From a virus, in the IMG/VR virus record IMGVR_UViG_3300010413_000071, positions 1 to 42,152 of that record: a stretch of 42,152 bases of DNA; one strand, written 5' to 3'. The notes below the pieces were generated by a model. That model saw only the letters and a list, made by a program, of their open reading frames with translations. It made no database searches and was not told where the DNA came from. Shown here in pieces: positions 1 through 42,152 of the stretch. Numbering within the stretch: the stretch's first letter is position 1; the number at the start of each line of letters is the position of its first letter. Position numbers and translations under genes: made by a program.

Positions 1-114
1 TTTTTTCTTCTCATGGTCTAAAGCCAATAATGCAACTAAAATAATTCCAAAACCACTCAACACATACCAAATGTTTTTCTTTAACCAGGCCCAAATTTTA
101 TTTAGAGTTTCCAT
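1..114 (-). CDS. small membrane protein, lysis module (partial, 3' end outside window)
   Basis: The frame opens with ATG at 112-114 and stays open to base 1, giving 38 codons with no stop, so the gene continues outside the window. It starts METLNKIWAW, then has a hydrophobic span at about residues 15-32 (IWYVLSGFGIILVALLAL) followed by a charged tail (DHEKKK). Its start overlaps the last 17 bases of the holin-like gene in another reading frame, so the two are probably translationally coupled. One N-terminal membrane span followed by a charged region next to a holin candidate fits an inner-membrane spanin or a holin accessory protein, but the diagnostic part is missing. The membrane-anchored start is seen; the lysis role is inferred from position. 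Confidence 0.6.
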   Translation of the reverse strand, partial: METLNKIWAWLKKNIWYVLSGFGIILVALLALDHEKKK

Positions 115-475
115 TTGTTGTATCCCTCGGCAATGACAATTCTATATCATATTTTTTCTTTACCCATTGTTTTACTATATTAAATCCTATAATTGATATT
201 CCAGCACAACCCATGAAATACCAAATTTTATGAGCCGTTGCAACAACCCCTGGCGAAGTTTCACCGGGCCAGGTAAGACCAGTAATAACACCTAGAAATA
301 AAATTATAATTGGAAAAGTTCTACGCAACCAAAAAATTGCCTTTGTCTTTTTTGCCAATTCTTTTGTGAATATTCTTGTTTTTAACGTTTGAGCAATTAT
401 CCACATCACAATAATAAACATTATTCCAGGCCAATGTGGCCAACAAAAATCCCAAATCTCTTTCAATGTTTCCAT
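98..475 (-). CDS. holin-like three-span membrane protein
   Basis: This 125-residue protein has three hydrophobic stretches at about residues 14-31, 52-71 and 85-103, separated by basic loops, and a hydrophilic tail. The ATG at 473-475 is preceded by AGGAG with about 8 bases spacing. Small three-span proteins with an early HWPGI motif and a Gly/Pro-containing central loop are common in phage genomes and are usually annotated as putative class I holins, which permeabilise the inner membrane for endolysin release. It sits directly after the terminator that ends the structural block and overlaps a second membrane protein gene, as in a lysis cassette. No endolysin is visible in the window, so the role rests on topology and context. 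Confidence 0.6.
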   Translation of the reverse strand: METLKEIWDFCWPHWPGIMFIIVMWIIAQTLKTRIFTKELAKKTKAIFWLRRTFPIIILFLGVITGLTWPGETSPGVVATAHKIWYFMGCAGISIIGFNIVKQWVKKKYDIELSLPRDTTNGNSK

Positions 476-497
476 AGCATTTCTCCTTTTGGTGGAT

Positions 498-542
498 AAA
501 AAAACGCCAACCAGTCTTGGAGAGGGTCAAAACTAGTTGGCG
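498..542 (-). terminator. Rho-independent terminator ending the structural block
   Basis: On the minus strand CGCCAACTAG (542-533) pairs with CTGGTTGGCG (514-505). The 10-bp stem has one G-U wobble and an 18-base loop, and is followed directly by seven T residues (504-498). It lies 48 bases past the stop of the 130-residue gene and 23 bases before the holin-like gene, so it separates the structural and adsorption genes from the lysis genes. No convincing promoter is visible between the hairpin and the holin-like gene, so some read-through may supply the lysis transcript. Confidence 0.85.
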
Positions 543-589
543 CTTTGTAAAAATGGAACTTAGCCCCAGGGATCCTTGGCGCAGAAACC

Positions 590-982
590 CTATGCCGTAG
601 TAGGCTTAAATGAGAGTGTCATAGACACGCCATCCACAGCAGGTGTATCTCCAGCTGCATAGGCAGTCAACGTACATCCATCTGCGTCTATACCGGCAAG
701 AACCGTTTGTGGAAGACGCATGGTAAGTCTGCGCAGTGCTGGAGGAACACCACCAGAAAGCACTTGGCTACCGAAGAATACCAATTCATCTGCCTCGGAA
801 ACAGCACCAGCCTGCCATCCTGGAGTAGTGTTATTCCAGTAGTAATTGTCAGACAAACGCTGTACTTTTAACCTGTACGTCAAAGCCTTTGCAGTCTCCA
901 ACTGAAGCTTCCCGGAAAGACTAATATCAATTCCAGCCTGTGAAGATCCTGCAAACATATCGTAACCCATTCTCAGAGTCAT
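590..982 (-). CDS. hypothetical protein, probable tail/virion component (130 aa)
   Basis: The product is 130 residues and is not recognised. It begins MTLRMGYDMF, is rich in Gly, Ala, Thr and Leu, and its alternating pattern suggests mostly beta strands. There is no signal peptide or membrane span. The ATG at 980-982 follows AGAAAGGA at suitable distance. It is the last gene before the terminator at 498-542 and follows the His-repeat gene by 18 bases, so the two are probably co-transcribed from the promoter at 3075-3103. A structural or tail-tip role is inferred only from position. It could be a partner of the repeat protein. Confidence 0.75.
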   Translation of the reverse strand: MTLRMGYDMFAGSSQAGIDISLSGKLQLETAKALTYRLKVQRLSDNYYWNNTTPGWQAGAVSEADELVFFGSQVLSGGVPPALRRLTMRLPQTVLAGIDADGCTLTAYAAGDTPAVDGVSMTLSFKPTTA

Positions 983-1000
983 TTTTTTATTCCTTTCTTT

Positions 1001-3016
1001 TTACTGACTAGCAACAATGGCACATGCATTCATGGCAGTCACCATGTGAGTATTTATATCAGTTTTCAATTCGTTGGTCATAGTTACCATATCCGCCAAT
1101 TCAGCAGTATCATTGGTAGAAATAGCATTGCTACTATCAGCAGTAGTATGCTCACTAGAACCAACCATCACACGATGTGCCTCATACTGAGTCTTGATGT
1201 CATTGGTCAATATCAATGCAGTCTCCAGATCAGTGGCATCAGCAGCAGTAACATCATTCGTCGAATCGGCAGCACCATGAACACTTCCGGCAATCAAAAC
1301 ACGATGTGCTTCATAAGCCGTTTTCAATGCATTCGCCAAAGCAATTGCTGTTGCCACAGTAGTAGCATCGGCTGCGGAAACAACATTCGTCGAATCGGCA
1401 GCACCATGAACACCAGTCAAAACTCTGTGCAAATTGTAATCTGCCTTTAATTCATTTGCCAATGTAAATGCAGAAGCCTGGTCTGTAGCATCAGCAGCAG
1501 CAATTGTATTTGATGCATCGTTAGAAGTATGCACAGTTGCCTGAGTCAAGTGTGCCGTGTAATCAGTTTTAATCTCATTAACAAATGTAATCAATTGAGC
1601 CAATGTGGTAGCGGGATCTTCAGATATAGTATTTACAGTATCATTCACAGGATGAATACCAGCCTCAATTCTATGCGCTTCGTAATCAGTAGACAATTCA
1701 TTTGCAAGAGCAATTGCAGTATCCAAATCAGATGCATTGGCAGAAGAAACGGTATTGGTACCGTCTGGAAGAGTATGAGTATTTTCAAGCGCAATATGCA
1801 AATTGTAGGCTGCTTTGATGGCATTCGCCAGAGCTTCAGCAGTAGACAAATCAGATGCATCGGACGTAGTAATAGTATGTGTTGTATCAAAAGTAGTATG
1901 AATTCCAAGTTGGATTAAATGGGCATTAAAATCTGCCTTGATTTCATTTGCAAGTGTTATAGAAGTTGGAAGATCAGTTCCATCCGGAGATGTTACAATA
2001 TTTACAGAATCATTTACTGGATGCACAGTGGCTTGTGTACGATGTGCGTTGTAATCTGCTTTGATCTCATTCAAAAGAGTTTCAGTACTAGCTAAATCTG
2101 TTGCATTAGCTGAAGTTACATCATTGGTTCCATCTGCATTATCATGACATGCACCCAGGGCTATATGCAAACCGTAATCAGTTTTGATTTCATTTAATAG
2201 TGTATACAATGAAGCAAGATCAGTAGCATCGGCAGACGAGATAACATTTGCACTATCGTCCGTTGTATGCACAGTACCCTGTGTACGATGTGCATTAAAA
2301 TCAGCCTTGATTTCGTTTGCTAAATCGAGCAAATCAGTTTCCAAATTACCATCAGCAGCAGAAACAGTATTGGTTGTATCATTATTGTCATGTACTGTTG
2401 CCTGAGTTCTATGGGCATTGTAATCTGATTTTAACTCGTTCAAAAGTGTAACCAGGGTATCACGAGTAGTTGCGTTAGCAGAAGTAACAGCATTAGTAGC
2501 ATCTGCAACATTGTGAACGTCAGCAGTAGCACGATGGAGATTGTAATCTGTTTTTAACTCATTCAGAAGAGTATAAAAAGCGCCTTGATTTACTGTGGCT
2601 GTAATAGTAACGGCCACATTATTGAGGTGAACACCAGATTGAGAATCATGAGCCTCCACATCCGTTTTCAACTCAGTCATCAATGCAACAGCAGTCGCAT
2701 GCGTGCTGGCATCAGCAGCAGAGACAGTATTGGTTGCATCGGCGGCAAGGTGGGCACCCTCAACACCAGTTGATGCAATATGATCAGTATACCTTGCTTT
2801 AATCTCATTCAGAAGCGTATTAATTTCATCAATATCAGCTGTACAATTAGCACCTCCAATACGTTCGGTAGCTATACGATGTGGAACCGTAGTAGCACCA
2901 GCAACAGCCTGTGTGGCATCTTCCCTAAGATCTCGCAAAAACTGCCAAAGCTTTTCAGCCGCCTTTCCACTTGCGGCTATTTGCATGGCATCCAATTTAC
3001 TGAAGCCTCGTCCCAT
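1001..3016 (-). CDS. His-rich tandem-repeat virion protein (671 aa, fourteen ~41-residue repeats)
   Basis: A short N-terminal region (about 60 residues, starting MGRGFSKLDAMQ) is followed by fourteen tandem repeats of about 41 residues and a fifteenth partial copy at the C-terminus. Each repeat has an amphipathic helix of the type L-x-N-E-(I/L)-K-x-D-Y-x-x-H, then a second His six to nine residues later, then (13 of 14 copies) an Asp four residues after that, then a T-N-x-V-(S/T)-x-A-x-A-(S/T) segment. The ATG at 3014-3016 is chosen because GGAGGT lies just upstream; a longer frame opens with TTG at 3055, but that start overlaps a hairpin and lacks such a site. A sigma70-like promoter and a palindrome lie upstream. 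I do not recognise a characterised family. The regular His/His/Asp pattern suggests metal binding or an elongated fibre, which is inference. Confidence 0.85.
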   Translation of the reverse strand: MGRGFSKLDAMQIAASGKAAEKLWQFLRDLREDATQAVAGATTVPHRIATERIGGANCTADIDEINTLLNEIKARYTDHIASTGVEGAHLAADATNTVSAADASTHATAVALMTELKTDVEAHDSQSGVHLNNVAVTITATVNQGAFYTLLNELKTDYNLHRATADVHNVADATNAVTSANATTRDTLVTLLNELKSDYNAHRTQATVHDNNDTTNTVSAADGNLETDLLDLANEIKADFNAHRTQGTVHTTDDSANVISSADATDLASLYTLLNEIKTDYGLHIALGACHDNADGTNDVTSANATDLASTETLLNEIKADYNAHRTQATVHPVNDSVNIVTSPDGTDLPTSITLANEIKADFNAHLIQLGIHTTFDTTHTITTSDASDLSTAEALANAIKAAYNLHIALENTHTLPDGTNTVSSANASDLDTAIALANELSTDYEAHRIEAGIHPVNDTVNTISEDPATTLAQLITFVNEIKTDYTAHLTQATVHTSNDASNTIAAADATDQASAFTLANELKADYNLHRVLTGVHGAADSTNVVSAADATTVATAIALANALKTAYEAHRVLIAGSVHGAADSTNDVTAADATDLETALILTNDIKTQYEAHRVMVGSSEHTTADSSNAISTNDTAELADMVTMTNELKTDINTHMVTAMNACAIVASQ
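1106..2839 (-). repeat. fourteen in-frame ~123-bp coding repeats
   Basis: The repeats encode units of 38-45 residues, mostly 41. They are diverged at DNA level but keep the order helix, His, second His, Asp, TN-x-V, with a partial fifteenth unit at 1004-1105 that keeps only the first His. The H-to-H gap is six residues in most copies, eight in the last two full copies and nine in the first. The length variants sit at the ends of the array, which fits copying from the middle by unequal recombination. Confidence 0.9.
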
Positions 3017-3022
3017 CTGGGC

Positions 3023-3055
3023 ACCTCCTTTCGCTCCGTTTCTAACCCGGAGCAA
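3023..3055 (-). promoter_or_regulatory. 5' leader hairpin and strong ribosome binding site of the His-repeat gene
   Basis: The leader forms TTGCTCCG (3055-3048) paired with CGGAGCGA (3038-3031), eight base pairs including one wobble around a nine-base loop, immediately upstream of AGGAGGT (3029-3023). The site is 6 bases before the ATG at 3016. The hairpin leaves the Shine-Dalgarno exposed, a layout that can stabilise an mRNA or keep the start open. It also argues against use of the TTG at 3055, which would lie inside the stem. Confidence 0.6.
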
Positions 3056-3074
3056 CAGTTGTTAAACTTCATTA

Positions 3075-3103
3075 ATTATAGATAGTAAAATTAGATTGTG
3101 CAA
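3075..3103 (-). promoter_or_regulatory. sigma70-type promoter for the His-repeat gene
   Basis: On the minus strand TTGCAC (3103-3098) is followed after exactly 17 bases by TATAAT (3080-3075), a perfect -10 box with a good -35 box. Transcription would start near 3068, giving a leader of about 50 bases before the ATG at 3016. This is the best promoter seen in the window and lies in one of its two longest non-coding gaps (3056-3179), which is itself very AT-rich. Confidence 0.75.
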
Positions 3104-3137
3104 CTATTAATAGATTTATTTTAGAAATAAAATGAAA

Positions 3138-3160
3138 TTAATCTATTTTAAATAGATTAA
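3138..3160. promoter_or_regulatory. 11-bp-arm perfect palindrome, operator-like or weak terminator
   Basis: The 23-base sequence consists of TTAATCTATTT, one central base and the perfect reverse complement. Its half-site AATCTATT recurs at about 3108-3117, next to the -35 box, where CTATTAATAG (3104-3113) forms another small palindrome. The position 35 bases upstream of a strong promoter suits an operator for a dimeric regulator. Alternatively, as RNA from the upstream gene it would form an AU-only stem followed by a T-rich stretch, a weak terminator. Both readings are inference. Confidence 0.5.
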
Positions 3161-3179
3161 ATCATAGCTAAAATAATTG

Positions 3180-3875
3180 TTAGGGTATCTTTTCTATTTC
3201 GATGTGAGAATAGACTTCTGCTCTTCCAGAAGCATTAACTGCCATACCAAGACCAATACTAGCAACACCAAAAGAAATATAATGCCGTAATTTATATGCT
3301 GTTTCTACCGTAGCAGTAAAATATCCACTTACCTTATTGAGTAAAATAAGTCTACAAGGGTAAACAACATCAAGATCATATAGAATAAAATTTTGGCCCT
3401 TAACAACAATAGTATTATCAGATTTGCAAAAATCCAAATAGGAAGTTCGCATAGTAGCTGTAACTGAATCATAATATACTGGAGCCACAGCATCAATTCT
3501 GTAATTACCCACTGGTAAAGTTATTTGATTACTAGATAATGACGCTCCAGTAATAGTATTTACACGAGTAGTATTTAATACTCGATCATTAAAACCAGTA
3601 GAAGATGCACCGCCTTGTGTTCCCTGGGATTTTTCGTCATCCACTATTATTATTTCTTTAGTATAGGTAGAAGCAACTATAAGATCTTCTAGGGTATCAA
3701 CAATTTCATCCAAATAAGCTTTTACATAAGTTGCTATCCCATTTGACTGAGCATTAATTGCATCATATGAATCTCTAATATCTAATGAATCATCTATTTT
3801 ACCAATTAGCTCTTTAACAATTGCCCATGCGAGACCTTTTTTTCTTCTCGCATCACCACCTATTAATTCTGCCAT
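3180..3875 (-). CDS. tail fibre/tail-tip protein with receptor-binding-type C-terminal domain (231 aa)
   Basis: The N-terminal half (about residues 1-75) is helical and charged, beginning MAELIGGDARRKKG. After a Gly/Ser-rich linker the C-terminal half (about 110-231) has the pattern ITLPVGNYRI-D-A-VAPVYY, a central beta region, then a basic 'KLRHYISFG' stretch and a final I-E-I-E-K-I-P. This closely resembles the small beta-sandwich domain at the tips of many prophage tail fibres, where the motif LPAGTYRI-x-ASAPAY is typical. The role would be contact with the host surface. It lies 9 bases after the 827-residue fibre gene and just before the gap carrying the promoter at 3075-3103. The family resemblance is from recall; the receptor role is inferred. 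Confidence 0.7.
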   Translation of the reverse strand: MAELIGGDARRKKGLAWAIVKELIGKIDDSLDIRDSYDAINAQSNGIATYVKAYLDEIVDTLEDLIVASTYTKEIIIVDDEKSQGTQGGASSTGFNDRVLNTTRVNTITGASLSSNQITLPVGNYRIDAVAPVYYDSVTATMRTSYLDFCKSDNTIVVKGQNFILYDLDVVYPCRLILLNKVSGYFTATVETAYKLRHYISFGVASIGLGMAVNASGRAEVYSHIEIEKIP

Positions 3876-3884
3876 TGTAATACC

Positions 3885-6368
3885 TTATGATGTTAGATGT
3901 GCAATACCAAATGCAGCAATTTTTATGTCGATTACGGCATTTGTTTTATTCTGACAGTCTAATGTTGTAGAATAGTATACATTAATTTTTGCCTCTGTAT
4001 CTACTGTATGGCTAAATTCACTACTATCACCACTAACTAACTCTGTAACACCATTGCTATAAAAAAACATAGCAGAATTAGTAGTATTCATATTTCTAAC
4101 TAAAACAATTGCTGGAGAAACAATAGAGTTTATATGATTTATTTCTTCATCTGCAACATCAATAAGATGATAAGCTAAATTTGTAGACCCTGTATTTTCT
4201 CCCCATCTATGTACAGCAAATGGATACCATTCGTCCATATCCCAATCCGCTTGTTCATAACCAGCAGAACTAGGAACGTAATAAAAAATAATTTCATCTT
4301 TTTCTATTCGCAATGCCAATCCATTTTCCTGATCATCTTGCATTGCAAATTCTTTGCCGCCATCAGTGTTGTATTCTATATTACAAAAAATCCATAGTGT
4401 ATTATCCTGATAGCAAACTTGAGCAGTTATTGTTCCACCAAAAGATTCAAGAAATTTTCGTACTACATTACCACTTAAATTAGCACCTCTAATTCTGGAC
4501 AATTCATTATTTAATAGATTGATTAAACCTACACTACCTCCAGATGCAGAAAGGTCAATCATATCTATTGTATTGCCAAATTCTACCGGTTTATAAAATT
4601 TTTCCTGTGCTGTTCCATCAAATACATCTTCAATTACATGATAGTTTCCCCAACCAGTTGCATCATCTAATGTATCAATTGCTGTACCACCTGTTGCAAC
4701 ATTTTTGCTGGCGAATAAAATTTGTCTAGGATTTTCGTCTATAACACCTAAAACCATAACTTCAACATTAGTTCCAGAACCGGCCTTAACAACACCAGAA
4801 TCAATATAACCACCAACAACTAACAAGTACCCAGCATCCATAAAATAAATTGATATTGTATTTGCTGTTACATTTGCATCTTCACGTATATCATGAGACC
4901 TCCAAAGCAAAGTCCAATCAGACGGAGACCTCTCATCAACAACTAGTTTGTTCAAAAAATCTACAAGTGTATCTAAACCACCTTGAAGTGTTTTAGAACC
5001 TGTCCAGTAAAAACGATCATATTCCGGGGTACCCGATGTTCCTTCATTTCCTATGTGAATATTATCAGAATGTGTTTGGATATTAAGTACACTAAGTGGG
5101 TCACCAGTGTACTCATCATGCATTGGATTTCCAGCTGTATTCCGCATTGCGGCTCTAACATAAATAGTACCTGTAAAATCAGTATCAACAGTATTTGTAA
5201 AATCCAAATAAATATATGGGTCAACAACATAACCGTCTGCAATATCTCCTGTATCTATTTGGTGATCATCAGTACTATCGTATAAAGCAGAAACAATTAT
5301 AGCCCTATTGTCAGAACCCATAAGCGGTGTTCCATCTCCATCAGCGTATAGAGTAAAAAACCTAGTCTCATCATTTGCAGCTGTTCCAACAAACCATTTA
5401 GTACTATCAGAACTAAGTTGAAATTTAATTGCAGAAGATAAACCAGAAACAACTTGCAAAATTGGAACAGGAGAATCAGCACTACAAAAACTACTATAAG
5501 AATACAATGTATTCCAAGTATTTGTTATTTTAGATGCTGTAATTGTAGCATCACTATCTGGACGTTCCAATGTTGCCAATTGCATATATCTAACACCAAA
5601 ACTATGCCTATCAGGAGTACTCGGTGTAGTATCATCTTCAGCAACCCTAACACACCATCGTCTCTGCCTTCTATGGCATGTCTCTATACCCAAACTCACA
5701 TTTACTATACCCGTATCTTCATTTTCATTTATATCTTCCCACCAAACCATTACATATACTTCATCAGTTCTATCCGATCCTGAAGGAGTTGTTAAAACTG
5801 GTGGTTTTATAATATATGTATCATCAACACCAATACTTCCTGTTCCACCAGAAAGTGTTACTTGAGTAGTACTATCTCTAACTGTAATAGTGAATGAATT
5901 ACCACTTTCAGCACCAGATGTCATTTTTATACGACATCCAACTAAATCGTGAAATGTTTGCCAATTTTGATTGGCATCTGAAAGTTTTCCACCAGCTACA
6001 CCAGTAACAATACCTTCACCCATAATATTTGTGTCATCTTCATAATCATGGCTTCCGGGAGGATACTCCATTATTGTTGGGACTAATACTCCTTCAACTA
6101 CTGCCCATCCACCCCAAATTTGAAAATTGTTGGAAGTAGGAGTACCAGCAGTTATAAAATATCCAGGAGTACTGCTATCCGGTAGAGCAGGTAAACGACC
6201 CCTACCAAACATATAATGATTCTGTAAAATTGATGCTAATTGTAAAATATCACCTTGTTCATTCCAATCAGAATCAAGGATAGGCACACCTTGTTGCAGC
6301 CTTAAAGAATCATACAATTTATTTACTTGAAGTGTATCTGCACTTACATTTGGAATATTTCCTGCCAT
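3885..6368 (-). CDS. large tail fibre/tail-tip protein, 'SDWNEQ' N-terminus (827 aa)
   Basis: The N-terminus contains L-R-L-Q-Q-G-V-P-I-L-D-S-D-W-N-E-Q, a pattern seen in a family of long phage and phage-like surface proteins (domains annotated as DUF6519-like). Residues about 119-190 form a beta module (GIVTGVAGGKLSD ... DTYIIKP) that also occurs in two neighbouring fibre genes. The rest is beta-rich, with many Asp, Thr and Gly residues and no membrane span. The ATG follows GGAGAAATAAAA. It lies 11 bases after the lectin/gpI-like gene. A baseplate-distal fibre or wedge-attached adhesin is likely. The domain naming is from recall. Confidence 0.75.
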   Translation of the reverse strand: MAGNIPNVSADTLQVNKLYDSLRLQQGVPILDSDWNEQGDILQLASILQNHYMFGRGRLPALPDSSTPGYFITAGTPTSNNFQIWGGWAVVEGVLVPTIMEYPPGSHDYEDDTNIMGEGIVTGVAGGKLSDANQNWQTFHDLVGCRIKMTSGAESGNSFTITVRDSTTQVTLSGGTGSIGVDDTYIIKPPVLTTPSGSDRTDEVYVMVWWEDINENEDTGIVNVSLGIETCHRRQRRWCVRVAEDDTTPSTPDRHSFGVRYMQLATLERPDSDATITASKITNTWNTLYSYSSFCSADSPVPILQVVSGLSSAIKFQLSSDSTKWFVGTAANDETRFFTLYADGDGTPLMGSDNRAIIVSALYDSTDDHQIDTGDIADGYVVDPYIYLDFTNTVDTDFTGTIYVRAAMRNTAGNPMHDEYTGDPLSVLNIQTHSDNIHIGNEGTSGTPEYDRFYWTGSKTLQGGLDTLVDFLNKLVVDERSPSDWTLLWRSHDIREDANVTANTISIYFMDAGYLLVVGGYIDSGVVKAGSGTNVEVMVLGVIDENPRQILFASKNVATGGTAIDTLDDATGWGNYHVIEDVFDGTAQEKFYKPVEFGNTIDMIDLSASGGSVGLINLLNNELSRIRGANLSGNVVRKFLESFGGTITAQVCYQDNTLWIFCNIEYNTDGGKEFAMQDDQENGLALRIEKDEIIFYYVPSSAGYEQADWDMDEWYPFAVHRWGENTGSTNLAYHLIDVADEEINHINSIVSPAIVLVRNMNTTNSAMFFYSNGVTELVSGDSSEFSHTVDTEAKINVYYSTTLDCQNKTNAVIDIKIAAFGIAHLTS

Positions 6369-6379
6369 TTTTATTTCTC

Positions 6380-8803
6380 CTAACTAGAATCTGGTTCTAG
6401 TATTATTTCTACCGTTGCATAACTATTTTTCAAGTAATTTTCTACTAATTCTTCACATCTTTTCATAATAGAATTAGTTAAATCTGTTGATATTCCATCT
6501 AAGTATTCTAAAAATATTCCTAACCCTGTCAAACTATGCCAGCCATTTGCATCTTGAGTATATTTCAAAATATCATCGCGTTTACCGCGCTTTTCAAATA
6601 CCTCATCAATATCAGGCTGTGTTGACAAATCAGGGGTAACTGAATCATAAATTCCATTTGAAAAGAATATGTACTTCCATCCCTCAACCACATGTGGGTC
6701 CCAGTCTGTAGTGTTCCCCAGCGCTGTTTCATAGGCCCCTGTCCTGCCTATGCCATACTTGTATAGGGCAACAGCAGCAGCAGTCTCTACACGCTTGTGG
6801 AGGCCATTAGATGCTAACCATGTAGGCCATCCCAGTTTCCTATCAATATAAGGAAGCAAATCTTCATGCACTTCCCAAATATCAAAAAGTGTTAATATCT
6901 GTTCGCAATCTGTTTTTATATTGTCAAGAATGGCACCAAAAATGGAGGTAAAATCTTCCAAATCTCCACCAGCATCCGCATCGGCAGTTCTCCATCCATT
7001 AGGAAGTGATTTGAATAAATAATCTCCTAAACCCCAACGCTCATATGGATAGGCAGAACTTCTGCTTGTATCCGGATTATTCTCCCAAATACCTAAATAA
7101 TTCCTTGCAAATAATGAATAGTAATACCAAACGCCTGCGGCCAAATTGGATTCTTCAATTTCCTGCCATTCCCCGGTGGCGTATGGATTACATACGTCAC
7201 TAAATGTTGCATATGCCGTTGTATCATCATCTAAGTACGGATATTCACCTTGCTTTCTAAGTATCTTTATCCCGCCATTCCATGGGTATGGTTCCAAAGT
7301 AACATCATCAAATTCACAATATCCAGAAGAACCAATTATACAATAAAATTTTAGAGTAGTTCCATCAGCAGTGATTATTGCAGAAAATTTTTGCCACTCT
7401 GTAGACGTTGTACCTGTCCAATGTGTAGTAGAACCACTATCTACTCTTGGTTGACCAGACCCATCACTTCTCGCCCAACCGATTAATCTATACTGTTCTC
7501 CATCAGTTAAAATATCATCCTGGTATCCATACGGATTTGCCGTACCATTATAGGTAACACGCAAACATCGAGTACCACCATGGGGAGTACCTGTCTGCTT
7601 AACAACAATAGCAGAATTACCAGCATTCCAAAAAGTAACTCCACTTTGTTCCATATCCCCATCTTTAAGAACACCAGTTATCTCTTTACAACTAACATTA
7701 TCAAATTCACAATATTCCGTACCAGTTGAGGTAACAGCTTTAAGTACTAACCAATCTTGATCAGCAAAAAATGTAACATCAAAATATTGCCACTCTGTAG
7801 ACGTTGTACCAGTCCAAAATATAGTATTGTCTGTGCCAACACCCGGAGTAGCATTTCCATCACTGCGAACCATACCTGTGGCATGATACCGCTTTCCAGT
7901 ATCCAAAGGATTCTGGTACGCATATGGGTCATTTACTCCGTTTCTTGCCACTCTCAAGCAACGTACACCACCATGCGGACTATCCGTCTGTTTAGATAAT
8001 GTCGCAGAATTCCCAGCTGACCAAGAACTAGTACTTGCAGACTCCATATCATTATCTGCAAGAAGCTCTGAACTTAAAATACTAGGAGGAGCAAAAAATG
8101 TTATCTTGTTTGCATAGCCAATACTTAAAGCTTTTGCCTCAAGCTGAAAATCATATAGCTCATCAGGAGCTATAGGGTCTACAAATATGTCATATTCCAA
8201 TTCACAAAATACTCTAAAATGTTCTAGTGGTGTTAATTTCCTATTAAAAACCAAAAGCTTACTTAAAGTTGATTTAAAACGAGAAGTGCCAGTATACCTA
8301 TTCCCAATTACAACAGGAGCATCATCAACGGAAACCATACAACCAGCATTAAAATCTCCAACACTTTCGCCTTGAACAAATCCTTCGCAAATTTTAAAAT
8401 CCTCAAAATTTAATGCTACCATTGTATCATCTATTACATCAGTTGTAACAGTAGTTTGTGCTGTACCATCATAGAAACAAAGTTGAGTAGCATTAAGATA
8501 AAATTCATAATTTGTTCCGCCAGCATCCCTTTTGGAAATTAGCATCTCATCAGCAGTCATTGATACAATACCAGATTTGCACCAGGCAACAATTGTTCCT
8601 TTTATTAATTGAATACTTGTACTATCAGAAACAGTAATATTACTTGTACTAAGTGGAAATACAACACCATCATCAGCATATTCAACATCTGTATCTGAAC
8701 CATCATTACCAAATAATGACAAGTCTAAAGAATTTCCAAGAAGATAATTATGATATAATCGAATAGTACGATCATTAATACATTGTTGAATAAAACTTTC
8801 CAT
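6380..8803 (-). CDS. lectin-like / carbohydrate-binding-like / gpI-like tail protein fusion (807 aa)
   Basis: Domains in order: residues about 1-205 resemble a concanavalin/LamG lectin fold (ending 'LSKLLVFNRKLTPLEHFRVF', typical of LamG-like phage proteins); about 245-374 and 378-506 are two tandem copies of a CBM4/9-like jelly roll (motifs N-D-M-E-S / G-D-M-E-Q, H-G-G-x-R-C-L-R-V, WTGTTSTEWQ, E-F-D-(N/D)-V); about 510-600 is a linker domain; about 610-800 resembles the P2 gpI-type tail protein, with D-L-L-P-Y-I-D-R-K-L-G-W-P and a helix ending R-T-G-A-Y-E. gpI normally follows the J gene and links wedge to fibre; here it is 9 kb downstream and fused to sugar-binding-like domains. The start ATG overlaps the previous stop (TAATG). 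The domain calls are from pattern recognition. Confidence 0.8.
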   Translation of the reverse strand: MESFIQQCINDRTIRLYHNYLLGNSLDLSLFGNDGSDTDVEYADDGVVFPLSTSNITVSDSTSIQLIKGTIVAWCKSGIVSMTADEMLISKRDAGGTNYEFYLNATQLCFYDGTAQTTVTTDVIDDTMVALNFEDFKICEGFVQGESVGDFNAGCMVSVDDAPVVIGNRYTGTSRFKSTLSKLLVFNRKLTPLEHFRVFCELEYDIFVDPIAPDELYDFQLEAKALSIGYANKITFFAPPSILSSELLADNDMESASTSSWSAGNSATLSKQTDSPHGGVRCLRVARNGVNDPYAYQNPLDTGKRYHATGMVRSDGNATPGVGTDNTIFWTGTTSTEWQYFDVTFFADQDWLVLKAVTSTGTEYCEFDNVSCKEITGVLKDGDMEQSGVTFWNAGNSAIVVKQTGTPHGGTRCLRVTYNGTANPYGYQDDILTDGEQYRLIGWARSDGSGQPRVDSGSTTHWTGTTSTEWQKFSAIITADGTTLKFYCIIGSSGYCEFDDVTLEPYPWNGGIKILRKQGEYPYLDDDTTAYATFSDVCNPYATGEWQEIEESNLAAGVWYYYSLFARNYLGIWENNPDTSRSSAYPYERWGLGDYLFKSLPNGWRTADADAGGDLEDFTSIFGAILDNIKTDCEQILTLFDIWEVHEDLLPYIDRKLGWPTWLASNGLHKRVETAAAVALYKYGIGRTGAYETALGNTTDWDPHVVEGWKYIFFSNGIYDSVTPDLSTQPDIDEVFEKRGKRDDILKYTQDANGWHSLTGLGIFLEYLDGISTDLTNSIMKRCEELVENYLKNSYATVEIILEPDSS
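7286..8071 (-). repeat. tandem duplication of a carbohydrate-binding-like domain
   Basis: Two consecutive ~130-codon units (8071-7682 and 7672-7286) encode related domains. Short stretches are almost identical in DNA, for example those encoding the shared decapeptide WTGTTSTEWQ near 7790-7815 and 7400-7425. This indicates a fairly recent duplication or recombination within the gene. Confidence 0.75.
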
Positions 8804-9150
8804 TATACATTATCCAAATCAGGATGAATTCTAACTGCCAAATGACCATCTAAAGGAATAGTCATCTTAACTCCACTGCCATAATTGACCTCAAATTCCG
8901 CCTGAAATTCTCCCTCTGTATCAGTATCACCAGCAGCCCATTCATACCTCAAAACACCGGTTGTCAGAGGACTCTCTAATACACCAGCAGCATTTACTTT
9001 TTCAACGCCATCTAAATACATCAAAAATGTAGTATCCACGGCACCAGAGAAATCAAACGCATTACCATCTTCGTCCTTAACCAGGAGTCTCAAAAATGGT
9101 TTCCTGGCATTTCTTTTTATTAAAAAAGTTTTTACTACAGGAACAGTCAT
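8803..9150 (-). CDS. baseplate/tail-associated Ig-like protein, BppU N-terminus type (115 aa)
   Basis: The 115-residue protein starts MTVPVVKTFLIKRNARKPF and contains L-V-K-D-E-D-G-N-A-F-D-F-S-G-A, then a middle T-G-V-L-R-Y-E-W-A-A-G-D-T-D-T-E-G-E-F and a strand-rich end. This layout (polymer-like first strand, 'GN..DLSGA', 'Y.W..GDT...G.Y.AEF') is typical of small immunoglobulin-like domains of phage baseplate upper proteins, which attach fibres or tail-tip proteins. The start follows the previous gene by one base and the stop overlaps the lectin/gpI-like gene by one base (TAATG), so it is likely made in step with it. Family placement is from recall. Confidence 0.7.
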   Translation of the reverse strand: MTVPVVKTFLIKRNARKPFLRLLVKDEDGNAFDFSGAVDTTFLMYLDGVEKVNAAGVLESPLTTGVLRYEWAAGDTDTEGEFQAEFEVNYGSGVKMTIPLDGHLAVRIHPDLDNV

Positions 9151-9151
9151 A

Positions 9152-9379
9152 TCAATCCCCTTCTGGAGTTAGGTCTATGTCTATTTCACTTATAACTTCA
9201 ACATCAGAATCTTCAAGTAATTCATACAATAAATTTGAATCTAAAACAGTAGCCAATAATGTTGGTACTTCTACTTCTAAAGGATTATCAAGTATGGTTA
9301 TTTCTCCATTAAAAACAACTAAGGGTCTACCGCTTAGTTTAGGCCACAACATTCCATTCGTAACCATAGATATAGACAT
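9152..9379 (-). CDS. hypothetical small acidic protein (75 aa)
   Basis: The 75-residue protein starts MSISMVTNGMLWPKLSG and ends with an acidic stretch rich in Glu and Asp. It overlaps the upstream fibre gene by one base (TAATG) and ends two bases before the Ig-like gene starts. No known family is recognised. Tight coupling in the fibre block suggests a small structural or connector protein, or a chaperone for the neighbouring fibres. Confidence 0.65.
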   Translation of the reverse strand: MSISMVTNGMLWPKLSGRPLVVFNGEITILDNPLEVEVPTLLATVLDSNLLYELLEDSDVEVISEIDIDLTPEGD

Positions 9380-10992
9380 TAATCTTTAACCTGTTTGTAT
9401 GAAGTAAACTCATTTATTTCAGAGCCCCAAACAGATACCACACTATATGAATTTATCATTCCGTCTGTTTCGCTACCTCCAGGAGTAGCAGCATCACAAT
9501 GCTCTTTGGTATCAAATATCCTTATCCTGCATGACAATAGTTGAGAATTGTCATCATAAACTGTATTATCCACATATTTAAATCCACCAGATAATCCTCT
9601 GATTTCCAAAATTGCTTCACCCAAAGTTCCTGCATCTCTAGAACCTATTTGTGTATCCAAAATAGCATCACCAACATTATCAGCGGATAGTAATGAATTG
9701 TTAAACGTAGTTCCTGTACTTTCATCTTCTAACGTTGCAATACCACGAAGTACAAAAGTACCTGCTGTAACTGTATCTAAAATATGAATATGCCCACGCC
9801 CTATTGAAATTTCAACTATCTGTTCGCCTGTTAAATTACCTATTACAATACTTCCGTCGTAATCTGTTATGATAAGATTTCTTCCAGAACCACCCATATT
9901 AATTATTGGCAAAGTATTAATACCAGGAACACCATCAGAACAATTTATGAATCTAACAGTATCAGTTCCAGCAAGTATAATAATTCCTGTAAGAGTACTA
10001 TCTTTTATCTGGCCCTGAATATATGTCAGGTCACCAATAACACTATCTTTTACCCATGTATCCCCATCTAATGTTCCCTGTAATGTACATTGTTCAAATT
10101 CACAACCTTCTGTAGATAAACCAGGACTTAAAGTAATAGTTGTCTTTTGCGGATTTTGGCCTATAACAGAAAAACCATCAACATTATCAGATGCTTCAAA
10201 AGTAATATTACCTAATACAAATAATGATTCAAATCCTCTTGACGTAGCTATGGATTTAGAATCTGCTAAATTATTTGATGGTTTCTGCTGAGTACCTATT
10301 GGGTAAGCCGTTCCTGCATAACCATTTACAACATCAATAGTAACACCGCCATTAAATGATGAATGCTGGATATTTGATAATTCTTGAAGTGTTGCAGAAC
10401 TAGATGCAGTCATAACTATTTGAGTAAACGACGTTGGAAAAACAGCATCTAATTGCGCGCCAACATCATCCAAAGAAACTAGATTTCCACCAGAAATTTC
10501 ACACTTAACAGTATTCCAAATTTTGTAAACATCCCCAATGTCAAATTGGTTATCACTACCATCTGATAACGGCCATAATAAACTTAACTGTATTTCTGAA
10601 TCAACACTCAATACTGTTCCAACAGACATATCACTCAAATTTATTATTGTTGCTCCGGGCAATACCCCTGAAGAAACAAAAGTTGCACCACTATCTATGA
10701 GTGTACTTCCAGAAGAATTTCCTGTAGTAACTGTTCCTGAACATTTAGAAGTAGTTCTTGGTTCAAAAGCAATTTGTGCATTCAAAAGAGTATTTGTAAT
10801 AGCAACACGAGTGATACCATCCGGTAGAATCTGCTTTCCGGAAGGACTTATAATATGTGGATAAGTCATTGCAAAAGGTTCATCTTCCCAGTCCATTACT
10901 TCATTTGTAAGGTCTTGCTGTGTTATCTCTACATCAGGAGATAACACAACAATTAACCTGGGACTCTCTCTTGGGAAAACTCTAATTGCCAA
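9379..10992 (-). CDS. tail fibre-like beta-rich protein (537 aa, TTG start)
   Basis: The protein begins MAIRVFPRESPRL and has a beta module at about residues 85-160 (S-G-T-V-T-T-G ... D-I-G-D-V-Y-K-I) shared with the 934- and 827-residue neighbours. Residues about 260-470 form short repeated strands with alternating Ile/Thr/Gly (for example 'DSVIGDLTYIQGQIKDSTLTGIIIL' read in pieces), consistent with a beta-solenoid. The C-terminus has S-C-R-I-R-I-F-D-T-K-E-H-C. An in-frame TAG lies just upstream of the TTG at 10990-10992, and AAGGA precedes it by 8 bases, so TTG is the start. A fibre or adhesin role is inferred from context and composition. Confidence 0.75.
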   Translation of the reverse strand: MAIRVFPRESPRLIVVLSPDVEITQQDLTNEVMDWEDEPFAMTYPHIISPSGKQILPDGITRVAITNTLLNAQIAFEPRTTSKCSGTVTTGNSSGSTLIDSGATFVSSGVLPGATIINLSDMSVGTVLSVDSEIQLSLLWPLSDGSDNQFDIGDVYKIWNTVKCEISGGNLVSLDDVGAQLDAVFPTSFTQIVMTASSSATLQELSNIQHSSFNGGVTIDVVNGYAGTAYPIGTQQKPSNNLADSKSIATSRGFESLFVLGNITFEASDNVDGFSVIGQNPQKTTITLSPGLSTEGCEFEQCTLQGTLDGDTWVKDSVIGDLTYIQGQIKDSTLTGIIILAGTDTVRFINCSDGVPGINTLPIINMGGSGRNLIITDYDGSIVIGNLTGEQIVEISIGRGHIHILDTVTAGTFVLRGIATLEDESTGTTFNNSLLSADNVGDAILDTQIGSRDAGTLGEAILEIRGLSGGFKYVDNTVYDDNSQLLSCRIRIFDTKEHCDAATPGGSETDGMINSYSVVSVWGSEINEFTSYKQVKD

Positions 10993-11024
10993 TGTCTTAT
11001 TCCTTGTCTACTATATATCAAATA

Positions 11025-13829
11025 CTATGCATATACCTGATCAGGATTCCTAATAACAGCAACAGTCATTCCGGCAATTGTAATATCAGAAGTAGTAATA
11101 AATGGTTGAATTGGAATAACACCAGAAACATTTCGTACTCTAATAACAACAGACCTGTTTGTAACAAATGTCAAAGTAACAGTTTCAGAACCAGGAGATA
11201 ATTCAGTTCCAGTATCCTCAATTACATTTATATAAGGAATAAAAAATGTATCTGAATCATCATAGTTTTGAACAAGAGAGTTTATCTCAAATCCATCACC
11301 AACTTCCCATGGAACAGCTGCTCCAGCGCCAGAATCAGCATGCATTATAGTAGTTGTTATTTGATTGGCACTATCCACACTTAAAACATATCCAACAGAA
11401 GCATCTGTTGTATTTCTAATAATATCTCCTCGTTCAACACCGCTGGCAAAAACACCAGTATCTACCAATGTTTGCCCACTGGTACCACCTTCGGCAGTAC
11501 CAGATACCTCTGTTGCCAAAGTAAGTTTACCATCATCACCATCACCACCAGTATTATCCCACGATGTATAACGGTATCTGTGCTCAACCTTTTCATCAGT
11601 AGCAACTACAACAACACAACCAGAAGATGGAGTATCATTTGGGAATCCTCCACCAGCAGCATTCTGTTCAAATGTAGAATCTGACTGTGAATTATTAGAA
11701 GCATGTCCAGTATATTGGTCCTTATCAGGAAGACCCGTTGAGCCATCCTCAAGATAAACTGCAATGTCATCACCAACACGAGTATTGGTAACGCTAACAT
11801 TTACAGAAGTATATGGCTCTCGCAAATTATTATTGTGGTCTGTAAGTTTTATATGATTAGCATCACCAGAAGCCATACCTTCCACCCATACACCACGGGC
11901 ACCAAACAAAACCCCACCTGCCAAAGAACCAAATGGTGCATTTTTATTTGCAGAATATGCTGCTACTGCTTTGATGTAAGCCTGCCCCTGAATTTCAGTT
12001 ATAGAAGACCCATCAGAAGTATAAAACACATCTGTATCTCCATCCCGGCATCTAAATTGCATATATGCATAAACATCATCTAAATCTCGTCCAGTATTAT
12101 AGATCTCTCCACATTCGACAAAAACAGTATAATCATAAGCAGTCTGAAGCGGAAATGCAAATGTCTCTGTATTATCATCACTTAATCCAGAATCGCAATC
12201 CAGTGTCGCTCCGGAAAGATCTCCTGTAAATGTATCCGCATTATCTGGCTCATCGCTAGAGTCAACATTTGCAAGTGTAATACTCACCGCACTTGCTTTA
12301 ACTACAAAAGCAGCCGAAGACCCCGCATTCCATGTCACACGCTCTCCAGGAATAAATGTGCCACTTGGATTTGAACATGTACATGTTCCATTTATATGAA
12401 GAATAGATACATCAGAATATCCACTTATAAGAGTTACACTTGCTGCGCTTAAAGTAACATTCATGGTTCCTGCGCCATCAGCGGTAACAACATCATTATC
12501 AGCAAAATCCTTGTATAATGCATCTCTAGCAGTACCAGTAAAGTCAACAGAATCTATAGTTCCATGTGTATGATAAACCTGGAACAAGAGCTTACCAGAG
12601 GAACCATCATCCTGATAAGACCGCAAAATACGAGATGCCCCAGAAGTACCACCGCTAAAAACTTTTCCTAAATCTCCACCCGCAGGGCCAGTACTTTCGG
12701 CGTCATATGTAACAAATGTATCACCAATAGACCCATTCACGTTAGCTGTAGTGTCACTAGTTCCAACGTAGATATTATCATTATCGGCAGGTGTACCTCT
12801 CAAACCACGTAACACAAGAACGCCCGTGGCAGTATCCCAGGCTGTATGAGAGACAACCTCTGCATACCACGTAGGAGGAGTGCCAGAATCCGTTGCAGTA
12901 TCTTGGATAATATTTCCTGCGGATATGGATGGCGACGTTCCACCATCGTAAAACATATAATATTCACCTTTTGTAATATTAACTGTATCGGATGCTGTTT
13001 CAGTAGCTATTGGTGTTCTCGTACCACTTGCAGTACTTACTTGTCCTTCAGTATGGGTAAAAGTATCTCCGGTTTGACGCACAAAAACTTTAATGTTTCC
13101 ACTATCAATAGCAACACCACCAAGTTTGACTGGAATGAGAATATCAATAGAACCACGATCCCAATTAGTAAATGCAGACCATTCAGCTATACGTGTAGAA
13201 ATACCAGTATCAGGATGTACTTGAAATATATAAACCTGTGGGTCCGGGGTACCAGCAAAAGATGCAATGGTATAGATATTGGCATAAACTTCGTTGCCAT
13301 TAATAGAATCTCCATTAGCAGTACCAGCCCCGGTACCTCCAGAAACAGCAATAGTACTGCTGTCGGCAATTGTAGCAGGTGTACCTCGTGTATCTCTTAC
13401 CCAAACTCTATTATGGTCTGCTGTCCCTCCATAATTATTTATATACGCAAGAACAGGACCAACAGGAGTTGCATCGTCGGTAAGATTTAATCCTTTATCA
13501 CCAGCAACAAAATCTGCACCAATAGTATCAACATCCAAAATATAAACAGGGTCAGCTACAGTATCATAATTTTCAGTATCTATGGAACCACCAGTCAAAT
13601 ATTGAAGAATATTTGATCCATCTCCATTATCCAAAAACCATCCATTTAACATAGTATATGATGTTGGAGTATTATATTTAAGTGGATTTTGGTAGCTCAT
13701 GTATGCTGGCTCATCAAATGTATCCATAAGCCAACTATACCAATCTGCTACACTATAGACAGTAGTACCAGAACTATGCCGAATTACTTTTGATGATGTA
13801 TCAATTGTGAAATCGTCACCAATAGACAT
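11025..13829 (-). CDS. large tail fibre protein (934 aa)
   Basis: The longest fibre-type gene here. It starts MSIGDDFTIDTSSKVIRHSS, is rich in Gly, Thr, Asp and Ser, and has no membrane span. Residues about 776-851 are the shared beta module (SGTAEGGTSGQTLVD ... WEVGDGFEINS). The C-terminal 50 residues (F-V-T-N-R-S-V-V-I-R-V-R-N-V-S-G ... NPDQVYA) resemble the end of the 886-residue upstream protein, which closes with a similar R-V-R-K and Q-P-D-I-V-A. The ATG follows AGGAGG at 10 bases. The N-terminal 'YSVADWYSWLMDTFDEP' region resembles repeated trimerising segments of other phage fibres. An adsorption role is inferred. Confidence 0.75.
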   Translation of the reverse strand: MSIGDDFTIDTSSKVIRHSSGTTVYSVADWYSWLMDTFDEPAYMSYQNPLKYNTPTSYTMLNGWFLDNGDGSNILQYLTGGSIDTENYDTVADPVYILDVDTIGADFVAGDKGLNLTDDATPVGPVLAYINNYGGTADHNRVWVRDTRGTPATIADSSTIAVSGGTGAGTANGDSINGNEVYANIYTIASFAGTPDPQVYIFQVHPDTGISTRIAEWSAFTNWDRGSIDILIPVKLGGVAIDSGNIKVFVRQTGDTFTHTEGQVSTASGTRTPIATETASDTVNITKGEYYMFYDGGTSPSISAGNIIQDTATDSGTPPTWYAEVVSHTAWDTATGVLVLRGLRGTPADNDNIYVGTSDTTANVNGSIGDTFVTYDAESTGPAGGDLGKVFSGGTSGASRILRSYQDDGSSGKLLFQVYHTHGTIDSVDFTGTARDALYKDFADNDVVTADGAGTMNVTLSAASVTLISGYSDVSILHINGTCTCSNPSGTFIPGERVTWNAGSSAAFVVKASAVSITLANVDSSDEPDNADTFTGDLSGATLDCDSGLSDDNTETFAFPLQTAYDYTVFVECGEIYNTGRDLDDVYAYMQFRCRDGDTDVFYTSDGSSITEIQGQAYIKAVAAYSANKNAPFGSLAGGVLFGARGVWVEGMASGDANHIKLTDHNNNLREPYTSVNVSVTNTRVGDDIAVYLEDGSTGLPDKDQYTGHASNNSQSDSTFEQNAAGGGFPNDTPSSGCVVVVATDEKVEHRYRYTSWDNTGGDGDDGKLTLATEVSGTAEGGTSGQTLVDTGVFASGVERGDIIRNTTDASVGYVLSVDSANQITTTIMHADSGAGAAVPWEVGDGFEINSLVQNYDDSDTFFIPYINVIEDTGTELSPGSETVTLTFVTNRSVVIRVRNVSGVIPIQPFITTSDITIAGMTVAVIRNPDQVYA

Positions 13830-13852
13830 TTTCTATTGCCTCCTGCTCCAGA

Positions 13853-14059
13853 TTAAATTTCCACGGAGCTGTTTGCCATTTTAAACCTTGTATACTGTAT
13901 CCCATTTTTCCATTTACGATTATTACCAATAACCGTAAATTCAACATACTTTACTGGTTTATGTTTTCCCTTTTCATCCGGCAAAATATGTTCTACAATT
14001 TTCAAATTTTCTACATGTAAATATTTTTTAGTATCTGGGTCTAAAATGACTATCGACAT
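13853..14059 (-). CDS. hypothetical small basic protein (68 aa)
   Basis: A 68-residue, lysine-rich, probably beta protein starting MSIVILDPDTKKYLHVE. It sits between two large fibre genes with short gaps on both sides and AAAGGGG ahead of the ATG. No family is recognised. Position suggests a fibre-associated or assembly protein. Confidence 0.65.
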   Translation of the reverse strand: MSIVILDPDTKKYLHVENLKIVEHILPDEKGKHKPVKYVEFTVIGNNRKWKNGIQYTRFKMANSSVEI

Positions 14060-14076
14060 ATCCTTACCCCTTTCAT

Positions 14077-16737
14077 TTATGCTACAATGTCTGGCTGTTG
14101 TGAAACGTACATATTAACTTCTTCAGATGTTACCACAGCTTGACTATCAAACGGTATATATTTTGGACTAGCAGAGCTTTTTCTTACTCTAACCAAAATG
14201 TTAGTTCCATTATCAACCCCTTCGGCAACATATTGTACTGTTGAACTAGCAGCTGTTCCATTATCAAGAACTTCAGAAGTATCTAAATTGTAGATCCAAT
14301 ATTCTGATCCAACAACAACATTAGTTAAAGTAATTGTTGCAACAGGCTGATCTATTGCGTACAAATTATTCTGCTGGTCAGTAAGCGTAGTTGTTGTATC
14401 AACCAAAAACAACGTCATGTCTGTCTGTGTTCCAGTAGCCGTGAGCTTAAATTTTAACTTGAAACCTTCTTCTATATCACCACTAATACCGGTCCAATTT
14501 CCAGCAGTTCTGGCATTTAACCAAGACCCATTCCAGTCACCATCAAAAAGTTTATACTGAAATTCAACTGTAACATTTGACCATTCATCATCATTCCAGT
14601 TACTTGTACCTATAGTTGCCGTGTATGTTCCAGAAAAACCAGTATGCCCCTTACACCAATATCCTTGCTCTATTTCGAGTATATCACCGGATACCATATC
14701 CAATGTTCCATCCCGCATAAATTTTGGATTACCAGCTAAAACAGTAGTTTCATCACAACTAGAACTAGGTGTAATCATTATTATTCCGACAACACCAACT
14801 GTATTAGAGCGAAAACCATCATGTATATTATATCCGAACATAGCCGGATGGTATTCCTCCCATCCGGTATAACTTCCTGGAGTCCCGTTACCACCATGCA
14901 TACCTTTAAATCTAATGTCGTCTATACTATCCGGCTGTATTTTGCTATCATATTTACCACTGCAATTTTGTATTAAAACACTTCTACATGTGGTATCCAA
15001 TGTAACACATTCTTCAACAATACCATTATCTTTCCAACATCTTGCTATATCAACATCATAGCATAACCCACCAAGGCTTATAAGACTATTTGCGGAAGAT
15101 GCATGATCAATTTTTTCTCCAATCATACCTATGGCTCTTATCTTCACACTAAAACTATCATAAAGTCGTATTAATTCATTTCCTGATATTCCACCACCAA
15201 TCATGGATACCCCAGAAATATATCCATTATTAGCATTGCTTAAGTAGATAAATTCTTGCCCTGTTAATGTTCCTGCTGTTTCATCTTGAGTAGCTGATCC
15301 TATCGTATTGTTCAAAGTAAAATCACTCGACTGCTCGATCATTATTGGATTTTCCTGCCGTATATCATTGGCACACACAAAAATATTATTATCCATGGTT
15401 ATTCCAATGACTCGATACAGCCAATACGAATAGTTACCTACTGTAAACCACAATCCAGCACTTGGTTTACTTGAAATACAACCTGTAATTTCTACATCGA
15501 AACTGGTTTCTCCACCAATAACAATTGCATTATTTTCAGGCGCTATATTCATACAATCTGTCAATGTTGCGCCAAAAATATCATCTGTTACTGAAAAAGC
15601 ATTTTGCTGAGTAGGATCACCATGTCCATTCGGATCTTGCACGACAACGCAATGTGAAAATAATGCTTTCTGTTTAACCGCAGCACTGCCCATACACACA
15701 GTAGCTCCACAATATTCAGCAGAATATGCATAAGCACCTGTACAACCAAAAAATGCATTTCCAAAATTGCAAATACTGAATTCTATATCACCAGCAGATG
15801 TTGTTACAAGATTATACCAAGTTGTTTCATCATCAGATGTATTATAAGTATTACCACTTCCATAATTAGAAATATCAGAAGTACAAAAATGTACATTTGG
15901 TGCCCTTATATCACAACCACTAGGGGGTACAAATCCACCAGTTGACCCGGAAGCAGATCCTAATGTTAAATCTGTACTTTGGAAATCATGATCGAAAACA
16001 AATCCACCAACTCCATGATGAAAATATGAAATATAAGCTGTACCATTTGCTCTTGTATTTCCAAATTCTTGATATACACCAGATTCTTTTATATCTCCAG
16101 AACCACTATTCACATTAGCAGTCCATGAAATCTGATAGTCAGGACCATTATTATCTACGATTTTACGCACTTCTATAGCATCATCATCTGCTAAAGACCC
16201 TGTAAGAAATCTAACAACAAGATAAGTAGATTCTACCTGAACTATCCTTCCCATTACTGATAAATCTGAAGTTTTGTAAACCCAGTCGTCAACTTCTGGT
16301 GTAACCCCTGACGCATTATCAAAAGTTATTCTTCTTCCTGTTTCAATTTGGATCATCGGTATAGAATCAATGCAAAAATCACCATCCCAATAATCCGAAC
16401 CAGTAGCCGAAGACAAATCTATAACCTGTGAGTTAGACCCATCGGTTGTACCAATACTATACCAGTCTCCATTTACAGTTAATTTTCCACGCCCATTTAC
16501 ATTTATTTCTTCAGTTAATTCACCAACAAAATTAATTAAATTTCCAGAAGATATATTTTCACCGTCAATTTTTAACTCACCATCATTTATATCAATCTGA
16601 CCCATTAGAATAGATGGTGTTTGGGTACAAGTAACAATAGCGCCATTGTTAATTGTTAAATTATCACCATCAGTCATTGGTCCAGCAGCAATAGCTGCCT
16701 CTAATGTCATATTAGAAGTAGCAGTATAGTTAGCCAT
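14077..16737 (-). CDS. beta-helix tail fibre/tailspike-like protein (886 aa)
   Basis: After MANYTATSNMTLEAAIAAG the first ~100 residues show G-D-N-L-T-I-N-N-G-A strand repeats (for example D-G-E-L-K-I-D-G), as in polymer-type caps. Residues about 250-620 are rich in short strands with Asn, Gly, Ser and Cys turns (N-N-x-I, S-G-V-S-M-I-G-G-G), typical of a right-handed parallel beta-helix, the fold of many tailspikes. A C-terminal domain (about 690-886) has W-x-G-I-S-G-D-I-E-E-G-F-K-L-K-F-K and ends V-S-Q-Q-P-D-I-V-A, a common ending of phage head/tail fibre proteins. No catalytic residues can be assigned, so depolymerase activity is not claimed. It begins right after the stop of the membrane protein gene. 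Confidence 0.75.
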   Translation of the reverse strand: MANYTATSNMTLEAAIAAGPMTDGDNLTINNGAIVTCTQTPSILMGQIDINDGELKIDGENISSGNLINFVGELTEEINVNGRGKLTVNGDWYSIGTTDGSNSQVIDLSSATGSDYWDGDFCIDSIPMIQIETGRRITFDNASGVTPEVDDWVYKTSDLSVMGRIVQVESTYLVVRFLTGSLADDDAIEVRKIVDNNGPDYQISWTANVNSGSGDIKESGVYQEFGNTRANGTAYISYFHHGVGGFVFDHDFQSTDLTLGSASGSTGGFVPPSGCDIRAPNVHFCTSDISNYGSGNTYNTSDDETTWYNLVTTSAGDIEFSICNFGNAFFGCTGAYAYSAEYCGATVCMGSAAVKQKALFSHCVVVQDPNGHGDPTQQNAFSVTDDIFGATLTDCMNIAPENNAIVIGGETSFDVEITGCISSKPSAGLWFTVGNYSYWLYRVIGITMDNNIFVCANDIRQENPIMIEQSSDFTLNNTIGSATQDETAGTLTGQEFIYLSNANNGYISGVSMIGGGISGNELIRLYDSFSVKIRAIGMIGEKIDHASSANSLISLGGLCYDVDIARCWKDNGIVEECVTLDTTCRSVLIQNCSGKYDSKIQPDSIDDIRFKGMHGGNGTPGSYTGWEEYHPAMFGYNIHDGFRSNTVGVVGIIMITPSSSCDETTVLAGNPKFMRDGTLDMVSGDILEIEQGYWCKGHTGFSGTYTATIGTSNWNDDEWSNVTVEFQYKLFDGDWNGSWLNARTAGNWTGISGDIEEGFKLKFKLTATGTQTDMTLFLVDTTTTLTDQQNNLYAIDQPVATITLTNVVVGSEYWIYNLDTSEVLDNGTAASSTVQYVAEGVDNGTNILVRVRKSSASPKYIPFDSQAVVTSEEVNMYVSQQPDIVA

Positions 16738-17169
16738 TTAGTTTAAGCACTTTATATCAAAACAAGGATCTCCACCCTTGGAAAGCCTTACTAAATTTAT
16801 ATGATAAATTCTGATATATTCTTGCGATTTTTTTTCCTGATTCTTTATGCTTTCAGTAACCCTTCTTGCCTCTCTTCTAGCAACGTCTTCACGGATAACT
16901 TCTTCCACAATATGTAATCGTTCTTTTATGCTAAGAATTTCTCCCTGTTGTTCACTTTGTATAGAATCTATCTTTTCATGTTGTACTTTTTGGTCATTTG
17001 CAAAATCATTAAAATATTTAGGTTGTTTTTCTTCAACTGTAACAAATCTATTTGCAGTTATCCCAGCACTACCACCACCTAGGATAGCGAATAAAACAGC
17101 CAGTATCCATTTCCAAGGAAAATTAGTTACTATACTGCTTGGTATTTTTACCTGTATATTATCATTCAT
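16738..17169 (-). CDS. membrane-anchored coiled-coil protein (143 aa)
   Basis: An N-terminal hydrophobic span at about residues 18-38 (WKWILAVLFAILGGGSAGI) is followed by a long helical charged region with heptad-like Ile/Leu/Val spacing (about 55-120) and a C-terminal tail with two Cys residues (G-D-P-C-F-D-I-K-C-L-N). The start is the ATG at 17167-17169 behind GGAGGT; a longer frame to 17214 lacks such a site. The gene overlaps the upstream coiled-coil gene by eight bases. A single anchor plus coiled coil resembles an inner-membrane spanin or a holin-like accessory protein, but it lies inside the baseplate/fibre block, not next to the holin-like gene. The function is unknown. Confidence 0.7.
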   Translation of the reverse strand: MNDNIQVKIPSSIVTNFPWKWILAVLFAILGGGSAGITANRFVTVEEKQPKYFNDFANDQKVQHEKIDSIQSEQQGEILSIKERLHIVEEVIREDVARREARRVTESIKNQEKKSQEYIRIYHINLVRLSKGGDPCFDIKCLN

Positions 17170-17494
17170 CTTTACCTCCAAGCACATCAGGTTTAATAAT
17201 TTTGCACTTGACAAAATCGCATTCGACCCCCGGAGAAGTTAAATCAACATTGTAAGTATTTTTAATGTTCTCACACAAAATCAGTTTTTCCTTTTTTAAT
17301 TTACTCTTTTGTTCTGTAAGAATTCTAATTTCATTGCTCAAATTAAAAACAGTTTTCTCAGCATCATCCATTATTTTTGCTGATTGTATTTCTCTTCTCA
17401 AAATACCTTCTGCCAAAGCATCCAATTTTGATAGGACAACTTCCAATTGCAAACTCTCAACTTGTGTAATTTCTATTTCTTTATCTTTTATCAT
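17162..17494 (-). CDS. coiled-coil protein between baseplate and fibre genes (110 aa)
   Basis: The first 80 residues are strongly helical and charged (V-L-S-K-L-D-A-L-A-E-G-I-L, then K-S-K-L-K-K-E-K), followed by a short tail N-T-Y-N-V-D-L-T-S with I-K-P-D. Small coiled-coil proteins ending in a 'YGVDL...' and 'I.PD' tail are common in phage structural clusters. No function is known for them. It starts three bases after the J-like gene and overlaps the membrane protein gene, so the three are coupled. Confidence 0.65.
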   Translation of the reverse strand: MIKDKEIEITQVESLQLEVVLSKLDALAEGILRREIQSAKIMDDAEKTVFNLSNEIRILTEQKSKLKKEKLILCENIKNTYNVDLTSPGVECDFVKCKIIKPDVLGGKDE

Positions 17495-17496
17495 AT

Positions 17497-19248
17497 CTAA
17501 CCTATTCCACCAAACAAATTTATTGTCAGGTTACTTTCATCTAATCTACACAATTCATCAAAATCTGGTTCTATATTTCCAATATAAGGTCCAGTAACAA
17601 TCTCCCATCTATCAGCAGCAGTAGCAGCAGATGCAGTTAAAGTAAATCCAAAACTTCCATCATCAATTGTATATGCTACACCAGAAGTCCCTGTATTAAC
17701 TTGCATACCAGCATTTACACCAGACACAGAAAATGTTGTTGTACTCAACATTTGAATTGTCCAACGGTCTCTTGGGGTATCTACACCATACACAAAAGTA
17801 CCTATAGTTAATGTACCAGAACCATATAATCTTCTACCATACGGAATTCTTTGAAATTGTTTTATGTCTAGATAATCTACACCAGTAACATCTTCAACTT
17901 CATCATCTACAAAAGACATAGGAACAGTAGAATCTAAATCTAATGCATCTGCTGAAAGAACAGCCAGCAATGTATCTTTTACTAATTTGTACACACTAGT
18001 ACGTCTAAAGTTATTGTGCAAATAAACATCTATCTCCAATACTAAATCAACAACATTAATTGCAATTGGTTTATTTATTGATGGTGGAACTTTTGCCGCT
18101 TCTACAAAATCACCAACATTCTTTAAAAGGCCAGAACCAGAACCATCATATGGGTCATACGATCCAGATGGAACAGGATCATCGCCTGATGCAGCAACAG
18201 CAATTATTGTTTCAAAACCAGGACCTTTATACGCCAATACTTTTGCAACACCAGCAACATTGTCTTTTATAATTTGATGATCATCAAATGTAACAATTCG
18301 ATCCATTGCTTTAAGTGTTTTTGGCGCTAATTCTTTAGCTTCCTCGATTGTTTCTTTATTTAATCCACCACTAGGCTTTGCAGGATTAGTAACTGATGTA
18401 ATAAACGATGGGCTTCCATCAATAATTGTTAGTTTGTTAATTCCTACTTGATTACCTCTATGCCCACCTCCAACACGATAATTTGCTAATACATTATCAG
18501 TTCCAGCAGCAGGAATCTTTCCATTAGCACCATCACCAAAACCAACAGTTGCTATATCTTGTTCACTTATAGTAACTGTATAAACTTTATCAGATGCAAC
18601 AGAATTTTTAAAATGTTGTACTTCTGTCCATTTCTCTGGAACCCCCTCATCAATCCAAATTTCTAATGAAGATGTTCCATCCGGATTCAGTGTCATATGT
18701 TTTCTACTAAGATTATACTTTTGACCGGCAGAACCATCGCTGGACCCTAAAACTTCTCCTGAAACATAAGTTCCATGATATGCTTCAACACCAGTATATG
18801 TACCAGCACCAGATGACACAAAATCTTCTGCTAATACAAATGTTTCTAGTTCAGAACCATCTGATGTATCTACCCTTATAGCCGTATTCTTATCCGCTGT
18901 TCCAACATCATTTGCCACAATAGTTAACAAAACAAGAGCACTTTTGTATGTACTCAATGTATAATCTATTTGCTCTGCCTGTTTTATAATTGATCTTCTT
19001 TGAATAGCCGCAGACCACAATGCCTCATTTGTACATCTATCCTGGTAAAAAGATAAAACATCACCCAAAAAGCATAAACCTTCAACTAACGCAACACCAA
19101 TATCCAATTCAGACCTGTCAGTCCAATCAGGAGTATAGGTATCGGCCAATCCGCCAGAATCTAAAATATCAGAACGGTACCCTTCAAAATCTCTGGTTAG
19201 ATAATTAACAGTTACCGTTTTACCAGATAATGTTGTCACAGTGGGCAT
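17497..19248 (-). CDS. baseplate wedge protein, J-like / gp6-like
   Basis: A 583-residue protein of the baseplate J-like family. The N-terminal region has V-N-Y-L-T-R-D-F-E-G-Y-R-S-D-I and D-W-T-D-R-S-E-L-D-I-G-V-A-L-V-E, the typical start in which 'D.G..L.E' precedes a helix (FLGDVLSFYQDR). The middle carries the family's V-G-G-G-H-R-G-N and A-P-K-T-L-K-A-M-D-R-I-V-T-F-D-D segments ('APR.LRA.DRAVT..DY' in relatives). It builds the wedges around the hub that hold the baseplate together and link it to fibres. It follows the gp25-like gene by two bases, the usual order in P2-like tails and contractile injection systems. Confidence 0.88.
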   Translation of the reverse strand: MPTVTTLSGKTVTVNYLTRDFEGYRSDILDSGGLADTYTPDWTDRSELDIGVALVEGLCFLGDVLSFYQDRCTNEALWSAAIQRRSIIKQAEQIDYTLSTYKSALVLLTIVANDVGTADKNTAIRVDTSDGSELETFVLAEDFVSSGAGTYTGVEAYHGTYVSGEVLGSSDGSAGQKYNLSRKHMTLNPDGTSSLEIWIDEGVPEKWTEVQHFKNSVASDKVYTVTISEQDIATVGFGDGANGKIPAAGTDNVLANYRVGGGHRGNQVGINKLTIIDGSPSFITSVTNPAKPSGGLNKETIEEAKELAPKTLKAMDRIVTFDDHQIIKDNVAGVAKVLAYKGPGFETIIAVAASGDDPVPSGSYDPYDGSGSGLLKNVGDFVEAAKVPPSINKPIAINVVDLVLEIDVYLHNNFRRTSVYKLVKDTLLAVLSADALDLDSTVPMSFVDDEVEDVTGVDYLDIKQFQRIPYGRRLYGSGTLTIGTFVYGVDTPRDRWTIQMLSTTTFSVSGVNAGMQVNTGTSGVAYTIDDGSFGFTLTASAATAADRWEIVTGPYIGNIEPDFDELCRLDESNLTINLFGGIG

Positions 19249-19250
19249 TA

Positions 19251-19637
19251 CTACTCCAATTTAATAGTATCTTTATTCAGAGAAGGAGATGTTTTTCTCC
19301 TCCAATGAAGGTCAAGTATTTTTGCCATTCCAGTAGGCGTTTCTTCCATTCTGATATTAATACTTTCAACAACAACTCTTGGTTCGAATTTTGCTATCGC
19401 CTCTTCAATTAAATTTTTGATAATAACATCACCACCAGGAATAGTTGACCTTAGTACTAATGAATGACCGATAACCCCAACCATTTTTCTTACTAGTCTT
19501 TCATTAACATTTGATTTAACAAGAGCAATAAGATTTGAACGTATCTTTGCATCACCTTCATCTCTTGCAACACTTCCTGCTGCATTAAAACGAAATGGAA
19601 ATGCCGCCCCACTAGGGTATTCTGGATAATCAGCCAC
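19251..19637 (-). CDS. gp25-like baseplate wedge protein (GTG start)
   Basis: A 128-residue protein of the T4 gp25 / P2 gpW family. It shows the family layout: an N-terminal F-P-F-R-F-N segment, I-R-S-N-L-I-A-L-V-K (relatives: I...I..LL.T..GER), a P-G-G-D region, then I-K-N-L-I-E-E-A-I-A-K-F-E-P-R-V and a C-terminal strand. It nucleates sheath assembly at the baseplate in the family. The start is GTG at 19635-19637, with GGAG seven bases upstream and overlapping the previous gene by eight bases; no ATG fits. It is followed by the J-like gene. Confidence 0.88.
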   Translation of the reverse strand: MADYPEYPSGAAFPFRFNAAGSVARDEGDAKIRSNLIALVKSNVNERLVRKMVGVIGHSLVLRSTIPGGDVIIKNLIEEAIAKFEPRVVVESINIRMEETPTGMAKILDLHWRRKTSPSLNKDTIKLE

Positions 19638-20613
19638 TTACTAACTCCATTAATTCTTTTGGCAATCCAAATAAATCCATCAACAAATCAACTGGTGCCG
19701 TAGTTCCACCAGTAGCTAAAAACATTGCTCCAGCAGTAAAATTTGCATTTTCCACTTCGTATAGATCACCACGAGCAGTTGTAAGAATGTTCTGCAACCA
19801 TGCTGCATCTCCCTGGCCGTATACTTGCAAAACAAAAGCCCCTTCCCAATCTAGCATTGATTGTATGGAAGCCAATATTGCCAATATTCCTTCTGAAAAT
19901 TCTCTTAACTGATCAGCCTTTTCAGACAATATTCCAGCAAAACTTTCATATATATCCTGTCCTGCCATTGCGGAAGTTAATGTGTCACTGAAGGATAAAA
20001 TTTCCCTTGCTAAATCACCTATTGGTGGGACAACTTCTCCCAATTTTATAGAAGACCAGTTTGGTGCCATTCCAACACCAACATGTGTTTCCCATGGGTC
20101 TTCTCTTGTTAACCATCTTCCAATCTGAGTAGCATCTGCAATTTTCTTTTTAAATGTTTCAAACATAGACCTATATTGATATATAAGATCTCTATAATTA
20201 TTTGTTGTACCACAAATTACAATAGCTCCAACATATGCACTAGGGTCTACTAAAATTGGTCTATTAGGATCAAAAGTATCATCTAAAGACATAGCTAAAT
20301 CGTATGTAAATTGTAAAGGAGGAAGTGTAGCAATTTGAGATCTTGGCATATGAAAAGTACTATATATACCTGTTTCAAGTAATTGTTGAACAACTGCCCA
20401 TAATGCATCCTGTACAGATTGGATAAGTGCCCCATGAATATCTGTAAAACCGCCAATAAAAGTACTCGCAACATCAATAGCATAAGACATAGCGTCCAAA
20501 GCAGTTCCCAGTGTATTCGCCAAATCGATAACACCAGAACTATCCAGAGCATCCTGAATACTAGATGGGAATAAGAGAGTAGGATCAAACTGCTTCCACT
20601 CTATAGTTGTCAT
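19630..20613 (-). CDS. unknown baseplate-region protein (327 aa)
   Basis: A mostly helical 327-residue protein starting MTTIEWKQFDPTLLFPSS, with a long amphipathic Ala/Leu region (about 25-90), a central segment around W-L-T-R-E-D-P-W-E-T-H-V-G-V-G, and a helical end. There are no clear membrane spans. It overlaps its upstream neighbour (ATGA) and the gp25-like gene, so it sits between spike and wedge genes. No family is recognised. A baseplate hub/wedge adaptor or tail-tip chaperone is possible, by position only. Confidence 0.7.
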   Translation of the reverse strand: MTTIEWKQFDPTLLFPSSIQDALDSSGVIDLANTLGTALDAMSYAIDVASTFIGGFTDIHGALIQSVQDALWAVVQQLLETGIYSTFHMPRSQIATLPPLQFTYDLAMSLDDTFDPNRPILVDPSAYVGAIVICGTTNNYRDLIYQYRSMFETFKKKIADATQIGRWLTREDPWETHVGVGMAPNWSSIKLGEVVPPIGDLAREILSFSDTLTSAMAGQDIYESFAGILSEKADQLREFSEGILAILASIQSMLDWEGAFVLQVYGQGDAAWLQNILTTARGDLYEVENANFTAGAMFLATGGTTAPVDLLMDLFGLPKELMELVSG

Positions 20614-20855
20614 GTCAACCTCTTATGCCTCATCTGACTGGCCATATGTCCAGCAAGCGCCTTTACTTTTATAGCACAATCAATGGTCTCTTTCTCTGCT
20701 AAAACGGATAATGCCTCTGCTATGAGTACAAGTTTTACCCGTATATTCGGATTTTTCTTCTCCTCTCTAAATCTATGTACCAAATTTTCTTCCCTATGTA
20801 AAAGTTCTATTGGATATATTGCCACATCTTTTGCTGTAATTGCTAATTTATTCAT
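20610..20855 (-). CDS. small helical protein behind the spike gene (81 aa)
   Basis: The start is the ATG at 20853-20855, whose ATGA overlaps the spike stop; a longer frame to 20903 would run 52 bases into the spike gene and is less likely. The protein is 81 residues, helical and basic, and begins MNKLAITAKDVAIYPIE. No family is recognised. Its coupling to the spike and the 327-residue gene suggests a baseplate assembly factor. Confidence 0.65.
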   Translation of the reverse strand: MNKLAITAKDVAIYPIELLHREENLVHRFREEKKNPNIRVKLVLIAEALSVLAEKETIDCAIKVKALAGHMASQMRHKRLT

Positions 20856-22087
20856 GATCCCATCACCGAAAATGAAAGTGTTCCCTGTAATTGAGTAATC
20901 CAAGTTGCTACTTGAGCTAAAATTTCTGGCGACGGTCCAGTAACACCAAATGTATGTGGATGTGTATGCGTTGCTAAAATTGTAAAAATAAGAGAAAAAA
21001 GAGTTTGATACAGAGTACCTAAAACCATCGGTTGTACTGCCATATCTCCACCCAATTTTATACTTGGTGTCATTGGCGGCGCATTACCAATTAGATGAAT
21101 TTCATTGCCCAATACTGTAACTGGGGTCAATTGAGTCTCAGAAGCCTTTAGAACCAAATTTCCATTTTGAGCATGTAATAACATAGCAATAGAAGCCAAT
21201 GACGGTGGCAAAGACAATGAATTTAATGCTGATATTTCAAAATTTTCAAGCGCGGTAAGTTGTACATTTTTACCAGCCATCAAAGCGTATTGGCCAGCAA
21301 AACTTTCAGTTCCATTAGAACCAGATTTTATTACCCTGGGACCTCTACTCGATACACTATAGGTTCCACCCCAGGTCTCAGTAAATGACTGTCCATCATT
21401 TACAACCTGCTTGAAATGTTGGGTTACATTTGACCCAAACGTATTTACCGTTTCTCCCTGAATCTCGTATTCCCTATTACGACCCACAAACCATTTCTCG
21501 TTACCACCTATTTCAACGTCGTGGTCCCCCTCAGCCCGCCTCCTGGCGTGTGCAGTAGACACCTCCTGATACCCACCATCAGAACCTATCTCGATGCGGC
21601 TACCAACCTTGTGGGCCATCTGTACGCGCTCTGCTCCTGGCGTGTCATCAAATTCAATAAAACTACCGCCCTTATTTTTTATAACACGTACATTTCCATA
21701 CGTACCGGCAAACTGAGAAGGAGGTATATTCCCATGGTCTCGAATGGCGTAATCAAGCTCATCTGGAATGCCCCTACCATGTTGTGGTATTGTACTTACA
21801 CCATCACGAATACTCCAAGACCCTGGTGTCCAAATTGGTCTGGATGTGTCACCCTCCTCAAATTCTATCCATACGTTAGAATTTTTTGTTGGTACTCTGA
21901 AATCACCAGCATTCTCATCATCACCTTCTGATTGTGCAGCTCTACACCAGCCGATAACTCTTTGACCTAAAACCACCGGTACCTTAGCCATGATTTTACC
22001 CTCATTTTTGGGGTCATCATTCCTGACTACAATACCTCGGTATTTTCCAAAAAACCTACCAGCAAATCTTTGAGCAAATTCATCCAT
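20852..22087 (-). CDS. baseplate spike protein, gpV / gp5-like
   Basis: A 411-residue spike. Residues about 15-95 form the OB-fold of the gpV/gp5 family (G-K-Y-R-G-I-V-V-R-N-D-D-P-K-x-x-G-K-I-M-A-K-V-P, then N-V-W-I-E-F-E-E-G-D-T-S-R-P-I-W). A beta-helical shaft follows (about 130-320), and residues 374-378 are H-T-H-P-H. His-x-His motifs near the apex of such spikes bind an iron ion in P2 gpV, so this motif may do the same, although 33 residues follow it. The trimer would pierce the outer envelope. The ATG overlaps the hub stop (TAATG). No lysozyme domain is present. Confidence 0.9.
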   Translation of the reverse strand: MDEFAQRFAGRFFGKYRGIVVRNDDPKNEGKIMAKVPVVLGQRVIGWCRAAQSEGDDENAGDFRVPTKNSNVWIEFEEGDTSRPIWTPGSWSIRDGVSTIPQHGRGIPDELDYAIRDHGNIPPSQFAGTYGNVRVIKNKGGSFIEFDDTPGAERVQMAHKVGSRIEIGSDGGYQEVSTAHARRRAEGDHDVEIGGNEKWFVGRNREYEIQGETVNTFGSNVTQHFKQVVNDGQSFTETWGGTYSVSSRGPRVIKSGSNGTESFAGQYALMAGKNVQLTALENFEISALNSLSLPPSLASIAMLLHAQNGNLVLKASETQLTPVTVLGNEIHLIGNAPPMTPSIKLGGDMAVQPMVLGTLYQTLFSLIFTILATHTHPHTFGVTGPSPEILAQVATWITQLQGTLSFSVMGS

Positions 22088-23619
22088 TAAAATCCAGCCA
22101 ATATCTTACTCTTTTTTGCTAAAGTACGCGGAAGATTACGTACACCTATAAATTCAAGTACATCATCCTTAAGCATATTTTCAATTTCATCTTTGAAATC
22201 TTCTTTTATCTTTTCCGGATCAAAATTAATCTTCATCTTTTCTGCTAATTCTTTTTCCCAATCGGCCAAATTATTACTACTAGCAGCATCTTTTATGGCA
22301 ACTTCTGTTTCATATTCGCGCAAAAAATTTGTTCTTGCTACTTGCAATGATGTTGTAAAAACATCAGCTTCATTTCCAGCACTTAACTCAACTTGCTTTA
22401 TTTTGTACTTACCTGACAATCTATCTCCTACACCAGCAAGAATAACAGAATCACCAGATTTATATTTATTAGAACCAAAGGATAATGTAACAGTACCTTT
22501 GATAATCTCATTCGCAACCATTGTAGCAGCTTCTTTTCTTCTAGTTAATTCTTCAGCTGTACAAGGAGAAGCACTCCCATCGCATAGGTCAGTTTCAATA
22601 TCATCGTCATCACCGCCAGCTTCAACTTCATCAAATGGTAATACATATCCCTCTGGGGTTGTTATTTTTTCCTCCTTATAATCTCCTGCATTCTGTAAAC
22701 TTTGTAAAATATTACTATCCAATAAATCTTCTACTTCTTCAAAAGAATCATCAAAATTATTTTCACTTAAAACTTGTTCCGTTTTACGTATAAAAACATA
22801 TTCTGGTTCTGGTTCATCTTCATCTCCACCATAGGGGTACATATTCTCATCATATTCAGAGTCATCATCTGTACCACCATCATCGTCATCAAGAACCCAG
22901 AATCCATCAAGATTAACATTCGAAGCTTTATGATCTGCTTCTTTCCTTTTCCTGTTTTCTGTGTACTTCATATCACAAGAAAAATTAGATATGGACCAAT
23001 CATTTATTCTATAGGATAAAACTTTTACACTATTTTGTTTTCCTCGTTTTTCTAATTCAGCATCCATTTTTCGAAAGTACAATGTACTTCCATCAATGCC
23101 CCAAACATATCCATACCTATCGGCTAATCTCTGAATCAATGCCGCATCTGTCATATTGGCTTGAATCAAAGGAAAATCATCTGTAAAAGTCAATCCTTTA
23201 ATGTCTTCTATGTCATAACTAAGATTATGTCTTTCTGCTATTTTTTTAAGTATTGATGTTGGTGTACCTAAATGTCTATCTCTTTTCTGTTTCTTATTTA
23301 AAAGATGAGATTTATCCTGCAACTTTATTAAAAATGATGGTTCCCCATCTTCTGGAAAAACTTTATTTGAACTTTTTATAATGAATGGACCATAAAATTT
23401 AACATCATTGGTCCATCCTATCATAAATGTCATTCTTTGATTTTTTTGAAAAATTTGAGAATCGAAAAGGCTAGAATCAGAATCTTCAAATAGAATTTCT
23501 ACAGACGAAGCTTTCTTTTCAGGAAAAGATAATCGAATCTTCCTTATTTTCTGGATAGCTTCTGCTGTTAGTTCTTTCTTCGCTACCCATGCCGCAAATA
23601 TTGAAGACCGTACACTCAT
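22087..23619 (-). CDS. baseplate hub protein, gpD / gp27-like
   Basis: A 510-residue late-control-D type hub. The N-terminal domain has S-S-V-E-I-L-F-E-D-S and G-W-T-N-D-V-K-F-Y-G-P-F; the middle has I-L-K-K-I-A-E-R-H-N-L, then A-A-L-I-Q-R-L-A-D-R-Y-G-Y-V-W-G-I-D-G-S-T-L-Y-F, read in pieces, which is the family's hallmark. A strongly acidic insert at about residues 235-275 (runs of Asp and Glu) and a second near 320-350 are unusual; they may be flexible loops. The hub joins the tube to the spike. The ATG overlaps the LysM gene stop (ATGA). Confidence 0.85.
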   Translation of the reverse strand: MSVRSSIFAAWVAKKELTAEAIQKIRKIRLSFPEKKASSVEILFEDSDSSLFDSQIFQKNQRMTFMIGWTNDVKFYGPFIIKSSNKVFPEDGEPSFLIKLQDKSHLLNKKQKRDRHLGTPTSILKKIAERHNLSYDIEDIKGLTFTDDFPLIQANMTDAALIQRLADRYGYVWGIDGSTLYFRKMDAELEKRGKQNSVKVLSYRINDWSISNFSCDMKYTENRKRKEADHKASNVNLDGFWVLDDDDGGTDDDSEYDENMYPYGGDEDEPEPEYVFIRKTEQVLSENNFDDSFEEVEDLLDSNILQSLQNAGDYKEEKITTPEGYVLPFDEVEAGGDDDDIETDLCDGSASPCTAEELTRRKEAATMVANEIIKGTVTLSFGSNKYKSGDSVILAGVGDRLSGKYKIKQVELSAGNEADVFTTSLQVARTNFLREYETEVAIKDAASSNNLADWEKELAEKMKINFDPEKIKEDFKDEIENMLKDDVLEFIGVRNLPRTLAKKSKILAGF

Positions 23620-23915
23620 ACCAATTCAGCATAGAACCTCGGTGGGATAGTAATCTCTTCTCCTGCCTCTAAATCCAACGGAAAAAATACCTGTGGATTT
23701 ACACCGGCTAAAACATACCACTTATTACCATCCCCATACTCTCTTGCAGCGATACTTTCAAATGTATCACCAGCCTTTACTCTGTATTGTCTAGAACCTT
23801 GTGGGATTGATAAAGTTGTAGAATACAAAGCAAAATTAACATGTATTACTTCATCCGTATCAATAGTCCTACCAACTTTAACATTTCTCCATCTTGAATT
23901 TTGATGCACTGTCAT
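23616..23915 (-). CDS. LysM-domain baseplate protein
   Basis: A 99-residue protein in which residues about 43-92 form a LysM domain (Y-R-V-K-A-G-D-T-F-E-S-I-A-A-R-E-Y-G-D, then W-Y-V-L-A-G-V-N, ending G-E-E-I-T-I-P-P). In contractile tails and injection systems such LysM proteins (gp53/gpX-like) sit at the hub and stabilise the baseplate; the domain may also touch peptidoglycan. The start is the ATG at 23913-23915, whose ATGA overlaps the previous stop; a GTG nine bases upstream is also possible. Confidence 0.87.
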   Translation of the reverse strand: MTVHQNSRWRNVKVGRTIDTDEVIHVNFALYSTTLSIPQGSRQYRVKAGDTFESIAAREYGDGNKWYVLAGVNPQVFFPLDLEAGEEITIPPRFYAELV

Positions 23916-24484
23916 AATGACCACTCTGGTTCTATTTTTTCTTTTATCGTAACCATATCACTAAGTCTTTTAAGCCTTTTTAATCTCATTTGAATATCAG
24001 CAACACTGGTAAAGATTGCTTTCATCTTTATATCTACATACACTCTAGTTGGATACCCATAGCTGTTTTCTCTTACCACTCTAAATGTCATTTTGGGTAT
24101 TACAACATTCCAAAAATCAGAACCTCTACCAAACACTACTGTTGGTGGGGATATAAATTGTCCCAAACTTGTCAAAAATTTATCTATATCTGGTTGTGTA
24201 TATCTTTCAAGCTCTGCCATATCAGCAGCAACGCCTTCTTTGGCGGTAGAATATCCCTCTGTTGCATCAAGCAAAAGAACCATCGACATAGACCCACCAA
24301 TGACACTTTTAAAAATAGCCGTTGGTAATGGTGACCCTGGAGGAGAAACAAAATTGTAATCTACATCCAAATCTCTTGTATGTTCAGTTGGATTAAACTG
24401 AAAAAAATATGTTGATACAACAGAGCCATTTTCTACCCTATAAAAGTAGCCTTTATTAACAGCTCTTCCAGTTAGCATACTCAT
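23912..24484 (-). CDS. tube-initiator-like protein, CIS-tube type (190 aa)
   Basis: The 190-residue protein has Y-F-F-Q-F-N-P-T-E-H-T-R-D, a pattern that opens CIS-tube-type proteins ('F.FNP....'), then a conserved middle with R-Y-T-Q-P-D-I-D-K-F-L and G-Q-F-I-S-P-P-T-V-V-F, and a basic helical end. In related tails it lies between tape measure and LysM gene and forms the first ring between hub and tube. The ATG overlaps the tape measure stop (ATGA). Role inferred from family resemblance and position. Confidence 0.75.
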   Translation of the reverse strand: MSMLTGRAVNKGYFYRVENGSVVSTYFFQFNPTEHTRDLDVDYNFVSPPGSPLPTAIFKSVIGGSMSMVLLLDATEGYSTAKEGVAADMAELERYTQPDIDKFLTSLGQFISPPTVVFGRGSDFWNVVIPKMTFRVVRENSYGYPTRVYVDIKMKAIFTSVADIQMRLKRLKRLSDMVTIKEKIEPEWSL

Positions 24485-27399
24485 GCGAAACTAACCTCGT
24501 TGTCATCATCTAAAAGGTCTCGCATCCTTGCTACTAACTTCTTCGCAAATTCCTCAACCTCCTCTGGAGAAGCTTTTTCAACTTTGAAATTCATATTTTC
24601 AATTGTAAGATATACATTCTTTGTTTGTGCACTAGCTGTAGGGGCTGCCCTTCTTTCAGACAATGAATTATCCACAGTCCTTAAAGAACCTTCAAACATT
24701 CTATGGAATGATGGAGTTACTTCTTCAGCACCTTTCTGTACAGTAGTAACCAATGCCTGACCACTTGCTGTCAAAGTAGAAAGAGGACCCATCTTTGCAT
24801 CCGAGCCAGGAAGCAAATCACGTATCCATTGAACCATAGATAGCAACGCTTCTTTAACCGCGCTGAATCTAGCTTTCATGCCTTCTATGAATCCATCCCA
24901 TAATGCCTGACCGATACCTTTTATTTTATCTACAAGCCACAAGAAAGAATCTACTACAATACCTCCCCATGCCACTATAGTATCCATAATGGACCCCCAA
25001 TGTTTTCTTACAATATATATTACAAAAGCAAAAGCAGCTCCCAATGCAGCAATTGCAGCAATTACCAGAAGTATGGGTCCTACTGCTGCCCAAGTTGCAA
25101 CAGCTACACCAGCCCAACTAAGTTTTAATCCAAACAGTGCACCTATCATTGCTGGTATTGCTAAAATCAATCTGCCCATAGCTTGTACTGCAAGTATAAA
25201 ATGTTCTTTAATTACAAGTGCAATATACATTGCCCACATTCTAAATGCAGTAAATAATTGTGGAAGTAAAGAAGCTACCCATAATGCTCTAATACTTCTT
25301 CCAACCCACAACATTGTAGTCCAAAGAGGCATAACAAAGCTACCAGCCATTATTCCTATCAATTGTATTATCCTAAGAAATCCTCCCTTTAATGCCAACA
25401 ATGCACCACTTAGCATTGGCAATTTAGATAATGCAGTAACGCCAATTGTTTTGTTTAAAAATAACAAACTAAGTGTCGCTTGGCCTATAACAGTAGTCAT
25501 GGAAACCATTTTTATTACCATGAATATGCCAACCATCTTACCCAAGAATCGCCACATCTGTGCCATTTCTCTTATACTATCTACATGGCTTTTCATTTCA
25601 TCGCCGCCAAAAGCAGCGTTAATCATCTTGGCAATTCCACCTAAGAAATTATATACCTCTTTCAAAAGTATAAGAATTCCTTTAATGGTAGTCATAAATC
25701 CGAATGCTACACCCTCTATAAACGCTTTCCATTGTTCTTGTATTTGCAGTAATATAATCTGCATATCCTTCCATGGACCGGTAGCATCTTTAGCCCATAT
25801 CTTTTCCCATACTTTTTGAAGCCCCCAAAATATAAGAAACAAACCAATCATTGGTTTTATTACTGTTAGCGCTCTAATAGCAGCAATTCTTAATAATCCA
25901 AATCCTTTTGAAAGAACACCTAATACACCACCGAATTCTGCAATGGCCGGAGTAACATAGTACAACCACATTCGCCACGCGCCAAAAGCCAATAAAGCAC
26001 TTCCAACAGCTTTTGCTACCAATATTACTCCAACAAGTATAAAACCTAACGCTTTTGTAAAAGCAGGGCTTATTTTTACATAATCAAAAAAAACATTTAT
26101 TACTCTTCTAGCCGCAAAAGTTAAGTCCCATAAAATAGGCAATAAACCTTGCCCTAAAATAACTTGAATTCCTTCTTTGGATCCTTTTATAAAAACTTCC
26201 AATCCCCTCTGTGTATCTTCATAGGCTTTTGCACCTTGCCTTAGTGCCCCTGCATTTTCTTCCATCTTTTTAAGAAGTAAATCAAATGCATCAACACCTT
26301 TTTTACCTCCCATTTCCAATTCTTTTAATAATATGAGAACATTTTTTGCCCCAGCATCAAACGCAGACATTACTGTTCGCAAATATTCAGCTTCATTTTT
26401 TCCACTCAATTTTTGCAAACTAGCAAGCATATCTCTAATAATATCTTGAGTTTTTCTGAGCTTTCCTTGTGTATCAAATATTTCAACACCTATTCTTTTC
26501 ATAGCCCTAATTCTCATAAAACTACGACCTTTTTTGAGGTCTTCGGGTGTTAATTTTTGATACTGTTCCCAAGTAATTTTATTCCTAACTAAATACCTTT
26601 CTAATGCTCTTTCATTGATAAGAAGATTTCTTGTAAATGCATTAACATTTTCACCAGCTTCAGCAGCAGATGACCCAGCAGTACGAAGAGCGCCTGTCAA
26701 TGACATTGCCTCTTCTACGGTCATATGCATCATCTGAGGTGCAATGCGCAAAGAATTTAAAACAATTGGTAACTCTTCCCATTGCAATTTTGACTCGCGC
26801 ACAGAATGAGCCAATGCATCCATCAGTGATCTAGTGCTTCTACCTTCATGCTGAAATTTAATTAATGTAGTAGCTGCCAATTGTGCGGATTCTGCTAATC
26901 CAACAGCACCCATAGAGGCAGTAGCATAATCCAGTGCAGGAGCAAGAGCCTCAAGCATCTGAATATTATCTAAACCTGACTGTCTTAACCATCTCATACC
27001 CTGAACAGCTTCAACGGGTGTAAATTGAGTTTCTTTTGCAGTTTCTAATGCTTTATCTCTATAACGCATTAATTCGTCACCAGCTTGATTGGTAACGAAG
27101 CCAAGGGCATTCATTTCAACTTGAAAGTCTTTGGCTTGATTCATTGCCGGTGCCAGAAATTTTTTCTGCAATCCAGCGCCAACACCCATTCCAACAGCGC
27201 CAAGAGCAGTTATACCCATGGCCTTCTGCAACTCAGAGCCCATTCCACTGGCCGCTGTCTTCACACCTTGTCTTGTCTTTTGGGCTTGTTGGCGAACGCC
27301 TTGTAGGGCCGTCTGAGCCTTTGCAGCGCCAGAAACAACACCCTGGGCATCCATCTGTAAGCGAATTCCCAAGAGCATCTGTTCACCGGCATTAAACAA
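24481..27399 (-). CDS. tail tape measure protein (TTG start)
   Basis: A 972-residue protein. The N-terminal ~110 residues are helical; about 110-290 match the TP901-type tape measure domain (G-M-R-W-L-R-Q-S-G-L, then A-L-A-P-A-L-D-Y-A-T-A-S-M-G, M-T-V-E-E-A-M-S-L-T-G-A-L-R). From about 440 to 810 several hydrophobic spans occur (for example F-I-L-V-G-V-I-L-V-A and P-I-L-L-V-I-A-A-I-A-A-L-G-A-A), which are expected to help the protein enter the host membrane. It sets tail length: by the usual rule of roughly 0.15 nm per residue the tail would be near 145 nm. The start is TTG at 27397-27399, right after the upstream stop, with GGAGG six bases upstream. Confidence 0.92.
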   Translation of the reverse strand: MFNAGEQMLLGIRLQMDAQGVVSGAAKAQTALQGVRQQAQKTRQGVKTAASGMGSELQKAMGITALGAVGMGVGAGLQKKFLAPAMNQAKDFQVEMNALGFVTNQAGDELMRYRDKALETAKETQFTPVEAVQGMRWLRQSGLDNIQMLEALAPALDYATASMGAVGLAESAQLAATTLIKFQHEGRSTRSLMDALAHSVRESKLQWEELPIVLNSLRIAPQMMHMTVEEAMSLTGALRTAGSSAAEAGENVNAFTRNLLINERALERYLVRNKITWEQYQKLTPEDLKKGRSFMRIRAMKRIGVEIFDTQGKLRKTQDIIRDMLASLQKLSGKNEAEYLRTVMSAFDAGAKNVLILLKELEMGGKKGVDAFDLLLKKMEENAGALRQGAKAYEDTQRGLEVFIKGSKEGIQVILGQGLLPILWDLTFAARRVINVFFDYVKISPAFTKALGFILVGVILVAKAVGSALLAFGAWRMWLYYVTPAIAEFGGVLGVLSKGFGLLRIAAIRALTVIKPMIGLFLIFWGLQKVWEKIWAKDATGPWKDMQIILLQIQEQWKAFIEGVAFGFMTTIKGILILLKEVYNFLGGIAKMINAAFGGDEMKSHVDSIREMAQMWRFLGKMVGIFMVIKMVSMTTVIGQATLSLLFLNKTIGVTALSKLPMLSGALLALKGGFLRIIQLIGIMAGSFVMPLWTTMLWVGRSIRALWVASLLPQLFTAFRMWAMYIALVIKEHFILAVQAMGRLILAIPAMIGALFGLKLSWAGVAVATWAAVGPILLVIAAIAALGAAFAFVIYIVRKHWGSIMDTIVAWGGIVVDSFLWLVDKIKGIGQALWDGFIEGMKARFSAVKEALLSMVQWIRDLLPGSDAKMGPLSTLTASGQALVTTVQKGAEEVTPSFHRMFEGSLRTVDNSLSERRAAPTASAQTKNVYLTIENMNFKVEKASPEEVEEFAKKLVARMRDLLDDDNEVSFA

Positions 27400-27567
27400 T
27401 TAACGCCTCCTTTTTGCTGCTGCGGCTTCTCTATTTTCTCTCTGAATATCCTCGTTTATCAAATCAATATATTTATTTCGCCGGGAAGTAGGCAAACGAA
27501 GTACATACTCTTCTGTCCAACCATATTTACTGGCCAAAGCATGTACATTATTTGACAAAGCATCCAT
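27400..27567 (-). CDS. second tail assembly chaperone (gpT-like, 55 aa), also made as a frameshift fusion
   Basis: A short ORF reads MDALSNNVHALASKYGWTEE, then YVLRLPTSRRN, then a charged helix ending A-A-A-A-K-R-R-R. The motif G-W-(S/T)-E-E-Y-V-L-x-L-P-x-S-R is typical of the second tail assembly chaperone located just before tape measure genes. Its ATG overlaps the previous stop (TAATG), and its frame is the -1 frame of that gene, open back beyond a TTTTTTC slippery site. The product could therefore be made alone by reinitiation or as a 333-residue fusion (268 + 65 residues), like gpG-T of lambda. It would recruit tube subunits to the tape measure. It is followed immediately by the TTG start of that gene. 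Confidence 0.82.
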   Translation of the reverse strand: MDALSNNVHALASKYGWTEEYVLRLPTSRRNKYIDLINEDIQRENREAAAAKRRR

Positions 27568-28400
27568 TATCCTTTCGTTTGTCTCCGGCGTTCGTCGAAA
27601 AAAGCTGTCAAGTCACAAACAATTTCAAATTCTCTATTGCAATCGCATTTAACTGTTTTCCACTGTCTAAGACCCGGTAAATCCTGTTGGATGGTCACCA
27701 TCAATTTTTGACGGTCTCTTGTCTTCATTCTTTTTGCCATCTCTGTATCTATATGATCTAAAGTACCTATTTTTGTTACACATGCAGCAATAGTAGAATC
27801 CACCATCTCAGCAGAGTTGCCTAATTTTCCAATCAATTCACTATCAGCACCAGTTGGAAATCTAATGGTGCCTTCTTTATGGTATACTCCAACACCATCA
27901 GAGTTATCATATACCCCCCTGATCAATTCAAATGGAAGTTCCAACTCTTTATCATCCGGCCATTCAATAACTTTTAACTGTGATAAAAATGCTGTCTCTT
28001 CCCAAACAGATCCGCATCTTGGGCATTTTCCTGCCATGACAACATCATTACTTCCACCCAGCATATAAATTCTAGAAAGAAGATAATCTCGATCAACCTG
28101 TGTCATTTTTCTGACAAGAGCACGATCAAATTTTTTCTCTGTATTTTTTTTACGTTCCAGTAATCCGTCAATTTCCTGGATGCATCTCATTAAAACCAAT
28201 GATGTAGCAATTGCACCATTATTCTGTGCCTCTTTACTGGCAATCAAGTGATCATCTATACCACACATCTCGTCGATATAGACATCTCTATATACTGTTC
28301 CCTCTTTCCTGATTCCAACTGGAAGTCTTACATGTTCGCTTGCTACAAAGTCTTCTGGCGGGTTTCCGGCTTCTCCAGACCAATCGATTGGATTGTTCAT
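27567..28400 (-). CDS. tail assembly chaperone (gpG-like) with zinc-site motif
   Basis: A 277-residue mostly helical protein between tube and tape measure genes, the standard place for the first tail assembly chaperone. It has a C-P-R-C-G knuckle at 126-130 and K-C-D-C-N at 251-255, four Cys suited to bind zinc; relatives in myovirus clusters share this. Other motifs: R-D-V-Y-I-D-E-M-C-G and T-Q-V-D-R-D-Y-L-L-S-R-I. Codons 267-268 (TTT TTC) with the preceding T form a slippery heptamer that leads into the 55-residue ORF. The ATG follows AGGAGAT. Confidence 0.82.
   Translation of the reverse strand: MNNPIDWSGEAGNPPEDFVASEHVRLPVGIRKEGTVYRDVYIDEMCGIDDHLIASKEAQNNGAIATSLVLMRCIQEIDGLLERKKNTEKKFDRALVRKMTQVDRDYLLSRIYMLGGSNDVVMAGKCPRCGSVWEETAFLSQLKVIEWPDDKELELPFELIRGVYDNSDGVGVYHKEGTIRFPTGADSELIGKLGNSAEMVDSTIAACVTKIGTLDHIDTEMAKRMKTRDRQKLMVTIQQDLPGLRQWKTVKCDCNREFEIVCDLTAFFDERRRQTKG
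27597..27603 (-). promoter_or_regulatory. probable -1 ribosomal frameshift site T TTT TTC
   Basis: The codons GCT TTT TTC (27605-27597) give the canonical X XXY YYZ heptamer with X and Y both T and Z as C. A -1 slip continues CGA CGA ACG CCG and so on with no stop through the 55-residue ORF to TAA at 27402-27400. The zero frame stops 30 bases later at 27567. This is the arrangement used in lambda-like G/GT chaperone pairs. A downstream stimulatory structure was not evaluated. Confidence 0.75.
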
Positions 28401-28463
28401 GATGTATCTCCTATTTGTCTATGCTAGTGGTTTGCTGTATCCACTGCTATATCTATACAGAAT

Positions 28464-28919
28464 TTAAAGTTTGCTATGCTTCTGGCCTTCATTGGTAATG
28501 GTTAGAGACTGAATTAAAACATCATTACCCATAGCATCTAAATCTTCCGTTGCTAACTCGGTAGGCCATCCGCGATGCACTGTCCATTTGGCAACACGAT
28601 TACCGGCTTTATCTTTAAGATAAATAACAATTGTTTTTCGATAATCCTCGCCACCTTGTGCACCATCAGTCTGATCAACATCATATATTAAATTACGCCA
28701 ATTTATAAAATCAGAATCCGTTGACACTCCCTGTGATAAAACAATAGGATCAAACTTGGTTTGCCCAGGAAGATGATGAGGTGTTTCATTTTCTCCACCT
28801 TCTCTGTATTCAATATCTTCTGTGGATTCTGTTAGTCCAGAAACTTTAGAGAATCCAGCTCGTGTGAAGCCATCAACTTCGACTTCATACTTATAATTTC
28901 GGTATGGATCTGAAGGCAT
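28464..28919 (-). CDS. tail tube protein, gp19-like
   Basis: A 151-residue protein starting MPSDPYRNYKYEVEVDG and continuing A-G-F-S-K-V-S-G-L-T-E-S-T-E-D-I-E-Y-R-E-G-G-E-N. 'F.V.VDG...AGF..VSGL....E..EYREGG' is the hallmark of T4 gp19-type and contractile-injection-system tube subunits. It stacks as hexamers to form the inner tube through which DNA passes. It directly follows the sheath gene, as usual, with GGAGTG ahead of its ATG. Confidence 0.93.
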   Translation of the reverse strand: MPSDPYRNYKYEVEVDGFTRAGFSKVSGLTESTEDIEYREGGENETPHHLPGQTKFDPIVLSQGVSTDSDFINWRNLIYDVDQTDGAQGGEDYRKTIVIYLKDKAGNRVAKWTVHRGWPTELATEDLDAMGNDVLIQSLTITNEGQKHSKL

Positions 28920-28958
28920 TTCTACACTCCTTGTTGTCTAAATAACACCTTTTTAGAA

Positions 28959-31427
28959 TTAAAGTTCCTGAATGTCATATCCACTATCAAACTGAGTAAA
29001 ACGCCATACAATGAATTCACCCGGTTTGTGTGGTGCAATACCAATTTCACCAATTACATTTCCGGTATCTCTATCTCCAGTAGTCATAACACCATCTGCA
29101 ATACCAACTTTGACATAAAAAGCTAATTCCTTCACTGGAGTAGGAAATGCACCACGAGACATTAAAGAAGTTAACCATGTATCGACAGCATTACGCAATT
29201 TATCCCATAAACGATAATCATTATTTCTGTGAATTGCCCATCTTGTCGCATCAACAATAGATTTTTCTGCATACTGGAAAAACCTTCGAGTATTAACATA
29301 TCTAAATCTTCCATCAGCAGAAGCATCCAATGTTCTACTTCCCATCATAATGACTGGTGACGTTGTACCCATTTTTCTGAATACATTAATACCGGCATCA
29401 TTCATGTCTCCTACAACAGTATCACCATATACAGTTGCCACATCCAGAGCATCTATGACAGTTCCATACTCACCCTCACCAGCAGGAGATTGCCACGGGC
29501 CACCATTCGGGTCTGGAAGACTATCAACATGTGCCCTGAGTCCCATCGCCGCTCCAACACCATTAATAGACCGCTTTGGATTTGAACCCTTTTGCAATGG
29601 GTCAAAAACTTTTAATCCACCAGCAATAAGGTATCCGTATGAAGAATCAATACCAAATATATTCTGCCGAAGAGCAATGGCATCCGAATAAGACATAGCA
29701 TTGTCAACGAAAGGAATATATTCAAACCAAAGTCTACTTCTGGCATAAGAACAAGCAGCATGGACAACAGCCGCAGAATTCTTTCCTACAGTACAAAATG
29801 GCATAAACTCTCGTTCATTATCTAATGCGTGCAATCCGGTACCACCGGATTCAGAGCCAATCCAATCCGCATCCACAAGCCCTGTCGTTTCATCCGTGCC
29901 ACCAGTTAATGCAACAGCAGCACTGTCAGTAGCAGGCAAGTCTGCTCCAATTCCAGGTGGGTCTGGATTCAAATCTGTGGCAACCATATACTCAGATCCG
30001 GTATTCTCATCGTTCAAAAGAGTAACAAAGTAATTGTCTGCCGTATCCAAGGTAGACATCTGTTTCCACTTATCTTCTACCAGTGCACTCTTGTAATAAA
30101 TATCAAGATCAAATTCGCACGATTGAATCTGAGTATTTGCAGCCAAGAAACTATTTGTAAGACCGGTTGTAAGGTCAATATAAAAAGAAACAACTCCAGA
30201 AGTAACAGTAGACCTAACACCATCAACCTCGATTTGCTTATACTCAGTATGTGTCCCGTCCCAAATTTTAATAATCGAACCTGGAACAAGACCACGAAGT
30301 GTTTCAACCTGCAAAGTTGTATCAGCAGCAGTAGCATTTACCGAAAGGTCGCTACCAGCACCAGCAGTAGGATGTTTTGGATTCTGCGTAATTTTCTTTG
30401 ACAGATAATTACCATCCAAGCCAGGAGAAACCGTACCGTGGTAGCCTGCTTCTAACTTCAGAGTATTATAAGTGGCTCCTGCATCGGTACCATTTATAAC
30501 CTCAGTTGTAAGACCAAAAGGACTCAAAACAGAACCAGCAAAATCCAACTCAGAAGATACACCAGTTGTAGGAGATGTAAGTGTAACCGTATCATCTGCA
30601 TTAACAACCGCAATTGTAGAAGAAGTATCCGCTTCTACACGATCATGAAATTCTTGAGCTGTGATTGCGGTTATATCCGCAACATCACCAGTACCAGCAT
30701 TAGGAGCCCCCCAACTAAGACCACAAGTTCCTGTGCCAATAGTAATTGTGGCTCCAGTTCCTTTTTTGTCTGTTACAACCTTTACGTGTCCTGCATTCTC
30801 TTCAGCATAAATTCCTGGTACTTGCTGATTTATATCTTCAACAATATGCGCAGCTGTAGTAGCAGTTCCAAATGTAACTGTATATGACACCAAATTTACA
30901 ATAAATACTTCTGTAAGACCAGTTTGGTCTGCACATGGATATGATGTAGTGTCAGTAACATCTGCTGGAGCTGCATCAAAAGTAATTGTATTTGGTCCAC
31001 CATTATCGATGTCCAAACTAAAACTATCTCCCGCCGAGCAATTAAACGGAGCAGCAGAAGTAGTTTTAGTTGCGGCTTCAGCAGCCACACCATCTGTAAT
31101 ACTAGTGTTACTTGCAACTCCACCAGCATAGGTTGTCTTATCATCGATGTCGGTATAATGACAGATTCTAGAAGTAAGAAGTTCAAAACCTCCTGTCTTG
31201 AAGAATATTTCAGCTTCGTATGCTGCATCACCACGAGCAGCAACTTCCCTTCCACCCCATACACGTTGCCATGCAGGGAAAGACCTACTTCTGACTATTG
31301 TTCCAGATACCGGTCCCTTCTGAGTAATTGCAAGCATGGCTCCAAAACCGGTTTTTGCACCGCGAATTGGACGCTCCAGTGTTTGGTACTCTTCGGCATA
31401 AACATCTGGCCTTGTATACTGCGGCAT
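28959..31427 (-). CDS. tail sheath protein (822 aa, with inserted domains)
   Basis: The N-terminus (M-P-Q-Y-T-R-P-D-V-Y-A-E-E, then A-M-L-A-I-T-Q-K-G-P-V) and C-terminus (F-R-Y-V-N-T-R-R-F-F-Q-Y-A-E-K-S-I, A-F-Y-V-K-V-G, G-E-I-G-I-A-P-H-K-P-G-E-F-I) are those of contractile tail sheath proteins. The core is interrupted by a module at about 110-280 (S-A-G-D-S-F-S-L-D-I-D-N-G-G) and another at about 360-440 (A-D-T-T-L-Q-V-E-T-L-R-G-L-V-P-G-S), so it is much longer than the minimal sheath core. These would form the outer surface domains. The sheath contracts to drive the tube into the host. A small ORF occupies the gap ahead of it. Confidence 0.93.
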   Translation of the reverse strand: MPQYTRPDVYAEEYQTLERPIRGAKTGFGAMLAITQKGPVSGTIVRSRSFPAWQRVWGGREVAARGDAAYEAEIFFKTGGFELLTSRICHYTDIDDKTTYAGGVASNTSITDGVAAEAATKTTSAAPFNCSAGDSFSLDIDNGGPNTITFDAAPADVTDTTSYPCADQTGLTEVFIVNLVSYTVTFGTATTAAHIVEDINQQVPGIYAEENAGHVKVVTDKKGTGATITIGTGTCGLSWGAPNAGTGDVADITAITAQEFHDRVEADTSSTIAVVNADDTVTLTSPTTGVSSELDFAGSVLSPFGLTTEVINGTDAGATYNTLKLEAGYHGTVSPGLDGNYLSKKITQNPKHPTAGAGSDLSVNATAADTTLQVETLRGLVPGSIIKIWDGTHTEYKQIEVDGVRSTVTSGVVSFYIDLTTGLTNSFLAANTQIQSCEFDLDIYYKSALVEDKWKQMSTLDTADNYFVTLLNDENTGSEYMVATDLNPDPPGIGADLPATDSAAVALTGGTDETTGLVDADWIGSESGGTGLHALDNEREFMPFCTVGKNSAAVVHAACSYARSRLWFEYIPFVDNAMSYSDAIALRQNIFGIDSSYGYLIAGGLKVFDPLQKGSNPKRSINGVGAAMGLRAHVDSLPDPNGGPWQSPAGEGEYGTVIDALDVATVYGDTVVGDMNDAGINVFRKMGTTSPVIMMGSRTLDASADGRFRYVNTRRFFQYAEKSIVDATRWAIHRNNDYRLWDKLRNAVDTWLTSLMSRGAFPTPVKELAFYVKVGIADGVMTTGDRDTGNVIGEIGIAPHKPGEFIVWRFTQFDSGYDIQEL

Positions 31428-31430
31428 TGC

Positions 31431-31511
31431 TTATTTCCTTTCGCCAAAAAAATTTAGCTCCTGGTTATATCCGAGGTTTTGCCAAAAACTATATCTGGAG
31501 CACAGTTGCAT
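31431..31511 (-). CDS. possible 26-codon ORF ahead of the sheath gene
   Basis: In the gap between the tail-terminator-like and sheath genes an ATG at 31509-31511, preceded by AAGGA at 8 bases, opens a 26-codon frame (MQLCSRYSFWQNLGYNQELN and six more residues) that ends TAA three bases before the sheath ATG. The sheath's ribosome binding site lies inside it. It fills the gap almost exactly, so it may be a small peptide gene or a leader that couples sheath translation. It may also be chance; composition gives no clue. Confidence 0.3.
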   Translation of the reverse strand: MQLCSRYSFWQNLGYNQELNFFGERK

Positions 31512-31521
31512 GTTATTATCC

Positions 31522-32223
31522 TTAAGCAGGACCTTCCTCTATGGCATCAAAAGACAAACTAATGTCCAAAACTTTTTGCCCAGGAACATCTACAGTCCCA
31601 CTCGGTGTTTCCAAAAGTTTTCGCTGATAAAAATTCCAACCAACATCCATAGCAACTTTTTGTCGCTCTGTAGTATCTGCATCTTCCTGACTTAAATAAG
31701 CCAATATTGAAAGTGTCTGTACCTTGTGGTAGATAACTGTATCCGGCAATGTTTCATCAGCAGGAACAATATCACCCATTGCAATAGCATCTACATTTAT
31801 ATCTTCATCATCTATATTCTTAACAGTTAAATACCCACGAGCAGATGTCTTATAGTTAAAAACTTTTTTTACAAGCTCCCTATCTTGAATCACACGATCC
31901 TTATGCCATGTATGAATAGAGTACAAAACTACATATGGCATAGGACCTTTTCTTTCTATTCGTTCATATGGAGTAACGCCAGTATCCAATGATACTTCTT
32001 CCATCAAATCATCTGATGATTCAGCCCTAGATGGATCAAACATATGGTTTATATATCTGCAAACTACAGACGGATAAATCTTCTCGCGTTTAATTTCTGT
32101 ATGCGGATGCTCAATCAATGGAGTAACAGAAGTTGGAGTACCATTTATATCAATGGTTATACCAGAATACCTGGCCAATAAAGCAGTATCAATCAGGTCT
32201 ATAGTTGTTGCTAAACTAACCAA
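31522..32223 (-). CDS. tail-terminator-like protein (233 aa, TTG start)
   Basis: The 233-residue protein starts MVSLATTIDLIDTALLARYS and has a mixed alpha/beta pattern with K-I-Y-P-S-V-V-C-R-Y-I and P-Y-V-V-L-Y-S-I-H-T-W-H-K-D-R. Proteins of this size and position, just before the sheath gene, cap the tail at the neck in myoviruses. The start is TTG at 32221-32223 behind AGGGG; no upstream ATG fits, and the gene overlaps its neighbour by 13 bases. The terminator role rests on position and fold pattern. Confidence 0.68.
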   Translation of the reverse strand: MVSLATTIDLIDTALLARYSGITIDINGTPTSVTPLIEHPHTEIKREKIYPSVVCRYINHMFDPSRAESSDDLMEEVSLDTGVTPYERIERKGPMPYVVLYSIHTWHKDRVIQDRELVKKVFNYKTSARGYLTVKNIDDEDINVDAIAMGDIVPADETLPDTVIYHKVQTLSILAYLSQEDADTTERQKVAMDVGWNFYQRKLLETPSGTVDVPGQKVLDISLSFDAIEEGPA

Positions 32224-32711
32224 TCAAATCCCCTAAATCCCATATCTAAAGCTTGTTTTTTAACATTATCAAATTCTTTCATTCTAAACATTTCCAGATA
32301 TGTTGGCCTCCATATGGGCCTTTCTGGAATTTTACTAGTTCCATACTCCAAATAAAATCCAAGCAATTCCAATGGCAGACCAGAAGGTTTATGATCACCT
32401 TTCAAATATACATCCATTGTTATCTGTTTCTTTTTCTTAGAATACACACGATAACGAATTCCTTTAAAATATGCCAATGTTTCTTGGTATATTAAATCGT
32501 GTCCCTTCTTTGCAACAGTTTCAGGCGATAATGCTTCCCACGGCAAATCTTGATCTTTTATGTGCTGTTGAATTTTTGTTGAAATAGCTAACCCTAAAGC
32601 TTCTAGTGGTTTTTTCATTGCTTTTGACAGAGAACCCAACTGTGCATTTTGAAGATAGGATTTTACCTTTTTCCAATCCCCATAAAAAACATTTTGGGTC
32701 ATTGCTGTCAT
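32211..32711 (-). CDS. tail completion protein, HK97-gp10-like
   Basis: A 166-residue basic protein. The C-terminal half has F-Y-L-E-Y-G-T-S-K-I-P-E-R-P-I-W-R-P-T-Y, matching the 'EFGT..MPARPF.RPA' signature of HK97 gp10-like / Mu gpG-like tail completion proteins; an early P-W-E-A-L-S-P-E-T-V-A-K-K is also typical of the Mu-like virion morphogenesis group. It joins the tail to the connector. The ATG overlaps the previous stop (ATGA). Confidence 0.82.
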   Translation of the reverse strand: MTAMTQNVFYGDWKKVKSYLQNAQLGSLSKAMKKPLEALGLAISTKIQQHIKDQDLPWEALSPETVAKKGHDLIYQETLAYFKGIRYRVYSKKKKQITMDVYLKGDHKPSGLPLELLGFYLEYGTSKIPERPIWRPTYLEMFRMKEFDNVKKQALDMGFRGFDWLV

Positions 32712-33124
32712 GATTCACGAGCCCCTTGCAATGATCTACCAAGTGCCACCATCATATGAAAATACAGCCCAACTTGTCCCGTAGGTTGAACTTTTTCTAA
32801 TTTGTACCTATTACTCCACCATTCCATTTGTCCAGCACTAGTAATCCATTTTCCTTCATCTGCCAATGGAAATTTTCTGCGCATTTCCAATCTGCTGAAA
32901 AGAAATGCTATCTCATACTCTTCTCCATTTCCTATTAAAGTAACCTGTTCTTTAGTTGGATCTAAAATCGCCCTACCAATTAAAACAACAGGTGTTCCAA
33001 ATGTTTTTTCTCTTTGATTATATATGTCCACAGACCCAGTAGCATATGGATGATATTTTATCTCAGAACTTTTATACCTAGTAAGCATTTGGTCTATTAT
33101 AATTCCTATCTGTGTCTCATTCAT
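32708..33124 (-). CDS. neck / head completion protein (138 aa)
   Basis: A 138-residue protein with MNETQIGIIIDQMLTRYKSS, then beta-rich V-V-L-I-G-R-A-I-L-D-P-T-K-E-Q-V and E-E-Y-E-I-A-F-L-F-S-R-L-E. It lies between the connector and the HK97-gp10-like gene, both with ATGA overlaps. This is where head-closure or neck proteins are encoded. No close family is recognised, so the role is by position. Confidence 0.65.
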   Translation of the reverse strand: MNETQIGIIIDQMLTRYKSSEIKYHPYATGSVDIYNQREKTFGTPVVLIGRAILDPTKEQVTLIGNGEEYEIAFLFSRLEMRRKFPLADEGKWITSAGQMEWWSNRYKLEKVQPTGQVGLYFHMMVALGRSLQGARES

Positions 33125-33897
33125 GCTACTACCGCAGAAACTATATTACTTTCAGCTTCTAACTGATTTGGATTTACAGTTTTTACTCTGTAATAATATG
33201 TTCCAGCAATTTCAATTTCATCATCATACTCATCAATATGATTATCAACTATTACTGTTATCCTTTCCTCTGTACTCATGTCTGATTGTGTATCTCTGTA
33301 TACTTCATATGACCCAAAATCGTTCACCAATAAAACATTCCACGAAATTGTAACAGTAGATCCAGAGACACTTGCATAAGCAGTAACAGCAGTAGGACCA
33401 GGGTCCAGCTTTCTGTTCGCATATCCACCATGAGTTTTTGATACTCTTCTCAATACTCCAACTTGAATTGTTGCAGTATTTGATTGACCACCTGAATTTT
33501 CTAACGCAACATCATATTTATTTTGGTATTGTTGAGCTAATTCAATCCAATTTACTCCACCTTTTTTTATGGATTCAGCTGGTGCAGATATGGATAAATC
33601 AGGAACAGAAAGCTGAGATATGTCCAAATTGGCACTGCCATCATCAGATTCATCCGAATCAAATGCTTCGGACGCTCGTATGTAACACATGTCAATGGAT
33701 GCTAATAATACAACTAGATAAACTTGATTTGTTGGTACTTCGGTTATAGAAGAATAGGTTTCGCCATAATCAGTATTGAATTGACCTAAAGCAAGGGTAA
33801 CAGCATCAGAATAGAAGCTTTTTTCATAAGTCCTTGGCTCTTTGAAATCAGCAACTTTCCGTCTGACCTGTTCAATAACATATGCTTCAGTTGCCAC
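33121..33897 (-). CDS. head-tail connector protein with a C-terminal fibronectin type III domain
   Basis: The first ~135 residues are helical (V-I-E-Q-V-R-R-K-V-A-D-F, D-A-V-T-L-A-L-G-Q-F-N-T-D, an L-A-S-I-D-M-C-Y-I-R-A helix), like gp6/gp15-type connector proteins. Residues about 167-258 form a fibronectin type III domain (P-T-A-V-T-A-Y-A-S, V-T-I-S-W-N, Y-E-V-Y-R-D, A-G-T-Y-Y-Y-R-V-K-T-V-N). Ig/FN3 domains on virions often bind surface sugars weakly; one in the neck could decorate the collar. The start is GTG at 33895-33897 after AGG; no ATG fits. The gene overlaps the next by four bases. Confidence 0.75.
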   Translation of the reverse strand: MATEAYVIEQVRRKVADFKEPRTYEKSFYSDAVTLALGQFNTDYGETYSSITEVPTNQVYLVVLLASIDMCYIRASEAFDSDESDDGSANLDISQLSVPDLSISAPAESIKKGGVNWIELAQQYQNKYDVALENSGGQSNTATIQVGVLRRVSKTHGGYANRKLDPGPTAVTAYASVSGSTVTISWNVLLVNDFGSYEVYRDTQSDMSTEERITVIVDNHIDEYDDEIEIAGTYYYRVKTVNPNQLEAESNIVSAVVA

Positions 33898-33909
33898 GCT
33901 CGATACCTG

Positions 33910-34284
33910 TTATTCTACAAACCCCTTTTCTCGCAAGATCTTTATGACCTCGGTCGGGGCAGTAAGCGGCTTACCTGCGACCAAATGTCTCCATCCACCA
34001 ACATATTTAACACATGTTTTCTTAGCAGTAGCAGTTACTTGTGCCAAAATATCCTGGGATGGAACAGCAACAGGAATATCTTTTACCTTTTTAGCTGATT
34101 TTGTTTCTATAATTTCTGGTGAAACTACCAATGGTACAACTCCTTCTTCTGGCATTTCTGGTTCTAAATTTTTGTCATCTTCAAATTCTGTATCAACTTC
34201 AGTATTCTCGTCTGGAAGTTCTGTAGGTTCCGAAAATGACTCTTGTGCAATATCTTTTCTAGGTCTTCCTGGCCTTCTCGGCAT
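33910..34284 (-). CDS. acidic protein with AT-hook-like N-terminus (124 aa)
   Basis: The N-terminus is M-P-R-R-P-G-R-P-R-K-D, an AT-hook-like core (G-R-P flanked by basic residues), followed by an acidic, Pro-rich disordered stretch (about 15-75) and a folded end of about 45 residues (K-T-C-V-K-Y-V-G-G-W-R-H-L-V-A-G-K). It lies between capsid and connector genes. A DNA-contacting or capsid-linked function is possible; small 'GW..L..G' C-terminal segments are common in phage proteins at this place. The ATG follows GGAGGT. Confidence 0.65.
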   Translation of the reverse strand: MPRRPGRPRKDIAQESFSEPTELPDENTEVDTEFEDDKNLEPEMPEEGVVPLVVSPEIIETKSAKKVKDIPVAVPSQDILAQVTATAKKTCVKYVGGWRHLVAGKPLTAPTEVIKILREKGFVE

Positions 34285-34335
34285 TAGTAACCTCCGATAA
34301 AAACTTCACCAGACATTTATTGCCTAGTTGAAGAT

Positions 34336-34361
34336 GTATATAGAGTATAAATTCTATATAC
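34336..34361 (-). other. 9-bp perfect inverted repeat after the capsid gene
   Basis: GTATATAGA (34361-34353) and TCTATATAC (34344-34336) pair around an eight-base loop, six bases past the capsid stop codon. No T tract follows, so it is not a standard intrinsic terminator. It may act as a 3' stabiliser or processing site that raises capsid mRNA over downstream genes. Confidence 0.55.
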
Positions 34362-34366
34362 TGTAC

Positions 34367-35332
34367 TTACACAGTCTCAATTCGGAGAATAAAATCATCC
34401 TCCAAAATACCAGCACCCATAATCGAGTACCAAGCAAGACCATGCTTACGACCAAAGTCACGCACTCCATTATCACGTAATTCAACAGGAAGCCCTGTTG
34501 CCTTACCAACAGCACTGTCGGCAAAAAGAAGTGCCTCAAAAACATTGGTGGCGGTTCCACTACCCAGCGCAGCACCAACTAATGCCGCCAGATAACCAGG
34601 ATCAGTGGCAGCGGCAGCACCGTTTCTGGCATGCGTAGTTCCGATGAATACGACATCATCAAACCTACCCAACTCGCCATTAAACAGCGCTCGTGTATTT
34701 GCATAATTTTGAGCAGCAACCCAATCAGGGTCCCTCTTAAGATATGCAACTTGATGTGGATGCACGAAACAAATGTAGAAGTCACCATTGAATTTTGGCG
34801 CATTTTTAGTCTGCAAAAATTCAGTTCCACGCCTCAAAACTTCAATGTCAAAATAATCCTGCGCACCTACAAGAGCCGCACGTGAAGATTTTGCACCTGC
34901 ATACAAAACATTGGTTCCACCAGCAATTGCATCACGGCACAGCAGATCATTCACTACCGCATAATCTCTGCCAAGCAGAACAGCGGCTTCCTCCATGGTG
35001 TCATCAAATGACATTTGGAGTAACTTTTCAGTAACCCCAACAGCATTACCATACTCAGTAACGCTAATTGAGTGCTGAGAAGCAGTGATGTTTGTCTCTT
35101 CCATATCCGTGTGCTCATCCAATTGACCACCACGCGTGATATTGTTGTATCGCGTCATGGTGATAGTCTGACCAGGCTGAACACCCAATTCCGTTTTCTG
35201 AACTAGAAATTCCTCATAGCGCATGATGCCAACGGCTTCATGCAGGACATCCATAGAATAGACATCCAAAATCCCCTGTGGGAGTGCAACTACACTACCT
35301 GCGGTCGCTACACCTGTGTACGTTGAGGCCAT
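34367..35332 (-). CDS. major capsid protein, N4-gp56 family
   Basis: A 321-residue protein with the N4-gp56-family signature: Q-T-I-T-M-T-R-Y-N-N-I-T-R-G-G-Q-L-D-E, then S-H-S-I-S-V-T-E-Y-G-N-A-V-G-V-T-E-K-L type sequence, D-L-L-C-R-D-A-I-A-G-G-T-N-V-L-Y-A-G, C-F-V-H-P-H-Q-V-A-Y-L-K and a final R-K-H-G-L-A-W-Y-S-I-M-G-A. It has the HK97 fold in this family and forms the capsid shell. The ATG follows GGAGGAAAGTT, one of the strongest sites in the window, as expected for the most abundant protein. It is preceded by a scaffold-like gene. Confidence 0.93.
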   Translation of the reverse strand: MASTYTGVATAGSVVALPQGILDVYSMDVLHEAVGIMRYEEFLVQKTELGVQPGQTITMTRYNNITRGGQLDEHTDMEETNITASQHSISVTEYGNAVGVTEKLLQMSFDDTMEEAAVLLGRDYAVVNDLLCRDAIAGGTNVLYAGAKSSRAALVGAQDYFDIEVLRRGTEFLQTKNAPKFNGDFYICFVHPHQVAYLKRDPDWVAAQNYANTRALFNGELGRFDDVVFIGTTHARNGAAAATDPGYLAALVGAALGSGTATNVFEALLFADSAVGKATGLPVELRDNGVRDFGRKHGLAWYSIMGAGILEDDFILRIETV

Positions 35333-35388
35333 AACTTTCCTCCAGTTTTCTCTTTGTTAAAATTTTATGGCCGCAACAACTACGCGTA

Positions 35389-36183
35389 TTACGAAGTTTG
35401 CCCGGCCGACTTTATTTTCGCCTGTTCGAGCATTTCTTTTCTCCGTTTTGCGTAATCCTCACCTTTTAGATGAGCCACAGATTCCCTTGTGGTATGAGTA
35501 AGGATAGGCTCGGGTCCCCGTCCATGGGAACCTTCGATGGAAAGCGAGGTTGGAAGCTCGGCACTAAGCTTAGACTTTTCATCTTCTCTTATTGCCTTTC
35601 GTAGTTCTTCCTCTTTTTTCTTTACGTCTTTAATCGCAGAATCAATATCTGCTTCTTCTTTCCCAGTAACCAAAACTTCAAATGCAGGCATTACAGAATG
35701 CTTTCGTAATTGTTCTGCACGATATGCATCTAATTTTGCCTGTTTGATTTTCAATTCTGATTCAGCAGATACCGATTTTATAGAAGTTTCAAGACGTAAA
35801 TTAGATTCTTTTAGCTTGGCCAATTCCTCATTCACAGACTTCAATTCGGAGACTTTTCCTGCTCGCAGTTCTTCTAAACCACTCTGCGCGGTCTGAAGTT
35901 CCTTTTCCAAAGCAGCAATACGATTTGTCGCCTCTTCCCTCTTTGCCTTCAAATCTTCAATAGTTTTGAAAACTTTGTTTTTCTCATCAGCCCTTGTCTT
36001 TTGGATCAAAAGCTCAACTTCCTCTTTGGCGAAAATCGTTTCCTTCGGATTTTGTGACGAAGATATCTGTGAATCATTATTGGAATTTTGACCACTAGCA
36101 GTTCCTATATTACCAGAATTGCCATCAGTATTAGAAACCTGTGTATCCGGCTGTGACTGTTGCTGTTGTGTATCGTTTGACAT
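35389..36183 (-). CDS. scaffold-like coiled-coil protein
   Basis: The 264-residue protein opens with a Gln/Ser/Asn-rich disordered stretch (about 1-50), then a long coiled coil (about 50-150: E-E-V-E-L-L-I-Q-K, N-R-I-A-A-L-E-K-E-L) and a basic C-terminal end (Y-A-K-R-R-K-E-M-L-E-Q-A-K). Such layout, immediately before a major capsid gene, is typical of capsid scaffolds, whose basic C-terminus contacts the shell. No protease active site is evident. Role inferred from layout and position. Confidence 0.75.
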   Translation of the reverse strand: MSNDTQQQQSQPDTQVSNTDGNSGNIGTASGQNSNNDSQISSSQNPKETIFAKEEVELLIQKTRADEKNKVFKTIEDLKAKREEATNRIAALEKELQTAQSGLEELRAGKVSELKSVNEELAKLKESNLRLETSIKSVSAESELKIKQAKLDAYRAEQLRKHSVMPAFEVLVTGKEEADIDSAIKDVKKKEEELRKAIREDEKSKLSAELPTSLSIEGSHGRGPEPILTHTTRESVAHLKGEDYAKRRKEMLEQAKIKSAGQTS

Positions 36184-36225
36184 TTATATCCTCTTTTTAT
36201 TGCTGTATTTATACAATTTTTCTAT

Positions 36226-36417
36226 CTATGCAAGCCTCGGATCATTTGCTACGCGCTTGTTGCCATCTTCTGTATTCGAATTTGCCGTTGACCTACCAGA
36301 GCCAACTTTACCAGTTTTTCGTCCACCCTTTGTGTATGGGAAGGTCAAAGTAGACCCTCGATTCAGGTCAGTAAGACCCTCATTTGACCTTCCACCTCGT
36401 GAAGAATTATTTCCCAT
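36226..36417 (-). CDS. small basic Gly/Ser/Asn-rich protein (63 aa)
   Basis: The 63-residue protein (MGNNSSRGGRSNEG...) is Gly, Ser, Asn and Arg rich and looks disordered, with a few conserved-looking hydrophobics (L-T-F-P-Y-T-K-G-G-R-K). It sits between the minor head and scaffold genes, with GAAAGGA ahead of the ATG, and is probably real given the tight layout. Function unknown; a head-associated role is possible. Confidence 0.6.
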   Translation of the reverse strand: MGNNSSRGGRSNEGLTDLNRGSTLTFPYTKGGRKTGKVGSGRSTANSNTEDGNKRVANDPRLA

Positions 36418-36460
36418 TGTTTTTTCCTTTCTATAAAGAATAGAATTTATCTTCCTTTAA

Positions 36461-36514
36461 AAGTATTTACCGTATGCCCCAAACAAGTCAAGAACAAAAT
36501 CAACTAGGGGTAAA
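36461..36514 (-). promoter_or_regulatory. candidate promoter region ahead of scaffold/capsid genes
   Basis: This 146-base gap (36418-36563) is one of the two longest. On the minus strand it holds TTTACCCCT (36514-36506), TTGACT (36490-36485) as a possible -35, and TAAATACTT (36469-36461), 44 bases before the ATG. The -10 match to TATAAT is weak. The same two motifs, TTTACCCCT and TAAATACTT, occur before the terminase gene. A phage-specific late promoter is possible; TAAATA is also the core of T4 late promoters. A perfect CTATAA/TTATAG inverted repeat lies at 36544-36556. Confidence 0.35.
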
Positions 36515-36563
36515 ATATTTACACTATTACTGACAAATTAATGCTATAATTTATAGATAAAAA

Positions 36564-37460
36564 CTATTTGTTAGGAAGAAAAAATGGCTCTGGATAACAT
36601 TGGCAATATGGATGTGGGTAATCTGGCCAAAAATCTAATAGGTATAAACCAGACAAATCTACAGTTCCAGGAGGTATATTTGCAGAAAGTAAAGCATCCA
36701 AAACCCCTGGACCGGTTTCACTGGCCAAAATAGCACATATCCCTGTTCCACAACGGTGCTCACCCCTTCTGCGCCAATATGCTAGTTCTAAACCCGAGGC
36801 CCGTATAACTCTAGCTTCTGCCAAATTTGAAAGTCTAGCTTCTTCTGCTACTTTTAATCGGCTCAATTTTGCAGATGCACTTCCACCTATGATAGAACTT
36901 TGACCTGCCCTTGGACCAACGATTCCTTTTCTCAAATTTATTGCTATACTTTCTCTTATACTTTCAGGGTCATAACTTCTCGTAAGTATACTTTTTACTT
37001 GTTTCACATGCTGTGCATAAATACTATTAAGTCTTTGCCTGTATGTAATACCAGAACCCGGAGGGAATTCTTTATCTATCAACTTTAGTACTGAATTCTC
37101 AATACTTGATAAAATACTTTGTTCAGGAATCTGTATCCCATTTTCTTTTAAAAACTTTACTTGCGTTCTAATAGCTCGTCTTATTGAATTTTGAACACCA
37201 GTATGAATATCTATATCAATTTGTCCCAACATTTTAGAAAACTCTTCATCTATTCTTTGAGACAAAAATTGAGCAAACTTTAAATCTATACGAGTACCAG
37301 TAGAATTTAAAGGTACATAAGGCAAATGATTAAACGCATCTTCTAGTACTCCGGATAATGCTTTTCTAGTTCTACCTGTTTCACGAAGCCAAACTAAAAA
37401 AAGCACTTCCCTGCTATCAACTAACTCTTGCTTTTTTTCTCTCTGTGATTTTTCTACCAT
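36564..37460 (-). CDS. minor head / head morphogenesis protein, Mu F-like
   Basis: A 298-residue protein, helical for about 220 residues, then a C-terminal Cys/His region: Y-W-R-R-R-G-E-H-R-C-G-T-G-I-C, a loop, and D-F-W-P-D-Y-P-H-P-Y-C-Q-C-Y. The 'W....E..C..C ... HP.C.C' layout is the end of the Mu gpF / SPP1 gp7 family, which binds the portal inside the head and is needed for infectious heads. The four Cys and His residues may bind zinc. It follows the portal gene by three bases, as expected. Confidence 0.85.
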   Translation of the reverse strand: MVEKSQREKKQELVDSREVLFLVWLRETGRTRKALSGVLEDAFNHLPYVPLNSTGTRIDLKFAQFLSQRIDEEFSKMLGQIDIDIHTGVQNSIRRAIRTQVKFLKENGIQIPEQSILSSIENSVLKLIDKEFPPGSGITYRQRLNSIYAQHVKQVKSILTRSYDPESIRESIAINLRKGIVGPRAGQSSIIGGSASAKLSRLKVAEEARLSNLAEARVIRASGLELAYWRRRGEHRCGTGICAILASETGPGVLDALLSANIPPGTVDLSGLYLLDFWPDYPHPYCQCYPEPFFLPNK

Positions 37461-37463
37461 ATT

Positions 37464-39047
37464 TTAACTTTTATCTTGTATGTTTTTATCTATCTTCTCA
37501 CCCAAAGTATCACTAAAACCACCCCTATTAAATGTTGCATTTCCACTGCCAACACCAGAAGGAGAAAATGAATATTCTGCTTCTTCTTCTAAATCTTCTT
37601 TAACACCTTTCATAATAGAATCAATTTCTTGCTTTGATTTTCCTGCCTTTTCCAATTCAAGTTTTCTATGTGACAATCTAAGGTCTAATTTTTCCCTTGA
37701 AATTTCCAAATCTCTTCTTTCATCTTGCGGCATTGGATCTGGAAATGTAACATCATTTCGATATTTATTTCCTTTTAACTTGTTCATCTTGTCACCAAAA
37801 CTAGAATCACCCAGCTCTGTTATCTTTATCATAAGTCTATTTATAAGACGCAATCCATACCCATACGTTAGTATCTTCACATTTCTTTTTTCAATCATTG
37901 GCATATACTGCATTTGTAATGCAACACCTGTTGTATTACTAATATGGTATTGTTTACCTAAAGCTGGCTCTGGAATACCAGACAATTCCAAAATAGCATG
38001 CTTCAAAAATTCAAGATGCTTCGTTGCAGCCGCTAAATCTCCTACCATTTCAAGATTACTTACATCTGCATTTTCAGGTACACCCCAAACCCTATTTGCA
38101 CCTTTCTCAAGTGCACTTAATTTTGCTCCTTTAACAATAGTGATCGGAGATGCGTGATAATTAATTATATCTGAAATATCAGTAGCTTTTTCATTAAACT
38201 CTCTATTCAAATCCATACTATCAACCAAATCCGATAAACCATAATACTCATCAGATACAGGATAATTAGGTATGTGAACGATAGGAATTTCACCAAGAAT
38301 ATTTTTTCTCTCTTCAATTTTTTCATTGTTTTTATAAAGTGTAACTTTAGCATCCACCAATGTTTTACCTGTTTTGGGATCTATAATTGGCGATGTCCAT
38401 TCTTCTCCAAACATTTCTATTTCTAATTTTGGTTTTGTTTTAGTTCTCCTCGCAGCATAAGTTCCCATCATGGGTGGCCTGTTTTTTTCATTAAATTTTG
38501 GAATAATAATCAGAATCCTTTTTAACTTTCTCCTATCAATACCATAAGGTCCACCAAATTCAGGAAAACATAAATGACTGGGCAAAATATCTGCTCTGGC
38601 ATATGGCTCTTCTAAAGGGTCAGTCTTTTCCCAGGATGTCCTAACAAATACATCTCCGGTAACCCCACCTTGCTGACCGGCCTGTAAAATCCAAAGCATC
38701 TGTCCATTCTTACGCCATGTTTCTGCAAGCATATTCTCTATAAATTTTCTATCTTCACCTTCATTTTCTGGTGTATTAGGGTCATCTGGAATTATAGTTT
38801 TAAATCCCTTTTTGAATGTAAAATCAACAAGCATATCTACAATACGTCTACACCAATTTATTGTTAATGTAGGTTCACCTATATCTCTTGCATACGACCA
38901 ATGTTTTCCTAGGTAATAAAGCCAATATGTTCTGTATGCTGATATTCTTCGCATATGAGTCATAGTTGTACCTTCGTCAAATAAAAGACTAAAGGTATCA
39001 CTAATCCCATGTGTAACAGATGGACTTAAACTACTATAGGTTCCCAT
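37464..39047 (-). CDS. portal protein
   Basis: A 527-residue protein in the portal position between terminase and Mu F-like genes. Motifs include Y-W-L-Y-Y-L-G-K-H-W-S-Y, then R-R-I-V-D-M-L-V-D-F-T, G-D-V-F-V-R-T-S-W, V-H-I-P-N-Y-P-V-S-D-E-Y-Y-G-L-S-D-L-V and D-L-N-R-E-F-N-E-K-A-T-D-I-S, all typical of phage portals. It forms the dodecameric DNA gateway. The ATG follows GAGAGGGG and overlaps the small basic gene by 14 bases. Confidence 0.9.
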   Translation of the reverse strand: MGTYSSLSPSVTHGISDTFSLLFDEGTTMTHMRRISAYRTYWLYYLGKHWSYARDIGEPTLTINWCRRIVDMLVDFTFKKGFKTIIPDDPNTPENEGEDRKFIENMLAETWRKNGQMLWILQAGQQGGVTGDVFVRTSWEKTDPLEEPYARADILPSHLCFPEFGGPYGIDRRKLKRILIIIPKFNEKNRPPMMGTYAARRTKTKPKLEIEMFGEEWTSPIIDPKTGKTLVDAKVTLYKNNEKIEERKNILGEIPIVHIPNYPVSDEYYGLSDLVDSMDLNREFNEKATDISDIINYHASPITIVKGAKLSALEKGANRVWGVPENADVSNLEMVGDLAAATKHLEFLKHAILELSGIPEPALGKQYHISNTTGVALQMQYMPMIEKRNVKILTYGYGLRLINRLMIKITELGDSSFGDKMNKLKGNKYRNDVTFPDPMPQDERRDLEISREKLDLRLSHRKLELEKAGKSKQEIDSIMKGVKEDLEEEAEYSFSPSGVGSGNATFNRGGFSDTLGEKIDKNIQDKS

Positions 39048-39306
39048 TTTTCCCCTCTCTATTCGAAGTTAAAGATTTTCCACCAGGAATTCCTTCTTTG
39101 CGTTCCTTGAATTTTTCCAATTCTGTACCTTCATTTTCAGAATAATAACGTTTGCTCACATACTCAATATTATCAGTTGCATTAATACCTTCTACACTGG
39201 GATCACCATAGCTCCTAACTTTACTAGGTGCTTTTCCTGATGGATTCCCTTTTTTAAACGCTTCAACAAATTTATTTTGCTTAGAATTTTTTTTCTTTCT
39301 TGCCAT
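39034..39306 (-). CDS. small Lys-rich protein between terminase and portal (90 aa)
   Basis: A 90-residue, highly charged, probably disordered protein starting MARKKKNSKQNKFVEAFKKG. It begins three bases after the terminase stop and overlaps the portal gene by 14 bases, so it is likely real. It is not recognised; a basic disordered protein beside the packaging genes could contact DNA or the portal. Confidence 0.6.
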   Translation of the reverse strand: MARKKKNSKQNKFVEAFKKGNPSGKAPSKVRSYGDPSVEGINATDNIEYVSKRYYSENEGTELEKFKERKEGIPGGKSLTSNREGKNGNL

Positions 39307-39309
39307 TGT

Positions 39310-41127
39310 TCAATCCCATTTTCCTGATTTACTTGGACGAGTACTCTTTGTATTTGGACCTGTAACATTACGAATCCATGCATGAGCAACTTTTGCCATA
39401 TCAGATTGTAACCATCTTGCCGCCCTACCAATAAAAGGATTTAATCCTGCTTCTATCTCCATAGATCCTTTTACATTAACCAACCAACAAAGCATGGCCA
39501 ATGAATCACAAAAATCGTCCGCAGCATCGTTTACACCTTTTGGTTTATTCACTACCATGGTTTGACCACGATAACTTTTTTCTAAATTATGCATCTGATC
39601 AATAAATTTTTGCCATTTCCTCAAACGAGCCACAGATGCTCCAGCAGGAAATGTTAATCTTTTTGCAGATAATTCCTGGTACAAAACTTTGTACATAGCA
39701 TCCTTACTGGAAGGACTAAAAATAAAAGGCTGGACTAAAATTCCAACTTTATCTAATTCAGCATGCAACCTAGAAAATATTGGATCACCTTTTCCTGTAG
39801 CATCAACAAGTACATCACTAATTCTATAGTTTTGTAAAAAACTTAAAATTTGAGGATGTTGAGCTTCATGATTATCTCCATACAATTCAAGCCAATTATA
39901 TATATGAACATAGTATCGTTCTTCATCTCCAAATTTTATTGGCAGCTCCCAAAATACTTTACCAACAGTAACAACTGTAGAATTCTCTTTTCCAAGGTCT
40001 ATTGCAGCTTGTATCTTTGGTGTTTTATTATCATATTTCACAACTCCAGGAGCACGGGTAAAAGTAATCCTCCTACTCTCTCTACCCTTTTTGATAACTG
40101 TAGTTAAAGATTCCTTTACTCCCTTTATACCGCATTCATCAAAGAGGTCTTGTGATATAAACATACCACGTTCCAAAAGCCAATGAAGTCTATACTTCAT
40201 TCTGAATTCATCCGAATCTTCGCCAAGCCTTAATTTTTCTTTTTCAACATATTTTCTGTATCTAGGATTGTATCTTTGCGCAACAGTATAATCGAATTCG
40301 AAATGAAGTCTTATCTTTGATCTCACCAATCCTTTGTTTACATCATAATGTTTATTTCTTCTACATGCCGAATAGAATTCTGATTTCTTCCTACCACATG
40401 TTCCTATCTTTACTATACTACCAGCTGTAGCGGCTAACATTGGATGAATTGAAGACCTTAATATCTCGCTCTGAATATCCTGTGTCTCATCACACAAAAC
40501 AAGATGATAGGTTGTACCTTCAATATTTGCCTGCGGAGCAGCTGTAGCACAGTCAGCGTAAGAACCATTTGGCAAAACCATGTTCTTCGGAATAGATGCC
40601 AGGTCAATATCAATATCAGGGTCTTCTGCCAATAGCTCTTTCGCTGCCTGAGAGTACATCTTTTGCTTGACCCTGGACCAAATGATTGCTGCCTGTTTAT
40701 ACCCAGGGGCGAAAATTCCCACCCAGAATCCATTTTCAAATTTCTTTATCCTTGGGTCTTGCTGCATACTCCTTGCAAAAGTAGGCAAAAGTACCATCAT
40801 CCCACAAGTTATTACAGCAGCGGTTTCTGATTTTCCACTTTGTCTGGAAAAAAGTGCGGTAATTTCGTTAGCATCTTCAATTAAAATTGAAAAAGCTATC
40901 CTCCATCCAAATTCTACCTGATACGGATAAAATGTAGTACCAGTCATCTTTTGAGAAAATGCTACTACTACGTCTGCCAAACGCCCTATCTCTTCATCTG
41001 TAAGCTCTCTTTGCGGAATTTCTGTAGTAGCTACTAGGCTTTCTGCTTCTTTTATATGTTCTTGTACTACTTCAGGGTCTTCTTCAAATTGAAATGCATA
41101 TTTATTTTTAGATTTTTTCCGTGTCAT
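39310..41127 (-). CDS. terL: terminase large subunit
   Basis: A 605-residue DNA packaging motor. ATPase: Walker A S-R-Q-S-G-K-S at 94-100 (a deviant form with Arg, usual in terminases), Walker B L-V-L-C-D-E at 209-214, coupling motif I-G-T-C-G at 241-245. RNase H-like nuclease: Asp377 in A-A-I-D-L-G, Asp442 in V-L-V-D-A-T, and D537-D538/D541 in A-D-D-F-C-D-S. It translocates and cuts phage DNA at the portal. The ATG at 41127 has only a weak ribosome binding site. No separate small terminase was recognised with confidence in the window. Confidence 0.96.
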   Translation of the reverse strand: MTRKKSKNKYAFQFEEDPEVVQEHIKEAESLVATTEIPQRELTDEEIGRLADVVVAFSQKMTGTTFYPYQVEFGWRIAFSILIEDANEITALFSRQSGKSETAAVITCGMMVLLPTFARSMQQDPRIKKFENGFWVGIFAPGYKQAAIIWSRVKQKMYSQAAKELLAEDPDIDIDLASIPKNMVLPNGSYADCATAAPQANIEGTTYHLVLCDETQDIQSEILRSSIHPMLAATAGSIVKIGTCGRKKSEFYSACRRNKHYDVNKGLVRSKIRLHFEFDYTVAQRYNPRYRKYVEKEKLRLGEDSDEFRMKYRLHWLLERGMFISQDLFDECGIKGVKESLTTVIKKGRESRRITFTRAPGVVKYDNKTPKIQAAIDLGKENSTVVTVGKVFWELPIKFGDEERYYVHIYNWLELYGDNHEAQHPQILSFLQNYRISDVLVDATGKGDPIFSRLHAELDKVGILVQPFIFSPSSKDAMYKVLYQELSAKRLTFPAGASVARLRKWQKFIDQMHNLEKSYRGQTMVVNKPKGVNDAADDFCDSLAMLCWLVNVKGSMEIEAGLNPFIGRAARWLQSDMAKVAHAWIRNVTGPNTKSTRPSKSGKWD

Positions 41128-41145
41128 GTGCTCAACATAACACAG

Positions 41146-41179
41146 AAGTATTTAGGAAGGAATTTTTAGAAGGGGTAAA
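41146..41179 (-). promoter_or_regulatory. motif pair shared with the capsid upstream region
   Basis: The 65-base gap before the terminase gene (41128-41192) holds TTTACCCCT (41179-41171) and, 16 bases later, TAAATACTT (41154-41146), the latter about 19 bases before the ATG. Both nonamers recur in the 36418-36563 gap before the scaffold and capsid genes. They may be parts of phage late promoters. Spacing differs (16 and 36 bases), so they may not act together. Confidence 0.3.
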
Positions 41180-41192
41180 TTAAAAAAGTATC

Positions 41193-41582
41193 CTACTCAC
41201 CACCATCATCATCCAACTCACCGGCCCTTTTCTCCAGGTCTTCCAGGGACATACCCGCAAGGGCCTCGTCTTTCTTCTGAGCAATAATCTCCCGGATCCT
41301 TCTTGCCTGCTCACGTGTTTCAGCACGTTTGACTCTAATCTCAGCTTCAGATTGTTTCACATCTACAATATGTTTTATGATATCAATTTTAAGAGCCAAA
41401 ATAATGCCTTCTTTTGAAGTCTTCTTCAAAAGACTATCTGTCTCAGATGCCCTTTGCTCGGCCCTCAATCCAGAATAGATATGGTCCAAATCTTCAAGTT
41501 TCAAGTCCCACAAATCTTCTACCGTTTGAGAACCTTTGTACTGAAACCTCAATTTGTGTCTTGTTGCCTTTTCAAAAATCAT
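41193..41582 (-). CDS. conserved phage coiled-coil protein upstream of terminase (129 aa)
   Basis: The 129-residue protein begins MIFEKATRHKLRF and has V-E-D-L-W-D-L-K-L-E-D-L-D-H-I-Y, then a long charged helix (I-K-H-I-V-D-V-K ... R-R-I-R-E-I-I-A-Q-K-K-D-E-A-L) and an acidic tail. The start 'FEKA.R.KLRF' with 'VEDLWDL' is a recurrent conserved phage protein of unknown function, usually near packaging or replication genes. It lies just before the terminase; a small-terminase role is not supported by any DNA-binding motif seen. Confidence 0.75.
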   Translation of the reverse strand: MIFEKATRHKLRFQYKGSQTVEDLWDLKLEDLDHIYSGLRAEQRASETDSLLKKTSKEGIILALKIDIIKHIVDVKQSEAEIRVKRAETREQARRIREIIAQKKDEALAGMSLEDLEKRAGELDDDGGE

Positions 41583-41606
41583 AACTTTACTCCTTTGTCT
41601 AACTAG

Positions 41607-42152
41607 TTAAAATACAACTCTTATGAGCCGTTCAAAGCTCCCCTTGACTTTTACAACAACGGAAGCACGTTTTGTTGAACTAAAACCAATTCCTGATAAT
41701 TGCTTATCAGTTTTTTCAACTCTCATTTGTGAACCCAAAGCTTCAAACACCCTCTTATGTTTCAATAATTTTTCTGGCAAAAATTCATTAAAAAAACCAT
41801 TTGGGCTTTCTGGATTTATACATCCTTTCAGCATGAAAAAATAATGTCTATGGCCAATGCCCATCTGTTCATCCCAATAATTTGGTGAATACATTATAAC
41901 AGACACAGGGTGAAAAGTATTTGATGCCAATCCCCAAATATCCCTAGATGACAATTGCGATGACAAGTATTCCTTAATGGTAAAAATTTTATTCTTATCA
42001 AGAGTAATATCTGCCACCTTTACATTTTCATGTTGACGCAACGGACGCGGATAGCTAAAAGAATAAATTTGCCCATCAAACTCTATCTCTGATGTAAATC
42101 CTGTTTTTGCACCCCTTGCAGTATATTGATGAACAAAAAATTTGTATACACC
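41607..42152 (-). CDS. conserved phage protein of unknown function (5' end outside window)
   Basis: The frame is open from base 42152 to TAA at 41609-41607, 181 codons without a start that can be trusted: the TTG at 42041 is internal, because the reading frame continues another 37 codons upstream to the window edge. The C-terminal half has H-R-H-Y-F-F-M-L-K-G and the ending Q-L-S-G-I-G-F-S-S-T-K-R-A-S-V-V-V-K-V-K-G-S-F. The 'LSG.GFSST.R.S..V.V.G' ending is seen in conserved phage proteins with no known function. It is the most upstream gene here. Confidence 0.75.
   Translation of the reverse strand, partial: GVYKFFVHQYTARGAKTGFTSEIEFDGQIYSFSYPRPLRQHENVKVADITLDKNKIFTIKEYLSSQLSSRDIWGLASNTFHPVSVIMYSPNYWDEQMGIGHRHYFFMLKGCINPESPNGFFNEFLPEKLLKHKRVFEALGSQMRVEKTDKQLSGIGFSSTKRASVVVKVKGSFERLIRVVF

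Follow-up and report, generated by a model that had tools for sequence, protein, structure and literature searches.

Histidine-paired repeats of a putative phage tail protein group into three-helix modules that may each be clasped by a metal ion

The window (the whole 42,152-nucleotide stretch of viral DNA analysed here, IMG/VR record IMGVR_UViG_3300010413_000071) belongs to a contractile-tailed phage, with terminase, portal, sheath, tape measure, hub and baseplate genes, and encodes a 671-residue repeat protein (Table 1). We are confident that the natural unit of this protein is a three-helix module rather than the single 41-residue repeat, its 15 helices forming five modules of ~123 residues (5 × 3), a grouping in threes that the initial annotation of this DNA had overlooked. 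We lean, modestly, towards reading the whole as five pseudo-trimers in a row, each made within one chain and clasped by a metal, in what is likely an accessory protein of the tail. Its reading frame opens at an ATG at position 3016, read from the sequence; the program-made open reading frame, with a TTG start, is 13 residues longer than the 671-residue reading. Module 1 corresponds to the entire repeat part of the one-module orthologue L011, and the N-terminal segment ahead of it, whose conservation was too low for a profile scan, is likely the attachment part.

Table 1. Positions of the repeat protein, its parts and its neighbouring genes in the window
Feature	Positions	Strand	Remarks
Membrane protein, holin-like by weak match	98..475	(-)	phrog_1129, E 0.067; syntenic
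130-residue gene, directly downstream of repeat gene	590..982	(-)	syntenic with repeat gene in six phages
Repeat protein	1001..3016	(-)	671 residues; short N-terminal segment, then five three-helix modules; 15 helices
Module 5, residues 535-662	1031..1414	(-)	H2 537, H1 571, H2 580, H1 614, H2 623, H1 657
Module 4, residues 412-533	1418..1783	(-)	H2 414, H1 448, H2 455, H1 489, H2 496, H1 530
Module 3, residues 289-410	1787..2152	(-)	H2 291, H1 325, H2 332, H1 366, H2 373, H1 407
Module 2, residues 166-287	2156..2521	(-)	H2 168, H1 202, H2 209, H1 243, H2 250, H1 284
Module 1, residues 44-164	2525..2887	(-)	H2 46, H1 79, H2 89, H1 123, H2 130, H1 161
N-terminal segment, residues 1-43	2888..3016	(-)	helical; conserved across six syntenic phage orthologues
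Ribosome binding site AGGAGG	3024..3029	(-)	7 bases upstream of ATG at 3016; direct sequence reading
Tail fibre protein, upstream of repeat gene	3180..3875	(-)	phrog_24210, E 6.5e-17
827-residue protein	3885..6368	(-)	first ~290 residues conserved in the same six phages, rest differs

The repeat part is made up of 14 full units and a last, incomplete one, with the consensus TxxTLxNEIKTDYNAHRxxxxVHxxxDxTNxVSxADATDLA and a spacing of 41 residues (38, 43 or 44 in a few). Naming the first histidine of a unit H1 and the second H2, we found H1 in 15/15 helices, that of the partial last unit included, and H2 in 14/14 full units, with six residues between the two in eleven units, eight in two and nine in one. 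An Asp stands four residues after H2 in 13 of the 14 full units, Val taking its place in unit 2. The initial annotation had counted the repeats, their invariant His pairs and the 13 Asp exactly, and had rightly described the surrounding residues as variable: between units, 40% of amino acids and 44% of third codon positions are identical, and His is encoded by either of its two codons, so that constraint, rather than chance or recent copying, lies behind the pattern. Related viral proteins follow it closely. With a profile that ended before H1, and was therefore blind to it, H1 was kept in 163/164 units; H2 was present in 137/140 non-terminal units, and 23 of the 26 units without it were the last helix of their run. 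The H1-to-H2 spacing was 7 in 115/137 units, Asp occupied H2+4 in 120/137, which makes it less conserved than H1 or H2, and Asn at H1−9 and Lys at H1−6 were likewise conserved across units. Homologues in which the His were freely replaced were looked for among these relatives and did not turn up, and the earlier suggestion that the His/His/Asp pattern is functional stands.

Scans of IMG/VR with repeat, module and single-repeat queries yielded 85 non-redundant carrier proteins, of which 49 had exactly three helices and a further 13 had 6, 9, 12, 15 or 21; thirteen small carriers had one repeat each. Apparent twos, fours, fives and a sixteen among these counts were reread by eye: L186, L072, L187, L157 and L136 each have three helices and L081 and L061 six, the L178 count was affected by a contig end cutting the protein, and L110 is a His-less coil. 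The single clear exception to the multiple-of-three rule after rereading was a protein of four helices in L050 (7965-8531) and L151, whose first helix resembles the single-repeat coiled-coil type; its four helices may be one plus three. Similarity was highest between repeats three apart in L009 (p 0.0002) and L021 (p 0.001), and lag 3 was also the most similar lag in the window protein, at a p of 0.17 that is non-significant alone. Independent of this test, and stronger, is one of phase, in which profiles for the first, second and third helix were built from one-module proteins only. The 15 helices of the window fell in phase abc five times over (score 36.4 vs 9.4 and −45.8; permutation p 0.005), and abc scored best in 11 of 13 multi-module proteins, L007 and L051 being the two that do not show it.

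Modelled by AlphaFold2 with 56 natural modules, module 2 of the window (residues 166-287) gave a confident three-helix domain (pLDDT 95.1, pTM 0.90), with helices at 23-41, 64-82 and 105-123, no predicted strands, and loops of ~22 residues that lack secondary structure yet were predicted with high confidence. The full-length protein, run with six sequences, was modelled poorly (pLDDT 51.9, pTM 0.32), too weakly to interpret, and this model speaks neither for nor against the long rod suggested in the initial annotation. Across 300 units, H1 lay 0.6 degrees off the hydrophobic (core) direction of the helix at 3.5 residues per turn, or 24 degrees if 3.6 residues per turn are assumed, core positions relative to H1 being −14, −11/−10, −7, −4/−3 and 0. 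There is strong support, then, for three helices per module in one compact domain, with H1 facing the core at the C-terminal end of each helix. We infer that the helices are parallel, because H2 comes only six residues after H1 and is thereby kept at the same end, because the ordered loop must then reach the start of the next helix, and because the repeats are equivalent and single-repeat relatives could bundle only as oligomers; six His would then converge within each module. The coiled trimer offered in the initial annotation is probably formed within a single chain, from three consecutive repeats and not from three subunits.

Each module needs one H2 beyond the two in its inner loops. In 25 runs this extra H2 precedes the first H1 by ~34 residues, and in 17 it follows the last H1 by 5-16 residues; 7 runs have it at both ends, some through unrelated His, and 4, under strict positional limits, at neither. 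N-terminal and C-terminal forms rarely coincide (Fisher p 4.6e-5), and this placement of a spare H2 at either end resembles, as far as sequence can tell, circular permutation. Since the extra H2 stands at one end or the other, the two ends of the chain would be equivalent in position, consistent with a closed three-fold arrangement whose His end holds both. That a module has three H1 and three H2, and that its chain ends are interchangeable, is well supported: three H2 are found if either chain end is counted, with some modules, as in L007, short of one or two, and with the N-terminal Asp absent in some.

Tail fibre genes lie on one side of the repeat gene and a holin-like gene on the other, and L008, L009, L011, L017 and L021 largely preserve the order carbohydrate-binding protein, 827-residue protein (w3885), fibre, repeat gene, 130-residue gene (w590), holin-like gene. 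At this syntenic site the repeat gene encodes 2, 7, 1, 1 and 5 modules, respectively, and 5 in the window. Elsewhere, insertions of the module occur in virion proteins of other kinds: major tail (L020, L036), tail tube (L025), baseplate (L022), and head-closure-like or internal (L045, L071). Gene context and relatives make it rather probable that the window protein is a tail-associated virion protein, lending indirect support to its earlier description as a virion protein. The best-supported function is that of a portable virion module, for structure or display, with length tuned in whole modules. Around this site, the 827-residue protein shows a pattern like that of an attachment domain with exchangeable host-facing parts; an 807-residue protein at 6380-8803 carries CBM_4_9 (E 9.5e-11) and laminin-G-like domains and has 300 C-terminal residues conserved among the syntenic phages; and the small gene beside the repeat gene occurs twice in L008 (8269-8640 and 10120-10488). 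Two large genes of the baseplate/fibre region, at 11025-13829 (934 residues) and 14077-16737 (886 residues), had no Pfam or PHROG match.

In the arrangement that we propose, a module would consist of three copies of an H2-x3-D-x2-N return segment followed by a 19-residue helix ending in H1, the helices lying parallel and the ordered segments of ~17 residues running back along the bundle. Six His would meet at one bundle end on a pseudo-threefold axis and bind one metal ion octahedrally, Fe most likely, with the Asp at H2+4 in the second shell, and this metal clasp would pin the bundle top. With both chain ends at the same end, the module could fit into loops of other virion proteins or be repeated in tandem, each added module extending reach or binding area; single-repeat relatives would probably form the same clasp as homotrimers, and the module may have arisen by intragenic triplication. 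By analogy with known systems, that the module binds metal of any kind is probable. That it holds a single six-His site, which would make five in the window protein, we regard as somewhat favoured; it is preferred over per-repeat sites because the phi11-like elements occur three times over and each helix brings two His. A metal role, as the initial annotation had suggested, is accordingly plausible in the light of the phi11 precedent, at one ion per three repeats rather than the one per repeat it had envisaged. A strict six-ligand site would poorly tolerate the modules that are short of one or two H2 or of the N-terminal Asp.

The precedent is the stem of the receptor-binding protein (RBP, gp45) of Staphylococcus phage phi11, where a three-helix coil holds Fe on its threefold axis, at the C-terminal end; His42 and His50 from each of the three chains are the ligands, and Gln54 (His50+4) belongs to the second shell (PMC4901313). 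The phi11 clasp is of the His-x7-His type, and the module would be its covalent version. Both have a polar side chain at the second His+4, Gln54 in phi11 RBP and Asp in the window repeats; the module also matches in having a three-helix domain with core-facing His ends, presumably parallel, and a second His 7 residues on from the first. The phi11 protein, however, is a homotrimer of separate chains with one site, whereas in the window protein the domain is built from three repeats within a single chain and the modules are repeated; the two have no detectable sequence relation, and metal is proven in phi11 only. HxH six-His iron sites occur in T4 gp37, P2 gpV and R-pyocin fibres (PMC6116203), which share with the window protein two His per chain or repeat; a three-fold, six-His octahedral site like theirs is what we propose for the module. 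T4 gp37-type fibres are three intertwined chains, whereas the window protein does not have the H-x-H motif of such needle fibres and carries H-x6-H on helices, in places x8 or x9. HxH itself is used by its relatives L088, L112 and L116, the three helices of L088 ending AHTH, AHGH and THYH, and two His per helix are found in nearly every His-bearing form.

An unannotated family of single-repeat phage coiled coils of ~75-125 residues (L098, L099, L101, L104, L108, L112 and L116) ends in H-x6-H (NAHxAAxxLHYxGT) or HxH (NAHTHTEN), and its members are possibly small trimeric head or tail fibres. The phrog_6994 head fibre (e.g. of Pseudomonas phage VCM), L098, L099 and L108 share with the window the helix signature ATDLPTALTLVNEIKTKLNA..., with one repeat per chain where the window has three; H-x6-H is kept in L098, L099 and L108, whereas the VCM phrog_6994 protein is without the His. 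The phrog_6994 profile matched the window protein at E 1e-5 over just 25 of its 67 residues. The head fibre gp8.5 of phage phi29, which has a beta-tulip base and a helix-turn-helix supercoil, gave no PDB sequence match and was absent among the Foldseek and VIA matches listed. Ig-like phage accessory domains are likewise small, self-contained modules found in many structural proteins, but they are beta sandwiches, whereas the module is all-helical, predicted without strands, and has conserved His pairs.

Nothing on single-chain pseudo-trimers in phages emerged from a literature search. Iron-clasped three-chain helical bundles are already known in phage receptor-binding proteins; a single-chain version would show how a trimeric fibre element is turned by phages into a portable domain, comparable to the Ig-like domains of virion proteins. 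We think it evenly balanced whether the carriers form an undescribed, widespread class in which a homotrimeric metal-clasped fibre segment, triplicated into one chain and made independent of oligomerisation, is plugged into tail-tube, major tail, baseplate and fibre proteins, can be permuted, and is lengthened by three-helix steps. If the proposal is true, each chain of the window protein would carry as many as five ions, which bears on the idea that phage tails bring iron into contact with hosts (PMC11705849), and the single-chain form would represent a natural, tunable scaffold, possibly iron-loaded.

Readings with one metal per repeat and with a trimeric rod were weighed and placed lower than the six-His module. 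Two His and one carboxylate are a common metal ligand set, and H1, H2 and the Asp co-occur per unit, as would be expected if a module held three separate two-His-one-Asp sites, with each repeat, or neighbouring repeats, keeping its own ion (Zn or Fe). H1, however, faces the bundle axis, where three H1 would meet; L007 units without H2 and Asp still keep H1; the Asp is conserved less than either His; and the HxH relatives, without such an Asp, better suit a shared site, leaving separate sites an unlikely arrangement. Similarly unlikely, in our judgement, is a module with no metal, in which hydrogen-bonded His-Asp clasps would act as helix caps and fasten the return loops, perhaps making a joint that responds to pH. 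Conserved polar residues near helix ends can be purely structural, and the conservation of Asn at H1−9 and Lys at H1−6 would agree with this, but retention of His at the level seen for H1, with no swaps to Asn, Gln or Arg, together with the HxH form, appears more typical of metal ligands than of residues that donate hydrogen bonds. Much less probable again is a His/Asp end that serves as a ligand-binding face, e.g. for cell-wall or capsule sugars, with copies multiplied for avidity: the gene has tail fibre genes around it and one for a carbohydrate-binding-domain protein close by, and module number ranges from 1 to 7 at the same locus, but the conserved H1 points in the core direction and is not exposed, and binding-site residues usually vary by host, which the repeat His and Asp do not. 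Hardly credible is a long homotrimeric rod, or a solenoid running through all 15 helices, with every repeat paired to its counterparts in two further chains and the threes meaningless. In its favour, the 41-residue spacing holds across module borders, single-repeat relatives would need oligomers and phage fibres are usually trimers; it is opposed by the multiples-of-three counts, by the abc phase of the window repeats, by the predicted independent folding of a three-repeat stretch (pTM 0.90), and by the presence of the module within tail-tube and major tail proteins, which are not trimers.

The initial annotation recognised no characterised family, and database searches agreed. PDB sequence searches with the whole protein and with repeat, module and single-repeat profiles gave no credible match, every match to the repeat region in Pfam-A and NCBIfam scans fell below the curated cut-off, and Pfam, NCBIfam and PHROGs matches to the repeat, being sub-threshold or partial, were set aside. 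Foldseek with the module model reached a best TM of 0.25 (PDB) and 0.38 (BFVD), with no E below 1, and the VIA fold search a best Z of 3.1; PDB sequence and fold searches found no relative with bound metal. A plasmid search returned no match, and 84,980 species genomes scanned with the whole window protein contained no relative; with the module alignment as query, the same genomes yielded three relatives only, in Methyloceanibacter, Polyangiaceae and Archaeoglobus MAGs. Matches among GenBank phages were few, and one of these phages, MW202476, carries the module. The proteins of L051 (3726-9734) and L178 (2-5392), from contigs of over 180 kb and 270 kb, are of ~2000 residues and have some 15 repeats, mostly in scattered threes. 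In L006 (723-1604) and L090 (7851-8669), many GDxNxDD-like motifs occur in a segment that comes after the module and resembles, by eye, calcium-binding dockerin-type loops.
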